DNA from: Actinomycetota bacterium
GTDB lineage: Bacteria > Actinomycetota > CADDZG01 > JAHWKV01 > JAOPZY01
Length of the DNA stretch: 64,000 nucleotides
Direction of reading: 5' to 3'
Assembly: GCA_035765775.1 (NCBI GenBank)
Contig: DASTWV010000050.1
Span: forward strand, 1 to 64,000
Positions 1 through 64,000 of the stretch are shown piece after piece (position 1 is the first letter of the stretch; every line of letters begins with the position of its first letter). A program made the translations under genes and the position numbers. The notes beneath the pieces are model-generated. The model saw nothing but the letters and a program-made list of their open reading frames with translations, ran no database searches and was not told the origin of the DNA.

Positions 1-470
1 ATCACGTGCACGACGTCGGCGCCGTCGTAGCGGTAGCGGTCCTGGATGAACATCTTCGAGACGATGAGCTCGGTGGGGGCGGTGATCTTCGCCTCCACGC
101 CGTAGACGACGATCGTGTCGTTGTTCTCGAACCAGGCGTCGGTGACGGGCGCCGCGCCGTTGGACATGGCGAAGATCACGTCGAAGAAGCGCTGCTCCTG
201 CCAGACCTTGGCGATCCAGCGCTCGTCCTCCACCTCGGTGCGGTAGCCGCGCGCCTGGAAGTAGGCGAGCGCCTTGGGGAAGTCGCCGGCCTTGCAGAAC
301 ACGTCCAGGTCCTTGGTCGGGCGCACGATGCCCGTGTAGGCGCTCACCGCGTAGGTGCCCGACAGCAGGAAGGGGATGTTGGACTCGGTCAGCAGCCGCA
401 GGCTTTCCGCGTAGAAGGCCTCGGCGTCCGGCGGCGGCTCGAGGGCGGAGGCGTCGTGGGCCTGGGACAT
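1..470 (-). CDS. Nucleotidyltransferase-like protein, 3' end cut by window
   Basis: Reading leftward from an ATG at 470, the frame stays open to the window edge, giving 156 codons. Residues about 30-55 hold the nucleotidyltransferase signature: a small-residue turn (LLSGTYAV), a spacer, then TKDLDVF with the paired acidic residues of the hG[GS]...DhDh motif. The family transfers a nucleotide to a protein, drug or RNA; the substrate cannot be told here. Codon use matches the genome and the frame covers the whole stretch, so this is a real gene. It diverges from the giant HAMP kinase gene. The C-terminus lies outside the window. Confidence 0.72.
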
Positions 471-656
471 CGGGCGGTGGAACGGGGCCGTGCGGCGAGG
501 GTTCCGCCGGGCGGGACGGCCGCGGCCGCCTTCGGCGGGCCTGCCGATATTTGCGGGCGGCCGGGAACCCGGGCCCGAAACCTACGTTTGCGCGATAGGG
601 TGGGGGTGCGCCTCCGCGCAACTCCCCGCCATGCGCACGAGCTCCCCGGGGGATAC
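471..656. other. Divergent intergenic region
   Basis: This 186-bp gap separates two divergent genes and must hold both promoters. It is very GC-rich. No convincing -35/-10 pair was recognised. A purine-rich GGGGGA lies just ahead of the ATG at 657 and could act as a ribosome binding site. Confidence 0.3.
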
Positions 657-3600
657 ATGCCTGCCCAGACCAAGACCGCCGCCAAGGCTCGCCGCGGCGC
701 CGATTCGGACACCGAGGCCGATACGGCCCAGCTCCTCGCGGCCCTGCGCGCCTTCCGGCGGGGCGACTTCTCGGTCCGCCTGCCGCGGGCCGCCGGCATG
801 GCCGGCGAGATCGCCGACGCTTTCAACGAGGTCGTCGAGCTCAACGATCGAATGACCAAGGAGTTCGAGCGCCTGGGCGATACGGTCGGCCGCCAGGGCA
901 AGATCAGCCATCGCGCCAAGCTCCCCGCCGCGCAAGGCTCCTGGGCCGCCAGCGTGGACGCGGTGAACGCGCTGATCACCGACATGATCCACCCCACCGC
1001 CGAGATGGCGCGGGTGATCGGCGCGGTGGCCAAGGGCGACCTCTCCCAGACGATGGACACCGAGAACGAGGAAAAGCCCCTGCGCGGCGAGTTCCTGCGC
1101 ATCGGCAAGGTGGTGAACACCATGGTGGGCCAGCTCGGCTCGTTCGCCGCCGAGGTGACGCGCGTGGCGCGCGAGGTCGGCACGGAAGGCAAGCTGGGCG
1201 GCCAGGCGCAGGTGAAGGGTGTCGCCGGCACGTGGAAGGACCTCACCGACAACGTGAACTTCATGGCCGCCAACCTGACGAGCCAGGTGCGCAACATCGC
1301 CGAGGTGACCACCGCGGTGGCCAACGGCGACCTCTCGCGCAAGATCACCGTGGACGTGAAGGGCGAGGTGCTGGAGCTGAAGAACACCATCAACACCATG
1401 GTGGACCAGCTCAACGCCTTCTCCTCGGAAGTGACCCGGGTGGCCCGCGAGGTGGGCACCGAGGGCAAGCTCGGCGGTCAGGCGCAGGTGAAGGGCGTGG
1501 CCGGCACCTGGAAGGAGCTGACCGACAATGTGAACCTGATGGCCGGCAACCTGACCGGCCAGGTGCGCAACATCGCCGAGGTGACCACCGCGGTGGCTCG
1601 CGGCGACCTCTCCAAGAAGATCACCGTGGACGTGCGCGGCGAGATCCTGGAGCTGAAGAACACCATCAACACCATGGTGGACCAGCTCAACGCCTTCTCA
1701 TCGGAAGTGACCCGCGTGGCGCGCGAGGTGGGCACCGAGGGCAAGCTGGGCGGTCAGGCCCGGGTGGAGGGCGTCACCGGCGCCTGGAAGGACCTCACCG
1801 ACAACGTGAACTTCATGGCCGGCAACCTGACCGGTCAGGTGCGAAACATCGCGCAGGTGACCACCGCCGTGGCCAAGGGCGACCTCTCCCAGAAGATCAC
1901 CGTGGAAGCCCAGGGCGAGGTGGCCGAGCTGAAGAACACCGCCAACACCATGGTGGACCAGCTCCGTGCCTTCGCCGACGAGGTGACTCGTGTCGCACGC
2001 GAAGTGGGTACCGAGGGCAAGCTGGGCGGCCAGGCCCTCGTGCCCGGGGTCTCCGGCACCTGGAAGGACCTGACCGACAACGTCAACCAGCTGGCCGGCA
2101 ACCTGACCGGCCAGGTGCGCAACATCGCCCAGGTGACCACGGCCGTCGCCCGGGGCGACCTCTCCCAGAAGATCACCGTCGAGGTGCGCGGGGAGATCCT
2201 GGAGCTGAAGAACACCATCAACACGATGGTGGACCAGCTGCGGGCCTTCGCCGACGAGGTCACCCGGGTCGCCCGCGAGGTGGGCATCGAAGGCCGCCTC
2301 GGCGGTCAGGCGGAGGTGCCCGGGGTCTCCGGCACCTGGAAAGCGTTGACCGACAACGTGAACCAGCTGGCCAGCAATCTCACCACGCAGGTGCGCAACA
2401 TCGCCCAGGTGACCACCGCCGTCGCCCGGGGCGACCTTTCCCAGAAGATCACCGTCGAGGCCCGGGGCGAGGTGGCCGAGCTCAAGGACACCATCAACAT
2501 CATGGTGGACCAGCTGTCGGCCTTCGCCGACGAGGTCACCCGCATGGCCCGCGAGGTGGGCATCGAAGGCAAGCTGGGGGGCCAGGCCACCGTGCCGGGC
2601 GTTTCGGGCACCTGGAAGGACCTCACCGACAACGTGAACCAGTTGGCCGGCAACCTCACCTCCCAGGTGCGCAACATCGCCCAGGTGACCACCGCCGTGG
2701 CCAAGGGCGACCTCACCCGCAAGATCACCGTCGAGGTGCAGGGCGAGCTGCTCGAGCTGAAGAACACCATCAACACCATGGTGGACCAGCTGTCCGGCTT
2801 CGCCGACGAGGTCACCCGCGTGGCCCGCGAGGTGGGCACCGAGGGCAAGCTCGGCGGCCAGGCGCAGGTCAAGGGCGTGTCCGGGACCTGGCGGGCGCTG
2901 ACCGACTCGGTGAACTGGATGGCGGACAACCTGACCGACCAGGTGCGCAACATCGCCCAGGTGACCACCGCGGTGGCCCAGGGCGACCTCTCCCAGAAGA
3001 TCACCGTCGACGCCCGGGGCGAGATCCTGCAGCTGAAGAACACGATCAACAAGATGGTGGACCAGCTCTCGGCCTTCGCTCGGGAGGTCACCCGGGTGGC
3101 CCGGGAGGTGGGCATCGAGGGCCGCCTTGGCGGGCAGGCCGAGGTGGAGGGCGTGTCGGGCACCTGGAAGAACCTCACCCTGAACGTGAACCAGCTGGCC
3201 GGCAACCTCACGTCGCAGGTGCGGGCCATCGCCGATGTGGCCACCGCCGTCACCCAGGGCGACCTCACCCGGACCATCACCGTCACCGCCGCCGGCGAGG
3301 TGGGCGAGCTCAAGGACAACATCAACCAGATGATCGCCAACCTGCGGGAGACGACCATCGCCAACCAGCAGCAGGACTGGCTGAAGTCCAACCTGGCCCG
3401 CATCGGCGCCGCCCTGCAGGGCCAGCGGGACCTGGCGGCGGTCTCCCGGCTCATCATGTCCGAGCTGACCCCGCTGGTGGACGCCCAGCTGGGCGCCTTC
3501 TTCCTCGCCGAGGTCACCGACGGCGACGAGACCGGTTTCCGGCCGCTGGCCGCCTACGGCCTCAAGTCCAAGCGGGGCACCCGCTACCTCCTGGGTGAAG

Positions 3601-5246
3601 GCCTGGTGGGGCAGGCGGCGCTGGAGAAGAAGACCATCGTCCTGTCCGACGTGCCCACCGGCTACCTGACCGTCGCCTCCGCCCTCGGCTCGGCGTCGGC
3701 CAGCAACGTCATCATCCTGCCGGTGCTGTTCGAGGACCGGGTGCTGGCGGTGATCGAGCTGGCCTCGTTCCGGCCCTTCTCCCCGGTGCACCAGGCGTTC
3801 CTGGGCCAGATCGTCGAGTCGGTGGGCGTGGTGCTGAACACCATCATCGCCAACGCCCAGACCGAGATGCTCCTGGAGCAGTCCCAGACCCTGACCGCCG
3901 AGCTGCAGAGCCGCTCCGCCGAGCTGCAGGCCCGCCAGCAGGAACTGCAGAACACCAACGCCGAGCTGGAGGAGAAGGCGGTGCAGCTCGAGCGCCAGAA
4001 CCGGGCGATCGAGGTCAAGAACGCCGAGATCGAGCTGGCCCGCCGGGAGCTGGAGGACCGGGCCGAGCAGCTCTCCCTGTCGTCGAAGTACAAGACCGAG
4101 TTCCTGGCCAACATGAGCCACGAGTTGCGCACGCCGCTGAACAGCCTGCTGATCCTGGCGAAGCTCTTGGCCGAGAACCCGGACGCCAACCTCACCCCCC
4201 GCCAGGTGGAGTTCGCCTCCAGCATCCGTGACGCCGGCTACGACCTGCTCACCCTCATCAGCGACATCCTCGACCTCTCCAAGATCGAGGCCGGCAAGAT
4301 GGACATCGCCATCCGCCCGGTGCGCCTGAGCGCCCTGTGCCGGGACCTGGAGCAGACCTTCCGGCCCATCGCCGCCCAGCAGGACCTGAGCTTCACCGTG
4401 GAGGTCGCCGAGGAGCTGCCCGAGACGATGCTCACCGACGAGCACCGGGTGCAGCAGGTGCTGAAGAACCTGCTGTCCAACGCCTTCAAGTTCACCGAGA
4501 AGGGGGCGGTGTCGCTCCGGGTCTCGCTCCAGCAGGGCGGCGCGGTGTGCGCCTTCGCCGTCAGTGACACCGGGATTGGCATCGAGTCGGGCAAGCTGGC
4601 CATGATCTTCGAGGCCTTCCAGCAGGCCGAGGGCACCACGAACCGGCGCTACGGCGGGACCGGCCTCGGCCTGTCGATCAGCCGGGAGATCGCCACGCTG
4701 CTGGGCGGCCAGATCACGGTCGAGAGCGTGCCGGGGGCAGGCAGCACCTTCACGCTGTTCCTGCCGATGGGGCCGGCGGGCTCCCACATCGAGATCGCCG
4801 AGGACCTCGACGACGTCTTCATGGAGCCGATCGAGTCCTACCTGGCCCCGGTGGACGCCGAGGCCCCGGTGGTGGCGGGCAAGCGGGTGCTCATCGTCGA
4901 CGACGACATCCGCAACCTCTACGCCCTCACCAGCGCCTTGGAAGACCGAGGCATCGAGGTGCTGTGCGCCACCAGCGGGCTCGACGGCGTGGACCTGTTG
5001 CGGCGCAACGCTTCCACCGACCTCGTGCTGATGGACGTGATGATGCCGGACATGGACGGCCACCAGACCACCCGGGCCATCCGGGAAATCGAGGAGTTCT
5101 CGGAGCTGCCGATCATCGCCCTGACCGCCAAGGCAATGCCGGGCGACCGGGAGGCGTGCCTGGCGGCCGGGGCCAACGACTACATCACCAAGCCGGTGGA
5201 CCTGGACAAGCTGCTGAGCCTCATGCGGGTGTGGCTCTACCGGTGA
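657..5246 (+). CDS. Soluble multi-HAMP hybrid histidine kinase (group III type)
   Basis: The 1529-residue protein resembles the cytoplasmic Nik1/Os-1 class of hybrid kinases. An N-terminal HAMP-like segment and about nine HAMP units fill residues 1-900. They are followed by a GAF domain (about 920-1065), a long coiled coil (1065-1145), HisKA with His1155 in [10 protein letters not shown], HATPase_c (about 1255-1370, with [15 protein letters not shown] and GTGLGLS) and a C-terminal receiver with Asp1460 in LMDVMMP. No membrane helix is present, so it senses from the cytoplasm. The ATG at 657 was chosen because the upstream in-frame sequence lies antisense to the nucleotidyltransferase gene and looks non-coding. 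The next gene overlaps its stop by 4 nt, so the two are probably coupled. In fungi this architecture senses osmotic stress; the signal here is unknown. Confidence 0.93.
1150..3357 (+). repeat. Eight tandem 276-bp HAMP-encoding repeats
   Basis: Eight in-frame units of exactly 276 bp (92 codons) follow one another without a break. Each encodes [14 protein letters not shown], a GTWK-like step, QVRNIA and GDLS-like blocks. The spacing is exact at both ends: the codon for the first Glu of the block is at 1152 in unit 1 and at 3084 in unit 8, which is 7 x 276 apart. The identity at DNA level is high enough to risk copy-number change by recombination or misassembly. Confidence 0.92.
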
Positions 5247-7624
5247 CCGCCCCCGAGGGCCGGGCCCGGATCCTGCTGGTCGACGACCGGCCCGACAACC
5301 TGCTGGCCCTCGAGGCCGTCCTCGAGCCCCTCGGGCTCGGGCTGACGACGGCGACCTCCGGGGAGGAGGCGCTCCGCCTGCTGCTGGGGGAGGAGTTCTC
5401 CCTCATCATCCTCGACGTGCAGATGCCCGGCCTGGACGGGTTCGCCACCGCCCGGCTGATCAAGCTCCGGGAGAAGACCCGCCACATCCCGATCATCTTC
5501 CTCACCGCCATCAGCGGCGCCGAGGAGCACCACCTGGAGGGCTTTGCCAGCGGGGCGATCGACTACGTCTACAAACCGTTCGAGCCCTCGATCCTGCGGG
5601 CGAAGGTGGCCGCGGTGCTGGAGTTCATGGAGGTCCGCCGGCGCCTGGAGCAGGAGGTGGCCGAGCGCCGGGCCTCGGAGAGCCGCCTGGCCGAGCGGGA
5701 GCGCCAGCTGGGCGAGAGCGAGGAGCGGTACCGGTCGCTGGTGGAATATGCCGCCGAGGCGATCGTGGTGCTGGACCTGGATACCGGGCGCTTCGTGGAC
5801 GCCAATCCCGAGGCCGAGCGCCTGCTGGCGGTGTCCCGGGCGTCGCTCGTCGCGGGCGGCGCCGCCGGCGGCCGCGCCCGGGGGGCGCCGGTCGCTCCGG
5901 ACGCCTGGCTGGAGCGGGCGCGCCGGGGCGGCACCGAGGCATTCGAGTGGACCCTCGACGGTCCTGACGGCGAGCCCGTGCTGTGCGAGGTGCGCTTCCA
6001 CCCGCTGCCCTCCGCCGGCCGCCACCTGGCGCGGGGGACCGTGATCGACATCACCCAGCTGCGCCGGGCGCAGGAGGCGCAGGCCGCCATCCGGGAGCAC
6101 GAGCGGGCCCTGCGCCAGACCCGCCAGGTGGCCGAGACGCTGCAGCGCAGCCTGCTGCCCGACCGGCTGCCCGAGATCCCCGGCATCGGCCTCGCCGCCC
6201 GCTACATGCCGGGCAGCGCCGGCCTGGAGGTAGGCGGCGACTGGTACGACGTGCTGCGCATGTCCTCGGGAGCCATCGGCCTGGCGGTGGGCGACGTGGT
6301 GGGGCGCGGCCTGCGGGCTGCCGCCACCATGGGCCAGCTGCGCACCGCCCTGCGGGCCTACGCCATGGACGACTCGTCGCCCGCCCGGGTGGTGGAGCGG
6401 CTGTCGGCGCTGGCTCCCAGCTTGCCCGAGGCCGAGATGGCCACGCTGGTGTATGCCATCTACCGGCCCGAGGCCGGCATGGTCACCTACATGTGCGCCG
6501 GCCACCCCGCGCCCCTGCTGGTGGCGCCCGACGGCACCGCCCGCTTCCTGGAGGAGGGCCGCATCACGCCGCTCGGCCTGCCCACCCCGGCGGTCGCCGA
6601 GGGGGTGGCACCGGTGGAGCCCGGCTCGCTGCTGGTCTTCTACACCGACGGCCTGATCGAGCGCCGGGAGGTCAGCCTCGAGGAGCGCTTGGAAATGCTG
6701 GCCCGGGCGGCGGGTGGCGTGGCCGGGGCGGGGGCCGAGATGGCGTGCGAGACGATCCTGGCGGCCATGACCGCCGACGCCCCGGCCCGCGACGACCTCG
6801 CCCTGCTGGTGGTCTCCTGCGCCGTCGGGCTCTCCCGCACGTTCCGCCTGAGCGTGGCGGCGTCCCCGGCTGAGCTCGCCACGGTGCGCCAGTCGCTGGG
6901 GCGGTGGCTGGCCCACGCCGGAGCAAGCAACGACGAGCGCCGGGACGTGGTGCTGGCAGTCTCCGAGGCCGTGACCAACGCCATCGTCCACGCCTACGCC
7001 CCGCACGAGGGACTGGTGGACATCGAGGCCAGCCTGGACGATGCCCAGGCGGTCACCGTGCTGGTGCGCGACCGGGGCACCTGGCGCTTCCGGCAGTCGC
7101 CGGGCGGCGGCCGCGGCCTGCTGCTCATGCAGGCGCTGGTGGACCAGTGCGACCTGGAACCCGGCCTGGAGGGCACCGAGGTGCGCCTGCTGCGCCGCCT
7201 GGGCCAGCCCCTGCGCTCCTCGGCCCCCGCCGAGTGGCCCGAGGCGCTGCCCGAGCCGCCGGCGTCGGTCGGCGGGGACGAGCCGGTGGTGGTGGTGCAC
7301 CTGGCCGAGGACCTGGACGCCGCCAGTGCAGAGCAGACCGCCGGCGCCCTGGCCCGGGCGGTGGGCAAGGAGCACGGGGGCCTGGTGGTGGACCTGTCCG
7401 GGGTCGGGTTCGTGGACAGCAGCGGCGTGCGGGTACTGGTGGAGCTGTGGCGGGCCATGCGCCGCCGGCGCCAGGAGCTCCGCCTGGTGGTGCCCCCGGG
7501 TTCGCCCGGGCGCCGGGTGGTCGAGCTGACCCGGCTGGCGTCGGTCATCCCGCTGGCGACCTCCGTCCCCCTGGCGGTGGCGGAGATCGAGGGCCTGCTG
7601 GCGGGCCGGGGGGCGGGGGCCTAG
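5243..7624 (+). CDS. REC-PAS-SpoIIE phosphatase-HATPase-STAS partner-switch protein
   Basis: This 793-residue cytoplasmic protein carries a complete partner-switching module on one chain. It has a receiver (1-120, Asp58 in ILDVQMP), a coiled coil, a PAS domain (about 158-275) and a PP2C/SpoIIE phosphatase (about 315-525, metal site in VGGDWYDV and later Asp residues in FYTDG and RDDLALL). An RsbW-like HATPase follows (about 533-652, [12 protein letters not shown]), then a STAS anti-sigma-antagonist domain (about 681-789, DSSGVRVL). The GTG start overlaps the kinase stop (GTGA), so the hybrid kinase upstream is the likely phosphodonor. In RsbU/RsbW/RsbV systems these activities are on separate proteins and control a SigB/SigF factor. 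The SigF-type gene near 43.6 kb is a possible target. Confidence 0.92.
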
Positions 7625-8012
7625 GGTCTAGCCTCTGCCTGTGCGCTCCGAGGTTCCGCCAAGAAGGTTGAGATGCTCCTATAGATCGTCAAGCCGCGGC
7701 GGCGACCGGTTGGGGCGACTTGGGGAGCAGCGCGGCGTTGGCCTGCCGCTCCCCATCCCGGTTCAGGTCCGCCGCCCACAGCATTCGGGGGACATTTGTC
7801 CCACTGGCCGGGACGAATGTCCCCCACCTCAGCCGAGGGTGCCGCATGCGTGCACCCCGAGCAATGGCATGGGTCCGGGTGCCCCTCGACCAGCAAAATT
7901 TCGTATCAGACCCGGACTCGGGCCGCCGCCCACATCATCGCGGGTCGATTTGCCCGCAAAAAGCGAGCAAAGCGACCTCGCCGGCAACCGACCTGCGAAC
8001 GGCGCCCCCCCG
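7625..8012. other. Convergent intergenic region with strong hairpin
   Basis: There is no credible gene in these 388 bp, which separate converging genes. Apart from the long hairpin at 7787-7825, nothing was recognised. Base composition is slightly less GC-rich than in the flanking genes. Confidence 0.55.
7787..7825. repeat. 16-bp inverted repeat, possible bidirectional terminator or REP-like element
   Basis: Arms at 7787-7802 and 7810-7825 are complementary over 16 bp with a single T/G pair and a 7-nt loop. Each arm is itself nearly palindromic (GGGACATTTGTCCC on the left, GGGACGAATGTCCC on the right). Its place between two converging genes suits a bidirectional terminator, but no T-tract follows on either strand. 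A dispersed palindromic repeat is the alternative. Confidence 0.5.
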
Positions 8013-8831
8013 CTAGGACTTCTCGGCCCGCTCCAGCGCCGCCGCCAGGTCCTCGTAGCCGACCTTGCGCCCGGGCACCCAGGCGGTGAGCCCCTCGAGG
8101 TCCATGAGGCGGCGCCACTTGGGGTCGTTGTAATTCATGCGAAGCAGGGCGTCGGTCCACCGGGCGCCCAGCTCGGCGTCGAAGTCGGGCAGGGCGGTGA
8201 AGTTGCAGTGGCAGTAGGGCGGCGACGTCCACAGCGAGCTGACCAACCCGCTGTTCACGTGCCCCGCCTCCAGCTCCCGCACCCAGGTGGGGTCGCCCAC
8301 GGCCCCGACGTCGGCGATCCCTTCATGGACCGCCCGGAGCACCTCCAGCTCGCTGGTCCCGGTGTCGCCGTGCTTGCCGACGTCGAGGTTGAAGCGCAGC
8401 AGCTCCACGTCGGTGCCCGGCGTGAGCCCAGCCTGCTCCACCCAGTAGAGCGGCAGGATGGCGGCCTGGGCCGAATCGGCGCTCCCCAGGGCCAAGCGCT
8501 TGCCCTTGAGCTCCGACAGGTCGGTGATCTTGCCGCCCCGGCCGACCAGCCGGGTGGTGAAGCCGATGTCGGTGTTGCGCATGCCCAGCACCTGGCACGC
8601 CCCGCCGGCGCGCACCTCGGAGCGGAGGTAGGCGACGTTGGTGTTCCAGGCCACGTCGATCCGGCGCCCGAAGAGGGCGTCCACCTGGGCTTCGTAGTTG
8701 GAGAACAGGACGTAGTCGGTCGGCACGCCCGCCTCCCGGAAGTAGTCCCGCATTGACTCCCAGATCGGCACGACCTTGGCGTCATAGGCAACCGCGCCCA
8801 GGGTCAGGATGCCCTCACGTACGGTGGTCAT
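8013..8831 (-). CDS. PhnD/SsuA-like protein without signal peptide
   Basis: The 272-residue protein has the two-lobed type 2 periplasmic-binding-protein pattern of PhnD/SsuA proteins: a first strand ending in VPIWE, NYEAQVDALFG, IDVAWNTNVAYL and an ELKGKRLALGSADSA hinge. There is no signal peptide or lipobox, so it should be cytoplasmic. A cytoplasmic member is odd for a transporter subunit, and no permease or ATPase gene lies nearby. Enzymes with this fold exist (the desulfinase DszB, NMT1/THI5-type proteins). A CxC pair occurs in PPYCHCNF. It lies 28 bp after the flavoprotein gene and is probably the last gene of a three-gene unit. Its ligand or reaction is not known. Confidence 0.82.
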   Translation of the reverse strand: MTTVREGILTLGAVAYDAKVVPIWESMRDYFREAGVPTDYVLFSNYEAQVDALFGRRIDVAWNTNVAYLRSEVRAGGACQVLGMRNTDIGFTTRLVGRGGKITDLSELKGKRLALGSADSAQAAILPLYWVEQAGLTPGTDVELLRFNLDVGKHGDTGTSELEVLRAVHEGIADVGAVGDPTWVRELEAGHVNSGLVSSLWTSPPYCHCNFTALPDFDAELGARWTDALLRMNYNDPKWRRLMDLEGLTAWVPGRKVGYEDLAAALERAEKS

Positions 8832-8859
8832 CTTGCTTGTTCCCCCCGAGATATATGAG

Positions 8860-9999
8860 TTAGAAAAGAGGTAGTCCGGTGGCCAGTTTCCCGACCCACT
8901 GCTTGAGGACCTCGTTGGTCGGCGCCATGACCGAGCCCGCCCGGCCGTCGCGCCAGTAGCGCTCGATGGGCAGCGCCCGGGAGTAGGCGATGCCCCCGCA
9001 CGCCTCCATCGCCCGGCCGGTGACCGCGATGACGGCCTCGGTGGCGGCGATCTTGGACTGCATCACCAGCGGGAGGGCAGCCTCGTCGCCGGCGTCGGCG
9101 GCCTTGGCGGCTGAGGCCAGCAGTGCCCGGGCCTGCTCGGTGATGAGGGTCATCTCTGCGATCTCGGTCTGCATGGTGGGGAGTTCGGCCAGCGTGCCCC
9201 CGGCGTTCTTGCGGGTCTTCACGTGTTCGATGGTGTCGTCCAGGGCGGCTTGGGCGATGCCCACGTTGATCCCGGCGATGCCGATAAGGAACGTGGGCGC
9301 CACGACGTTGAATACCAGCTCCTGGCCGGCCCCTTCCCCGCCGATCAGCCGGTCCGGCCCCACCTTGACCTCGTCGAGGACCAGCTGGACCGAGGAGTTG
9401 CCGGTCATCCCGATGCCCTCCCAGCTGCCCTGGAACGAGACGCCCGGGTCGTCGGCCTCGAGGACGAGGATGTCGAGCCCGGCCTCCTCGGAGGCGTTGA
9501 CCAGCACCGGGTACAGGTCGGCGTGGCCGCCGCTGGTGACGAAGCTCTTCTTGCCCACCAGCCGGAAGGCCCCCTTGGCCGCCTGGGCCGAGATCTCGGG
9601 CATGTAGAAGTGCGCCCCGGTGGTGCGCTCGCTGAAGGCCAGGGTGGCGAGGATGTCGCCCGCCGCCGCCGGCTTCAGCCAGCGGTCGGCCTGGGCGTCG
9701 GTGGCTTTGGCGGCGATGACCGCCGTGCCGCACAGGTGCATGAGGTAGCACAGCCCGGTGGACCCGGCGCCCCAGCCGATCGCCTCGCAGATGAGGGCCA
9801 GGCCGAGCAGGTCGCCGCCCTTGCCCCCCAGGTCGGGGGAGATCATGAGCCCCAGCAGGCCGGCGTCGGCGAGGGCCTCCAGGTGGGGTGCGGGGAAGGC
9901 CCGCTGGGCGTCGAGCTCGGAGGCGGTGGCGTGGATGCCCTCGGCGATGCTCCAGGCGCGCTCGACAAGGGCGTCCCGGTCCTCGGCAGTCATCGGCAT
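8860..9999 (-). CDS. Acyl-CoA-dehydrogenase-fold flavoprotein
   Basis: This 379-residue protein has the full acyl-CoA dehydrogenase fold: a helical N-terminal domain, a central beta domain (LAFSERTTGAHF and SFVTSGGHAD for flavin contact) and a C-terminal four-helix domain ending in ACGGIAYSRALPIERYWRD. Both usual positions of the catalytic Glu look changed: the YEGTNE-type motif reads VMAPTNE, and the isovaleryl-type site reads TRKNAGG. This argues against a standard dehydrogenase and fits flavin monooxygenases of the same fold, such as DszC. The ATG at 9999 follows a clear GAAAGGAG. It is the middle gene of the LysR-linked unit, 45 bp after the di-iron protein gene. Confidence 0.88.
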   Translation of the reverse strand: MPMTAEDRDALVERAWSIAEGIHATASELDAQRAFPAPHLEALADAGLLGLMISPDLGGKGGDLLGLALICEAIGWGAGSTGLCYLMHLCGTAVIAAKATDAQADRWLKPAAAGDILATLAFSERTTGAHFYMPEISAQAAKGAFRLVGKKSFVTSGGHADLYPVLVNASEEAGLDILVLEADDPGVSFQGSWEGIGMTGNSSVQLVLDEVKVGPDRLIGGEGAGQELVFNVVAPTFLIGIAGINVGIAQAALDDTIEHVKTRKNAGGTLAELPTMQTEIAEMTLITEQARALLASAAKAADAGDEAALPLVMQSKIAATEAVIAVTGRAMEACGGIAYSRALPIERYWRDGRAGSVMAPTNEVLKQWVGKLATGLPLF

Positions 10000-10044
10000 G
10001 ATTCGTGCTCCTTTCTGAGGGTCAGTCGGTGGATCGGTCGCGTG

Positions 10045-11343
10045 CTACATGAAGTTCGGCGTATGGAGTTGGGAGATTTTCTCGGCCGTGGCCCGGTCCA
10101 GGCCCACCTGCAGCATCCGGCGGATGCGGTACTCGTCCATCGAGCGGTGCAGGGCCCGGACCGCCTCGGTGCCGGCCCGGCGCTGCGCCGCCGACGACCC
10201 GCCGCCCCCCAGCACCGTGAGGGCCTCCAGGACCGGCGGGTTGATGCCGGTGGTGGCCTGCAGGATGGCGGAGCGCTCCTCGGCCGAGGCCACCAGCTCA
10301 TCGGCCCGGGTGGGGTCGTGGCGCAGGTGCTGGCGCACGTGGGCGATGCCGTAGGCCACGTGGCGGCCCTCGTCCATGCGGGCCTTGCGGACGACATCGG
10401 CGGTGACCGGGTCGGGGGCGTGGTTCTCGATGTAGCCCAGGAGGTCGAGGAAGGTCCCCTCGCCCAGGACGTGCAGCAGGAAGCTGGACTTGAAGTAGTC
10501 CTCCTGCAGCAGCAGGCTCTGCAGCGACCACTCGGTCATCGCCGCGGCGTACTGCAGCCCGCCCCCGTTGGCCAGCGCCCGCTTGGTGAAGACCTCGATG
10601 TGGCGGGCCTCGTCGTTGATGATCGTGGCCAGGAACAGCACCGGCTCGACGTAGCGGGCGTTGATGCGGGGCAGGAACTTCGCCGGGATGTAGAGCGCGA
10701 GGTACTCGTTCTCCGCCAGGAACGTCATGACCTGGCACACCGCCCGCTCGAGGTCGTCGGGCAGGGCGGGCAGCTGGTCCCAGGCGATGTCCTCGCTGGC
10801 ATTCCACTGCTGGGCCTTCGCCTGCTCGTACAGGGCGGCGATGTTGTCGGCCCACACCTCGGCCTTGGTGTTGAGGGTGAAAGGGTAGGACGGCATGCCG
10901 GGCTCGGCGACCGCTCCCCGGGGGACGAAGCCGTAGTAGGTGGGGGCCTCGTCGGGCACCTCGCCCGCCCGGCCGGCGAACCAGTCCCGCAGGTCGATGC
11001 GCCTGCCGTCCCGGCGGGGGAGGGTGACGCCCCAGTCCGGCTTCTCCCAGGCCGGTGCCGCCGGGCCCTTGCGGAGCAGCCATTTGCGCCCGGCGCCGGC
11101 ATCGAGGCGGGCCAGGACGTCGCAGCCGTTCAGCCGGCACCAGCTGGACAGGTCGTCGTCGAGGTCCTGGTCCTCGGCGGCGCCCACCTCGAGGACGTCG
11201 CCCTCGTCCAGGCGGGACACGGCGTTGCGCAGCATGAGCAGCACCGGCCCGGGGTCGATCCCGGCGGCGTCCAGCACCGCCGCCGGGGTGATCCCCACCA
11301 GGCTGAAGTCCTTGCTGGCGTTGGGTTCTTGCTCTTCGTCCAT
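10045..11343 (-). CDS. TusA-like domain fused to ferritin-like di-iron protein
   Basis: Residues about 11-95 of this 432-residue protein resemble a TusA sulfur-carrier domain (GDVLEVGAAEDQDLDDD then SSWCRLNG), but the CPxP active-site cysteine is missing. Residues about 190-400 form a ferritin-like four-helix bundle with carboxylate ligands in order: E211 or E213, E245-x-x-H248, E281 or E296, and E325-x-x-H328. That pattern fits AurF or R2-like di-iron oxygenases. The ATG at 11343 was chosen because upstream codons run into the divergent LysR promoter region. It is the first gene of the unit. A sulfur-handling or oxygenating role is inferred from the domains only. Confidence 0.82.
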   Translation of the reverse strand: MDEEQEPNASKDFSLVGITPAAVLDAAGIDPGPVLLMLRNAVSRLDEGDVLEVGAAEDQDLDDDLSSWCRLNGCDVLARLDAGAGRKWLLRKGPAAPAWEKPDWGVTLPRRDGRRIDLRDWFAGRAGEVPDEAPTYYGFVPRGAVAEPGMPSYPFTLNTKAEVWADNIAALYEQAKAQQWNASEDIAWDQLPALPDDLERAVCQVMTFLAENEYLALYIPAKFLPRINARYVEPVLFLATIINDEARHIEVFTKRALANGGGLQYAAAMTEWSLQSLLLQEDYFKSSFLLHVLGEGTFLDLLGYIENHAPDPVTADVVRKARMDEGRHVAYGIAHVRQHLRHDPTRADELVASAEERSAILQATTGINPPVLEALTVLGGGGSSAAQRRAGTEAVRALHRSMDEYRIRRMLQVGLDRATAEKISQLHTPNFM

Positions 11344-11407
11344 GGCGTTCTTCTGGGTTTTGTCGCTGCCTTCGGGGAGCCGCCGGGGGGGCAGCGCCCA
11401 CCGACTG

Positions 11408-11481
11408 ACTCCAAGCCGACTCCAAGCCGCCGAGCATAGCTGAACGAAATCGATATGCAGACCCCATGCGAGTTCGGTATG
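11408..11481. promoter_or_regulatory. Candidate LysR operator region
   Basis: The short gap between the divergent di-iron and lysR genes holds a direct repeat GACTCCAAGCC (around 11408-11430) and an inverted repeat GCATA/TATGC with arms at 11434-11438 and 11454-11458. It also holds AT-N11-AT at 11466-11480, which fits the LysR T-N11-A rule. A LysR protein normally binds such a divergent region and controls both sides. No footprint evidence exists here. Confidence 0.4.
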
Positions 11482-11499
11482 AATATGAGTGGCGTGGCG

Positions 11500-12405
11500 A
11501 TGAACACCGATCAGCTGCAGACCTTCGTCGTCCTTGCGCGCACGGCGAGCTTCACGAAAGCCGCCGCCGAGCTCAACCTCAGCCAGCCCGCGGTGAGCCG
11601 CCACATCCAGAAGCTGGAGCACGAGCTGGGCGTCCCCCTCCTCGACCAGCGCCGGGGACGGGTGGAGCTCTCCGAGGCGGGAGAGCGCCTCCTGACGTTC
11701 GCCGAGGAGGTGATGGAGGGCCGCCGCCGGCTGATGGAGACGCTGGGGGCCGGGCCCCGGGCGCTGGAGGGCGAGCTGCGGATCGCGGCATCGACCACCC
11801 CGGGAGAGTTCCTCGTGCCAGGGCTGGTGGCGGCATTCACGAAACGCCATCCCCGGGTCACCACCCAGGTGCTCATCGCCGACTCCTCCGAGGTGCCCGA
11901 GCGCCTGCGCTCCCGGCGCTACGACGTCGGCTTCTCGGGCGTCGAGCTGCCGGACAAGGACCTCTACCACCAGGAGGTGGCCACCGACGAGATCGTCCTG
12001 GCCGTGCCGCCGAAGCATCCCTTCGCCGGGCGGGGGTCGGTGGAGCTGAAGGAGCTGGCCGGGCAGCCCTTCGTCATGCGGGAGGCGGGGTCGGGGACCT
12101 TCATGAGCTTCCACGCCGCCCTGAAGGAGATGGGGGCCGAGATGCCGCCCTACCGCACCGTGATGGTGCTCTCCACCACCCAGGCCATCGTCTCGGCGGT
12201 GGGAAGCGGCTTCGGGATCGGCCTGGTGTCCCTGATGGCGCTGGACGCCCGGGGGCCGGGCGGGCCGGTGGCGGTGCGCATCGAGGGCCTCCCGCTGCGC
12301 CGGATGCTCTACCTGGTGCTGGAGCGGGAGCGGGCGCTGCCGCCGGCACCGTCGGCGTTCTGCACGTGGGTGATCTTCCAGACGGGCAACGGGGAGCGCC
12401 GGTAG
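11500..12405 (+). CDS. LysR-family transcriptional regulator
   Basis: The 301-residue protein begins with the LysR winged helix (MNTDQLQTFVVLARTASFTK, then NLSQPAVSRHIQKLE) and continues with a two-lobed effector domain (about 90-290). The ATG at 11500 places the helix at the usual distance from the N-terminus. Another in-frame ATG at 11485 is possible. It is divergent from the TusA/di-iron, flavoprotein and PhnD-like genes, the usual layout for a LysR activator and its target operon. CysB/Cbl-type members respond to sulfur status, but the inducer here cannot be read from the sequence. Confidence 0.92.
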   Translation: MNTDQLQTFVVLARTASFTKAAAELNLSQPAVSRHIQKLEHELGVPLLDQRRGRVELSEAGERLLTFAEEVMEGRRRLMETLGAGPRALEGELRIAASTTPGEFLVPGLVAAFTKRHPRVTTQVLIADSSEVPERLRSRRYDVGFSGVELPDKDLYHQEVATDEIVLAVPPKHPFAGRGSVELKELAGQPFVMREAGSGTFMSFHAALKEMGAEMPPYRTVMVLSTTQAIVSAVGSGFGIGLVSLMALDARGPGGPVAVRIEGLPLRRMLYLVLERERALPPAPSAFCTWVIFQTGNGERR

Positions 12406-12448
12406 TTCGGCGGCTTTTCCCGCTCTCCGGCGGGCCCGGAGGGGCGGG

Positions 12449-12500
12449 TCTATATACTCGGCCTTCTTAGCGAGCCGCCTGCGCGGACTGGCGGAAAGGA
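12449..12500 (+). promoter_or_regulatory. Putative promoter and RBS ahead of the small membrane protein gene
   Basis: TATACT at 12453-12458 resembles a -10 element in otherwise GC-rich DNA, but no good -35 was seen. GGAAAGGA at 12493-12500 sits about 9 nt before the GTG at 12510 and is a clear ribosome binding site. Confidence 0.4.
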
Positions 12501-12509
12501 CCTCCGACG

Positions 12510-12695
12510 GTGCTGTATCTCGTGCTCGTGGCGCTCGCGGTCGGGCTCATGGTCGGCGGCATCTGGCTCATGAAACGGCCCGGCGACGAGTCGTCGCGCT
12601 CCATGGCTGCGTTCAAGCGCGGCCTGAACGCCCTCGACGAGCAGAGCCGCAGTGTCTACGGCCGCACCCGGCCCCGGGCCGGGAGATACCGCTGA
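12510..12695 (+). CDS. Small single-pass membrane protein
   Basis: A 61-residue protein starts with GTG after a strong ribosome binding site. Residues 1-20 form one hydrophobic helix (LVLVALAVGLMVGGIWLM), followed by a short basic cytoplasmic tail. Its stop overlaps the mreB start by one base (TGATG), so the two are co-translated. No family was recognised. It could tether or modulate MreB at the membrane, but that rests on position only. Confidence 0.72.
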   Translation: MLYLVLVALAVGLMVGGIWLMKRPGDESSRSMAAFKRGLNALDEQSRSVYGRTRPRAGRYR

Positions 12696-13699
12696 TGGCC
12701 CGCGACCTGGCCATCGACCTCGGTACCGCCAACACGCTGGTGTTCGTTGAGGGCCGGGGCATCGTCCTCAACGAGCCCACCGTCATCGCGCTGAACCGGG
12801 AGAACGGCCAGGTCCTCGCCATGGGAAGCGAGGCGTACCGCATGATCGGGCGGACGCCGGGCTACATCGTGGCCGAGCGCCCGCTGCGCCGGGGCGCCAT
12901 CACTGACTTCGAGGTCACCGAGCGCTACATCCGCCTCATCCTCGAGAAGGTGGGCGTGCGCAAGCGCATTCCGCGGCCCCGGGTGCTCATCTGCGTCCCC
13001 TCGGCCATCACCGAGGTGGAGCGCCGCGCGGTGCAGGAGGCGACGATGGCCGCCGGCGCCCGGGAGGCCTACCTGATCGAGGAGCCGGTGGCGGCGGCGA
13101 TCGGGGCCGGCCTGCCGATCAGCGAGCCCGTCGGCAACCTGGTGGTGGACATCGGCGGCGGCACGTCCGAGGTCGCAGTCATGTCGCTGGGCGGCGTGGT
13201 GGTCAACAAGGGCGTGCGGGTGGGGGGCTTCGACATCGACGAGGCCATCTCCCGCCACATCCGCAAGGAGTACGGGATCGTGGTGGGGGAGCGCACCGCC
13301 GAGCAGATCAAAATCGCCATCGGTTCGGCCTTCCCGCTGGCGGACGAGGAGAAGGCGGAGATCAAGGGGCGGGACCTCGCCGCCGGGCTCCCCAAAGTGG
13401 TGCACATCACCTCCGAGGAGATCCGGGAGGCCATCGACGACCCGGTGCGCGCGATCGTCGAGTCCGTGGTCCAGGCGCTGTCGATGACGCCGCCCGAGCT
13501 GTCGCAGGACATCCTGTCGCACGGCATCGCCCTCACCGGCGGCGGGGGCCTGCTGCGCGGGCTGGAGGCCCGGGTGGCCCAGGAGTGCGACGTGCCGGTG
13601 CACGTGACGCCCCGGCCGCTGGAGTGCGTCGTGCTGGGGGCAGGGAAGTGCCTGAGCTCGTTCCAGGCGGCCAAGGACCTGTTCCTCTCCAGCCGCTGA
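12695..13699 (+). CDS. mreB: MreB/Mbl actin-like cell-shape protein
   Basis: The 334-residue length is typical of MreB. Actin-fold phosphate loops are visible: DLGTANTLVF near residue 8 and VVDIGGGTSEVAVMSLGG near 150. The adenosine motif GIALTGGGGLLRGLE lies near 280. MreB forms membrane-bound filaments that guide peptidoglycan synthesis in elongation. No mreC, mreD, rodA or pbp2 follows; the next genes are proteases, so this is not the classic mre operon. It is coupled to the small membrane protein gene upstream. Confidence 0.95.
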   Translation: MARDLAIDLGTANTLVFVEGRGIVLNEPTVIALNRENGQVLAMGSEAYRMIGRTPGYIVAERPLRRGAITDFEVTERYIRLILEKVGVRKRIPRPRVLICVPSAITEVERRAVQEATMAAGAREAYLIEEPVAAAIGAGLPISEPVGNLVVDIGGGTSEVAVMSLGGVVVNKGVRVGGFDIDEAISRHIRKEYGIVVGERTAEQIKIAIGSAFPLADEEKAEIKGRDLAAGLPKVVHITSEEIREAIDDPVRAIVESVVQALSMTPPELSQDILSHGIALTGGGGLLRGLEARVAQECDVPVHVTPRPLECVVLGAGKCLSSFQAAKDLFLSSR

Positions 13700-13792
13700 C
13701 CAACGCTCATCCCGCTTCTAACCCCACAGCGCAATCGAGACGTTACAAAATCCTCATTCCGTGCCGGGCCTGGTTTCCCGAACCAGCTCCGG

Positions 13793-13839
13793 TTCTGTGT
13801 GCACCCAGTGCCGTCTCGGGCACTCCCGTGTACACAGAA
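13793..13839 (+). other. Long hairpin after mreB
   Basis: Outer arms TTCTGTGTGCAC (13793-13804) and GTGTACACAGAA (13828-13839) pair over 12 bp with one G/T. Inner arms AGTGCC and GGCACT (13807-13812 and 13819-13824) extend the stem. No T-tract follows, so it is not a typical intrinsic terminator. Confidence 0.5.
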
Positions 13840-13892
13840 TCACAGAGAGTGCTTTGCCGGCGCCCCGGCACCACCATCGACCCCACCCTGAC

Positions 13893-13978
13893 GGGGGAGG
13901 ACTACGCAGTTTTCCCGGAGTCCCTGGCTAGAGAGCCAGGCCCTCGCGTAGCCGACAATATCGGCGAGGACTCCCCTA
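13893..13978 (+). ncRNA. Candidate multi-stem structured RNA upstream of the subtilase gene
   Basis: A closing stem GGGGAG/CTCCCC (13894-13899 with 13971-13976) encloses CTACGC/GCGTAG (13902-13907 with 13946-13951). Inside are CCTGGCT-AGAG-AGCCAGG (13923-13940) and GCCGA-CAATA-TCGGC (13951-13965). This nested and branched arrangement resembles a riboswitch aptamer. It does not match any riboswitch consensus I can recall. It ends about 28 nt before the TTG start of the protease gene. Confidence 0.38.
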
Positions 13979-14004
13979 TCCCCCGCACGGAGTAGCCAAC
14001 GGCC

Positions 14005-15489
14005 TTGTTCGCGCGTCCCAGGTGGTCAGCAGAGACGTGCCCCCGGACGGCGCGGAGGGGGGCGCGGGCGGCGGGCGCCCTGGGGGCCGCGGTGCTGCTC
14101 GCCATCGGCCCGGCGGCCTCCGCCTCCCTCCCGTACCCGCCCAACGACCCCTACTTCGCCAGCCAGTGGGCGCTCAAGGTCATCAAGGCCCCGCAGGCCT
14201 GGACCAAGAGCACCGGAGCGGGGATGACCGTGGCGGTGGTGGACACCGGGGTGCAGTTCGGGGTCCCGGACCTGCCGGCGAGCGACTCGGCCGGCTCCTT
14301 CAACTGCATCGGCACCGGCGGGACCTCGACCCCGTGCCCGGGCGATACCAGCGGCGACGGCCAGGGCCACGGCACCTGGGTGGCCAGCGTGATCGCCGCC
14401 GACACCAACAACGGCGCCGGGATGGCCGGGGTCGCCCCCGACGCCAAGATCCTCTCGGTCAAGGCCATCGGCTCCGACGGCACCGGCTCGGTGCAGGACA
14501 TCGCCAAGGGCATCGAGTTCGCCGCCGACCAGGGCGCCGAGGTCATCAACCTCTCGGTCGGGCCGGATGCCTTCGGCACGCCCTTCCCGCAGCTCGACTG
14601 CCCGCCGGGCACCGCCGGCGGCTGCCTCTCCTCGCCGGTCAGCAGCCCCGACACCCTGCATCAGGCCCTCCAGCCAGCCGTGGACTACGCCTTCAACCAC
14701 GGGGCGTTCGTGGTGGTCTCGGCGGGCAACACGCTGCCCAACGCCGGCCCGGGCCCATCGATGTACCTCGGGATGGACCACCTGCTGATTGTCGGGGCCA
14801 CCGGCTCGAGCGACACACCGGCCAGCTACTCCGACACCGGGAGCGGTTCGACGTTCATCTGGGCGCCCGGGGGCGACGGCTCGTGCGCCTCGGGGCAGAC
14901 CAGCACCTGCATCATCCTGGCGTCGAGGTCGGGGGGCTACCAGGTGAGCGAGGGGACCTCGTTCGCCGCCCCGCACGTCGCCGGCGTCATGGCGCTGCTC
15001 ATGGCGATGGGCTACTCCAACTCGGCGGCTGCCGCCCGGATCGAGTCCACGGCGGACTCGACGTCGGCCGGCCTGCGCCTGGATGCCGCCGCTGCGGTGG
15101 GGGCGTCGTCGGCCACCCCGGCCACCACGTCCCAGCCGGCCAGCCCGCCGGTCCTGCCGGTTGCCCCCTCGCCCCCCCGGACCACCGTGACCCACCCCGC
15201 CGCCAGCCCGGCGGCCGCCAAGCCCCCGGTGGTTCCGGCGGCGGCCACGACGCCCCCCCCGTCGCCCGTCCCGTCGCCCAGCCCCTCGCCCCAGCCGTCG
15301 CCCAGTGCCTCCCCGACCCCGGCGGGAGGCGATGCGAAGGATCCATCCGGGCTGTCGGTCGCCCGGGCGGTGGCTGACAAGGCCGCCCCATCGGGCAAGG
15401 AGTCCCCCCAGGTCGTGGCCCTGATCCTGGTGATCGCCGCCGGCGGTGCGGCGGGCGTCGTGTTCATCGAACGCCGCCTGCGGGTGTGA
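14005..15489 (+). CDS. Secreted, membrane-anchored S8 subtilisin-like serine protease
   Basis: The 494-residue protein has a signal peptide (basic start, hydrophobic stretch near 22-36, cleavage near ASA). The S8 catalytic triad is Asp80 (VAVVDTGV), His122 (GHGTWVAS) and Ser319 (GTSFAAPHVAG). A Pro/Ser/Ala-rich linker (about 370-450) leads to a C-terminal helix (VVALILVIAAGGAAGVVF) followed by RRLRV, so the protease faces outside and is anchored by its tail. This layout recalls mycosins, but no ESX genes are nearby. The start is TTG with GGAG about 13 nt upstream, so the exact start is uncertain. A YlbL-type protease gene follows. Confidence 0.88.
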   Translation: MFARPRWSAETCPRTARRGARAAGALGAAVLLAIGPAASASLPYPPNDPYFASQWALKVIKAPQAWTKSTGAGMTVAVVDTGVQFGVPDLPASDSAGSFNCIGTGGTSTPCPGDTSGDGQGHGTWVASVIAADTNNGAGMAGVAPDAKILSVKAIGSDGTGSVQDIAKGIEFAADQGAEVINLSVGPDAFGTPFPQLDCPPGTAGGCLSSPVSSPDTLHQALQPAVDYAFNHGAFVVVSAGNTLPNAGPGPSMYLGMDHLLIVGATGSSDTPASYSDTGSGSTFIWAPGGDGSCASGQTSTCIILASRSGGYQVSEGTSFAAPHVAGVMALLMAMGYSNSAAAARIESTADSTSAGLRLDAAAAVGASSATPATTSQPASPPVLPVAPSPPRTTVTHPAASPAAAKPPVVPAAATTPPPSPVPSPSPSPQPSPSASPTPAGGDAKDPSGLSVARAVADKAAPSGKESPQVVALILVIAAGGAAGVVFIERRLRV

Positions 15490-15636
15490 ACCGGCGGCCC
15501 CCTCTCCGGCCCACCACACCTTCTGACCACGCGCACTATCCTGGGTGGAACGCATCTCCGGCGTGTGCTGTGGATGCCCTCATGTGCCCGACCCGCCCTC
15601 AACTGAACGCGGGAGCGCGGGCTGACCGTCGAGGTA

Positions 15637-16752
15637 GTGCCCGTGCGAGAACCGGTCGTCCAGCAGCCGCCCCCGCCGTGGATGCAGCCCCCACCGGGCG
15701 CCGGGAAACGCAGGGGGTTCCCGGGCCTGAAGACCGCCGTTGTGGTGGGTGCCCTGGCGATCATCGTCGGAGCGGTCATGGCGGTGCACCTCAACTACGA
15801 CGTCTTCGTGCCCGGCGAGGCGCCCAGCGCCGAGGCCCGCATCAGCATCAACGCCCCGCAGGCCGGCTCGGCGCAGTGCACGGGCACGATCTGCGTCCAC
15901 AAGCGCGCCGGGTCGATCCACCTGACGACGGTGGGCGTGTACTACGGCGTCCGCCTACCGCAGCTGATCGCCGCCAAGCTCAACCACCGGGATGCGGTCT
16001 ACCCGGAGTCGGCCTACCCCAACGACGCCGCCGCCCAGGTGACCGAGATGGACGAGAGCCAGCACGATGGGATCGTGGCGGGACTGGGCGAGGCGCTCGG
16101 CTACACCAACCTGAAGCTGGACGGCCTCCTGGTGGTGGGCCTGGTCACCAACACCCCGGCGAACAAGATCCTGCAACTGGGCGACATCATCACCTCGGCG
16201 GACGGCCAGGATCTGACCGCCTCCAGCGGCACCAACCAGTTGGGCACCATCGTCTCCAACCATGCGGTGGGGGAGAGCGTGCACCTGAGCGTGCTGCGGG
16301 GCGGCAAGCCGATGTCGCTGACCGTCGGCGTGGTGAAGAACCCGTCGCCCACGTCGGGCTCGAACCCGGGCCCCGCCCGGGTGATCGGGGTCGAGATCGA
16401 GCCGGACTACATCCCACCCGTGCCCATCAAGATCAACGCCGGGGAGATCGGCGGCCCGTCGGCAGGGCTGTCCTGGGCGATGTCGATCGTGAACCTCATC
16501 GGCCCGAACGACCTCACCCGGGGGCGGATCATCGCCGACACCGGGACGATCGACTACGCCGGCACCGTGGGCGACATCGGGGGCATCCAGCAGAAGGTGT
16601 ACGGGGCCGAGGCCGAGCACGCCACGATCTTCATCTGCCCCAAGGACCAGGCCAAGGACGCCCAGGCGACGGTCAACCAGTCGCACGTCAAGATGCGGGT
16701 GATCGGCGTCTCGACGCTGCACGAGGCCATCCAGGCCCTCACCGCCTCCTGA
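15637..16752 (+). CDS. YlbL-type PDZ and Lon-like membrane protease
   Basis: The 371-residue protein has a Pro-rich cytoplasmic start, one membrane helix (about 32-50), a PDZ domain (about 165-240) and a Lon-type S16 protease domain. The catalytic dyad is Ser275 in GGPSAGLSW and Lys320 in GGIQQKVYGA. This is the architecture of the YlbL family of Gram-positive bacteria, which cleaves outside the membrane. GAGGT at 15631-15635 is too close to the GTG at 15637, so the GTG at 15643 may be the true start. It follows the subtilase gene by about 150 bp. Confidence 0.9.
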   Translation: MPVREPVVQQPPPPWMQPPPGAGKRRGFPGLKTAVVVGALAIIVGAVMAVHLNYDVFVPGEAPSAEARISINAPQAGSAQCTGTICVHKRAGSIHLTTVGVYYGVRLPQLIAAKLNHRDAVYPESAYPNDAAAQVTEMDESQHDGIVAGLGEALGYTNLKLDGLLVVGLVTNTPANKILQLGDIITSADGQDLTASSGTNQLGTIVSNHAVGESVHLSVLRGGKPMSLTVGVVKNPSPTSGSNPGPARVIGVEIEPDYIPPVPIKINAGEIGGPSAGLSWAMSIVNLIGPNDLTRGRIIADTGTIDYAGTVGDIGGIQQKVYGAEAEHATIFICPKDQAKDAQATVNQSHVKMRVIGVSTLHEAIQALTAS

Positions 16753-16819
16753 CCGCCCCGCCGGGGGCCGGGATCCGGGCCTCGGCTACAGGCCGGACGT
16801 ACGGTCTCGGGAACAGGCC

Positions 16820-19711
16820 ATGAACACGCTGTCGGTTCCCTTCCACTTCACGACCACGTTCGTGGTCGCCGTCGGGGCCTTCGCCGGCCTCTGGCTGGCG
16901 ATCTCCCGGCCCCGCTTCGCCCCCAAGGGCTGGGCCCGGGCTCTGTTCGGCCTGGGGTGGGGGATCCTGGCGGTCGCCGAGACCTTCGACGGGGCCCAGA
17001 TCATCACCTCGGCCACCGACGGGCGGCTGCTCATCGTGCGCTCGGCGGCCTACCTTGCCCTGCTGATCTCGCTGGTGCCGTCCGCGCTCGCCGAGAACAA
17101 GCTGGACCCGTGGCGGCCCGGGGAGGCGGGCCAGGGGGCCTGGGCAGTGTCGGCCGGCGCCGTGGTGCGGGGCGCGGGCCCGGCGGTCATCGTCCTGTGG
17201 ACGGCCCTGGTGGCCTTGCGCAGCCGGCTGGAGGGCGCCCGCCGCCTGGGGGTGGCGTTCGGGTTCCTGGGGCTCTCTGAGATCATGCTGGCCCAGCCGG
17301 GCGGCGGGAACAACCCCTCCAGCGTGCCCTGGCTGGTGGGCCACACGCTCATCCTCCTGGCGGGGATGGCGCTCGGGTGGTGGCTGTGGCAGGCGTTCCG
17401 GGTGTCGGTGCAGGCCCGCTTCGTGGCCGCCTTGGTGCTGCTGCTGATCATGGTGGTGGCAGTGATCTCGTCGACGGTCACCTCGGTGTTCGCCAACAGC
17501 TCGCGCTCGAACGCCTTCAAGGCCGAATCGGCGGCGGCGTCGTTCGAGACCACCGCGCTGGGAAGCCTCACGAACCTCTATCTCACCGCCGCCACCCAGA
17601 GCGCGAGCACGCAGGGGGTGGGGGACCTCATCCAGTCGAACAGCGCCGCCACTCTGGCGATCTACGCCGGATTCGTCCGTGGGAAGTCCGATTTCTTCGT
17701 GTTCTGCTCCCCGGCGCCCAACCTCTACTGCCTGCCCCTGGGGGTTGCCGCCGATAAGGCGGCGGTGACGGACACGGACACACCCCAGATCTACGGGAGC
17801 CCCGTTGCCCGGAGCGCCCTGACCGGCACCGCCGCCGGGGCGGTCGTCAACATCGGCCTGGGGAGGCCCAAGCTCGCCGTCATCGGGGGGGCACCGGTGT
17901 TCGTCTCCGCCACCCCCGGGGGACCGGCCCACCTCGTGGGCGCGGTGCTGGTGGGCAAGGTCGTGACCGACGCAGTGGTCGGCAGCCTGTCGTTGCCGGG
18001 CAACCCGGGCGTGACGGTGGTCGGCCCCGACGGCCGCATCGTTGCCCAGTCGCACGTGCACCGGGGGCTCGGCGCCACCCTCAGCCGGATCGGCCGGAGT
18101 GTTGTCGTTGGCGGGCATACGCAATCGAGCTCGGTGTCGGTTGATGCGGGGTCCTACAACATCGTTGCCGCCCCCCTGGTCGGTTCCGGCAACGCCGTGG
18201 TCGGAGCCCTGCTCGTGTCCGAGCCCGAGAGCCAGGCCGCCCCGCCCCGCTCGGAGAGCATCGCCCTGTTCTTCGGGGCGCTGGCCGCCACCTTGTTCGC
18301 CGTCGGGGCGTCGATGGTCTCCGGGGCCCGCATCGCCCGGCCGATCCGGGAGCTGACCGCCGCCGCGGTGCGGGTGCGCACGGGCGACCTCACCGCCCGG
18401 GTGCCGGTGGACGAGGCCGACGAGATCGGGGCCCTCGGCGAGGCCTTCAACCAGATGACGGCGTCGCTCACCAGCCTGACCGGAGAGCTGCGGGAGGCGG
18501 CCGTGCAGGAGTCCCAGGTCCGCGACGAGCTGGAGACCGTCCTGCAGTCGATGAGCGACGGCCTGATCGCCCTCGACCTCTCGGCGCGCATCGTCACGAT
18601 CAACCGGGAGGCGCAACGGCTGGTGGGGATGTCGGCGGACCGGGCCCGGGGGCGTCAGATCGAGACCGTGCTGGGGCTGGTGGACGCCGGCGGGGCGCCC
18701 ATCGACCTGCCCGTCTACCGCCTCGAGGCCGGCTCCGCCGTCGGCTTCGTGCCCTCCCCCGACCGCAGCGACCCGGACACCAAGGTGTCGCTCACCTCGG
18801 CGCCCATCTCGGACGACGAGGGGACGGTGCGGGGTGCGGTGGTCGTGTTGCGCGACCTCACCTCGGAGCACCTCATCGACAAGATGAAGGTGGAGTTCCT
18901 CTCCAACGTGTCCCATGAGCTGCGCACCCCGCTGACGCCCATCAAGGGCTACGCCGATCTCATGCGGCGCAAGACCCTCCCGCCCGAGAAGGTGCAGACC
19001 TTCCTGAACGTCATCGTGGCCTCGACGGAGCGGATGGAGCGCATCGTCAACATGCTGGTCGACTTCTCGGCCATGCAGGCGGGCAACATCACGATCCGGC
19101 GGGTCAATGTCAGCCTCGACGCCGTCACCGACGAGCTCGTCACCAAGTGGCGCCCGGCGGCGCCCAAGCACACCTTCCTCCGGGAGGGCTTCGAGTCCCT
19201 GCCGCCGGTACCGGTGGACAAGCGGCTGTTCCCCCTGGCCGTCGACGAGTTGATCGACAACGCGGTCAAGTTCAGCCCCGACGGCGGCAAGGTCTGGGTG
19301 CGCGGCCTGATGGACCCCCGGCGGCCGGACCGGGTACTGGTGTCGGTGACCGACCAGGGCATCGGGATCGCCGAGGCGGAGATCGAGCGGATCTTCCAGG
19401 ACTTCGTGCAGGTGGACGCCTCGGAGACGCGAGAATTCGGGGGCCTGGGACTGGGCCTGGCCTACGTCCGGCGCATCATTGAGGCGCATGGGGGGGAACT
19501 GCGGGTGGAGAGCACGCCGGGGGAGGGGTCGACCTTCACGCTGGTGATCCCGATCTTCAACGTGCCCGAGAACGATGGGGGCGAGGCGCCCGAGGGCACC
19601 AGCGCCGAGGCCCGGCCGGGCCCGCAGCGTCCCCGCCCCACACCCACCTTCCGCCGGGTCCATTCCGCACGCCGACCGCCACCGGAGTCACCCGAGGACC
19701 GGGACAAGTGA
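16820..19711 (+). CDS. Membrane sensor histidine kinase with extracytoplasmic, HAMP and PAS domains
   Basis: The 963-residue protein starts with several membrane helices (about 1-205). An extracytoplasmic sensor region (about 225-455) follows, then another helix (about 470-490), HAMP (about 490-545), PAS (about 565-680), HisKA with His699 in [10 protein letters not shown] and HATPase_c (about 800-910, DELIDNAVKF, DQGIGI and GGLGLGLAYV). The Pro/Arg-rich tail is about 45 residues. No response regulator gene is adjacent, so it is an orphan kinase or acts on a distant partner. The FecR-like lipoprotein gene begins inside its stop codon (GTGA). Confidence 0.93.
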   Translation: MNTLSVPFHFTTTFVVAVGAFAGLWLAISRPRFAPKGWARALFGLGWGILAVAETFDGAQIITSATDGRLLIVRSAAYLALLISLVPSALAENKLDPWRPGEAGQGAWAVSAGAVVRGAGPAVIVLWTALVALRSRLEGARRLGVAFGFLGLSEIMLAQPGGGNNPSSVPWLVGHTLILLAGMALGWWLWQAFRVSVQARFVAALVLLLIMVVAVISSTVTSVFANSSRSNAFKAESAAASFETTALGSLTNLYLTAATQSASTQGVGDLIQSNSAATLAIYAGFVRGKSDFFVFCSPAPNLYCLPLGVAADKAAVTDTDTPQIYGSPVARSALTGTAAGAVVNIGLGRPKLAVIGGAPVFVSATPGGPAHLVGAVLVGKVVTDAVVGSLSLPGNPGVTVVGPDGRIVAQSHVHRGLGATLSRIGRSVVVGGHTQSSSVSVDAGSYNIVAAPLVGSGNAVVGALLVSEPESQAAPPRSESIALFFGALAATLFAVGASMVSGARIARPIRELTAAAVRVRTGDLTARVPVDEADEIGALGEAFNQMTASLTSLTGELREAAVQESQVRDELETVLQSMSDGLIALDLSARIVTINREAQRLVGMSADRARGRQIETVLGLVDAGGAPIDLPVYRLEAGSAVGFVPSPDRSDPDTKVSLTSAPISDDEGTVRGAVVVLRDLTSEHLIDKMKVEFLSNVSHELRTPLTPIKGYADLMRRKTLPPEKVQTFLNVIVASTERMERIVNMLVDFSAMQAGNITIRRVNVSLDAVTDELVTKWRPAAPKHTFLREGFESLPPVPVDKRLFPLAVDELIDNAVKFSPDGGKVWVRGLMDPRRPDRVLVSVTDQGIGIAEAEIERIFQDFVQVDASETREFGGLGLGLAYVRRIIEAHGGELRVESTPGEGSTFTLVIPIFNVPENDGGEAPEGTSAEARPGPQRPRPTPTFRRVHSARRPPPESPEDRDK

Positions 19712-20901
19712 CCGGTCGGGGGGGCCGGGTCCGGGCGGGTCGCCCGGCGGGCGGGGCGCTGGTGGTCGCCCTCGGGATGGCGGTGGGGTTCCTCCTCGTC
19801 GCGTGCTCGACGTCGCACCCGAAGGGCTCGGCGGGCCCGGCGATGAGCCTGTCGGTGTCTACCGGGAAGGTAACCGTCAACGGCGGGGGCAGGTCGACCA
19901 CCGTGACCACCCGGGCGGGCGTCGCCGTGGGCTACCGCATCCAGGTGGCAGCCGGGGGGCTCGCCACGCTGAACCTCAGCCCGGGCCGGGTCTTCCAGAT
20001 CCAGTCCGGGGAGGCCGACATCACCGCCCCGGGGACCGTCGAGCTGGTGTCGGGCAGTGCCCTCGGGCAGTTCACCGCCCCGGGCGAGATCGACGCCCAG
20101 GGGGTGGCGACCACCGCCAGCAACGCCACGTTCCGGGTGGACAGCGGGGCCACGACCACGGTCGCCAGCTACGCCGGGACCGTCACCGTGACCATCCCGG
20201 GCTCCTCCATGCCGGTGCCTGCCTACGACCGGGTGCAGGTGGTGGGCGGGGTGCTCCCGGCCAACCCGGTGCCGCTGCAGTACACCAATGCGGGCGACGT
20301 GTGGGACCACGACTTCGTGCAACCGGCCCTCGACCTGGACGGCCGCCTCGCCAGCTTCCGCAACGGGCTGGACGCCCAGCTGGGCAACGCCTCGGGGGCG
20401 GCCTTCTTCCGGCTGGCGGTGCCCGACCCGGTGGCCCTGGCCGCCATCGCTCCGTTCTACGGCGACCCCCGCTCCGACGTGCTGATCGGTTGGGTGATCG
20501 CCAAACACGCCCCCGTGCCCGCCGACAAGGTGGCGCCGACGTTTGCCGTGGTGATGACCCTGTGGAGCCAGGGCCAGCCGTGGGGACTGATCGCCATGGA
20601 GTTCCAGGTCCCCGCCGACACGGTGTTTGCCGGGCTGGAGGACGCCATCCACCAGGTGGGCATCTCGGTGTCGAACCCGATCCCGAAGCTGACCGCCCCG
20701 CCGATCACCATCCCGACGGGCCGCCCGACGCCGTCGCCGACCACGCCGGCGGTGTCGCCCACCCCGCCGGTCGTGGCTCCGACCCCGACCCAGACCCCGG
20801 GTGGGCTCGGCACCCTGTTGAACCCTGTGGTGGATACGGTCAACACCCTGCTGAACAACCTGCTGCACCTGCTGCTGCCCGGGCCGAGCCCGTCGCCGTA
20901 G
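19708..20901 (+). CDS. FecR-like domain lipoprotein
   Basis: The 397-residue protein has a lipoprotein signal (VALGMAVGFLLVACS, lipobox Cys near 34), so it should be lipid-anchored on the outer face. Residues about 50-170 carry beta-rich FecR-like features (GLATLNLSPGRVFQIQSGEA, TTASNATFRVDSG). The tail is rich in Pro and Thr. The GTG start overlaps the kinase stop, so it may present a ligand to, or modulate, the membrane kinase. That link is inferred from coupling. Confidence 0.8.
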   Translation: MTGRGGRVRAGRPAGGALVVALGMAVGFLLVACSTSHPKGSAGPAMSLSVSTGKVTVNGGGRSTTVTTRAGVAVGYRIQVAAGGLATLNLSPGRVFQIQSGEADITAPGTVELVSGSALGQFTAPGEIDAQGVATTASNATFRVDSGATTTVASYAGTVTVTIPGSSMPVPAYDRVQVVGGVLPANPVPLQYTNAGDVWDHDFVQPALDLDGRLASFRNGLDAQLGNASGAAFFRLAVPDPVALAAIAPFYGDPRSDVLIGWVIAKHAPVPADKVAPTFAVVMTLWSQGQPWGLIAMEFQVPADTVFAGLEDAIHQVGISVSNPIPKLTAPPITIPTGRPTPSPTTPAVSPTPPVVAPTPTQTPGGLGTLLNPVVDTVNTLLNNLLHLLLPGPSPSP

Positions 20902-20917
20902 AGCTGCGGCTGGGGGG

Positions 20918-22240
20918 CTACGCCGGCACCGTCGGGCGCTCGGCGCACGCGGTGAGGATGCGCGTGCGGGATTCCGCCGGCGACAGGTCATCCGCCTGCT
21001 CCACGGCGGCCACCTCGTCCGCCAGCTCCCGTCCTTGATCGAGGCCCGGATCCAGCGCGAGTAGTCGCCCCGGCGCAGGTGGTAGGCCCAGGTCCCGTCG
21101 CCCACCCCCCGGGCGATCTCGCCGAACAGGGTGAGGTTGGGCGCCCGCAGGTGGAGCCTGGCCTCGGGGCCCCGGAACCAGAAGCTCTCCTCGCCCAGTT
21201 CACCCTTGGCGTGCGTGCGCCGGTGGCGCCGGCGCTGGGTCCGGGGGCTCGGCACCACCGCGCGGAATACCGTGCCCGCACGGGCATCCCACACCACCAC
21301 CCCACCCTCTTCGTCCGCCGGGCCGGCGGCGTCGGGCCCCTCTGGCGGCTCCCGCCCGGTCGCCATGGCGAAGCCCCCGAGGGTTTTCTCCGGTTCCGCC
21401 CCGACCGCCATCACGAGGCCGAACTGCTGGAGCGCCTCGGGGGCAACGTCGCGCACCTCTTGGGGGGGGTATCGCTCGCCGTCACCCAGGCTCAGGTGGG
21501 TGCTCTGCGGCTCGAGGCGTCGTAGTCGCCATCCGGGTCCAGGATGCAGGCTTGGTAGCCGGCATCGACGACCTGCTCGATCAGCGCGGTGGCGGTGGAT
21601 GACTTGCCGCGGCCCGACGGCCCGGCGGCGAGGAGGTGGGTGCCCTAGGGGCTGAGCGGGTGCACGGTGCCGGCGACCGCCCAGCCGCACTCGCTCAGAT
21701 CGAGGAGGGCGTGGTCGTTCTCCCCGTCGCCCATCGCCACGGTGTTGTGGCGGGTGAGCTTCAGCTCGGCGAGCGCGGCCTCGAGGCCCGACGCCTTGTT
21801 GACCCCCGAGGGCAGGATCATCAGGGCGCCCTTGTTGGAGACCAGGTGGTTCTCGAGGCCGAGGTCGGCAATGGCTGCCAGCACGGTGTGGCGGTGCTCC
21901 TCCAGCGTGGCGAGGATGCTCGCCCCGATAGACAGCGCGGCCACGCCCCCGGTCTCAATCTCCCGCACCAGGTTCTCGGAGGGCGCATCCCCGAGCCGGC
22001 GGTCGCGCTGGGTTTCCGGCCCGTAGAGGAGGGCGCCGTTCTCGGCCGGGATCCGCTCGAAGAGGTCCAGGCGGGGGAGCACAGTCCGGAGGTCGTCCAG
22101 TTCGCGCCCGGTCACGATCACCAACCGGCGCCCGGAGTCCCGCAGGGCCTGGAGGGCGGCCACGGTGGCGTCGGCCACGCCCCCTCCTGGGCGAGGGTGC
22201 CGTCAAAGTCGACGGTGAAGACAACGAACCGCGGGCTGCT
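20918..22240 (-). pseudogene. Decayed HAD hydrolase/HerA-like ATPase fusion
   Basis: Pieces of one known actinobacterial fusion family (HAD-IIB phosphatase plus P-loop ATPase) lie in order on the minus strand but in different frames. Around 22190-22240 is HAD motif I (VDFDGTLA) with no start codon. At 21645-22178 is the rest of the HAD domain (VIVTGREL, MGDGENDHALL), which ends at TAG. Around 21540-21640 is a P-loop (GPSGRGKSSTATAL, then ILDPDGDYD), which hits a stop. Then comes the C-terminal ATPase part (VMAVGAEPEKTL, ELGEESFWFRGPEARLHLRA, LRRGDYSRWI). The last about 36 codons shift frame again and end at 20918. At least four disruptions and an internal deletion make it non-functional. Product symbols for the intact gene are unknown to me. 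Confidence 0.85.
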
Positions 22241-22350
22241 CTCCTTTGGTTCTCAGACGCAGCGCCCGCCGGGCCGCCGGCGGTCCCTCGTGGGCCGCAC
22301 CGGGCCGGGAAACACGGGGCCGCCGCGGCGGTGTCGAGTACGCTTCGCCC

Positions 22351-23937
22351 ATGAGGCCTGACGACGCTGCGCCGGAGCCGGCCGGGGGCGGCCTGCCCGC
22401 CGATCCCGCCGCCTATTTCCGCCAGCTGGGCGAGCAGACCTCGCAGGTGCTGGCCGCCGCCGAGCAGGCCGCCCAGGGGATCCGGGACCAGGCCCGCAAG
22501 GATGCCGCCGGGATCATTGCCGAGGCCCGCATGCAGGCCGAGGAGGTCGGCCGGGCGGCCGCCGGGCAGCGCCGGGCCGCCGAGGAGGAGCTGCGCCGAT
22601 TCCGGGCCGCCCGCACCATCCTCGCCAACCAGATCGAAGACGTGCACCGGCGCCTCGAGGAGGTCATCCTCCGGCTGAAGACGCCGGTCGAGGCGCCGGA
22701 TACGGCACGCCCGGGGGCCGGGTCGGCAGCCGCCGAGGCGCCCGGCCGGGGCCGGGGCCCGTTGCCGGCCCCCGGTGGGCCGGTGATGGAAGAACCCGTT
22801 GCTGCCGAACCCTCGCGCCCGCCGTCGCCGGAAGTCCCGCCGTCGCCGTCGTCCTCGCCGTCGTCCTCGCCGTCGTCCTCGCCGGAGTCCGAGGCTCAGC
22901 CCGGGTCCGAGACCGAGACCGATGCCGAGGTCGCCCCGGTGGTGGTGCCCGAGCCGGTGGCCGCCGAGCCGGAAGCGGCGAAGGCAGCGGGGGTTCTGGA
23001 GCCTGCCGGCACCGCTGCGCCCCCGGAGGAGCCCGGCACCTCAGCCCCGCCCGATCTGCCCGAACTCGAGGTCGAGGCCAACGGGCAGGCCCAGTTGGAA
23101 GAGGTCGCCGTGGCTGTGGTCATCGAAGAGGTGGTGGAGTCGGCCGAAGCGGCCCTCGAGCGGGCCTCCCCGCCCCAGCCGGCGGCTGCCGCCGAGCCCG
23201 TCGCCGCTGAGCGCACGCCGATCCTCACGGCGTCACCCGAGCCCGAGCCGGACCCCGCCGAAGCCGCCGAACGGGAGGGCTTCGCCAGCCGGCGGGAGGC
23301 GCTGGGCGACGCCCCGCTGCTGGCCGCCCGCAGCCTGAAACGGTTGTTGCAGGAGGACCAGAACGACCTGCTGGACCGCATCCGCCGCCACCGGGGGCGG
23401 GGGACCTTCGAGGCCGACATCCTGCCCGCGCCGGTGCAGGTCGAGCGCTTCGTCGCCGGGCTGCGGGGCGTGCTGGAGCCCGCCTTCCGGGCCGGCCGCC
23501 GCCTGGGCGGGGCGCCGACGCTCGGGGACCCGGCGGACTCGGTCGCCGGGCTGGTCGCCAAGCAGGTGGTCGCCCCGCTGCGGCGGGATCTTGCCCGTAT
23601 GATCGAGCCCCGGCTGGCCGCGGGGGACACCGCGACCACGGTGTCCGAGCGGGCCGGAGACGTCTACCGGGTGTGGAAGGGCGTGCGGACCGAGCTCCTC
23701 GGAGAGGGCCTGGCCTACGCCGCCTTCCACCACGGGCTGCTCGACGCCTGGCGGGAGGCCAACGGGCCCGCCAAGCGGTGGGTCTTCTCTCCCGACGAGG
23801 CCGACTGCCCGCGGGATGTGTGCCGCACCAACGCCGCTGCCGGGGCCGTGGCCGTCGATGCCTCGTTCCCCAGCGGCCATCTCGCCCCGCCCGCCCACGG
23901 AGCCTGTACCTGTACCGTCATCGCGGCACGCGTGTAG
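22351..23937 (+). CDS. DivIVA-like coiled-coil protein with MuF-like C-terminal domain
   Basis: The 528-residue protein begins with an Ala/Glu/Gln-rich coiled coil (about 20-105) like DivIVA/Wag31-type proteins. A long acidic, Pro/Ser/Glu-rich linker follows (about 110-300, with a Ser-Pro tract). The globular end (about 310-528) finishes with FSPDEADCPRDVC and FPSGHLAPPAHGACTCTV. That Cys/His arrangement recalls the C-terminus of phage SPP1 gp7/MuF minor head proteins. No phage genes are near. The protein may organise the pole or septum; the role of the C-terminal part is unknown. UPF0182 follows 11 bp later. Confidence 0.75.
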   Translation: MRPDDAAPEPAGGGLPADPAAYFRQLGEQTSQVLAAAEQAAQGIRDQARKDAAGIIAEARMQAEEVGRAAAGQRRAAEEELRRFRAARTILANQIEDVHRRLEEVILRLKTPVEAPDTARPGAGSAAAEAPGRGRGPLPAPGGPVMEEPVAAEPSRPPSPEVPPSPSSSPSSSPSSSPESEAQPGSETETDAEVAPVVVPEPVAAEPEAAKAAGVLEPAGTAAPPEEPGTSAPPDLPELEVEANGQAQLEEVAVAVVIEEVVESAEAALERASPPQPAAAAEPVAAERTPILTASPEPEPDPAEAAEREGFASRREALGDAPLLAARSLKRLLQEDQNDLLDRIRRHRGRGTFEADILPAPVQVERFVAGLRGVLEPAFRAGRRLGGAPTLGDPADSVAGLVAKQVVAPLRRDLARMIEPRLAAGDTATTVSERAGDVYRVWKGVRTELLGEGLAYAAFHHGLLDAWREANGPAKRWVFSPDEADCPRDVCRTNAAAGAVAVDASFPSGHLAPPAHGACTCTVIAARV

Positions 23938-23948
23938 GCTGAGCCGGC

Positions 23949-26891
23949 ATGGTCCAGCGCTTGCCGACGGGGCGGCGTACCCGTCAGGTCATCCTCGCCC
24001 TCGCGGTTGTGGTGGTGCTGTTCCTCATCAGCCTTTCGACGCTGGTGAAGGCCTACACCGACGAGTTGTGGTTCCGGGAGGTCCACTTCACGACGGTGTT
24101 CTGGACCGTGTTGCGCTCCGAGTTCGTGCTCGGTGTGGGCATGGGATTCCTGTTCTTCGTCTTCTGCCTGGGCAACCTGCTCATCGTCGCCCGCCTCACG
24201 CCGGTCTACCACCTGGCGGTCGAGCCCAATGACCCGCTCAACCGCTACCGCACCGCGGCGCTGCCCTACGTCTCGTGGATCGCAGCGGGCGGGAGCGCCT
24301 TCCTCGCTCTGCTCTTCGGGCTCAGCGCCGCCCCGCTGTGGAGCAAGCTGGTGCTGGCGCTGCACAGCGTCCCGTTCCACCAGGCCGACCCGATCTTCAA
24401 GCGGGACATCAGCTTCTACGTCTTCCGGCTGCCCTTCTACCAGGTGCTCTACAACTGGGCGTTCGCCGCCCTGATCGTCGTCACCCTGGTGGTGGCGGTC
24501 GCCCACTACGCCACCGGTGGCATCCGCCCGCAGTCGGCCGCCGAACGGGTGACACCTCAGGTGAAGGCGCACCTGTCCGTGCTCATCGGCCTCATCGCCG
24601 TGCTCAAGGCCTGGGGCTACCGGCTGGGCGAGTACAACCTGCTGTACTCCACCCGGGGCAAGGTCACCGGGGCGTCGTACACCGACATCCACGCCGAGCT
24701 GCCGGCACTCCGCCTGCTGGTGGTCATCTCGGTGATCGGGGCGGTGCTCTTCCTCATCAACATCCGGTTCAAGGGCTGGGCGCTGCCCATCGTGGGCGCC
24801 GGCCTGTGGCTGCTGACGTCGGTGCTGGCGGCGGGCGTGTTCCCGTTTGTCATGCAACGTTTCATCGTCGTCCCCTCCCAGCTGCAGAAGGAGACGAAGT
24901 ACATCAACTACAACATCGCCGCCACCCGCAAGGCGTACGGGATCAACATCCCCCCGCAGCCCTACACCGATACCGGGGACATCACCTCGGAGGTGGTGAA
25001 CAACAACGCGGCGGTCTTGAATGCTATCCGTCTGTGGGACCCAGATACGCTGGAAGGCGCATTCCAGACTCTCCAAGAAATCAGACCATACTATTCTTTC
25101 GTCGACGTCAATCCGGACCGGTACATGATCAACGGGGCGCTGCAGCAGGTGATGGTGTCGGCCCGGGAGTTGAATACGTCGAACCTGCCCGGCCGGAACT
25201 GGCAGAACCAGCACCTGATCTACACGCACGGCTACAGCCTGGACGTGTCGCCGGCCAACACCAAGACGCCCGAGGGCCAGCCCGACTTCCTGGTCCAGGA
25301 CATCCCGCCGACGTCCACCGCCGACACCCTCAAGATCACGCAACCGGAGGTGTACTTCGGCGAGAACGTGCAGCAGGGCAGCTACATCCTGGTGAACTCC
25401 AAGCAGCAGGAGCTGGACTACTCGACCCCGAACGGGGACGTGTACTCCAACTACCAGGGCAGCGGCGGCGTGCCGATCTCGAGCTTCTTCCGCCGCATGC
25501 TGTTCGCCTGGCGCTACAAGGACATCAACATCCTGATCTCCGGGCTGGTCACCTCCAAGACCCGCATCGTCTACTACAGCCAGGTCCAGGAGCGGCTGCA
25601 AAAGGCGGCGCCGTTCATCAACTGGGACACCGACCCGTATCCGGTGGTGGTCAACGGCCGCATCGAGTGGGTGGCCGACGGCTACACGGTCACCGACATG
25701 TACCCGTACTCCGAGCAGGTCGACTTCACCGACCGCACGACCCGGGACAACAGTCTGGGCCAGACGACCAGCATCGGCAGCCAGGAGAACTACATCCGCA
25801 ACTCGGTGAAGGCCACCGTGGATGCCTACAACGGTTCCATCCACTTCTACATCTGGGACCCGAGCGATCCGCTGATCCAATCCTGGTCCAAGTCGTTCCC
25901 CGGGATGTTCCGGCCGGGTTCGGCGATGCCCCCCGGTGTCGCGGCGCACCTGCGCTATCCCGAGGACATGTTCAGCGTGCAGACCTTCCTCTACCAGACC
26001 TACCACGTGACCAACCCCCGCACGTTCTTCTCCCAGGGCGACATGTGGCAGATCCCGGCGAACCCCAACGGCGCCGGCGGGGTGCCCAACGGGCACCTGT
26101 CCGAGATCCAGCCCTACTACGTTCTCGAGACCCTGCCCGGGCAGACGACGCCCACCTACCAGCTCATCCTGCCGATGAACGCCTCGGGCAAACAGAACAT
26201 GACCGCCCTCATTGCGGCGCAGTCGTCTTCGTCGGTCGGGGGCCAGGGCTTAATCGACCTGTCGTTCCCGCCCGGGGCGCTGGAGGACGGCGTGGGCCAG
26301 GTCCACGCCCGGATCAACGCCAACAGCGCCGTGTCCCAGGCCCGGACCTTGCTGGGCCAGCAGGGCTCCCAGGTGACCTTCGGCAACCTGCTGGTGATCC
26401 CGCTGGCGAACTCGCTGCTCTACGCCGAGCCGATGTTCGTGGGCGCCCAGGCCAACACGGTGCCGCTGCTGGAGGACGTGATCATCGCCACGGCGAACCA
26501 GGTGGCGTTCAGCCCGGACCTGGAGACCTCCCTGCAGCAGATCGTCACCGGGACCACGCCGCCCCAGGGGCCGCCCACCACCGGGGGCGGGGGCGGGCCG
26601 ACGCCGACACCATCACCGGGCGCCTCGCCCTCAGCGGGGGCCTCGCCTCCGCCGGCGGGGGGCGGGACCGTCGCCCAGCAGGAGCTATCGCTGCTGCAGC
26701 AGTACGAGGCCGCCCAGGGCCGGGGGGACTTCGCGGCGGCCGGGCAGGCCCTGACCCAGCTGGCGCAGCTGCTGCAGTCGGCGGCTACCGGGCCGGGCTC
26801 GGGCGGGGCGGGGGCGAGCGGGACGGCGACGCCTTCCGTGGCTCCGTCGGGGTCCGCTTCGCCGAGGGCGTCGCCGACGCCGACGAAGTGA
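23949..26891 (+). CDS. UPF0182 family integral membrane protein
   Basis: The 980-residue length and pattern match the actinobacterial UPF0182 family: about seven membrane helices in residues 1-300 (VILALAVVVVLFLISLSTLV first), a WFREVHF loop, then a large extracytoplasmic region (about 300-870). A Pro/Ala/Gly-rich tail follows. Function is unknown; the family is widespread and conserved in actinobacteria. Codons for residues about 355-390 (25010-25120) are much less GC-biased than the rest of the gene. It lies 11 bp after the DivIVA-like gene and may be co-transcribed. Confidence 0.93.
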   Translation: MVQRLPTGRRTRQVILALAVVVVLFLISLSTLVKAYTDELWFREVHFTTVFWTVLRSEFVLGVGMGFLFFVFCLGNLLIVARLTPVYHLAVEPNDPLNRYRTAALPYVSWIAAGGSAFLALLFGLSAAPLWSKLVLALHSVPFHQADPIFKRDISFYVFRLPFYQVLYNWAFAALIVVTLVVAVAHYATGGIRPQSAAERVTPQVKAHLSVLIGLIAVLKAWGYRLGEYNLLYSTRGKVTGASYTDIHAELPALRLLVVISVIGAVLFLINIRFKGWALPIVGAGLWLLTSVLAAGVFPFVMQRFIVVPSQLQKETKYINYNIAATRKAYGINIPPQPYTDTGDITSEVVNNNAAVLNAIRLWDPDTLEGAFQTLQEIRPYYSFVDVNPDRYMINGALQQVMVSARELNTSNLPGRNWQNQHLIYTHGYSLDVSPANTKTPEGQPDFLVQDIPPTSTADTLKITQPEVYFGENVQQGSYILVNSKQQELDYSTPNGDVYSNYQGSGGVPISSFFRRMLFAWRYKDINILISGLVTSKTRIVYYSQVQERLQKAAPFINWDTDPYPVVVNGRIEWVADGYTVTDMYPYSEQVDFTDRTTRDNSLGQTTSIGSQENYIRNSVKATVDAYNGSIHFYIWDPSDPLIQSWSKSFPGMFRPGSAMPPGVAAHLRYPEDMFSVQTFLYQTYHVTNPRTFFSQGDMWQIPANPNGAGGVPNGHLSEIQPYYVLETLPGQTTPTYQLILPMNASGKQNMTALIAAQSSSSVGGQGLIDLSFPPGALEDGVGQVHARINANSAVSQARTLLGQQGSQVTFGNLLVIPLANSLLYAEPMFVGAQANTVPLLEDVIIATANQVAFSPDLETSLQQIVTGTTPPQGPPTTGGGGGPTPTPSPGASPSAGASPPPAGGGTVAQQELSLLQQYEAAQGRGDFAAAGQALTQLAQLLQSAATGPGSGGAGASGTATPSVAPSGSASPRASPTPTK

Positions 26892-26911
26892 GGGCCGTGG
26901 TAGGCTAGCGG

Positions 26912-26985
<74 letters not shown>

Positions 26986-26994
26986 CGAGCATCG

Positions 26995-27034
26995 GCCCTG
27001 GCCAGACGTACTTTGGCCGGGGCTTTCTGTTTGT
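26995..27034 (+). terminator. Rho-independent terminator after tRNA-fMet
   Basis: Arms GCCCTGGCCA (26995-27004) and TGGCCGGGGC (27014-27023) form a 10-bp stem with one T/G pair and a 9-nt loop. The tract TTTCTGTTTGT follows at once. It sits 9 nt after the tRNA. Confidence 0.85.
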
Positions 27035-27155
27035 CCGGGGCGACAGCGAGCCGCCGTCCCTCGATCCCTCCCGATGCCCGGCCAGTTGACCCGCTCCGTC
27101 GTACCGCGATATCACTTCCCCGGCGGTGGGCGCCGGGTCCAGAGGAAACTGCCCC

Positions 27156-28109
27156 ATGGCTGACCAGGCTTCACCGGCGCTCGTCGTCGAGCACCTCACC
27201 AAGGCCTTCGGCGAGCGGGTCGCCTTCAGCGACGTCTCCTTCGAGGTGGCCCACGGGGAGGTGTTCGGCTTCCTCGGCCCCAACGGAGCAGGCAAGACCA
27301 CCACCGTCCGCACGCTGGGCACGCTGCTCACGCCCACCTCGGGGAAGGCGGTGGTCGCCGGGATCCCGCTCAGCGCCCAGGCCGGGCCGCAGATCCGCCA
27401 GAAGATCTCGATCATGCCCGAGGCGCCGGGCCTCTACCAGCGCCTGACCGTCGCCGAGAACCTCGAATGTTTCGCCGGGCTGTTCGGGCTGAGCGACCCC
27501 AAGGCGCGCATCGAACAGGCCCTGAAGGCGGTCAACCTCAGCGCCCGGGCGGACGACCCGTGCGGGTCGCTCTCCAAGGGCCTGCGCCAGCGGGTCGGCC
27601 TGGCCCGGGCGCTGCTGAACGACCCGGTGGTGCTCTTCCTCGACGAGCCGACCTCGGGGCTCGACCCGGTGGCTGCCCGGGAGGTGCACGAGCTCGTTGC
27701 CTCGCTCCGGGAGCGGGGTGTGACCATCTTTCTCACCACCCACCGCCTGGGCGAGGCCGAGCGGCTGTGCGACCGGGTGGCGATCCTGAACACCACGCTG
27801 CGCATGATCGGCCGCCCGGACGAGCTGCGGGAGCAGCTCTTCCAGCGCACGCTCGAGGTCCGTGTCCACGGGCGCATGGGCGACCCCGGCGCACTCTTCT
27901 CCGGCCTGAACGGGGTCGAAGGCTGGTCGGAGCGAGATCCGGGCACGTACGTCCTCACGGTGGCCGACCCGGAGGCCGCTGCCCCCGGGGTGGCCCGGGC
28001 GCTGGTCGGGGCCGGGGTTGACATCGTGGCGATCGGTGAGTCCCGCCACTCACTGGAGGACGTCTACCTCGAGCTGGTCGATGAGGACGTCGAGGCGGTC
28101 CGGCGATGA
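27156..28109 (+). CDS. ABC transporter ATP-binding protein (ABC-2 type exporter)
   Basis: The 317-residue ATPase has Walker A GPNGAGKTT (near residue 42), signature LSKGLRQRVGLARAL (near 145), Walker B VVLFLDEPTSGLD (near 160) and the switch His in TTHRLGEAE. The C-terminal extension of about 90 residues is typical of CcmA/DRA-type exporters. The ATG at 27156 follows AGAGGA. The permease gene overlaps its end (ATGA). Substrate is unknown; drug, lipid or peptide export are all possible. Confidence 0.93.
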   Translation: MADQASPALVVEHLTKAFGERVAFSDVSFEVAHGEVFGFLGPNGAGKTTTVRTLGTLLTPTSGKAVVAGIPLSAQAGPQIRQKISIMPEAPGLYQRLTVAENLECFAGLFGLSDPKARIEQALKAVNLSARADDPCGSLSKGLRQRVGLARALLNDPVVLFLDEPTSGLDPVAAREVHELVASLRERGVTIFLTTHRLGEAERLCDRVAILNTTLRMIGRPDELREQLFQRTLEVRVHGRMGDPGALFSGLNGVEGWSERDPGTYVLTVADPEAAAPGVARALVGAGVDIVAIGESRHSLEDVYLELVDEDVEAVRR

Positions 28110-28840
28110 GCTTCTCGTGGGGGCGCGTCGGCGCCATCGTCCGCAAGGAGCTGCGCGACTACCGGCGCAATCGCTTCGTCCTCGTCTTCACGATGGCGGT
28201 GCTCCCGCTGCTCTTCATCATCTTGCCGATGGTCCAGCTCTTCACCATCCCGGAGGTGGCCGCCACCACCGTGCTCGACCGGCGCATCGGCCTGTCGCTG
28301 CTCTACCTGCTCCTGATCCCGGCGATCGTGCCCTCCGCCCTGGCGGCCTACACGGTGGTGGGGGAGCGGGAGCAGGGGACCTTGGAGCCGATCCTCACCA
28401 CGCCGCTGCGGAGCGAGGAGTTCCTGGTGGGCAAGGCGCTGGCGGCCCTTATCCCCACGCTGATCATCGCCTATGCGATGCTGGCCATCTTCTACATCGG
28501 CGCCGCCATCGTCGCCCACCCGGCCGTGTCGTCGGCGGTGTTCCAGCGCTCCCACGTCCTGGTGCAGCTGGTGTTCACCCCGCTGCTGGCGGCCTGGTCG
28601 ATCTGGGTGGGTATCGCCATCTCCACCCGGATGAGCGACGTCCGGGCAGCCCAGCAGCTCGGAGTCTTCGCCAGCCTCCCGCCGCTCGCCATCGTGGCGC
28701 TCATGGGGCTGAACGTGATCACGCCGAGCCCGGCCCTCGCCCTGGGGCTGGCGGCGGCCCTGCTGGCGGTCGACGTGCTGGGCTGGCGGGCGGTGGCGGG
28801 GATGTTCAACCGGGAGCGCCTGATCGCCGGCCGGCGTTGA
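28106..28840 (+). CDS. ABC-2 type transporter permease
   Basis: The 244-residue membrane protein has about six hydrophobic helices and the ABC-2 permease motif VVGEREQGTLEPILTTPLR, which couples to the ATPase. The N-terminal IVRKELRDYRRNR start is typical. It overlaps the ATPase gene by 4 nt, so both are made in step and assemble in the cytoplasmic membrane. Confidence 0.92.
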   Translation: MSFSWGRVGAIVRKELRDYRRNRFVLVFTMAVLPLLFIILPMVQLFTIPEVAATTVLDRRIGLSLLYLLLIPAIVPSALAAYTVVGEREQGTLEPILTTPLRSEEFLVGKALAALIPTLIIAYAMLAIFYIGAAIVAHPAVSSAVFQRSHVLVQLVFTPLLAAWSIWVGIAISTRMSDVRAAQQLGVFASLPPLAIVALMGLNVITPSPALALGLAAALLAVDVLGWRAVAGMFNRERLIAGRR

Positions 28841-28902
28841 TCCCAGCAGCGTAGGAAAGTACAGGGCAACGCCCGTCGGCAGGAGTGCTGGTTGCTGTCG
28901 CT

Positions 28903-29178
28903 TCAGGCGAGCCGGCGGGCGATCTCGGCGGGGTACTCGGGGAAGTAGCGGGTGATGTCGCTGAGCGAGAAACGGGTGAGGATCGAGGAGGCTCGCTCCC
29001 GCTCGAGCAGGAAGCGGAACGATTCGCCCACGATGCGCTCCAGGTCGTCGGCCCCGAGGTCGGGGCCGTTGGGTAGACGCTCCGGCACCGTCACCTGGTG
29101 CTGGGTCTCCGTGCCGCCCTGGCGCACCCGAACCTCGAACAGGCGGCCCCCCAGTGGCGCAATGGCGATCTCAGCCAC
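28903..29178 (-). CDS. Conserved hypothetical small protein
   Basis: The 91-residue protein has no signal or membrane helix. It has a short beta-rich start and a helical C-terminus ending in [18 protein letters not shown] recall similar short proteins in other high-GC bacteria but no known function. Codon use fits the genome. It diverges from the sigma factor gene across an interval with a strong inverted repeat. Confidence 0.65.
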
Positions 29179-29495
29179 GGCTCTCCATTCGACGTCCCCC
29201 AGCAGATCTCCCTCACCTTAGGCGACGCAATGGCAACCCGCCGGGCGTCCCGTCGCCACCGGTTGGCCCGAGCCTCGAGGTGCCCCGGGACATAGTTGGT
29301 GGAGTGGTACATCCCACAGCTGTTCCACTCCACCAACTAGGAAGCGGCCGCCCCAACAAGGAGACGGCCGCCCCCACGCTGTCGCCCCGCTGGGGCCCGG
29401 CCGATGATTACTACCCCACGCGGGTACCATGTCGGGGTCTCCCGCAGCCGCCGAAGCCCGCCAGAGCCCAGCCAGCAGCCAGTAAGAGGACTCCC
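29179..29495. other. Divergent region upstream of the sigma factor gene
   Basis: These 317 bp hold no credible gene. The main feature is the perfect inverted repeat at 29293-29339. Further downstream are two copies of CGGCCGCC (around 29343-29378) that can pair with each other. AAGAGGA at 29484-29490 is the ribosome binding site of the sigma factor gene. Confidence 0.5.
29293..29339. repeat. Perfect 15-bp inverted repeat upstream of the sigR-like gene
   Basis: TAGTTGGTGGAGTGG (29293-29307) and its exact complement (29325-29339) flank a 17-nt loop. It is about 155 bp before the sigma factor start and about 115 bp before the divergent hypothetical gene. It could be an operator, a transcript hairpin, or a remnant of a mobile end. 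Confidence 0.65.
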
Positions 29496-30098
29496 GTGGT
29501 CACCTCCCAGTCGTCCACCCAGCCCGCCGTGCACCGCTTCGAGGACGAGGCCCTCGCCTTCGCCGACGCCCTCTACGGCACCGCGCTGCGGATGACCCGC
29601 AACGCCGCCGACGCCGAGGACCTGGTCCAGGAGACCTTCCTCCGGGCGTTCCGGGCCTGGGACCGCTTCGAGCCCGGGACCAACCTCAAGGCGTGGCTGT
29701 TCAAGATCATGACCAACCTGTTCATCTCGAGCTACCGGGCCCGCCGGCGGGAGCCGGTCACCATCTCCACCGACGACACCGAGGAGTTCGACCTCTACCG
29801 CAACCTGGTGGACGCCGACGGGCAGGTCGGGCGCTCGGCCGAGTCGATCGTCATCGACCGCCTGGTGGACGACGACGTCAAGGGCGCCCTCTCCAACCTG
29901 TCCGAGAACTTCCGGATCCCCGTCCTGCTGGCCGACGTCGAGGGCTTCTCCTACCGCGAGATCGCCGACATGATGGGCGTGCCGATCGGCACGGTCATGT
30001 CCCGGCTCCACCGGGGAAGGAAAGCGCTGCAAAAAGCGTTGTGGGACAAGGCGGTGGAGACGGGCCTTGTCGATGCAGGAGGATCAGCGAAGCGATGA
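29496..30098 (+). CDS. ECF sigma factor, SigR/SigH/RpoE type
   Basis: The 200-residue sigma factor has region 2 ([20 protein letters not shown], then [20 protein letters not shown]) and region 4 ([19 protein letters not shown], then [12 protein letters not shown]). The SigR/SigH subgroup controls the thiol-oxidative stress response in actinobacteria and is held by a zinc anti-sigma factor, whose gene overlaps here by 4 nt. The GTG at 29496 follows AAGAGGA. The frame extends upstream but codon logic and the binding site support the GTG. Confidence 0.92.
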
Positions 30099-30346
30099 GC
30101 ATGGACTGCGGCGAGGTACTGGAGCGCATCTCCCTCATCCTCGATGGTGAGTTGTCCCCCGAAATATGTGCCGAGCTGCAGATGCATCTTGAGCGCTGCG
30201 CGGTGTGCTACGGCCGCCACGAGACCGAACGCCTCTTCAAGCACCTCATCCGGGAGCGCTGTGGCTGCGAACCGGCTCCGCCGGGTCTCGTCGCCCGCAT
30301 CAGAACGGTGATCTACGAGGAAGCCACCGTCATCTATCCGGAGTAG
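30095..30346 (+). CDS. rsrA: Zinc-binding anti-sigma factor, RsrA/RshA type
   Basis: The 83-residue protein has the ZAS motif His31-x3-Cys35-x2-Cys38 with Cys5 further upstream, as in RsrA of Streptomyces and RshA of Mycobacterium. Oxidation releases zinc and frees the sigma factor. Its ATG overlaps the sigma factor stop (ATGA), with GGAGGA 11 nt upstream. Confidence 0.9.
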
Positions 30347-30362
30347 TGGTCTGACCGAAGAC

Positions 30363-30420
30363 TCCGGCTCCGCCGGACGTCGTAGCCCCTCCCGCAGTAC
30401 CTAGTCATTTTTGACTATCT
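30363..30420 (+). terminator. Candidate terminator after the anti-sigma gene
   Basis: TCCGGC-TCC-GCCGGA (30363-30377) is a compact GC hairpin, and TAGTCA-TTTT-TGACTA (30402-30417) follows with T-rich DNA after it (TCTGTTTTG). Either could end the sigma operon transcript. Neither is a textbook terminator. Confidence 0.4.
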
Positions 30421-30547
30421 GTTTTGACCCCGTTTGTCCATTCTCCTCAGGGCTGGAGTGGCCGACGTATTGAGGCGAACGGGTCTCGGTGCTCCACGCC
30501 GGGACGCCGTGCCCCACACAACGGTCGCCCTAGAAAGGAGCCGGACG

Positions 30548-30748
30548 ATGGAACAGGTGAAGGTATCTCGGAACGGGGAGTACCTCCGCACGGCGGATGT
30601 GGCCCGGGCGCTGCACGTGTCCACCAAGACGGTGTCGCGCTGGGCGAACGACCACAAGCTTCCCTACATGCGGACCCTCGGCGGCCACCGGCGCTACCCG
30701 GCGCAGGCGATCCGGGACCTGGCGCAGGGCCTCGTGGGCCACGACTAG
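30548..30748 (+). CDS. bldC: BldC-like MerR-type DNA-binding protein
   Basis: The 66-residue protein is one winged helix: EYLRTADVARALHVSTKTVS, RWANDHKLPYMRTLGGHRRY. Length and sequence match BldC, a small MerR-type regulator of development in Streptomyces and widespread in actinobacteria. AAAGGAG lies 7 nt ahead of the ATG. It is monocistronic, since the next gene is on the opposite strand. Confidence 0.88.
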   Translation: MEQVKVSRNGEYLRTADVARALHVSTKTVSRWANDHKLPYMRTLGGHRRYPAQAIRDLAQGLVGHD

Positions 30749-30778
30749 ACCCGGCGAAGCCGCAACCAGGCACTTCCC

Positions 30779-31414
30779 TCAGCGACTCCCCGACGGCGGA
30801 TCCAGGGCTTCGCCCGAGGGGGCCGCATGCGCCGCGTGCTCGACCCCATGGCGCCCCGGAGGGGGATTCCCCGACAGGCGCCTGGGCTGGTAGCCCACCA
30901 GCCGCTGCACCAGCAGGAAGACTCCGGTCCCGAGGGTGACGTCGCCCACGCTCACGATCCCTAGGTAGGGGATCGGGATGATGTCGCCCAGGAAGCTGAG
31001 CCGGGTGGAGCGGGTCATGGCGTGATGCTTCACGCCGGTCTGGAGGCCGGGGAGCGCCTTCAGGCCGAGGTGGTGCACGGCGGCCAATGAGACCGGCATC
31101 GCCCCGTTGGCCAGAATGACCACGATGTTGAGCGCCAGGCCGGCACCGATGAACGCGGTGCCCGGGTAGCGCAGGTTCGCCACCACGAAGGCGATGATCA
31201 ACCCGTAGGACACCATGAGCACGGCCGTGCCCGCCCACCCCCGGTAGAGCGCGGGGACCGACGAGGCGAGGGCCTGGGCGCCGATCTGCAGCCCGAGGCC
31301 GGCGAAGACCAGCCCCGGCAGGCGGAACTGGGCCGCGGAGACGTTCTCGAGGTGCCCTCCCCGGGCCAGCCCCGCGAGGATGCCGAGCACGAGCAGGGCG
31401 AGGGCCAGCAGCAC
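30779..31414 (-). CDS. DUF5317 family membrane protein
   Basis: The 211-residue protein has several hydrophobic helices and the family blocks ILANGAMPVS and LSFLGDIIPIPYLG with SVGDV. The last about 40 residues are hydrophilic. Function is unknown. The start is GTG at 31414 with no strong ribosome binding site. A small inverted repeat GGATACC/GGTATCC (31423-31440) lies just upstream and could be an operator. Confidence 0.72.
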   Translation of the reverse strand: MLLALALLVLGILAGLARGGHLENVSAAQFRLPGLVFAGLGLQIGAQALASSVPALYRGWAGTAVLMVSYGLIIAFVVANLRYPGTAFIGAGLALNIVVILANGAMPVSLAAVHHLGLKALPGLQTGVKHHAMTRSTRLSFLGDIIPIPYLGIVSVGDVTLGTGVFLLVQRLVGYQPRRLSGNPPPGRHGVEHAAHAAPSGEALDPPSGSR

Positions 31415-31480
31415 GGCGGGCAGGATACCGTTGGGTATCCTCCGGGTGCGGAGCCGGCACCCCGGAACCGCCGGAACGAC

Positions 31481-31855
31481 CTACAGCGGCTGCCGGCCGG
31501 CGAAGCCCGAGCCCGGGTCGTGCCAGAAGTCGACCGCCGCCTCGCCCTGGCGCCAGCACAGGTAGATCTCCCGCCCGTCACGCTGGCCGGGGAAGTCGAG
31601 CAGGCCCTGGGCGATGTCCCGCAGCACGATCCCCGCCTCGCCGAACCAGGTCAGCTCCTCGGCAGCGATCTTCGAGGCGGCCAGCCAGTCCCTCGCCCCC
31701 GCCCCGCCGCCGTTGCGCCCCGAGGCGGCCACCGTGGTGATGCGGTGCCCGGCGATGGTGGCCGACGCCCCTTGGAGGCGGTGCAGGCGGACCTTGACCT
31801 CGGGCAGGAGGTCGTTGGCGCTCTGCCGGGTGTAGACCGGCGCCCCGTCGTCCAC
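31481..31855 (-). CDS. DUF2203 family protein
   Basis: The 124-residue soluble protein matches DUF2203: an N-terminal YTRQSANDLLPEV helix, and a C-terminal CWRQGEAAVDFWHD block with GF near the end. Function is unknown. It starts with GTG and is upstream of, and codirectional with, the DUF5317 gene. Confidence 0.75.
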   Translation of the reverse strand: MDDGAPVYTRQSANDLLPEVKVRLHRLQGASATIAGHRITTVAASGRNGGGAGARDWLAASKIAAEELTWFGEAGIVLRDIAQGLLDFPGQRDGREIYLCWRQGEAAVDFWHDPGSGFAGRQPL

Positions 31856-31927
31856 CCGCCTATCACATCATTTTCTCGGGGCGCCGGGCTCCGCTCGGCC
31901 GCCGAGGAGCCACATAGGATGGCCGCC

Positions 31928-33400
31928 ATGACCACGCCGGCCGACCGCGCCTGGGACCAGGGCGACCTCACCCCGCCCGAGGTCGCCCACCTCCACCGTT
32001 TCCTGGGGGCCTGGCAGCTCATCGCCGACCTCTCCTTTGCCGACCTGCTGCTGTGGTGCCGCATGGAGGCGGCCCCCGGCTTCGTATGCGTCGGCCAGAT
32101 CCGGCCGGTGACCGCCCAGACCCTGCACCCGGAGGACGCCATCGCCCGCACGATCCGCCCCGAGGAGCTGCCGATCATCGACCGGGCCTTCGCCGAGGGG
32201 CGCAGCTGGCGCCGGGACGAGCCCGTCCTCCTCGACGGCCTGCAGGTGCGCATGGAGGCAGTCCCGGTGCCCTTCGACGGGCGGATCGTGGCGGTGATGT
32301 CGATGGAGGGCATCCCGCTCGGCCACCGGCGCCCGGGCCAGCTCGAGCAGACCTACCTGTCGTGCGCCCTGGCCCTCACCCGCATGGTGCAGGAGGGCAA
32401 CTTCCCCTTCGAGGGCGAGACCCTCGACCCCGAGCTCGCCCCCCGGGTGGGCGACGGATTCCTGCGCCTGGACTCCGAGGGCCGGGTGCTCTACGCCAGC
32501 CCGAACGCGATCTCGGCCTACCGCCGCCTGGGCGTGGTGTCCAACGTGGTGGGGGAGCGGCTGGCGGACATCGGCGTCGAGCCGTCGCTGGCCTGGGCGG
32601 CGCTGCACATGGGCACTCCGCTGGACGCCGAGGTCGAGGTCGGGGCGACGGTGGTGCTGCAGCGGGCGGTGCCCTTCCTCCGGGGGCCGATGCGGGCGGT
32701 GGTGGGCGGCATGCTCCTGGTGCGCGACGTCACCGAGCTCCGCCACCGGGAGCGCATGCTCGCCCGCCAGGAGGCGGTGATCCAGGAGATCCACCACCGG
32801 GTGAAGAACAACCTGCAGACCATCGCCAGCCTCCTGCGCCTGCAGGCCCGCCGGCTGGGCTCGCCCGAGGCCCGCAGCGCCCTTGAGGAGGCGGTGCGCC
32901 GGATCGCCTCCATCGCCCTGGTGCACGAGACCCTCTCCCGGGACCCCCGGGAGGCTGTGGAGTTCGGCGAGGTGGGCCGGGCGATCATCCGCATGGTCAA
33001 CGACGGCCTCACGATCCCCGACCGCCGGGTCCACCTCCAGTTCGAGGGCGACCCCGGCGAGCTGCCCGCCGAGGTGGCCACCCCGCTGGCGGTGGTGCTG
33101 GTGGAGCTGCTGCAGAACGCCGTCGAGCACGCCTTCGGCCCGTGGGGCGGCAGCGTGGTAGCCCGCATGAGCCGGGAGGAGGACGGCACGGTGCGCCTGG
33201 CGGTGGAGGACGACGGTCAGGGGCTGCCCGAGGGCTTCAACCTCATGGGGCCGGGGCTGGGCCTGCAGATCGTGCGGGCGCTCATCGAGAGCGAGCTGCA
33301 CGGGACGATCGGCATCCAGTCGGGGGGCGCGAACGGGGGGGTGTCGGTGGTGGTGGAGGTGCCGGCGACGGCGGTGAACCGGGTGGGGCGGGAAGCCTGA
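31928..33400 (+). CDS. pdtaS: PdtaS-like sensor histidine kinase (HisKA_2)
   Basis: The 490-residue cytoplasmic kinase has an N-terminal GAF-like domain (about 20-150), a PAS-like domain (about 165-270) and a HisKA_2 dimerisation domain. The phospho-acceptor is His290 in EIHHRVKNNLQTIASLL. HATPase_c follows (ELLQNAVEHAF, DDGQGLP, GLGLQIV). The layout matches PdtaS (Rv3220c), whose partner PdtaR is an ANTAR antiterminator; no pdtaR is seen here. An in-frame ATG at 31919 is an alternative start. It converges with whiB. Confidence 0.88.
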   Translation: MTTPADRAWDQGDLTPPEVAHLHRFLGAWQLIADLSFADLLLWCRMEAAPGFVCVGQIRPVTAQTLHPEDAIARTIRPEELPIIDRAFAEGRSWRRDEPVLLDGLQVRMEAVPVPFDGRIVAVMSMEGIPLGHRRPGQLEQTYLSCALALTRMVQEGNFPFEGETLDPELAPRVGDGFLRLDSEGRVLYASPNAISAYRRLGVVSNVVGERLADIGVEPSLAWAALHMGTPLDAEVEVGATVVLQRAVPFLRGPMRAVVGGMLLVRDVTELRHRERMLARQEAVIQEIHHRVKNNLQTIASLLRLQARRLGSPEARSALEEAVRRIASIALVHETLSRDPREAVEFGEVGRAIIRMVNDGLTIPDRRVHLQFEGDPGELPAEVATPLAVVLVELLQNAVEHAFGPWGGSVVARMSREEDGTVRLAVEDDGQGLPEGFNLMGPGLGLQIVRALIESELHGTIGIQSGGANGGVSVVVEVPATAVNRVGREA

Positions 33401-33403
33401 CGC

Positions 33404-33697
33404 TCAGGCGAACTGCGGGTGGCGCCGGGACTGCTGGATCTCGCGGCGTTCGTCCTCGGAGAGGCCGCCCCAGACACCGATGTCCTGGCCTGTGGCGAGC
33501 GCCCACTCGAGGCACTTGGACCGTACGCAGCAGTTCTGGCAGATGCGTTTGGCGGCGTCGATCTGTTCGAGGGCTGGTCCGGTGGTGCCGATCGGGAAAA
33601 AGATATCTGGATCGTCAATCTCGCGGCAGGCGGCGTCATGGCGCCAGTCGCACGCCGCGGAGGCGGCGGGGTCCAGGTAGAACGTCACTTCCTTCAT
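33404..33697 (-). CDS. WhiB-family iron-sulfur regulator
   Basis: The 97-residue protein has the four WhiB cysteines: Cys24, then Cys53-x2-Cys56-x5-Cys62, and the GVWGG turn. Such proteins bind a 4Fe-4S cluster and region 4 of the main sigma factor. They sense redox state, nitric oxide or developmental cues and occur mainly in actinobacteria. The start at 33697 gives the normal length; the longer frame upstream is promoter DNA. Confidence 0.95.
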   Translation of the reverse strand: MKEVTFYLDPAASAACDWRHDAACREIDDPDIFFPIGTTGPALEQIDAAKRICQNCCVRSKCLEWALATGQDIGVWGGLSEDERREIQQSRRHPQFA

Positions 33698-33748
33698 TGC
33701 GCAGTCCCTTGAAGCTATCGCCGACCCTTGCTGCTCGACAGGAGCGTG

Positions 33749-33796
33749 AGGATACGGGACATGTCTCGCCAAAAACAAGCCCTAATTTTGTTTTTG
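33749..33796 (-). promoter_or_regulatory. AT-rich hairpin and putative whiB promoter
   Basis: Reading leftward, TTGTTT (33778-33773) and TATCCT (33754-33749) are 18 bp apart and could be -35 and -10 elements of whiB. The same stretch holds the palindrome CAAAAACAA/TTGTTTTTG (33770-33778 with 33788-33796) in strikingly AT-rich DNA, which may also mark the end of the ku transcript. Confidence 0.35.
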
Positions 33797-33863
33797 TGCG
33801 AAGATTTTGATTCTCTAAGGACGTATCTCGCCCTAACGGGGCCCGGGCACCGGTACAGGTACG

Positions 33864-34682
33864 TTACCCGGTGGCTTGGGCCGCCTCGGGCTGAGCGTCC
33901 TTCTTGGCCTTGGTGGCCTCTACGCTGGCTCGGAGGGCCTCCATGAGGTCCAGGATCTGCGTCGGCTCTGAGGCAGTCGGGGCAACTGCCACTTCCTGGC
34001 CGGCAATCTTCGCCTCGGCGGCCTCCTCGAGGCGCTGCCGGTAGCTGTCGACGAACTGGCCGGGGTCGAAGTGGTCGGTGAGGTTGTCGATGAGGGTCTT
34101 GGCCATCGCCAGCTCCTGCGGGCGGATGTCCACCTGCTTGGAGAGCTGGTCGAAATCGGCGTCCCGGATCTCGTCGGGCCAGTACATGGTCTCCATCACG
34201 AACACCCCGTCCCGCAGGCGCAGGGTGGCCAGGTGCTCCTTCTCCCGCAGGGTGATCTTGGCGATCCCCACCCGCCCCGAATCGGTCAGAGCCTGGGCGA
34301 GCAGCCGGTAGGCCTTGATGCCCGTGGGCTCGGGGGCCAGGTAGTAAGAGCGCTGGAAGTAGATCGGATCGATCTCTTCCAGGGGCACGAACGCCACGAC
34401 ATCGACCGCCCGGACGCTGTCGCTCGGCAGCCGCTCCAGCTCCTCCTCGGTGAAGATGACGTAGCGGTCCTTCTCGTACTCGTAGCCCTTGACGATCTCG
34501 TCGAAGGGAACTTCCTCGTCGTCGATCGAGCACACCCGCTTGTAGCGGATCCGGCCGGAATCGGAGGCGTGGAGCTGGTGGAACTTGAGGCTCCTCTCCT
34601 CGACCGCGGTGAAGAGGCGCACAGGGATGCTGATGAGGCCGAAGGTGATGGCCCCGTTCCAAATGGACCGCATGGCTGGCAT
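33864..34682 (-). CDS. ku: Bacterial Ku, DNA end-binding protein of NHEJ
   Basis: The 272-residue protein starts with the Ku core (RSIWNGAITFGLISIPVRL) and continues with CSIDDEEVPFDEIVKGYEYE and the beta-barrel segments of the family. A short Lys/Ala tail ends it. Ku forms a ring on broken DNA ends and recruits LigD in non-homologous end joining. No ligD is in the window. ATG at 34682 follows GGGAGCC. It is divergent from the NurA-HerA-SbcCD operon. Confidence 0.95.
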   Translation of the reverse strand: MPAMRSIWNGAITFGLISIPVRLFTAVEERSLKFHQLHASDSGRIRYKRVCSIDDEEVPFDEIVKGYEYEKDRYVIFTEEELERLPSDSVRAVDVVAFVPLEEIDPIYFQRSYYLAPEPTGIKAYRLLAQALTDSGRVGIAKITLREKEHLATLRLRDGVFVMETMYWPDEIRDADFDQLSKQVDIRPQELAMAKTLIDNLTDHFDPGQFVDSYRQRLEEAAEAKIAGQEVAVAPTASEPTQILDLMEALRASVEATKAKKDAQPEAAQATG

Positions 34683-34814
34683 GGCTGGCTCCCATGATAG
34701 ACAGCGCCGGCGGCGGAGCGCCCACCGACCCCGGGCGGAGTTCGCACAAGAAAATTTCCCGAGCTTCGATTGTTTGCCGCTGGATTGTCATACCCCCTCA
34801 GTAGCATCGCGGCC
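34683..34814. promoter_or_regulatory. Divergent ku / nurA promoter region
   Basis: These 132 bp must hold the promoters of both repair transcription units. A lower-GC centre (34750-34805) contains TTGTTT and ATTGTC, but no firm -35/-10 pair or LexA palindrome was recognised. Confidence 0.35.
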
Positions 34815-35762
34815 ATGGTTGGTTCACGGGTGGAACGGATGTGGGTCGAGGCGTGGAGCCCGGAGTACGGCACCTCCTACGGGCTGCGGGACGACGACGG
34901 GGCGTCGGGGGCCGAGGAGCCCCAGGGCGAGGCACTGGGCGAGGTGCCCTGGGAGCCGGTCGACCCGGCGCCGGTCCCCTGCCCCGCGGTGGCCTTCCTC
35001 GACGGGGTGAGCCGGGTGGATGCCCGGGTGTTCCTGGACACCGGCGGGGATCCCGCCGTCGGCCTGTGCGGCTCGGTGGGCGTCGGGGCGATGCTTACCG
35101 ACGGCACCGCCCACTTCGCCCCGCCCCGCATCCAGCGGGCCCGAGTCTTCGGCCCCGGGGTGGAGCCCTCGGTGCCGCTGGCCATCGGGAGGCTGGACTA
35201 CGTCGACCGCCCCGCCCGGAGCGCCACGCCCGAGGGGATCCGGATGGCGCTCGAGCGCCTGCGGGAGGAGACCGAGGTGGCCATGGCCGCCAGCCTGGCC
35301 CACGACGGCTGGGTGGTGATCGCCGACGGCCGGCTGCGCCGGGTGGAGCCCGAGAACATCGTCGGCTACATCAAGAGCCAGGACGGCCGGTACCTGGGGC
35401 CGGACCTGGCGCCGCTCGTCGGGCGCCTCGGGGCGGGCCAGCGCACGCCGCTGTTCGGGCTGCGCAGGTCGCACCACTTCTCGTGGTACCTGCGGCTGGC
35501 CTCCAGCCCGGGCGGGCACCCATGGGCGGGCATCGTGCGCTGCGAAGTGAGTGCCTCGCTGCCCCTGTCGAGGGTGGTGGCGCTGGCCGACCTGACCGCC
35601 GCCCACCTGCCCCGCTTCGCCTCGCCCGGCTACTGGGACAGCCGGTCGCCGCAGAACCTGGTGCCTATCGCCACGCTGGAGCGCCGGCTGTGGCACCTGC
35701 TGGGCGACCGGGAGATCGTGCTGCGCCGGATCCGGGCGGCCGCCGCCGGGGGTGGGTCGTGA
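34815..35762 (+). CDS. nurA: NurA-like nuclease
   Basis: The 315-residue protein shows NurA-type features: an early acidic nuclease motif (VAFLDGVSRVDARVF near 59-73), a second acidic block, and YIKSQDGRYLGPDL plus a C-terminal HLPRFASPGYWDSR segment. NurA is a 5'-3' nuclease that works with the HerA translocase in end resection. The herA gene begins in its stop codon (GTGA). The ATG at 34815 was chosen over an upstream in-frame codon that falls in the divergent promoter region. Confidence 0.82.
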   Translation: MVGSRVERMWVEAWSPEYGTSYGLRDDDGASGAEEPQGEALGEVPWEPVDPAPVPCPAVAFLDGVSRVDARVFLDTGGDPAVGLCGSVGVGAMLTDGTAHFAPPRIQRARVFGPGVEPSVPLAIGRLDYVDRPARSATPEGIRMALERLREETEVAMAASLAHDGWVVIADGRLRRVEPENIVGYIKSQDGRYLGPDLAPLVGRLGAGQRTPLFGLRRSHHFSWYLRLASSPGGHPWAGIVRCEVSASLPLSRVVALADLTAAHLPRFASPGYWDSRSPQNLVPIATLERRLWHLLGDREIVLRRIRAAAAGGGS

Positions 35763-37465
35763 GCGACCTGGTGGCCCCGCCGCTGGGCGACCAGCAGCCC
35801 GAGCGGGTGGGCTACGTCCTCGGCCTGGAACCGGCCACCACCACCGAGTTCCGGGTGCTCATCGACGACGACAACTACCTGCAGCTCGACGACCTCGTCG
35901 TGGTCTCGACGCCGGTGCCCAAGGTGGGCGAGGTGCGCACCTACGGGGTGGTCACCGAGGTCGCCGCCCGCTATGAAGGCGGCCGGTTCGAGTCCGACAC
36001 CCTGCGCATCGCCGAGGAGGGCACGATGGACGCCGACCGGACCCGCTCGGCCACCGTGCAGACCATCCGGGTGGTGCCCGAGGTTTGGGTGGCGCCCAAC
36101 CCGGGCCAGCCGGCGGGTCGGGTGGCAGGGCCGTCCCGGGACGAGGCGCTCTACGCCGACGAGATGGGACGCCGCCTGCCGGTGGGCTTCGCCAAGGACG
36201 GCCTGCCCCTGTGGGTCGACGTCGACTTCTTCGATGGCACCAAGGGCGCCCACGTGTCGATCTCCGGGGTGTCGGGCGTGGCCACCAAGACCTCGTTCGC
36301 GCTGGCCTTCCTCCGCCTGCTCACCGCCCACCCCGCCGTGATGGGACCGGCTGCCGCCAACCTGCGGGCGCTGGTGTTCAACGTCAAGGGCGAGGACCTG
36401 CTGTGGCTGGACCGGGCCAACCAGCGGCTCCGGCCCGAGGCGGCGGAGCAGTGGGCGGCGCTGGGTGTCCCTGCCGAGCCGTTCCCGTCGGTGTCGCTGT
36501 GGGCGCCGGTGCGCAGCGGGCCGGAGCTGATCCCGGACACCGAGTCCCGCATCGACGGCGTCCGGGCCTTCTCGTGGACGCCCTACGAATTCGTCCAGCG
36601 GGGCCTCCTGCGCTTCCTCTTCGCCGAGACCGGCGACTTCCGGGCGCAGCTCACCTACGTCGAGGAACGGGTCCGCTCGCAGCTGATCCGCCACGCCGAG
36701 CCCGACCCCCGCCACCCGGGCGTCGTGGTGATCGAGGGCCGGGCGGTGGCGTCGATGCACGACCTGGTCGAGGTGATCGAGGACCACCTGGAGCCGCCCG
36801 ACGGCACCGAGCCCGAGATCGCCTGGACCGGGCGGGTGGCGGGCGGCACGGCGTCGGCGTTCATGCGCCGCCTGCGGGCGGCCGAAGCCCGCCTCGGGCG
36901 CCTGATCCGCCCCGGCGGCCAGCGGGTGGACCGCCTGGCGGAGGCGGTGTGCGTCGTCGACCTCCACAAGCTGCACGAGTTCGCCCAACGCTTCGTCGTC
37001 GGCGCCATCCTGGACGAGGTCTTCGCCGACAAGGAGGCCACCGGCCAGCGCGAGCCGCTGCAGGTCATCGTGCTCGACGAGCTGAACAAGTATGCCCCCC
37101 GGGATGGGCAGTCGCCCATCAAGGACACCCTGGTGGACATCGCCCAGCGGGGCCGGTCGCTGGGGATCATCCTGGTGGGGGCGCAGCAGACCGCCTCCCG
37201 GGTGGCGCCCGAGGTGGTGGAGAACGCCTCGATCCGGGTCGCCGGGCGCCTGGACGCCGCCGAGGCGGAGCGCAGCGAGTACGGCTGGATGCTGCCCTCC
37301 ACCAAGGCCCGGGCCCGCCTGTTCAAGCCCGGGACAATGGTGCTCTTCCAGCCCGGGATCCCGGCTCCCCTGGTGTTCACCTTCCCCTTCCCGCCGTGGG
37401 CTACCCGCAAGGAGGAGGCCGCCCCGGCGGTTGGGCAGGAAGACCCGTTCCGGGGCTTGCGATGA
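35759..37465 (+). CDS. herA: HerA-like DNA translocase ATPase
   Basis: The 568-residue protein has an N-terminal HAS-barrel-like domain (GYVLGLEPATTTEFRVLIDD). Its P-loop region is SGVSGVATKTSFA, with Lys177, a variant Walker A seen in bacterial DUF87/HerA-type proteins. Walker B is VIVLDELNKY, Asp440-Glu441, followed by GRSLGIILVGAQQTAS. HerA is a hexameric translocase that drives NurA. It overlaps nurA by 4 nt and is followed by sbcD and sbcC, as in archaeal resection operons. Confidence 0.88.
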   Translation: MSDLVAPPLGDQQPERVGYVLGLEPATTTEFRVLIDDDNYLQLDDLVVVSTPVPKVGEVRTYGVVTEVAARYEGGRFESDTLRIAEEGTMDADRTRSATVQTIRVVPEVWVAPNPGQPAGRVAGPSRDEALYADEMGRRLPVGFAKDGLPLWVDVDFFDGTKGAHVSISGVSGVATKTSFALAFLRLLTAHPAVMGPAAANLRALVFNVKGEDLLWLDRANQRLRPEAAEQWAALGVPAEPFPSVSLWAPVRSGPELIPDTESRIDGVRAFSWTPYEFVQRGLLRFLFAETGDFRAQLTYVEERVRSQLIRHAEPDPRHPGVVVIEGRAVASMHDLVEVIEDHLEPPDGTEPEIAWTGRVAGGTASAFMRRLRAAEARLGRLIRPGGQRVDRLAEAVCVVDLHKLHEFAQRFVVGAILDEVFADKEATGQREPLQVIVLDELNKYAPRDGQSPIKDTLVDIAQRGRSLGIILVGAQQTASRVAPEVVENASIRVAGRLDAAEAERSEYGWMLPSTKARARLFKPGTMVLFQPGIPAPLVFTFPFPPWATRKEEAAPAVGQEDPFRGLR

Positions 37466-37659
37466 GGGGCATTCGGGCCCCGTTCCACAGTTGGGGGCGC
37501 AGGGCCACGGGCAAGGAGTTCTGGGGTCATTTTTCCGCCAAAAAGACGGCAAAAAGTCCCCAGAACTTGTGCCGAAACGGACTCATCCCCGGTCTGGCCA
37601 CCGTCGACGACCCCCCCGTCCATCGGGGCCTGGCTTCACTGCCGGGTGGTGTCCGATGA
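37462..37659 (+). CDS. Possible 65-residue protein bridging herA and sbcD
   Basis: An ORF begins with ATG inside the herA stop (ATGA at 37462) and ends with a TGA that overlaps the sbcD ATG (ATGA at 37656). Its frame therefore fills the gap exactly, as expected of a translationally coupled gene. The product is basic and Gly/Arg/Lys-rich with no known domain, and there is no clear ribosome binding site. The middle third is also the hairpin at 37517-37567, so it could be RNA structure rather than protein. Confidence 0.28.
   Translation: MRGIRAPFHSWGRRATGKEFWGHFSAKKTAKSPQNLCRNGLIPGLATVDDPPVHRGLASLPGGVR
37517..37567 (+). repeat. Long hairpin between herA and sbcD
   Basis: AGTTCTGGGG (37517-37526) and CCCCAGAACT (37558-37567) pair perfectly. 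T-rich and A-rich inner parts and CCG/CGG (37535-37537 with 37547-37549) extend the stem. It could be an attenuator, an mRNA processing site or a dispersed palindromic repeat. Confidence 0.55.
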
Positions 37660-38825
37660 GGATCCTGCACACCGCCGACTGGCACGCCGGCAAGCGGCTG
37701 GGGCGCATCGACCGCAGCGCCGAGTTCGCCGCCGCCTTCGACGAGGTGGTGGCAGTGGCCAAGGACCAGAAGGTGGACCTGGTGATCGTCGCCGGGGACC
37801 TGCTGGACCGGGCCCTCGCCACCTTCGATGCCATCGCCCTGGTGCTCGACACGCTGCGCCGCCTGGCCGACAGCGCCGGCCACGTCGTGGCCATCACTGG
37901 CAATCACGACTCCCCCGCCCTCTTCGAGCTCCTCGCCCCGCTGCTGGCCTCGATGGGGGTGCACCTGGTGCCCCGCATCCGCCCGCCGGGTGCCGGGGGG
38001 GTGGTGACCGTGCCCTCCCGGGACGGGCGGGAGACCGCGGCGGTGGCCGCCCTCCCGTTCCTGCACGAGGCCGAGGTGGTCGACTTCCTCGCCCAGTCCG
38101 AGGAATGGTTCAAGGGCTACGACGCCCGGATCCAGGCGCTGTGCGGGGCGCTGTGCGCCGCCCTGCCGGCGGACGCCGTGCGCATCCTGACCGGCCACTT
38201 CTTCGTCGCCGGCGCCGAGCTGGGCGGCGGCGAGCGCAAGATCCAGGTCGGCCCGCAGTACGCCGCCACCCAGCAGGCGATCCCGGCGACCATCCAGTAC
38301 GCCGCCCTCGGCCACATCCATAAGCCGCAGGAGATCAACGGGGCGGCGGTGCGGGCCCGGTACTCGGGCAGCGTCCTGCAGCTCGATTTCTCCGAGCGCA
38401 CCCACCAGAAACAGGTGGTGGTGGTCGAGGCCGCCCCCGGGCGCCCGGCCAAGGTGGAGTGCATCCAGTTGGTGGCCGGGCGCCGCCTGCTCCGGGTCGA
38501 GGGCACGATGGAGGAGTTGCGCGCCCGGGTGGACGAACTCGCCGGTGCCTACCTCGACGTGCGGGTGCAGACCGCCGGCCCGGTGTTCGGCCTGGCCGAG
38601 GAGGTCCGCCGGTTCCTCCCCGATGCGGTGCAGGTGTCGGGGCACTGGGAGCGCCAGGAGCCCGGGGCGGGCGATGGCACGGCTCTCCAGGACCGCTCCC
38701 TCGCCTCGGCCTACGCCGAGTTCCACGCCCTGGACAAGCCCCGGGGCTACGGGGTGCCGGCGCCGCCCGCCCTGCTGGCCGCGGTCCGGGAGCTGGAGGA
38801 GGAGGTGCTGCGTGCGACCTCTTGA
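37656..38825 (+). CDS. sbcD: SbcD/Mre11-type exonuclease subunit
   Basis: The 389-residue protein has all calcineurin-like nuclease motifs: HTADWHAGK, VIVAGDLLDR, ITGNHDSP, LTGHFF and LGHIHKP. These coordinate two metal ions. The C-terminal part holds the capping and SbcC-binding regions. With SbcC it forms the SbcCD (Mre11-Rad50) complex that opens hairpins and blocked ends. It overlaps sbcC by 14 nt. Confidence 0.95.
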   Translation: MRILHTADWHAGKRLGRIDRSAEFAAAFDEVVAVAKDQKVDLVIVAGDLLDRALATFDAIALVLDTLRRLADSAGHVVAITGNHDSPALFELLAPLLASMGVHLVPRIRPPGAGGVVTVPSRDGRETAAVAALPFLHEAEVVDFLAQSEEWFKGYDARIQALCGALCAALPADAVRILTGHFFVAGAELGGGERKIQVGPQYAATQQAIPATIQYAALGHIHKPQEINGAAVRARYSGSVLQLDFSERTHQKQVVVVEAAPGRPAKVECIQLVAGRRLLRVEGTMEELRARVDELAGAYLDVRVQTAGPVFGLAEEVRRFLPDAVQVSGHWERQEPGAGDGTALQDRSLASAYAEFHALDKPRGYGVPAPPALLAAVRELEEEVLRATS

Positions 38826-41256
38826 GCTCACCCTGGACGGCTTCCGCTCGTACCGGTCCGAGGCCAGCTTCGACTTCGAGGGCCGGGGCCTGTTCGGCAT
38901 CGTCGGCCCCACCGGGGCGGGCAAGTCCTCGATCCTGGACGCCCTCATCTATGCCCTGTACGGGCGCACCCCCCGGATCGGGCGGGAGACCAAGCAGCTC
39001 ATCCATTCGGGCGCCGACCTGGCCCGGGTACGGCTGCGCTTCGAGGTGGACGGGGTCGGTTGGGACGTCCTGCGGGTGCTGCGCCGGGCGGGTTCGTCGC
39101 AGGTGACTTTGCGCCGGATGGACGACGGGTCGCTGGAGCGGGAGAAGGAGCGGGATGTCAACGACCGCATCGTCGAGATCGTGGGCTTGGACTACGAAGC
39201 CTTCTGCTCGTCGGTCACCCTGCCCCAGGGCAAGTTCGACAAGTTCCTGACCGCCACCCCGGCGGAGCGCTCCCGGATCCTGAAGGGCATCTTCCGCTAC
39301 GAGCGCGTCGATGCCATGCGGGAGGCGGCGAAGGCCCGGATCGGCGACATCGCGGTCGACCTGAAGGCGGCCCAGTCGGAGCTGGACGGGCTGGCGCCCG
39401 ACCTGGAGGGCTCCATCGCCACGTTGGCGGCGCAGCGGGAGGCGGTCGATGCCCGCTGCACCGCGCTCTCAGCCGCCGCCGACGAGTTCGCCGCCGCCGA
39501 GGCCCTGGCCGCCGGTGTGGCGAGGCAGCTGCAGGAAGTCGCCGCCGAGGTATGGCGCATCGAGCAGGCCTTGGCGAGTGTCCCGGCCGACGGTGCCCTG
39601 GAGGCCCTGGCCGAGGAGGAAGAGCGGGGCGCGGCCCGGGTCACCGCCGCCGCCGACTGGGAAGAGCATGCCCAGGCCGAGACCGCCCGGCTCACCTCCG
39701 AACTGGTCGGCCTGGAGGCTGAGCTCGCCGGCCCCGGGCTGCAACAGGCTAGGAACCGCTGGGCACGCCACCAGCAGCTCCGTTCCGGCGACGCCGCCCG
39801 GCGGGCGGCCGTCGCCCAGCGCGCCGCTGCCGCCGAGGCGGCCCAGCGGGAGCTGGCGTCCCGGGTGGCTGCCCGTGCGGCGGCCGAGCAGGCGGCGGCC
39901 CAGGCGTCGGCCGCGGTCCGGGCGGCCCACCAGGCCCACGCGGCCCATGTGCTGCGGGAGGGCCTGCACCCGGGAGACCCGTGCCCGGTATGCGCCCAGG
40001 CGGTGGGCACCCTGCCCGCCGTCGCGGCCCCGCCCACCCTGGCCGCTGCCGAGAGCGCCGACCGCAAGGCGGCGGCCGCCCTGCGAGGGGCCGCCGAGGC
40101 CGCCAGCGATGCCCAGTCGGGGGCCGGGGTCGCCGAGGAACGCCGGGCCGCCGCCGAGGCAGAGCTGGCCGCCGCCGAGCGGGAGGTGGCGGGGCTGGTG
40201 GCCGACCTTGCTGCTTTCCTGGGCGGCGGGATCGACCCGGGCGCCGAGATCGCCCGGCGGGAGCAGGTGGTGGCGGCCGCCCGGGAGGCCGCGTCCGCTG
40301 CCTTCCAGGCCGCCGACCGGGCCCGGCGCGAAGCGGACAGCGCCCGCCGAGCCCTGGATGGCGTCCTGCTCCGGCGCCGCTCGGCCGCCGCATCGTTGAT
40401 CGGGGTCGCTGCCCGGCTCGGGCTGGAGCCACCGAGCCCGGAGGACGAGGCATCGGTGCTGCTGGGCGTCGCCAAGCGGGCCCGGGACGCCGGCGCCGAA
40501 GCCCTGGGTGCGCAAAGCACGCGCCGGACCGACGTGGTGCGGGAAGAGGAGGCCAGCCGGGCGGCACTCGCCGGTCTCCGTACCCGGCTCGGGCTGGCCC
40601 CCGGGCAGCGCCTGGACGAGGCCCTGCAGGAGGCAGCCCGCCAGCAGGGCGCCCTGGCCCACCGGATCGACTCGCTGCGGGCTGACATCGAGAAGCGGGA
40701 CATGCTGCAGGCGAAAGTGGCGGCCGCCCAGGAGCGCCGGGCGATCTACCAGCAGCTGTGGTCCGACCTGAGCGACACCAAGTTCATCGCCTACCTGCTG
40801 GACACGCACCGCCAGGCCCTGGCCCGGGTGGGCTCCGAGAAGCTCTTCCAGCTCACCAACCGCTACCGCTTCGACGACGAGGGCCAGTTCCAGCTGCTGG
40901 ACAGTGCCCAGAACGACGAGCCCCGCACGGCCGACACCCTGTCGGGCGGGGAGACCTTCCTGGCGTCGCTGGCCCTGGCCCTCGCCCTGGCCGACGCCGT
41001 GTCGCAGGGGGGCAGCCGCCTGGAGTGCTTCTTCCTCGACGAGGGCTTCGGATCGCTGGACATCGCCAGCTTGGACCTGGCCCTGGACGGGATCGAGAGC
41101 CTGGCCGAGCCGGGCCGCCTGGTGGGGGTGATCTCCCATGTGGGCGGCGTGCAGGCCCGCCTCGACGACCTCATCGTGCTGGACAAGGCGGAGGACGGGT
41201 CGACGGTCGTGGTGCAGTCCGAGGGCCCGATCGCGTACCACGCAGCGACGATCTGA
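38812..41256 (+). CDS. sbcC: SbcC/Rad50-type ATPase subunit
   Basis: The 814-residue SMC-like protein has Walker A GPTGAGKSS (near 33), the Q-loop LPQGKFDKF and long Ala/Glu/Arg coiled coils (about 180-390 and 395-660). The zinc hook is CPVC (Cys391, Cys394). The ABC signature LSGGETFLAS is near 710 and Walker B FFLDEGFGSLD near 741. It holds two DNA ends and regulates SbcD. GGAGG about 10 nt upstream supports the GTG at 38812. It is somewhat shorter than E. coli SbcC, with shorter coils. Confidence 0.95.
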   Translation: MRPLELTLDGFRSYRSEASFDFEGRGLFGIVGPTGAGKSSILDALIYALYGRTPRIGRETKQLIHSGADLARVRLRFEVDGVGWDVLRVLRRAGSSQVTLRRMDDGSLEREKERDVNDRIVEIVGLDYEAFCSSVTLPQGKFDKFLTATPAERSRILKGIFRYERVDAMREAAKARIGDIAVDLKAAQSELDGLAPDLEGSIATLAAQREAVDARCTALSAAADEFAAAEALAAGVARQLQEVAAEVWRIEQALASVPADGALEALAEEEERGAARVTAAADWEEHAQAETARLTSELVGLEAELAGPGLQQARNRWARHQQLRSGDAARRAAVAQRAAAAEAAQRELASRVAARAAAEQAAAQASAAVRAAHQAHAAHVLREGLHPGDPCPVCAQAVGTLPAVAAPPTLAAAESADRKAAAALRGAAEAASDAQSGAGVAEERRAAAEAELAAAEREVAGLVADLAAFLGGGIDPGAEIARREQVVAAAREAASAAFQAADRARREADSARRALDGVLLRRRSAAASLIGVAARLGLEPPSPEDEASVLLGVAKRARDAGAEALGAQSTRRTDVVREEEASRAALAGLRTRLGLAPGQRLDEALQEAARQQGALAHRIDSLRADIEKRDMLQAKVAAAQERRAIYQQLWSDLSDTKFIAYLLDTHRQALARVGSEKLFQLTNRYRFDDEGQFQLLDSAQNDEPRTADTLSGGETFLASLALALALADAVSQGGSRLECFFLDEGFGSLDIASLDLALDGIESLAEPGRLVGVISHVGGVQARLDDLIVLDKAEDGSTVVVQSEGPIAYHAATI

Positions 41257-41343
41257 CGGCCCGGCCGGCGGAGGCCGCCTGCGCATGACCTTCCCTCTTT
41301 AGAAACGTCGCCGGTGGGGCGGTTCGGCAGCGGGCCGGGTTCT

Positions 41344-41400
41344 GGGCAACAAAAGCCGTGGAATCCGTGGAATCCGTGGAATCCAGGGGTTTTGTCGCCC
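41344..41400. repeat. Inverted repeat flanking three 9-bp tandem repeats
   Basis: Arms GGGCAACAAAA (41344-41354) and TTTTGTCGCCC (41390-41400) pair with one mismatch. Between them CCGTGGAAT occurs three times head to tail (41356-41382). The site lies between the convergent sbcC and hydrolase genes and may be a bidirectional terminator built on a short repeat. Confidence 0.55.
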
Positions 41401-41410
41401 GGTTCGCTGA

Positions 41411-42580
41411 CTATTGCTGCGGCGGCGGCCCTCCCGGCCCGCCCACCGGGGCCGCCACCCGCGCCGGGTGCGCCGGCCGGCGCTGGCCGGGCGGCCGCCT
41501 CGCCGTCCCCGGCACCCAAGCCTCCTGGGCGCGCAGGAGCGTGCCGGCGAAGCGCACCAGGCCCGGGGCGTCCCGGAGCCGGCTCAGATGTCCTCCTGCG
41601 GGGGTCACGTGGTTGAAGGCCCCCACCAGGGTGAGGCGCGCCCGGCCCCGCCGCCGGATGGCCCGCACCAATTCGACCGACTCGATCGCCGGGGCCGCCG
41701 GGTCGAGCCGGCTGTGCAGGGCGAAGACCGGCACCCGGACGCCGTCGATGTGGGCGGCGGGGGAGAGACGCTCCAGGGTGCCGCGGATCGGCTCGGGCAG
41801 GTCGGCCACCAGGCCCACCACCCGCCGCGGGTTGCGGTTGGTGATCACGTGGTACACGGCTGCCGCCCCGGCACTCAGGCCCGCAGGATCGTCGGTTGCC
41901 AATGCCTTCTGGATGGCGCTGGCTTCCTCCCCGCCCAGGAAGCCCGCCAGCAGCGGGGTGACCTGGCCGAGTGCCGAGGCGGGTGGCGCCCACGGGTGCA
42001 GCACCCCGTCCACCACCACCGACCCCGTGGTCACCCCCTCGATCACGTGGACCAGGTCGAAATAGGTCCCGATGGTGGCCAAGGCCCGGACCCGGCCCTG
42101 GATCGACGGGCGCTCGGCCAGCGCACAGAGCGCCAGGGCGCTCCCGTAGCTGAAAGTCACCACCACCACCGGGCCGGTCTGGTCGGCCAGGGCGTCGATG
42201 GCGTCCCGGATGCGGGCGAGGTCGGCCATGTCGAGGCGCCGCTCGGCCAGGACGAGCGCCGGGGCCATGACCGTGCGCCCCACCCGGCAGAAGGCTCCGG
42301 CCAGGCCAGCGATCCGGGGGTCGGTGATGCCCCCGACGTTGGCCCCGTGGACCACCACGACGCCCGGGGCGCCGGGCCGGCCCTCGTACAGGTCGGCCTC
42401 GCCGTGGGGGAGCGAGATGCGGGTGACCCGGGGGGCGGGCGAGACCGCCGACAGGGGATGCACGGGGGACGGGAGGATCTCGCACAGCACGAGCGCACCT
42501 TTGGCGGTTCCGCGCCCGGCGGGCGTCGCGGCCAGGGCGGCCAGGGATCCGGCGAGGAACAGGGATGCGGTTCTACCCAC
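41411..42580 (-). CDS. Alpha/beta hydrolase
   Basis: The 389-residue protein has a short hydrophobic start (possible signal or anchor), the oxyanion strand VVVVHGANVGG, the nucleophile elbow VVTFSYGSALAL (Ser, with the first Gly of GxSxG replaced by Phe), an acid in HSRLDPAAPA and a catalytic His in FNHVTP. The C-terminal tail is Pro/Ala/Gly-rich. Substrate is unknown. It lies 43 bp downstream of an RsbW-like gene on the same strand. The start is GTG. Confidence 0.82.
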   Translation of the reverse strand: MGRTASLFLAGSLAALAATPAGRGTAKGALVLCEILPSPVHPLSAVSPAPRVTRISLPHGEADLYEGRPGAPGVVVVHGANVGGITDPRIAGLAGAFCRVGRTVMAPALVLAERRLDMADLARIRDAIDALADQTGPVVVVTFSYGSALALCALAERPSIQGRVRALATIGTYFDLVHVIEGVTTGSVVVDGVLHPWAPPASALGQVTPLLAGFLGGEEASAIQKALATDDPAGLSAGAAAVYHVITNRNPRRVVGLVADLPEPIRGTLERLSPAAHIDGVRVPVFALHSRLDPAAPAIESVELVRAIRRRGRARLTLVGAFNHVTPAGGHLSRLRDAPGLVRFAGTLLRAQEAWVPGTARRPPGQRRPAHPARVAAPVGGPGGPPPQQ

Positions 42581-42623
42581 CGGACCAGCATACGGGCGGG
42601 CGGAAACCGGCCCTCAGCCCGTC

Positions 42624-43061
42624 TCAGTCGGAGTTGCTCTGCTCCGGGTCCTCCCAGGGCACCGTGAGGCGGAGGGTGTGCGCCGCGGCGTTGTACTCGG
42701 CGTTGGGGAAGAGGGCCTGGAGGAGGGCCTCACGCAGCTCGTGCTCCCAGTTCGCCGGGGAGATGGGCTCCCCGCCCGCGGGGTTCTGGCCATCCGGGTT
42801 GATGTTCAGGTGGTCCACACCCTGGCCCACCTCTACCTGGAGCGCCTCGGTGGCCGGCTGCAGCGAGATCCAGATCGGGCCGGCGGCGCCGTCCTCCACC
42901 GCGCCCGAGCACACCTCGGAGACCGCGACCTTGACGTCGGCCAGTACCTCTTCGCTGAGCCCGTAGTGCCGGCCCGCGGCGGTGAGGAACAGCCGCGCTG
43001 CCCCGACGTATTCGGGTTCCGGAGGGATGCTCAATTCCAAGAGGTCCAGCGCGCCCATCAT
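42624..43061 (-). CDS. Degenerate RsbW-like ATPase-fold protein
   Basis: The 145-residue protein resembles RsbW/SpoIIAB-type HATPase_c_2 proteins (DVKVAVSEVCSGAVEDG near 42-58), but the N-box Asn that binds Mg-ATP is replaced (SG in place of TN) and the DxGxG box is weak. It may bind a sigma factor without kinase activity. It is divergent from a second RsbW-like gene next to a SigF-type gene. Starts at 43058 and 43082 are alternatives. Confidence 0.68.
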   Translation of the reverse strand: MMGALDLLELSIPPEPEYVGAARLFLTAAGRHYGLSEEVLADVKVAVSEVCSGAVEDGAAGPIWISLQPATEALQVEVGQGVDHLNINPDGQNPAGGEPISPANWEHELREALLQALFPNAEYNAAAHTLRLTVPWEDPEQSNSD

Positions 43062-43084
43062 CGGGCGGAGTGTACCCTGCATCC

Positions 43085-43125
43085 TTGACAACAAACGGTT
43101 TCCTCCGAGCCGACGGGGTTTGCCG
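43085..43125 (+). promoter_or_regulatory. Candidate SigF/SigB-type promoter
   Basis: GTTT (43098-43101), a 14-bp spacer and GGGTTT (43116-43121) approach the SigF/SigB consensus GTTT-N14-17-GGGTA. It points at the second RsbW-like and sigF-like genes, so the sigma factor may drive its own operon. Confidence 0.4.
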
Positions 43126-43178
43126 CATGGCGGGGAAGGGCAAACAGCCAGTACGTGGACGTAGTCAAGGTGGGGACG

Positions 43179-43577
43179 ATGAGCGATGTATCGCTGAGCG
43201 TACCGGCGCGGCCGGCGTTTCTCCATGTCATCCGGGCGGTGGTGTCGGGCGTTGCCGCCCGCCAGGGGTTCTCCTACGAGGGCATCGAGGACGTGTGCCT
43301 CGCAGCCAATGAGGCCGCGGGCTACCTGCTCGGCCTGCGGGATCCGGCCCAGCGCATCCGCCTCGTGATGCGCCCCGCCGGGGGGGACGGCGCCGCCGAC
43401 GGCGGGGTCGAGTTGTTCTTCGCACGCGACGCACCCTCCAGCGGATGGCCGCCCGCCGAGCGGGAGTCCCTGGCGTGGGTGATCCTGTCGAGCCTGGTCC
43501 CAGGCGTGGAATTCGCAATGGAGGACGGGTGCCCTGCCATCCGGATGCGGATGGTGGGCACCGGTGACCGGCCATGA
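43179..43577 (+). CDS. RsbW-like anti-sigma factor candidate
   Basis: The 132-residue protein sits directly upstream of the SigF-type gene, as anti-sigma genes do. Its helix GIEDVCLAANEAAGYLLG aligns with the RsbW N-box but lacks the key Asn, and no clear DxGxG is present. It is therefore a divergent HATPase-fold protein. ATG at 43179 follows AAGGTGGGG. The gap to the sigma gene is 9 bp, so they share an operon. Confidence 0.72.
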   Translation: MSDVSLSVPARPAFLHVIRAVVSGVAARQGFSYEGIEDVCLAANEAAGYLLGLRDPAQRIRLVMRPAGGDGAADGGVELFFARDAPSSGWPPAERESLAWVILSSLVPGVEFAMEDGCPAIRMRMVGTGDRP

Positions 43578-43586
43578 AGGGCCGGC

Positions 43587-44345
43587 ATGGTTGATGAGGC
43601 GCAGCGCGACATCGATCGTGAGCGAACCCGGGAACTGTTCGAGCGGCTGCACTCGGATCCCAAGGCCCGGGAACAGCTCGTCGAGTTGCACCTGCCGCTC
43701 GTGGAATACCTCGCCCGCCGCTTCCGCGGCCGGGGCGAGCCCCTCGACGACCTGGTCCAGGTAGCCAGCCTGGGCCTCCTGAAGGCCATCGACCGCTTCG
43801 ACCCCGAACGCGGCGTCGAGTTCTCCACCTACGCCACGCCCACCATCGTGGGCGAGCTGAAGCGCTATTTCCGCGACAAGGGCTGGGCCATCCGCGTCCC
43901 ACGCCACCTCCAGGAGGTCGGGCTGCAGGTGGCCGAAGCCCTGCCCGCCCTGGCGCAGGAGCTCGGCCGGTCGCCCAAGCTGAGCGAGATCGGCGAGGCC
44001 CTCGGGTACCAGGAGGAAGAGGTCCTGGAGGCGATGAACGCCGCCCAGGTCTACTCGCTGCGCTCGCTCGACGCCCCCGCCGGGGCGGACGACACCACCC
44101 AGGCGGTCGCCCGGCTGGGGGCCGAGGACGAGGCCATCGAGCTCTTCGAGTCCTGGGCCAGCGTCGCCCCGCTGCTGAAGCAGCTCCCCGGCCGGGAGCG
44201 CGAGATCCTGTACCTGCGCTTCGTGGCCAACGAGACCCAGAGCGCGATCGCCGACAAGCTCGGCATCTCGCAGATGCACGTCTCCCGCCTGCTGGCCAAG
44301 ACCCTGTCAACGCTCCGGGAGGCCGTGGGCAGCTTCGACGGCTGA
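43587..44345 (+). CDS. SigF/SigB-family sigma factor
   Basis: The 252-residue sigma-70 group 3 protein has region 2 (LVEYLARRFRGRGEPLDDLV, QVASLGLLKAIDRFDPERGV, FSTYATPTIVGELKRYFRD), region 3 and region 4 (LPGREREILYLRFVANETQS, AIADKLGISQMHVSRLLAKT). It belongs to the SigB/SigF/WhiG-like general stress and sporulation group. An RsbW-like gene precedes it. The REC-PP2C-HATPase-STAS protein near 5.2 kb is a plausible upstream controller, by family logic only. Confidence 0.95.
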   Translation: MVDEAQRDIDRERTRELFERLHSDPKAREQLVELHLPLVEYLARRFRGRGEPLDDLVQVASLGLLKAIDRFDPERGVEFSTYATPTIVGELKRYFRDKGWAIRVPRHLQEVGLQVAEALPALAQELGRSPKLSEIGEALGYQEEEVLEAMNAAQVYSLRSLDAPAGADDTTQAVARLGAEDEAIELFESWASVAPLLKQLPGREREILYLRFVANETQSAIADKLGISQMHVSRLLAKTLSTLREAVGSFDG

Positions 44346-44351
44346 GGCCCT

Positions 44352-45665
44352 CTAGGGGAGCGGCGACTCCAGGCGCAGGAGGTCGTCCAGGGTCTCCCGG
44401 CGGACGATCTCGTGGGCCTCCCCGTTGCGCACCAGGACCACCGCCGGCCGGGGGGCCTTGTTGTAGTTGGAGGCCATCGAATAGCCGTAGGCCCCGGTCG
44501 CCGGGATGGCGAGCACGTCGCCCCGGCCCACCGACGCCGGCAGCGGCACGTCGGGGACGAGGATGTCGCCCGACTCGCAGTGCATGCCGGCGACCGTCAC
44601 CAGGCGGGTCGGCTCGTGGCGGGCCTTGTTGGCGACGACGGCGGCGTAGCGGGCCTGGTACAGGGCGGGGCGGATGTTGTCGCTCATGCCGCCGTCCACC
44701 GACACGTAGGTCCGGATGCCCGGGATCTCCTTCACGACCCCCACCCGGTACAGGGTCACGCAGGCGTTGCCGGTGAGGAACCGGCCGGGCTCGAAGCACA
44801 GGTGGGGGACCGGGATGCGGTGGCGGGCGGCTTCCCGCTCGGCGGTCTCGGCCACCAGGGCGGCGAGGAGGTCGAGGCGCAGCGGGTAGTCGCCTGCCAC
44901 GTAGGGGATCCCGAGGCCCCCGCCCAGGTTCACTTCGCTCAGCCGCACCCCGCACCGGGCCTCGGCGGCGGCCAGGAAGGCGAACAGGATCTCGACCGTC
45001 TTGCCGAAGGGGTCGTAGGAGAAGATGTTCGAGCCGATGTGGGCGTGGATGCCCACCAGGTCGAGGGCAGGCTGGCCCACCGCCGCCTCGACCGCCGCCA
45101 TCGCCAGGCCGGCTTCGATCGAGAGCCCGAACTTCGAGTCCTCCTGGCCGGTCTGGATGTAGGTGTGGGTATGGGCCTCGACGCCCGGGGTCACGCGGAG
45201 CAGGACCGGCTGCCGGCGCCCGGCGGCGGCGGCCGCGGCGGCGACCCGCTCGACATCGTCCAGGTTGTCCAGGGCGATGCGGCCGATGCCGGCTTCCACC
45301 GCCCGCACGATCTCGGCCCCCGACTTGTTGTTGCCGTGCAGGATCAGGTGCGCAGGATCGAGCCCGGCCGCGAGGGCGGCATGCAGCTCGCCCGCCGAGG
45401 CGACGTCGGCGCCCAGGCCCTCCCGCCCGGCCAGTTGCAGCACGGCGAGCGACGGGAACGACTTGGCGGCGAAGTAGAGCGTGGCGTCCGGGAAGGCGGC
45501 GCGCAGGGCGCGGGCGCGGGTGGCGAAGGTCTCGTCGTCGAAGACGTACAGCGGGGTGCCGAAGCGGGCGGCCAGCTCCGGGGCGTCGCAGCCGCCGATC
45601 TCCAGGTGGCCGGCCTCGTTCACCCGGGCGGTCACCGGCAGGACGTCCTTCAGCGTGTGGGGCAT
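44352..45665 (-). CDS. lysA: Diaminopimelate decarboxylase
   Basis: The 437-residue PLP enzyme converts meso-diaminopimelate to lysine. The PLP lysine is Lys68 in YFAAKSFPS. The glycine-rich phosphate loop is NLGGGLGIPY, and HIGSNIF and CESGDIL are the usual substrate and dimer motifs. It is the last gene of response regulator-argS-lysA, 19 bp after argS. An argS-lysA pair is common in actinobacteria. Confidence 0.95.
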   Translation of the reverse strand: MPHTLKDVLPVTARVNEAGHLEIGGCDAPELAARFGTPLYVFDDETFATRARALRAAFPDATLYFAAKSFPSLAVLQLAGREGLGADVASAGELHAALAAGLDPAHLILHGNNKSGAEIVRAVEAGIGRIALDNLDDVERVAAAAAAAGRRQPVLLRVTPGVEAHTHTYIQTGQEDSKFGLSIEAGLAMAAVEAAVGQPALDLVGIHAHIGSNIFSYDPFGKTVEILFAFLAAAEARCGVRLSEVNLGGGLGIPYVAGDYPLRLDLLAALVAETAEREAARHRIPVPHLCFEPGRFLTGNACVTLYRVGVVKEIPGIRTYVSVDGGMSDNIRPALYQARYAAVVANKARHEPTRLVTVAGMHCESGDILVPDVPLPASVGRGDVLAIPATGAYGYSMASNYNKAPRPAVVLVRNGEAHEIVRRETLDDLLRLESPLP

Positions 45666-45684
45666 CGGCCTCGGCTCCGGTCCG

Positions 45685-47331
45685 CTACATCCGTTCGGGG
45701 GCCGAGACCCCGAGCAGCCCGAGGATGTTGGCCAGCACCTGGCGGGTGGCCTCGGCCAGCCACAGCCGGGCCTGGGTGAGCTCGGCGTCCTCGCCGATCA
45801 CCCGGCAGTCCCGGTAGAAGGCGTGGAAGGCTGCGGCCACCTCGTGGGCGAAGGTGGTGAGCCGGTACGGGGCGCGCAGGTTGGCCAGCACGGCGATGGT
45901 CTCGGGGTACTCGCCCAGCAGGCGGGCGAGGTCCTTCTCGCTGTCGTGGGTCAGGCGCTCGAGCGGCGCGGTGCTCACCGGCATCAACTCGATGCCCTGC
46001 TCCTCGCGCAGGCGGAGGATGGAGCAGATGCGGGCGTAGGCATACTGCGCGTAGTAGACCGGGTTCTCCTGGGAGGCGGCCTTCACCAAGTCGAGGTCGA
46101 AGTCCAGGGTGGAGTCCAGCGAGCGCAGCAGGAAGGTGAACCGGGCTGCGTCTGCCCCCACCTCCTCGATCAGCTCGTCGAGGGTGACGATGTCGCCGGT
46201 CCGCTTCGACATGCGCACTGGCTCGCCCCCCCGGGTCAGGTTGACCAGCTGGTAGAGCAGCACCTCGACGGCGATCGGCAGCCCCAGCGCCGCCCCGGCG
46301 GCCATCAGGCTGGGCACCGCCCCGTGGTGGTCGGCGCCCCAGACGTAGATCGCGTGGTCGAAGCCCCGCTCGGCCTTGTTCATGAGGTAGGCGACGTCGG
46401 AGGTGAGGTAGGTCGTGCGCCCGTCGGAGCGCACCAGGACCCGGTCCCGCTGGTCGCCGAACTCGCTGGAGCGGAACCACACCGCCCCGTCCTGGGTGAA
46501 GGTGTGGCCCGCCTGCTCGAGGGCCTCGAGGGCGGCGGCGATGCGGCCGGAGTCGAAGAGCGACTGCTCGGAGAACCAGCTGTCGAACCGCACGCCGAAG
46601 CGGTCCAGCGTGGCAGCGATCCGCTCCAGCATGCGGGCGAGGCCCCAGGCCCGGAGATCGTCGGTCCGGCCGACGAGGCGGTCGCCCTCGCCCTCGGCCA
46701 GCTGCCGGCCCAGCTCGACCATGTAGGCCCCGTGATAGCCCTCCTCGGGAAATCCGGTGTCCTGGCCGAGGGCCTGGCGGTACCGGGCATCGAGCGAGGC
46801 GACGAACAGGTCCATCTGGCGCCCGGCGTCGTTGACGTAGTACTCCCGCTCGACGCGGAATCCGGCTGCCTCCAGGAGCGCGGCGAGGGCGTCGCCGTAG
46901 GCGGCGTTGCGCCCGCTGCCGACGTGCAGCGGCCCGGTGGGGTTGGCGGAGACGAACTCGACCTGCACCCTGACGCCCTCCCCGAGGGCCTGGCGGCCGA
47001 AGTCCTCCCGCTCGGTAGCGACCGCCCGGATGGTGTCCTGGAGCCAGGTGTGGGTGAGGAAGAAGTTGATGAAGCCGGGCCCGGCGATCTCGACCCGGTC
47101 CACCCAGTCCGCCTCCGGGAGGGCCTCGAGCAGGCGGCCGGCCAGCACCCGGGGCGAGGTCCTGGCCTTGCCGGCCAGGGCGAGGGCGACGTTGGTGGAG
47201 AAGTCGCCGTGCTCCGCGCGGGCCGGGCGGGACAGCTCGAGCGGTGCTTCGGCGTCGGCGGGGAGCAGGCCGTCGCGGCGCAGCCCGGCAAGGGCGTCGG
47301 CGAGGAGCTCCCGGAGCCTGTCCTGGATCAA
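45685..47331 (-). CDS. argS: Arginyl-tRNA synthetase
   Basis: The 548-residue class I synthetase has the HIGH-type motif as GPLHVGSGRNAA and the KMSKS-type loop as VRMSKRTG, with an Arg-specific N-terminal domain and a C-terminal DALR domain (RAPYRLTTFAHEVAAAFHAFY). The start is a TTG that overlaps the response regulator stop (TTGA). A tRNA-Arg gene lies about 0.5 kb upstream on the other strand. Confidence 0.95.
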   Translation of the reverse strand: MIQDRLRELLADALAGLRRDGLLPADAEAPLELSRPARAEHGDFSTNVALALAGKARTSPRVLAGRLLEALPEADWVDRVEIAGPGFINFFLTHTWLQDTIRAVATEREDFGRQALGEGVRVQVEFVSANPTGPLHVGSGRNAAYGDALAALLEAAGFRVEREYYVNDAGRQMDLFVASLDARYRQALGQDTGFPEEGYHGAYMVELGRQLAEGEGDRLVGRTDDLRAWGLARMLERIAATLDRFGVRFDSWFSEQSLFDSGRIAAALEALEQAGHTFTQDGAVWFRSSEFGDQRDRVLVRSDGRTTYLTSDVAYLMNKAERGFDHAIYVWGADHHGAVPSLMAAGAALGLPIAVEVLLYQLVNLTRGGEPVRMSKRTGDIVTLDELIEEVGADAARFTFLLRSLDSTLDFDLDLVKAASQENPVYYAQYAYARICSILRLREEQGIELMPVSTAPLERLTHDSEKDLARLLGEYPETIAVLANLRAPYRLTTFAHEVAAAFHAFYRDCRVIGEDAELTQARLWLAEATRQVLANILGLLGVSAPERM

Positions 47332-47729
47332 CGGCCCCGCCCCTGCGGAGGCCGTTGGTACGTCCCGTCGAGGATCTGGCTGATGACGTCGAGCAGGGTG
47401 GTGGGGTCGAAGGGCTTGGTGACGTACTCGGCGACGCCGGCCTCGTAGCCCCGGCGGAGGTCGGCCTGCTGCGCCCGGGCGGAGAGGAAGATGACCGGTG
47501 TCTCGGCCAGCCCGGGTGTGCTGGCGAGCTGCTCCCGGGCGGCCCAGCCGTCGAGGCGGGGCATCATGATGTCCAGGATGATGAGGTCCGGGTGGCGCTC
47601 CTCGGCCTTGTCGAGCGCATCCTGGCCGTCGCACGCGGTCACGACGTCATAGCCCTCCATCTCCAGGTTGACCTGGAGGAGCTTGATGATCGTCGGGTCG
47701 TCGTCGGCGATGAGGATGGTCTTGGACAT
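47328..47729 (-). CDS. Single-domain response regulator
   Basis: The 133-residue CheY-like receiver has the acidic pocket Asp9-Asp10, the phospho-acceptor Asp53 in LIILDIMMP, the switch residue in IFLSARA and Lys in YVTKPFD. No output domain follows. It starts the argS-lysA unit and overlaps argS by 4 nt. The partner kinase is unknown; the orphan kinases in this window are candidates. No clear ribosome binding site precedes the ATG. Confidence 0.9.
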   Translation of the reverse strand: MSKTILIADDDPTIIKLLQVNLEMEGYDVVTACDGQDALDKAEERHPDLIILDIMMPRLDGWAAREQLASTPGLAETPVIFLSARAQQADLRRGYEAGVAEYVTKPFDPTTLLDVISQILDGTYQRPPQGRGR

Positions 47730-47844
47730 AGCGTGGCACTCGGTGACGTGGTCGGGTCCAAACATCATATGTGGCAGGGGAGAGCCGGCCCGGGCGGAAG
47801 GGGGGCGCAGTCGGGGCCGGGCGGCACACTAGAATGGCCCAGTT

Positions 47845-47920
47845 GCCCTCGTAGCTCAGGGGATAGAGCGTTCGCCTCCGGAGCGAAAGGCCGCAGGTTC
47901 GAATCCTGCCGGGGGCACCA
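47845..47920 (+). tRNA. tRNA-Arg (CCG)
   Basis: Acceptor GCCCTCG/CGGGGGC pairs fully with one T/G. The anticodon stem-loop is TTCGC-CTCCGGA-GCGAA, giving anticodon CCG for codon CGG. The T arm is GCAGG-TTCGAAT-CCTGC. The 3' CCA is encoded at 47918-47920. Confidence 0.97.
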
Positions 47921-48175
47921 ATCAGTCCACTTGCGCTTATGCCCGGCGGGCTCGCCTCCGTTTCCCGCCGGGGTCCGGCGGCGCCCGACCCCGGCCCCGC
48001 TGGGTCGCCCCGCGCTATGCCCACCGCCAATCCGGGCCGAGCTTCGGTCCCGAATGGTGCGTGAGACCGAGCAGCAGGGGGCGCTCGGAGGTCTGGCCGC
48101 TAGCAACCAGACGGTCCCTGAGTGGATCCCTGCATGGAGCCTCGGTACCGAAGGCATCTGAGGAAAGGAAACGCC
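47921..48175. other. Intergenic region after tRNA-Arg
   Basis: No gene or firm terminator was seen in this interval. AGGAAAGGAA at 48161-48170 is a strong ribosome binding site for the next gene. Confidence 0.4.
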
Positions 48176-48685
48176 ATGAAATTCCTGCCCACCAAGATTC
48201 ACGGGGCGCTCGATTACATCGTCGGCATCGCCCTGATCCTCGCCCCCAACCTGTTTCAATTCTCCTCGGTGGGCGGCCCGGCCGTGTGGGTCCCCCGCAT
48301 CCTGGGCGCCGGCCTCATCGTCTACAGCATCTTCACCAACTACGAGTGGGGCGTGATCCGGAAGCTGCCGATGACCTACCACCTGGTGGTCGACTTCGTT
48401 GCCGCCATGTTCCTGGCGATCTCGCCGGTGGTGTTCGGGTTCACCAACCACGGGGTGAACGCCTGGTTGCCCCACGTCGTCGTCGGTGTCGCCGTGATCG
48501 CAGTGGTTCTCGTGTCGCAGACCCAGCCGGGCAGCGCCCGGCGCCAGGCGGAGCCGGATGGGTCGCTGGCGGCGTCGCAGCCCGCTCGGGCCCAGGCCGC
48601 TCCCCGCAGCTCGGGTGCCTGGATGCCGGGCGCCACGGAGGCGGAACGTCGTGCCGAGCTGAACCGGCCTCGTACCCAGCACTGA
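48176..48685 (+). CDS. Four-helix membrane protein, SPW-repeat-like
   Basis: The 169-residue protein has four membrane helices in two similar halves (HGALDYIVGIALILAPNLF and YHLVVDFVAAMFLAISPVVF), as in small SPW-type membrane proteins. The last about 50 residues are hydrophilic. Function is unknown. The ATG follows a strong ribosome binding site. Confidence 0.78.
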   Translation: MKFLPTKIHGALDYIVGIALILAPNLFQFSSVGGPAVWVPRILGAGLIVYSIFTNYEWGVIRKLPMTYHLVVDFVAAMFLAISPVVFGFTNHGVNAWLPHVVVGVAVIAVVLVSQTQPGSARRQAEPDGSLAASQPARAQAAPRSSGAWMPGATEAERRAELNRPRTQH

Positions 48686-48781
48686 CGCCGCCCCGCTCGA
48701 CCCTCTGCCGCCCCGGCAGGCCCTTTGAGGCCGGCCGGGGTGGCTCCATTTCTCCCGGCCCATGGGCCGCCCGGGCTGGAG

Positions 48782-49660
48782 TTAGGCGCCGCCCGCAAAC
48801 GCTGTGGCGTGATCGGTGACCCACTGGCGAAACGATCGGGGCGCCGATCCGAGGATGTCGAACACCGTCGAGGAGATGAAGGCGGGCACTCCCATCGTTG
48901 CGCCCCAGGCGGCGAGCAGCATGTCCAGGGCCGGGCGGGGCCAGATTCCCTCCGCCTCGGAGCGGAACTCGTCCGGCGACAGGTCGTGAAATTCGATCCG
49001 GCGGCCGACGACGTCCCCGATGATCCTCACCTGCTCGGCCTGGCTCAGTGACTCGGGGCCGGTGAGGACGTAGTCGCCCCCGTTGTGCCCGTCTTCGTAC
49101 AGCGTCCGGGCTGCGACCGCAGCCACGTCGCGGTCGTCGACGGGGGCCGTCTCGGCGGCGCCGTAGGGCCACCGGACCGCACCGCCGGCGCGGATCACCG
49201 GCGCCCACCAAAACAGGGCATTGGATGCGAAGATCCCCGGCCGGATGATTGTCCACTCGAGCCCGGAGGCGGCGATGTTCCGCTCGATATCGGCGTAGAG
49301 CGCGGCCATGGGATTCGGCTGCTGGAAGAACGGGTGCGGGGTCTGGTGGGGGGCTGAGAGGAAGACGACCCGTCGGGCGTGGGTGGCGAGGCGCTCGACA
49401 ACCGCCGGGGCAGTGGCCGCCGGAGCGGTCCAGACCAGGAAGACCGTACCGACCCCCCGCAGTCCTGCATCGAGCGATTCAGGCACGGTGAGGTCGCCGG
49501 TGACGACGTCGACGCCGCCGGGCAGCGTCCCGGCCACCTCGGAGCGATGGGTGAGGGCGCGTACGGGCACGCCCACCTCCAGCAGGAGGTCGACGACGGC
49601 GCGCCCCACCCGGCCGGTCGCCCCGGTAACGAGCACCGGGGGCACTGGCGTCTGCGTCAT
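48782..49660 (-). CDS. NmrA-like NAD(P)-binding protein
   Basis: The 292-residue protein begins with a Rossmann motif (VLVTGATGRVGRAVVDLLLE) and follows the NmrA/atypical SDR pattern (VTGDLTVPESLDAGLRGV, WTIIRPGIFASN, then VDDRDVAAVA). The active-site YxxxK is absent, typical of atypical SDRs. It may act as a redox sensor or an oxidoreductase. It converges with the SPW-like gene. Confidence 0.86.
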   Translation of the reverse strand: MTQTPVPPVLVTGATGRVGRAVVDLLLEVGVPVRALTHRSEVAGTLPGGVDVVTGDLTVPESLDAGLRGVGTVFLVWTAPAATAPAVVERLATHARRVVFLSAPHQTPHPFFQQPNPMAALYADIERNIAASGLEWTIIRPGIFASNALFWWAPVIRAGGAVRWPYGAAETAPVDDRDVAAVAARTLYEDGHNGGDYVLTGPESLSQAEQVRIIGDVVGRRIEFHDLSPDEFRSEAEGIWPRPALDMLLAAWGATMGVPAFISSTVFDILGSAPRSFRQWVTDHATAFAGGA

Positions 49661-49764
49661 GCGGCGGTCGAGGTCTTCGTTGACACGGCCACGACGTGGA
49701 TCATGCCATCGACGACGCAGCGCAGGCCGGGGCCGGGTTGGGCCCCAAGGTATGCTGAGTTGTC

Positions 49765-50145
49765 ATGGCCGTGCACCTGCAGCGGACGTTGGCTGAGAAG
49801 GGCGACGGGCTCGGTGACCCGGTTCTCGTCACGGTTGACGCCGAGGGAATCCCGCACACGTCCATGGTCCGTGTCGCCTTGTCCGACCAGGCGGACACGC
49901 TGGTCGTGGAGCCCGCCCCCCGGACCTGGCCGGGCTGCGAGGCGGCCGGCCGCAACCGGGTCACCCTGTTCTGGCCCCCGTCCCGCTCGGGCGACCACAA
50001 CCTGATCGTCGACGGGATCGCCGCCGCCGACATCGGTGGGACGGGCCTGACCGTCTCCTCGCTCCGGGCCGTGCTCCACCGCCGGGTGCCAGCACCACCG
50101 GGGACGGAGACGTCGTGCGGCTGGGACTGCGTTCCGCTGGAGTAG
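49765..50145 (+). CDS. Pyridoxamine 5'-phosphate oxidase-like flavin-binding protein
   Basis: The 126-residue protein has the split-barrel pattern of small flavin or F420-binding proteins (GDPVLVTVDAEGIPHTSMVR, then AAGRNRVTLFW). It is about 100 bp from, and divergent to, the NmrA-like gene, so both may belong to one redox function. The C-terminus is Cys-containing and loosely conserved. Confidence 0.68.
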   Translation: MAVHLQRTLAEKGDGLGDPVLVTVDAEGIPHTSMVRVALSDQADTLVVEPAPRTWPGCEAAGRNRVTLFWPPSRSGDHNLIVDGIAAADIGGTGLTVSSLRAVLHRRVPAPPGTETSCGWDCVPLE

Positions 50146-50167
50146 CTCTATCTGACAGGCCGATTGC

Positions 50168-50965
50168 TTGAACAGACACCCCGTCGAAGTCTTATATGAC
50201 CGTCTCGTGGAACAGCGAATTCCGTACCCGCAGCCTCCCCGAGCCGTCGAGAGGCCCGACTCAGATTCATGGCCGCCGATCAGGGGAGTGGGCTTTTTCC
50301 CGGGCGGCTACGGGCTGTGGAGGCCCGACCCATACGCCCCGCTCGCGGACTCCCCTCGTCCCGAGGGGGGTGTCATGTGGGTAGGCAACAACTTTGGGAC
50401 CGTGGATTATATCGATAGGTGCAGGAACCACGGCAACACGGAAGTACACTTAAAGCTCGACGGACGCTTCGAGTGCCGATGCCCAACGTGGAGGAACTTG
50501 CTCAATCTGATTGAAGAGACCGCCACTATATGCCTACACGATAGCTTTTTTACCAACGCCTTTATGGGATTCCTGCCGAGAGGGGCAAGCAATAAGAGTG
50601 CTCTTCCAGGGTCGGAGGTGGACGGCGATTTCGAATTAGCCTGCCGTTCATTCATGGCTGTCCAGGTTTCGATCCTGAAACCTCGTTTGATCGTTGCTCT
50701 CGGAAAGCCTGCACGCCTCCTTCTCGGCCGAGCTGGAAACAACGAATACTGGTGCAAACCAGTTGGGATGGCTCAGCTCGACGATACAGGTCACGCTATC
50801 GACGTGCTGACCTTTGAGTCGCAGGCTATTACAAGTGTGGCACTCGTTCACCCCTCGCAAAGACATGGCGTCTTGAGTCGGTTTCCTCGGCGACTCAGAG
50901 CGCCGTCCAAGGGCGACCCAGAAGCGACAATGCTCCGCGATGCCTTCAGGGCGGCCTCCCGCTAG
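50168..50965 (+). CDS. Uracil-DNA glycosylase-superfamily-like protein
   Basis: The 265-residue protein has blocks that resemble the UDG fold: VMWVGNNFG (motif 1 position), DSFFTNAFMGFLPRG, KPRLIVALGKPARLL and VHPSQRH (motif 3-like). Catalytic residues are not certain, so it may be a relative with another task. Codon use is far less GC-biased than its neighbours (ATA, TTA, AGA-type codons appear), which suggests transfer. The start is an inferred TTG. Confidence 0.5.
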   Translation: MNRHPVEVLYDRLVEQRIPYPQPPRAVERPDSDSWPPIRGVGFFPGGYGLWRPDPYAPLADSPRPEGGVMWVGNNFGTVDYIDRCRNHGNTEVHLKLDGRFECRCPTWRNLLNLIEETATICLHDSFFTNAFMGFLPRGASNKSALPGSEVDGDFELACRSFMAVQVSILKPRLIVALGKPARLLLGRAGNNEYWCKPVGMAQLDDTGHAIDVLTFESQAITSVALVHPSQRHGVLSRFPRRLRAPSKGDPEATMLRDAFRAASR

Positions 50966-51027
50966 CTGAAAGAGGAGTCTAATGCGCCGCTGTCCTGCAG
51001 CAGCTAGCGGGGTTGACCAGCTGACGG

Positions 51028-52166
51028 TCAGCCCGGCGAAGCCCAATGCGGCATCCAGCGCTTCATGAAGCCGTCGAACATGGGCACCGTGAAGTTGATT
51101 TCTCCCCACCTGGGCGAGTAGCAGAGATATTTCCGCAGAAGTCCATCCCGTACAGGCCAGAGAGCGGAAGGCGTCCTGCCCAAGAGGCCAGCAGCATCCT
51201 TTGACCGCAGCGGGCCGGGTCCCAGTGCAGCCATGGCTCGGAGGTAGCGCTTCGTTCCAGATTTTTCGTCCGCCCGATCCGTACACGGAAGAAGCCGTGG
51301 TCCAATTCCGAGGTGGCGATTGGAATGCTACGTCGGACGTCATCAGCATCGATAATGTCCCACCGACACCCGGGCCGCGTCCCCTGCCTGCTTGCCGAAC
51401 TCCTGAAAGGAAGTACGGATACCCTGCGGAGATCGCGCGACAACTAGGTTAAGAGTTTATCTGTCCGTGAAACCCCTTCCTGCTCCGCGGGCACTGCTAG
51501 GGCTTTCACGGGTTCCTCCCCAGTGAGAGAGCCGATAACGGGGAGGGTGACATCCGCTCGGCATAGGATTTGGCTTGGCCGGTCAGCATCGCCAGCGACG
51601 GGAGTCCAGCCCCAGCCACGGTGATGGGCAGATTGAACTGTGCCGCGCGACGCATGCCCATCACGAGGGCCTCCAGCGAGCCAAATCCGATGTAGTGGAG
51701 TTCGTCGATAGTGATGAGGATGCCGGTGGCGTGATCCGGAGCCACCTCTCCAAGCTCGACGAATAGACCAGCGAGGTCAGTAGGCAGATCCCCGGAATCG
51801 GCCGGTCCCTGGATGGCCTCAAACGTCGATGCCAAGTTCGGGCCCGCCGGGCAGGCGAACGCTGAATGCTTCCAAGATGCCGAGGGCGTGGCGAAGCGGC
51901 GGCCAACCTTGCGGGCAACTTGCCGTCCTCGCTGATCTCGATGTGCTCATGGAAATACCCGCGGGAACCGGCGATCTGTCCAAGCTCGTTGAGCAGCACC
52001 GTCTTTCCGACGCCTCGCAACCCAGTCAGCATCTGGCTTCTGCCCGGCCGACCGAGCAGGACGCGTTGGAGCGCGACATCCAGCTCGTCGATCTCGCGGT
52101 CACGCCCCACCAGACGAGGTGGGCTCGATGCCCGCTCCGGGACTGGAAAGGGTTCTGACCGGGTTC
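51028..52166 (-). pseudogene. Decayed AAA ATPase (ORC/Cdc6-like bacterial family)
   Basis: Fragments of a common actinobacterial AAA ATPase are readable in order but in several frames. They are NPF and PGAGIEP near the start, LVGRDREIDELD and Walker A TGLRGVGKTVLL (51900-52120), and Walker B ILITIDELHYIG with VAGAGLPSL and AKSYAERM (51506-51835). They continue with IPIATSELDHGFFRVRIGR (near 51300) and the winged-helix end (AGLLGRTPSALWPVRDGLL, FTVPMFDGFMKRW), ending at 51028. An extra base near 52120 breaks the frame before LVGRDRE. The lid region is deleted. The gene is clearly dead. Confidence 0.85.
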
Positions 52167-52462
52167 ACTGGAAAGGCTAGGGTTTACAACTCAGTGTAGC
52201 TTGCTAGCTATAAACCGTTGGCGACGCTATACTTCGGCTTGCTAGGGTGGCCCTGAAGGGGCGTCCAGCAGTCGGGCGGCGGGAGTGACCCGTGGGCAGC
52301 GGGGCTGGAGGCTGGGGGAGGCAAGACTGGCCATTGCGGGAGAGAATTCTCCGGAGCTTCCCGGTGACGGAAGCGGACCCAACGAAAGGCGTTCGGAAGG
52401 ACGTCGGCCATCAAGCACCGCAGCACCAACCGAGCAGTCCGACCGACAGAAGGGGGAGGCAC
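52167..52462. promoter_or_regulatory. Upstream region of the peroxiredoxin gene
   Basis: This gap has an AT-richer start (52190-52240) with TAGCTA, 17 bp and TATACT (52229-52234), a possible promoter. AGGGGGAGG at 52451-52459 is the ribosome binding site. The long 5' part of the reading frame lacks coding bias and is treated as leader. Confidence 0.4.
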
Positions 52463-53131
52463 GTGACGCTGCAGATCAACGCCCTGGCACCCGACTTCAA
52501 GGCCAACACCACCGAGGGGCCGATCAGGTTCCACGAATGGATCGGCGACTCCTGGGCGGTGCTGTTCTCGCACCCGAAGGACTTCACCCCGGTGTGCACC
52601 ACCGAGCTGGGCTACATGGCGAAGATCAAGCCGGAGTTCGACCGGCGCGGTGTGAAGATCATCGGGCTGTCGGTGGACACCACCGACAAGCACGAGCAGT
52701 GGGCCGCCGACATCGCCGAGACCCAGGGCACGGCCCCCAACTACCCGATCATCGGCGACGGCGACTTCAATGTCTCCAAGCTGTACGGCATGCTGCCCGC
52801 CGAGGTGTCCGGTGACCCGGCGGCCCGGACGCCCGCTGACAACCAGACCGTGCGCAACGTGTTCGTCATCGGCCCGGACAAGAAGATCAAGCTGGTCCTG
52901 GTCTACCCGATGACCACCGGCCGGAACTTCGACGAGGTCCTGCGGGTGATCGACTCGCTGCAGCTCACCGCCTCCCACAAGGTCTCGACGCCGGTCAACT
53001 GGCGGCCGGGCGAGAAGGTGATCATTGCCGGCTCGGTCAACAACGAGCAGGCCAAGGAGCTTTTCGGCGAGTGGGAGTCGCCGAAGCCCTACATCCGCAT
53101 CGTCCCGGACCCCACGGGTGCAGTGCGGTGA
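52463..53131 (+). CDS. 1-Cys peroxiredoxin, Prx6 type
   Basis: The 222-residue thiol peroxidase has the peroxidatic Cys45 in HPKDFTPVCTTELG and no resolving Cys in the usual place. The Prx6-type C-terminal extension is clear (ASHKVSTPVNWRPGEKVIIA). It reduces hydrogen peroxide or lipid peroxides in the cytoplasm. The next gene begins in its stop (GTGA), linking peroxide removal to persulfide metabolism. Confidence 0.93.
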   Translation: MTLQINALAPDFKANTTEGPIRFHEWIGDSWAVLFSHPKDFTPVCTTELGYMAKIKPEFDRRGVKIIGLSVDTTDKHEQWAADIAETQGTAPNYPIIGDGDFNVSKLYGMLPAEVSGDPAARTPADNQTVRNVFVIGPDKKIKLVLVYPMTTGRNFDEVLRVIDSLQLTASHKVSTPVNWRPGEKVIIAGSVNNEQAKELFGEWESPKPYIRIVPDPTGAVR

Positions 53132-54531
53132 TCCTGAAGCAGTACTACCTCGGGTGCCTGGCCCACGCCTCCTACCTGATCGCCGATCAGGTGGGGGGCC
53201 AGGCGGCCGTCATCGACCCGCAGCGTGACGTCGAGCAGTACCTGATGGACGCCGCCGAGCTGGATTGCCGCATCCAGCACGTGTTCCTGACCCACCTGCA
53301 CGCCGACTTCATCGCCGGCCACCTGGAGCTCCGGGACCGCATCGGGGCGACGATCTACCTGGGGGCGGAGGCCAGCGCCGAGTATGCCTTCACGCCGATG
53401 GCCGACGGCGATTCGGTCCCGGTCGGTTCCGTGCGCCTCTCGGTCCTGGCGACGCCGGGCCATTCCCCGGAGTCGATCTCGATCCTGATCTTCGACCCCG
53501 GCCACAGCGCCGATCTCCCCTACGCCGTGCTGACCGGCGACACGCTGTTCATTGGCGATGTGGGCCGGCCCGACCTGCGGGCGGCGCTGGGCTGGAGCGC
53601 CGAGACGCTGGCGAGCATGCTCTACGACTCGCTACACGGCAAGCTCCTGGCGCTGCCCGACGACACCCTGGTCTACCCGGCGCACGGGGCGGGCTCGCTG
53701 TGCGGCAAGAACCTGTCCACCGACACCGTCTCGACCATCGGGGTGCAGCGGGCCTACAACTACGCCCTGCAGCCGATGAGCCGGGAGCGCTTCATCGAGA
53801 TCGTCATGGCGGACCAGCCGGAGACGCCCGCCTACTTCACCTACGACGCGGTGCTGAACGCCCGGGAGCGGCCGACGCTGGACGACGCGCTGCAGCGGGA
53901 GTTGCAGGCGCTGTCGATCGAGCAGGTGCTCCGCGCTGTCGCCGGCGGTGCCCAGTTGCTGGACACCCGGGACCCGGCCGAGTTCGAGGGTGCCCACATC
54001 CGGGGGGCGCTCAACATCGGCCTCGGCGGGTCCTACGCCACCTGGGCCGGCACCCTGCTGGACCCCGGGCGGCCGGTGGTGCTGGTGGCCGACCCGGGCC
54101 GCGAGTGGGAGGCCGCCACCCGGCTCGGCCGGATCGGGTTCGACTCGATGGCGGGCTACCTCGCCGGCGGCATGCAGCACCTGGCTGGCACCGCCGAGCT
54201 GGTGGAGCGGACCGACCGGATCACCGCCGGCTCGCTGGCGGAGCAGCTGGCCGGTCCCGAGCCTCCCCTCCTGGTCGATGTCCGGACCCCGCGGGAGTGG
54301 AAGGACGGCCACATCGCCGATGCAACGAACCTGCCCCTGTCGAACCTGGCGGAAACCCTCGACACCGTGCCCGCCGGCAGGCGCCTCGTCACCTACTGCG
54401 CCACCGGGTACCGATCGGCGGTCGCTGCCAGCATGCTCCGGCGGGCCGGCCGGGAGGAGGTGGCGGACCTGGTGGGCGGGATGTCGGCCTGGGACGCCCA
54501 CCGCAGCGCCGACTTGGCCGACACTGCCTGA
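53128..54531 (+). CDS. Metallo-beta-lactamase-fold persulfide dioxygenase-like protein with two rhodanese domains
   Basis: The 467-residue protein has an ETHE1/BigR-like MBL domain (THLHADFIAGH metal motif, TPGHSPES, TGDTLFIGDVGR, YPAHGAGS). Rhodanese 1 (about 265-355) has Asp in place of the catalytic Cys (VVLVADPGRE), and rhodanese 2 (about 370-460) has an intact loop CATGYRSA. This set oxidises glutathione- or mycothiol-type persulfides and moves the sulfane sulfur. It is coupled to the peroxiredoxin gene by a GTGA overlap. Confidence 0.92.
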   Translation: MILKQYYLGCLAHASYLIADQVGGQAAVIDPQRDVEQYLMDAAELDCRIQHVFLTHLHADFIAGHLELRDRIGATIYLGAEASAEYAFTPMADGDSVPVGSVRLSVLATPGHSPESISILIFDPGHSADLPYAVLTGDTLFIGDVGRPDLRAALGWSAETLASMLYDSLHGKLLALPDDTLVYPAHGAGSLCGKNLSTDTVSTIGVQRAYNYALQPMSRERFIEIVMADQPETPAYFTYDAVLNARERPTLDDALQRELQALSIEQVLRAVAGGAQLLDTRDPAEFEGAHIRGALNIGLGGSYATWAGTLLDPGRPVVLVADPGREWEAATRLGRIGFDSMAGYLAGGMQHLAGTAELVERTDRITAGSLAEQLAGPEPPLLVDVRTPREWKDGHIADATNLPLSNLAETLDTVPAGRRLVTYCATGYRSAVAASMLRRAGREEVADLVGGMSAWDAHRSADLADTA

Positions 54532-54931
54532 CCCGGACCCCCCCGGGTTGACCTGATGGCCTACCTACTTCGGCCCGAACGCCTGGTTCAGCTTCAAGAT
54601 CGACGACCCTGCCGCCCTCGCAACTGGCCGGTCCCACGCATGCGCCACCCATCGCCACCCATGTGCCACCCATGCGCCACCCACGCCTGCTCTGCCGGGG
54701 AGGGGCCCGACAGGGCCGCGATCCACCCGGCGAAGGCGAGCGCCTGCAGGCCCTAGCCGGCAGCCCGGGGCAGCGTCGGGAAGGGGTTCCTCCGGAGGCC
54801 GCGTGCCCACGTCGCTGGGCACCCCACCACCCGGCGCCACTCCCCAGGAGGGCGGTGCTCCATGCGTCCATGACCCCGGTGGTCCACAGCTGCCAGCGGT
54901 CGATCACCACCGCGGTGGACGACGTCAGCAC
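54532..54931. other. Non-coding stretch with short repeats
   Basis: No credible gene was recognised. A four-unit repeat of 10-11 bp (ATGCGCCACCC-type) runs from 54640 to 54682. The interval may be eroded coding DNA belonging to the DUF2510 remnant next to it. Confidence 0.45.
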
Positions 54932-55076
54932 TCACCGGCGCCACTGCACGCTGACCGCCGTCCTGACGTGGGCGGACCACTGCTTCAATGTCCCACCACC
55001 GCTCGCCCTCCCCCCCGGCCGGGTCCGGGTACCACCCTTCGGGCGGGAGCTCCGGTTGTGCCTCACCCCACGACAT
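54932..55076 (-). pseudogene. DUF2510 domain remnant with frameshift
   Basis: From ATG at 55076 the frame encodes LPPEGWYPDPAGG and ERWWD, the start of a DUF2510 domain. A deletion in the DG-x-x-W step then shifts frame, and the rest (GTLKQWSAHVRTAV) lies one frame over, ending at 54932. The fragment has lost its downstream part. DUF2510 proteins are small actinobacterial membrane or secreted proteins of unknown role. Confidence 0.6.
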
Positions 55077-55088
55077 CGCTCAAGGGTC

Positions 55089-57905
55089 CTATTCCAACGC
55101 TGCCCTCAACTCCGCCCGGGACGTCGCCCCCAGCTTCGCCAGCACCGACGACACGTGGCTCTCCACCGTCCGCACCGACAGGAATAGCCCCTGGGCGATG
55201 GCGGCGTTGGACTGGCCCTCCGCAACGAGGCGCAGCACCTCGACCTCCCGGGCTGTGAGTCCCCGGGCCAGCAGGGCGGGGGGGACCGCCTCCGTCCGCC
55301 GGCGTCGCGGGACGGCGCCGCCCGCCTCCCGGAGCAGGCGCCGCACCCGGTCGACCGCGACGAAGCCCTGGTGCGCCTCGTAGAGGTCCAGCGCCTCCCG
55401 GAGCCAGCGGGCGCGGGACGGCCCGCCCAGGATCTCAGCCGCCAGCACCCGGAGCAGTGCGAGGTCGAAGGGCATCCGGCCGGTCGCCGAGGACAGGGCG
55501 GTATCGACGCCTGCCGGGTCGCCGGCCATCACGGCCTCGGCGGTGGCGAGGATCACCGGGGTGGCGTACCACCGGAGGCTGCCGGGGCGCTCCCGGGCCC
55601 GCTGCAGGGCCTGCGACGCCTCTGCCACCCGGCCCGCCGCCCTGAGCGCCAGGACCAGGTCGCACGGGCTGGAGGTCGGCAGGGTCCCGGGCTCGGCATC
55701 CATGGCATCGACCACCCGTTGGTGCAGCCGGGCGCCCTCCGCCCAGTTGCCCAGATGCATGGCGTGGTCGGCGGCGATGCCGGCGGTGTGGACGACGGCG
55801 TCGGTGCTGGCCCCGATCATCGCGGCGGCCTCGGCCAGCAGCTCCTCGAAGGCCGGTTCGCCCAGGATGTGCGCCGCCCCCGCCCGGGCGACACGCAGGA
55901 ACGGCAGGAGGTCGAGGCGGTGCTGACTGCAGCGTTCCGACGCGGCATCGGCCAGCCGGGCGCCGGCCACCGGGTCGCCCTGGATGGTGAGGGCGACCGA
56001 GAGATTGAGCTCTGCCCAGGTCTGCTCCACCAAGGCGCCCGCCGACCGGGCGACCTCCACCGCCTCGAGCATCCGGACCGGGGCCTGCCCGGAGAACAGT
56101 TCGAGTTCGGAGAGCGACACCAGCCCCCGGATCCGCTCGGCGGCCAAGCCGGCGCGGGCGGCCACCGCCTGCTGGCGGGCCCAGGCCTCGGCGGCCTCCG
56201 CTCGCTGGCCGGCGAGGTCGAGGGCGCGGGCCTCGAGGTCCAGGGCAGCGCTGGCGGTGAGGGCGTCATCTCCGGCGGCGGCGAAAGCCCGGCGTGCGCA
56301 CTCGATCGCGCGCGACGTGTCGCCCTCGACCAGTGCCAGGCGGCCGATGGCGAACTCCCGGAAAGCCGGAGGGATGCCCTCGAGATCGCCGGCCGAGAGG
56401 AGGGAGCGGACGAGGTCCGGCATCCGGGCGTCCAGGGCACAGCGGGTCATGCGCACCCACCGCTCGGCACCTACCGAGCTCCCGGCACCCTCAGCCGCCG
56501 CCTGGTCCAGCTCGAGCGCCTCGCCCCACCGGCCCTGGGCGGCGAGAACGTCGGCGAGGGCATCCGCCGCGGCGTCTGTCACCCCGGGCGCCACAGCCAG
56601 CCGGCGAGCCCGCTGCGCCAGCGACTCGGCCCGCAGCAGGCGGTGCGCCCTGCGGTTCAGGCCGGCGGAGTCGATCAGTGCCCGGGCGGCGCCGTCCGGG
56701 TCCTCGGCCGCGACGAGGTGGCCCGCCAGCCGTTCCAGGGCTGACTCGTCCCCGGCGGCAGTCGGTGCCAGCACTTCGGCCGCCCGGCCATTCAGGGCAC
56801 GGAGCCGGTCCGGCACGAGGCGGGCGCGCACCGCGTCGCCCACCACGGCGTGGCGGAAGTCCACCGTGCCGCCCACGGTCTCGACTAGGCCGGACTCGAT
56901 CGCCGCCGACAGGGCTCGGGCCACCACCGCCGGGGGCTGTCCGGAGAGGGCAGCCAGCAGGGCGGTCTCATGAGGCCCGACCACCGCAGCGGCGGTGAGG
57001 ACCTCGCACTCAGCTTCGCCCAGCCGGTCGAGCCGGGTGGCGACCAGCGCCGCCACGGAGCGCGGCACCACGTGTGCCCCGCCCCGCCAGTGTGCCCCGC
57101 GGCCGTCTAGCACCACCGATCCCGCCCGGAAGTGGGCGTCGGCGATCTCCTCGACGAACAACGGGACGCCATCGGCCCGGCCCTCGACGTCGGCTACCAG
57201 CTCCGCCGGGGGCTGGGTGCCGAGCAGGGCGGCGAGCAGGTCATGGACGTCGGCGCTGGGCAAGGGGGCGACCGGCCACAGGTCGGCCAACCCCTGCTGC
57301 GCCAGGCGGTCCCTGAGCTGGTCGGCCAGGGCGGCCTCGCCCGTCCGGGATGCCGCCAGGATGACCACCCCCGGGAGGGCCGCACCTGCCAAGTAGCGTA
57401 CGGCTTCGAGGCTCTCGGCGTCGGCGGCGTGCAGGTCGTCGATAGCCAGCAGCAGGCCCGACCGCTCCGCCGGCCCCCGGAGCACATCCACCAGGCCCTC
57501 CAGGGCGAGGAGGCGCAGCTGGGCATCGGTCAGCCCGCTCGCCGGGGCCTCCGAGGGCCACTCCGGAACGATGAGCTGCAGGCCGCGGTCGAAGACCGAA
57601 GCCACCGCCGGCGCCTTCGGGCCGCCGCCGCGCAGCCAGGAGCGCACGGCCTCGGCGATGACCCCGAAAGCCACCGGGGCGGCGATGCTCGCCCGGCCCA
57701 CCAGCACCGCCATCCCGGCGCGCCGGGCCTCGAGGATCCCTTCGGCCAGCAGACGGGTCTTGCCGATGCCGCCCTCGCCGGTCAGGAACACGCAGGAAGA
57801 GGCCCCGTACTTAGCCGACCTCAGGGCCGCTCGCAGGCGGTCCAGGTCGGCCCGGCGGCCCACCAGCACCGAGGATCTACGGACTCCTCCCTCCACGCGG
57901 CCCAT
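55089..57905 (-). CDS. LAL-type large ATP-binding LuxR regulator
   Basis: The 938-residue protein has an N-terminal AAA/NB-ARC-type ATPase (Walker A TGEGGIGKTRLL near 42, Walker B LLLAIDDLHAAD), a long tetratricopeptide-like helical middle (about 350-850) and a C-terminal LuxR helix-turn-helix (LTAREVEVLRLVAEGQSNAA, LFLSVRTVESHVSSVLAKLG). LAL regulators often activate specialised metabolism or degradation genes. It is divergent from two coupled methyltransferase genes, which are likely targets. Confidence 0.93.
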   Translation of the reverse strand: MGRVEGGVRRSSVLVGRRADLDRLRAALRSAKYGASSCVFLTGEGGIGKTRLLAEGILEARRAGMAVLVGRASIAAPVAFGVIAEAVRSWLRGGGPKAPAVASVFDRGLQLIVPEWPSEAPASGLTDAQLRLLALEGLVDVLRGPAERSGLLLAIDDLHAADAESLEAVRYLAGAALPGVVILAASRTGEAALADQLRDRLAQQGLADLWPVAPLPSADVHDLLAALLGTQPPAELVADVEGRADGVPLFVEEIADAHFRAGSVVLDGRGAHWRGGAHVVPRSVAALVATRLDRLGEAECEVLTAAAVVGPHETALLAALSGQPPAVVARALSAAIESGLVETVGGTVDFRHAVVGDAVRARLVPDRLRALNGRAAEVLAPTAAGDESALERLAGHLVAAEDPDGAARALIDSAGLNRRAHRLLRAESLAQRARRLAVAPGVTDAAADALADVLAAQGRWGEALELDQAAAEGAGSSVGAERWVRMTRCALDARMPDLVRSLLSAGDLEGIPPAFREFAIGRLALVEGDTSRAIECARRAFAAAGDDALTASAALDLEARALDLAGQRAEAAEAWARQQAVAARAGLAAERIRGLVSLSELELFSGQAPVRMLEAVEVARSAGALVEQTWAELNLSVALTIQGDPVAGARLADAASERCSQHRLDLLPFLRVARAGAAHILGEPAFEELLAEAAAMIGASTDAVVHTAGIAADHAMHLGNWAEGARLHQRVVDAMDAEPGTLPTSSPCDLVLALRAAGRVAEASQALQRARERPGSLRWYATPVILATAEAVMAGDPAGVDTALSSATGRMPFDLALLRVLAAEILGGPSRARWLREALDLYEAHQGFVAVDRVRRLLREAGGAVPRRRRTEAVPPALLARGLTAREVEVLRLVAEGQSNAAIAQGLFLSVRTVESHVSSVLAKLGATSRAELRAALE

Positions 57906-58010
57906 TGTGCTGGCATTAGTTCCGTGGCGTCCACGGATGTGGGCGGATGGGGGCCGCTCCTAGCATCGCAGCACGGGCCAAGGGGTCCCGATCCCGGAAG
58001 GAGTACAGCG

Positions 58011-59093
58011 ATGGCGAGCACCGAAGTGGCGTTGGACCCGCAGAAGATGGAGGAGGCCGCCGGGCGGATCATGTCGCTCTACGTCGGCTCGATGATGACC
58101 TACATGATCGACATCGGGCACCGCACCGGGCTGTTGGCCACGGCGGCGCAGGGACCGGGCACCGCAGCCGAGCTCGCCGCCCGGGCCGGCCTGCACGAGC
58201 GCTATGTCCGGGAGTGGCTGGGCGCCGTGGTGACCGGTGGGCTGTTCGACTACGACCCCGAGTCCCGGACCTACGCGCTGCCGGCGGAAGCCGCCATCGT
58301 CCTGACCGCCGGGCCGATGCCGATGTCGGCCTTCGCCGGCCTGCAGACCCACCTGGGCAAGCACGTGGGCGACCTCGCCCGGGTCTTCCGGGAGGGCGGC
58401 GGCGTGCCCTACTCCGCCTTCCGCCCCGAGTTCACCGACCTCATGGACCAGATCGGCCGGGCCTGGTACGACTGCTCCCTGGTCGATGCCTACCTGCCGC
58501 AGGTCGAGGGGCTCACCGCCACCCTGGAGGCGGGGGCGGCGGCCGCCGACTTCGCGTGCGGCACCGGCCACGGCCTCGTCGTGCTGGCCCGCCGGTTCCC
58601 GGCATCGTCGTTCGTGGGCTACGACCTGGACGAGGGGGCAATCGCCTGCGCTCGGGCCGAGGCGTCGGGGGCCGGGCTGAGCAACCTCCGCTTCGAGGTG
58701 GCTGACATCGCCCGGGTGGACGTCGCCGGCGCCTACGACGCCGTCTTCGTCTTCGATGCGGTCCACGACCAGGTCGATCCGGCAGGCGTTCTGCGGGTCA
58801 TCCACCGTGCCCTCAAGCCGGGGGGCGTCTTTGTTATGAAGGAGCCGCGGGCCGCCGACCGGTTGGAGGACAACATCGGCAACCCGTTCTCGCCCATCAT
58901 GTACTCGGTGAGCACACTGCACTGCCTCACGGTGTCGCTGGCGCACGAGGGCGCCGGGATCGGCACGGCCTTCGGCGAGGGCCTGGCCCGGTCCATGCTG
59001 GCCGAGGCGGGGTTCGAGGTTGTGGCCGTGGAGGGGATCCCCGGCGACCCCATGGACGCGGTGTACATCGCCCGTCCGGCCCTGGGCCGGTGA
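58011..59093 (+). CDS. Class I SAM-dependent methyltransferase with N-terminal winged helix
   Basis: The 360-residue protein has a helical/winged-helix N-terminal domain (GTAAELAARAGLHERYVREW) and a Rossmann methyltransferase domain with SAM motif I ADFACGTGHGLVVLA and ALKPGGVFVMKEP. The type resembles Rv2258c-like enzymes. GGAAGGAG lies 7 nt ahead of the ATG. Substrate is unknown. The second methyltransferase gene overlaps its stop. Confidence 0.88.
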   Translation: MASTEVALDPQKMEEAAGRIMSLYVGSMMTYMIDIGHRTGLLATAAQGPGTAAELAARAGLHERYVREWLGAVVTGGLFDYDPESRTYALPAEAAIVLTAGPMPMSAFAGLQTHLGKHVGDLARVFREGGGVPYSAFRPEFTDLMDQIGRAWYDCSLVDAYLPQVEGLTATLEAGAAAADFACGTGHGLVVLARRFPASSFVGYDLDEGAIACARAEASGAGLSNLRFEVADIARVDVAGAYDAVFVFDAVHDQVDPAGVLRVIHRALKPGGVFVMKEPRAADRLEDNIGNPFSPIMYSVSTLHCLTVSLAHEGAGIGTAFGEGLARSMLAEAGFEVVAVEGIPGDPMDAVYIARPALGR

Positions 59094-59983
59094 GCGGCCC
59101 GGGGGGATCCGGCCCTGCGCTGTCGCCGGAGATGATCGCGGTGATGATCGCCGTCACCCGGTTCCACGCCGCCGCCGAGGCGATGGCGGCCATCGGTGCC
59201 CGGGCGGCCGTGGACCCGGCCGCCATGCCCGACCGGGTGACGGATGCGGTCGACGACGTGCTGGCGGCGGCCGGCGTTCCGGATCTCGGGCTGCTGGAGG
59301 CGCCGCAGCGGGCGATGGTGGCGGCCTACGTCCGCTCGGCGTTCGGCCAGACCGCCCACCTGCTGGCCGATCCTACCCGGGCGGAGGGCTGGAGCTATAC
59401 CGATGTCGCCGTACTGGAAGGCCAGGGCCGGGCGTCGATGGGGGTGCCACCGATGATCGCGGCGGCGGCGCAGATCACCGAGGTCGGGACCCTGCTCGAC
59501 GTCGGCACCGGTGTCGGGTGGCTGGCGGTGGCGGCCACCCGCGTCTGGCCCGGGTGCCGCGTGGTGGGCATCGACCTGTGGGAGGCGTCCGTCGAGCGGG
59601 CCCGCGCCAACGTGGCCGAATCCGGCTTGGCGGACATCATCGAGATCCGCCTCCAGAGCGTGGCCGACCTCCCCGACCGGGACCGCTTCGACCTGACCTG
59701 GCTGCCGAGCTTCTACCTGCTCCCCTCCGTGCTGCCCGCCGCCTGCAAACGGATCCTGGCGGCGACCCAGCCCGGGGGCCAGATCGTCGTCGGCCGCTAC
59801 GACGCCCCGCCCGACCCACTGGCGGCGGCGACGCTGCGGCTGCGCCTCATCCGCGACGGCGGGACGTGGCTGGAGCCCGGGGAGCTGACTGATCTCCTGG
59901 CTTCGAGCGGGTGGAGCGACGTCCGCGTCCTGCCGAAGGCGGGGCCTCCCGGTATGACCCTGGTGGCGGGCCGGAAGGACTGA
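59090..59983 (+). CDS. Class I SAM-dependent methyltransferase
   Basis: The 297-residue protein has SAM motif I TLLDVGTGVGWLAVAAT, the acidic end of strand 2 (VVGIDLWEAS) and QPGGQIVVGRYD. The N-terminal about 100 residues are helical and unfamiliar. The GTG start overlaps the previous stop (GTGA), so the two enzymes are made together. Substrate is unknown. Confidence 0.86.
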   Translation: MSGPGGSGPALSPEMIAVMIAVTRFHAAAEAMAAIGARAAVDPAAMPDRVTDAVDDVLAAAGVPDLGLLEAPQRAMVAAYVRSAFGQTAHLLADPTRAEGWSYTDVAVLEGQGRASMGVPPMIAAAAQITEVGTLLDVGTGVGWLAVAATRVWPGCRVVGIDLWEASVERARANVAESGLADIIEIRLQSVADLPDRDRFDLTWLPSFYLLPSVLPAACKRILAATQPGGQIVVGRYDAPPDPLAAATLRLRLIRDGGTWLEPGELTDLLASSGWSDVRVLPKAGPPGMTLVAGRKD

Positions 59984-60053
59984 GGCCGGCTTCACTCACC
60001 TAGGGCGTCGGCCCTCGCACCGCCGGGGGCCCGGGAGCGGGAACAATGGAGAG

Positions 60054-62456
60054 GTGGGTGACTCCCGGTACATTCGGTTCTTCGACGAGGTCGGCATCGC
60101 TGACATCGGCCTCGTCGGCGGCAAGAACGCCTCGCTGGGCGAGATGTACCGGGAGCTGTCCGCCCAGGGCGTGGCGGTGCCCAACGGCTTCGCCACCACG
60201 GCCGACGCCTACCGCCTCGTGCTGGAGGAATCCGGCGCCGGGCCGAAGCTGAAGGAGATCCTCGACGGGCTGGATCCCGGCGACGTCGCCGACCTCGCCC
60301 GGCGGGGCAAGGCCGCCCGCCGGGTCGTCTACGGCGCCCGCCTGCCGCACGAGATTGCCGGCGAGGTCCTGGCGGGCTACGGCCGCCTCCAGGAGGAGTA
60401 CGGCCCGGACCTGAGCCTGGCGGTGCGCAGCTCGGCCACCGCCGAGGACCTACCCGATGCCAGCTTCGCGGGCGCCCAGGAGAGCTACCTCAACATCGCG
60501 GGCGACGAGGAGCTGCTGGAGGCGTGCCGGCGGTGCTACGCCAGCCTGTTCACCGACCGGGCCATCGCCTACCGCACCGAGAACGGGTTCGACCACGAAG
60601 CGGTGGCGCTGTCGATCGGCATCATGAAGATGGTCCGCTCGGACCTGGCCGCCTCGGGGGTGATGTTCACCGTGGACACCGAGTCCGGCTTCCCCGACGT
60701 CGTCTTCGTGACCGCCGCCTACGGGCTCGGGGAGAACATCGTCCAGGGGGCCCTGGAGCCCGACGAGTTCTACGTCCACAAGCCCACCTTCGCCGCCGGC
60801 CGCCGGGCGGTCCTGCGCCGCCGCCTGGGGGCCAAGGAGCGGACGATGGTGCTGGCGACCGGGGGTGTGCACAAGACGACGCGCAATGTCGTCACCCACA
60901 AGGCCGAGCGGGCCCGCTTCTGCATCACCGACACCGAGGTGCTGGCGCTGGCCGAGTCCGCCATGGCCATCGAGGCGCATTACGGCCGGCCGATGGACAT
61001 CGAGTGGGCGAAGGACGGCGTGGACGGCCAGCTCTACATCGTCCAGGCCCGCCCCGAGACCGTCGCCTCCAGGAAGACCGGCGCCACCGTGGAGCAGTAC
61101 GTCGTGCTGGGCAAGGGCCCGGTGCTGGTCGAGGGCCGGGCGGTGGGGGAGCGGGTGGGGTCCGGGCAGGCCCGGGTGGTCGAGAGCCTCGCCGACCTGC
61201 CGGCGTTCCGGCCGGGTGAGGTGCTGGTGGCCGAGACCACCACTCCGGACTGGGGGCCGGTGATGGCCACCGCCGCCGCCATCGTCACCAACCACGGTGG
61301 GCGGACGTGCCACGCCGCCATCGTCGCCCGGGAGCTGGGGATCCCGGCGGTGGTGGGCGCGGGCGACGCCACCGAGCGGATCCCGGGCGGGGCAACCGTG
61401 ACGGTCTCGTGTGCCGAAGGGGCCACCGGGCGGGTCTACGAGGGCTCCCTCGAGTTCCGCATCGACCGCACCGACGTCTCGGCGATGCCCCGCCCGGCCA
61501 CCCGGATGATGGTCAACCTGGGCAACCCCGACCTGGCGTTCCAGACCTCGATGCTGCCGTCGGACGGCGTGGGCCTGGCGCGGATGGAGTTCATCATCGC
61601 CGAGGCCATCAAGGCCCACCCGCTGGCGCTCATCCACCCCGACCAGGTGCCGGACCGGGAGACGAGGCGCCAGCTGGCGGAGCTCACGGCCGGCTATGCC
61701 GACGGGGCGGCCTTCTTCGTCGAGCGCCTCTCGGAGGGCATCGGGACCATCGCCGCCGCCTTCTGGCCCCGGCCGGTGGTGGTGCGCATGTCGGACTTCA
61801 AGACCAACGAGTACGCCAGCCTGCTGGGTGGGGCAGCCTTCGAGCCCACCGAGGACAACCCGATGTTGGGCTTCCGGGGCGCCGCCCGCTACGCCCATCC
61901 GGCCTACGCCGAGGGCTTCGCCCTGGAGTGCGCCGCCATGGTGCGGGTCAGAGAGGCGATGGGGCTGGACAACGTGGTGCTCATGATCCCGTTCGTGCGC
62001 CGGGTGGGCGAGGCTCGGGCGGTGCTGGAGCGGATGGCCTCGCTCGGTCTTCGGCGGGGCGACCACGGGCTGCAGATCTATGCCATGTGCGAGGTCCCCA
62101 ACAACGTGGTGCTGATCGATTCCTTCGCCCCGCTGTTCGACGGGTTCTCCATCGGTTCCAACGATCTCGCCCAGCTAACGCTGGGCGTCGACCGGGACAG
62201 CGAGACGGTGGCCTTCGACTACGACGAGCGGGACGAGGGCGTGAAGGAGATGATCCGCCGGGCGGTGGAGGGCTGCCAGCGCCACGGCATCCACTCCGGC
62301 CTGTGCGGGCAGGCCCCCTCCGATTACCCGGACATGGCGCAATTCCTGGTGGAGCTGGGGATCGAGTCGATGAGCCTGAACCCCGACACCCTGGTGAAGA
62401 CCACCGAACGGGTGCTGGAGGTGGAGGCCCGGCTGGGCCGGAAGCCGCGAGGCTGA
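60054..62456 (+). CDS. ppsA: Phosphoenolpyruvate synthase
   Basis: The 800-residue enzyme makes PEP from pyruvate and ATP for gluconeogenesis. The N-terminal ATP-grasp-like domain has [14 protein letters not shown] and [20 protein letters not shown]. The phosphohistidine domain has His420 in [15 protein letters not shown]. The C-terminal TIM barrel has [19 protein letters not shown] and [11 protein letters not shown] with the active-site Cys. The start is GTG at 60054. Confidence 0.95.
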
Positions 62457-62490
62457 CGCCCTGCGGTCTCCCCTTGGATCGTTAGACCTC

Positions 62491-62539
62491 TGTTTGTGCA
62501 CCGGTAAGCAGGATAATCCTGCTCAGCGATGCACAAACA
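62491..62539. terminator. Nested palindrome between ppsA and the membrane protein gene
   Basis: Outer arms TGTTTGTGCA (62491-62500) and TGCACAAACA (62530-62539) are exact complements. Inside, AGCAGGA and TCCTGCT (62507-62513 and 62517-62523) form a second stem, with 6-nt gaps between stems on both sides. Its place between converging genes fits a bidirectional terminator. The stems lack flanking T-tracts. Confidence 0.5.
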
Positions 62540-62569
62540 TGAAGCCGCACAGACGCCGTCGCCCGACGC

Positions 62570-63265
62570 CTACCCGGTGGGGCGCGGCCCCCGGCTCCGG
62601 GGAAGCAGGGCGCTGGTGACCGCCAGGTAGGCCAGCGACACGGCGACCGCGACGCCGGCCACCGGCGCCAGGGTTGCACCGGCTGTCGCCAGGACGAGGG
62701 CCATGACGGCGACGTCTGCGGCCGCCAGCACCATGCCCGCAAGGCCCAGCCACCGGGGCCCGTTGTGCAGGAACCACGAGGTCACGGCCAGGCCCAGCAC
62801 CGACACCCCGATCACTGCCGCGGCGGCCGGGCCGCCCAGGGCAAAGGCTCCGGCGCCCAACGCGTGGCGGAGCGGCTGCCCGGCCCCGCCGGCGGTGGAC
62901 AGGACCCATAGCAGCCCGCCGCTCACCGCCAGCAGGCCGCTGCCCACAAGGCCGCCCACCCCGGCGATCACCGGCCCGGGGGCGTTGGGGGCCAGGAACT
63001 GCAGGCGGGCTGAGATGACGGCACTCCCGAAGGCCAGCCCGGTGGCGGCCACGATGAGGCAGATGGCGGCGAGCACCTCGGCCGCGTGGTGCCCGCTCAC
63101 AGTCCTGGGCAGGGCGAAGGGCGAAGCGCTGCCGGTGGCGAGGCTGACGAGCCCCGTGGCCGTGACCGCCAGCGCCGCCACCGCGGTGGCCACGTGGGGC
63201 GGCGGACCCACCTGGGTGCGGCCGGGCCGGTGGGGCCGCTCGGTGACCTGCTCGGCGGCGATCAC
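62570..63265 (-). CDS. Multi-pass membrane protein of unknown function
   Basis: The 231-residue protein has about six membrane helices (HVATAVAALAVTATGLVSLA first) and no recognised family. Its GTG start overlaps the stop of the NTF2-like gene (GTGA), so the two are coupled. The overlap and codon use support it as real. Confidence 0.7.
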   Translation of the reverse strand: MIAAEQVTERPHRPGRTQVGPPPHVATAVAALAVTATGLVSLATGSASPFALPRTVSGHHAAEVLAAICLIVAATGLAFGSAVISARLQFLAPNAPGPVIAGVGGLVGSGLLAVSGGLLWVLSTAGGAGQPLRHALGAGAFALGGPAAAAVIGVSVLGLAVTSWFLHNGPRWLGLAGMVLAAADVAVMALVLATAGATLAPVAGVAVAVSLAYLAVTSALLPRSRGPRPTG

Positions 63266-63681
63266 CGGGCACCCCCCTGCGACTCCGCGGCCTGACCGGG
63301 CTGCGCCGGCGGCTGCATGATCGGGCTGAGGTGCTGGCTGATGTAGCGCCACCCGGCGCGATCCCGGACGAGGACGTGCGTGGCGCGGAACTGGCCGTCG
63401 ATCGGGCGGCCCTGGTAGGCGCCCCGCTGGTTGTGGATGCCGATCGCCACGGCGGCGTCGCCGTGCTTCCGCACCACCGCCTGCTCCCACGCCAGCTGGT
63501 GCATGACGAAGCTGCCGGAGCGGTAGCGGTCCAGCCACTGGGTCTTGTCCAGCACGAACCCGGCCGGGCCGACGAGCCGGAAGTCGTCGGTGGCCATGGC
63601 GTCCAGCACGGCGGTGTCGCCGGCCTGCTCTGCCTGCGCCCAACGCTGGCCCAGCTCGAGGATCTCCTGGGTGGCTTCCAT
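63262..63681 (-). CDS. NTF2-like protein (DUF4440/SnoaL type)
   Basis: The 139-residue protein has the NTF2-like cone pattern: an N-terminal helix ending in DTAVLDAMATDDFRLVGP, then strands WLDRYRSGSFVMHQLAWEQA and FRATHVLVRDRAGWRYISQH. Such proteins act as isomerases, hydrolases or binding proteins. GAGGAGG ahead of the ATG is a strong ribosome binding site. It is divergent from the MarR gene, which may control it. Confidence 0.85.
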   Translation of the reverse strand: MEATQEILELGQRWAQAEQAGDTAVLDAMATDDFRLVGPAGFVLDKTQWLDRYRSGSFVMHQLAWEQAVVRKHGDAAVAIGIHNQRGAYQGRPIDGQFRATHVLVRDRAGWRYISQHLSPIMQPPAQPGQAAESQGGAR

Positions 63682-63731
63682 CTGCTGCCTCCTCTCTCCC
63701 GGGGGCGACCCCCTGCCTTCTGACGATGATC

Positions 63732-63774
63732 TTAGATATCTAATGGTTAGAAGTCAAATGCTTAGGGATCTAGG
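63732..63774. promoter_or_regulatory. Candidate MarR operators in divergent promoter
   Basis: TTAGATATCTAA (63732-63743) is a perfect 12-bp palindrome, and a related CTTAGGGATCTAGG (63761-63774) lies 17 bp further on. The surrounding AT-rich DNA between the NTF2-like and marR genes suits overlapping promoters. MarR dimers typically bind such palindromes and repress both sides. Confidence 0.6.
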
Positions 63775-63795
63775 TCTGGCGTGTATCCTGGCGCC

Positions 63796-64000
63796 GTGCC
63801 GCCGCCCCGGGAGGTCCCCATCGGTCTGGTGCTGGCCAACACCGCCAAGGCGGTGAGCCGGGCCTTCGACGACGCCCTGACCGCGGCGGGCGGCTCCCGC
63901 CCGATGTGGCTGGTCCTGCTGGCGCTCCAGATGCGCCAGCACGGCAGCCAGGTGGACCTCGCCGCCGAGGTCGGCATCCGGGACGCCACCCTCACCCACC
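63796..64000 (+). CDS. MarR-family regulator, 3' end cut by window
   Basis: From GTG at 63796 the frame stays open to the window edge (68 codons). It shows the helical start of a MarR protein (LVLANTAKAVSRAFDDALTA, then MWLVLLALQMRQHGSQVDLA) and the first part of the winged helix (AAEVGIRDATLTH). The palindromic operators just upstream suit autoregulation and control of the divergent NTF2-like and membrane protein genes. Confidence 0.82.
   Translation, partial: MPPPREVPIGLVLANTAKAVSRAFDDALTAAGGSRPMWLVLLALQMRQHGSQVDLAAEVGIRDATLTH

Follow-up and report, generated by a model that had tools for sequence, protein, structure and literature searches.

The window analysed here, a stretch of 64,000 nucleotides, comes from an uncultured actinobacterium that is known from assemblies and belongs to the same order as the isolate OFTM241. 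Within it nurA, herA, sbcD and sbcC follow one another on the plus strand, and ku is transcribed away from them on the minus strand (Table 1). A sequence-only reading of this DNA had named these genes, placed them and pointed out the divergent ku with 132 bp between the two start codons, all of which we could verify, but it had also described the four genes as one tightly coupled run in an archaeal order, encoding archaeal-style proteins, and in these respects it needs correction.

As to the coupling, nurA and herA overlap by GTGA (35759-35762) and the start codon of sbcC falls within the 3' end of sbcD, whereas 190 nt (37466-37655) lie between herA and sbcD and hold a hairpin repeated throughout the genome. 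One of its arms, CAAAAAGTCCCCAGAACTT, has 16 genomic copies when up to two mismatches are allowed (reversed control, 0), and further copies of the hairpin repeat lie elsewhere in the same genome (for example G000:C23, C43 and C54). The hairpin looks like a REP-type repeat, and the sister genome G001 carries different hairpins at its herA-sbcD junction. A gap of this length, with its hairpin, could uncouple sbcDC from nurA-herA.

Table 1. Genes and other features around the divergent ku and nurA starts, in window coordinates.
Feature	Position	Strand	Basis or remark
ku	33864-34682	-	ATG at 34682, alternative in-frame ATG 34673; TIGR02772, PF02735
Region between start codons, ku / nurA	34683-34814		132 bp
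RecA-NDp/PafBC-type promoter (putative)	34785-34807	+	-10 TAGCAT at 34802-34807
nurA, bacterial-type NurA nuclease	34815-35762	+	PDB 7f6d_H; alignments; predicted fold
herA, bacterial-type HerA hexameric translocase	35759-37465	+	PDB 7f6d_B; alignment
REP-like hairpin AGTTCTGGGG...CCCCAGAACT	37517-37567		inside herA-sbcD gap
sbcD, Mre11-type nuclease	37656-38825	+	TIGR00619, PF00149
sbcC, Rad50-type ATPase	about 38812-41256	+	start GTG 38812 or TTG 38822

The encoded repair proteins

No Pfam or NCBIfam model scored above threshold for the NurA or the HerA of the window, and both proteins find their counterparts in the D. radiodurans complex 7f6d, with phmmer E-values of 5.5e-21 for NurA (7f6d_H) and 2e-109 for HerA (7f6d_B). 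The AlphaFold2 model of NurA (pLDDT 88.7) has the RNase H-like NurA fold and in Foldseek lies closest to D. radiodurans NurA (7f6d_G, E 1e-18; 29% identity over the model) and to Thermotoga NurA (1zup, E 1e-14). On alignment, D63, K187 and R277 of the window NurA correspond to D53, K201 and R309 of the D. radiodurans enzyme, mutation of which abolishes nuclease activity (PMC9960219); all three are invariant in 39 homologues, as is D171, so that the concern that this NurA-like protein might lack nuclease residues is not borne out. HerA has likewise kept its Walker A (K177/T178, equivalent to K175/T176 in D. radiodurans) and Walker B (D440/E441, equivalent to D487/E488) residues, with the pore arginine R448 (R495) nearly invariant and the TR-motif arginine R505 (R552) invariant in the alignment. 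By these comparisons NurA and HerA are of the bacterial, D. radiodurans type, with every catalytic residue that we tested retained, and they are not archaeal in style; identity between archaeal and bacterial NurA-HerA is under 20% (PMC9960219).

The D. radiodurans system (PDB 7f6d, 7wrw, 7wrx; PMC9960219) shares with the window the protein type, the catalytic and translocation residues and the adjacency of nurA and herA. It differs in that no sbcDC has been reported in its nurA-herA operon and no PafBC-type promoter is known for it; the organism is said to lack Mre11-Rad50 (PMC12977600). Without nurA-herA it became more resistant to UV and to mitomycin C (PMC9960219), which counts against the resection model given below.

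Judged by their sequences, SbcD, SbcC and Ku are typical of their families. SbcD matches TIGR00619 with 156 bits (cut-off 77.65) as well as the metallophosphoesterase family PF00149, and SbcC combines PF13476 and PF13558, the two parts of a split ATPase, with a CPVC zinc-hook motif (CxxC) and matches TIGR00618 with an E-value of 9e-78 that is nonetheless under the curated cut-off. Ku, the only one of the genome, matches TIGR02772 with 318.9 bits (cut-off 150) and PF02735. LigD phosphoesterase and ligase domains are encoded at G000:C35, not close to ku, and the genome also encodes an AdnAB-like helicase-nuclease pair; classical end joining and classical resection therefore coexist with the operon. 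We had considered whether NurA-HerA substitutes for AdnAB/AddAB, which is ruled out by the presence of that pair, and PDDEXK_1 was found in all 61 of the 61 genomes searched.

Distribution of the four-gene set and of its ku neighbor

HerA of this type is strongly matched in 21 of the 24 genomes of the class, counting G015, where the gene is broken; among 149 genomes sampled from the phylum, 28 have such a match. Scanning named genomes gave 573 places, of which the best 80, in Actinomycetota, Chloroflexota, Gemmatimonadota and other groups, were annotated together with unnamed relatives, about 100 distinct loci altogether. At nearly every one of these loci with enough flanking sequence the HerA gene is accompanied by all four genes, in one of two main orders, nurA-herA-sbcD-sbcC or herA-sbcD-sbcC-nurA. 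Where a gene is missing, a contig end almost always truncates the locus; an Eremiobacterota contig (L199), which has nurA-herA only, clearly departs from this. Because the same four genes recur at nearly all uncut loci examined, the set is not a chance grouping, and the survey that had been suggested for nurA-herA beside sbcDC thus finds it in several bacterial phyla. In G015 (L058, on G015:C5) herA is seemingly broken into several frames, and sbcD, sbcC and nurA are intact.

The gene order had been equated with that of archaea. Archaea do have this set of genes, and Sulfolobus carries the same four functions in one cluster (PMC4351679, PMC2288612), but there the order is herA, mre11, rad50, nurA (PMC4351679), which is that of the second, herA-first bacterial group and not that of the window; the Sulfolobus operon also differs in having proteins of another branch, no PafBC and no ku. 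A closer bacterial parallel is the nurA-hepA-sbcD-sbcC of Oceanithermus profundus (PMC5448004), where sbcD and sbcC lie directly downstream of herA as they do here, although this is a single species of the Thermales, mentioned in passing and with no promoter or regulon described. NurA-HerA has been described as present in 'a limited number of bacteria' (PMC11442139). In a search of openly accessible papers we found none that describes nurA-herA-sbcDC as an operon of Actinomycetota or names it as a target of PafBC, and such an operon as an actinobacterial PafBC target may be new.

The ku gene has a much narrower association with the set. Besides the window, G001 of the same family and G004 of the same order have it next to the operon, so that the adjacency is not unique to this contig, and in G031 (L046) it lies about 3.3 kb away. 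It is not beside the operon in four other genomes of the order (G002, G003, G005 and G006; in G005 it is about 517 kb away), nor at any of the best 80 of the 573 named-genome places. Since three genomes alone have the arrangement and it is missing from four sisters and 80 named loci, ku is best regarded as a lineage-specific neighbor, outside any conserved unit.

A putative damage promoter ahead of nurA

The sequence upstream of nurA reads TTGTCATAC-CCCCTCAG-TAGCAT-CGCGGCC-ATG, in which the -10 hexamer TAGCAT stands 7 nt ahead of the ATG and predicts a leaderless start. It can be compared with the RecA-independent damage promoter of mycobacteria (RecA-NDp), whose consensus is tTGTCRgtg-N8-TannnT (PMC5656591): TTGTCR, TAnnnT and the spacing agree (TTGTCR-N11-TAnnnT in both), but the gtg is absent, with TAC in its place. 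Neither a sigma-70 consensus promoter nor a LexA-type box (GAAC-N4-GTTC) was found in 34683-34814.

At the sites of this genome the bases that follow TGTCR are NACC, as against gtg in the mycobacterial consensus, and the pattern TGTCRNACC-N7-TANNNT has 20 exact copies in the 3.6-Mb genome, compared with 0 for the reversed control and about 0.5 expected from composition; over the 24 genomes of the class the counts are 177 and, reversed, 11. A start codon lies 5-9 nt past the motif at 13 of the 20 sites, whereas 8% of randomly chosen positions have one there (binomial P 4e-10). With a PWM trained on the own-genome sites minus that of the window, and with thresholds chosen after the motif had been seen, the motif was detected ahead of nurA at 27 of the 38 nurA-first loci from Actinomycetota (in 26 the start codon follows 5-9 nt later), at none of eight nurA-first operons outside Actinomycetota, and in 13 of 41 herA-first actinobacterial loci, most of which have no clear site. 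In G001 the form used is TTGTCGGTACC, which is closer to the mycobacterial one; G001 has TTGTCGGTA, with GTA at the gtg position. That genome has no TGTCRNACC sites and six TTGTCGGT sites, the one at nurA included, and the favored motif has apparently changed between the two sister genera.

Pattern searches of the genome place the motif before, among others, recA, radA, the rpsF-ssb operon, dnaB, dnaN, rmuC and yraN, and also before two DUF222 genes, DUF559/AbiEi-type genes, an endonuclease VII-type gene and a homing endonuclease gene. PafB and PafC are both encoded (matches to 7p5x, 9fnd and 6sj9), in a Pup-proteasome cluster of the order prcB-prcA-pafA-...-pafB-pafC-...-tatA-tatC (prcB, prcA, pafA and tatC by NCBIfam). 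Actinobacterial sigma-A promoters normally have TAnnnT as their -10, and many genes of Actinomycetota are leaderless, both of which would suit a general leaderless housekeeping promoter unrelated to damage; we consider this decidedly unlikely, given that exact copies number only 20 in 3.6 Mb and for the most part precede genes for DNA repair, replication or nucleases, that the N11 spacing from TGTCR to TAnnnT is that of RecA-NDp, and that PafBC is encoded. The nurA promoter would rather belong to the same class of damage switch as those of recA and radA. Activation of PafBC comes from ssDNA, and the active protein redirects RNA polymerase to promoters of this kind (PMC11804915); the mycobacterial PafBC (RecA-NDp, P1) regulon (PMC5656591, PMC6789036, PMC11804915) has in common with the window genome the promoter core and its spacing, the location of PafBC in the Pup-proteasome cluster and recA as a target. 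It differs in that the targets we found named there do not include nurA-herA-sbcDC.

It had been proposed that the region between ku and nurA is a shared control region that could set the choice of repair pathway. A damage-type promoter is indeed present there, but for nurA only: by the PWM the ku side of the window, like that of G001, has no damage motif (region P about 1), and it is in G004 that a strong motif, TGTCGTACCCCATAGGTAAGCT, faces ku in addition to the nurA-side site. One lineage may thus have shared control, for which the window gives no support. That the region is nevertheless a true switch, a single damage-responsive stretch serving both end joining and resection, could draw on the divergence of ku and nurA in three genomes of the order, on the G004 site and on weak motif matches upstream of ku in some relatives of family f2; it is distinctly improbable in view of the missing ku-facing motif in the window and G001, and of an adjacency that is absent from four sisters and from all 80 named loci, whereas the nurA motif persists. 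The earlier interpretation is in this way partly supported, after examination of both of the findings it had named as able to overturn it, a NurA without nuclease residues and a ku adjacency confined to one contig.

Resection as a candidate output of PafBC

We think it probable that nurA-herA-sbcD-sbcC is a resection operon that is induced through PafBC by ssDNA, the regulatory part being read from sequence. Transcribed as a single unit, the operon would encode a complete bacterial machine for the resection of double-strand breaks, in which SbcCD would open blocked ends and cooperate with NurA-HerA, the HerA ring would pump duplex DNA into the NurA dimer, and NurA would cut the 5' strand to leave a 3' tail for RecA. 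Single-stranded DNA at breaks would activate PafBC, which would redirect the housekeeping RNA polymerase to TTGTCR...TAnnnT promoters, that of nurA among them, and the resection genes would rise together with RecA, RadA and SSB. As ku has no site in the window it would not be induced by this route, and damage would therefore tilt repair from end joining toward recombination. If so, nurA-herA-sbcDC is a likely addition to the targets of PafBC, and suggests a route by which the balance could move from end joining toward resection.

What HerA-NurA does is disputed between resection and antiviral defence, and a 2026 study of the archaeal proteins doubts the resection role (PMC12977600). It is conceivable that HerA-NurA, perhaps with SbcCD, serves here mainly as a defence system against foreign linear DNA and not in repair, as an antiviral role has been suggested for the archaeal pair and is known for HerA together with Sir2 or DUF4297 (PMC12977600), and some PADLOC models for HerA and Mads do match. 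These matches are weak and confined to the ATPase core, however, the four genes are conserved within this bacterial order and across several phyla, their promoter class is common to recA, radA and ssb, and a single scan with one sequence returned no HerA relatives among viral contigs, all of which leaves defence an unlikely main role. A four-gene operon found in several phyla and tied, in actinobacteria, to a recA-type damage promoter argues instead for a role in repair.

Resection by such an operon could also feed its own induction. Because NurA-HerA makes ssDNA, the PafBC loop may be self-reinforcing until repair is achieved: resection would yield ssDNA, ssDNA would activate PafBC, and PafBC would raise the resection operon along with recA and radA and leave ku uninduced, so that one signal would commit the cell to recombination. 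The second motif before ku in G004 would then be the same choice, rewired. This extension is more speculative than the operon's induction itself, and we offer it tentatively, as a possibility that is somewhat less likely to be right than wrong.

Several other features of the motif sites may be recorded. Genes of homing-endonuclease, DUF559/AbiEi-type, endonuclease VII and DUF222 kinds lie directly behind the motif at eight loci of the window's own genome (L089, L090, L094, L095, L096, L099, L101 and L106), as if mobile or selfish genes borrowed the damage promoter. The recA gene (L102, G000:C53) has a LAGLIDADG domain within its reading frame, as in an intein. In G038, 24 sites have a near-constant TGTCACACCCCTG..TTATA form and are perhaps another promoter or a repeat family. 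Finally, rmuC with its motif lies upstream of the AdnAB-like pair on the same strand (L212, G000:C4:63-72 kb), and G001 has a motif site at a similar distance from its own AdnAB-like pair.
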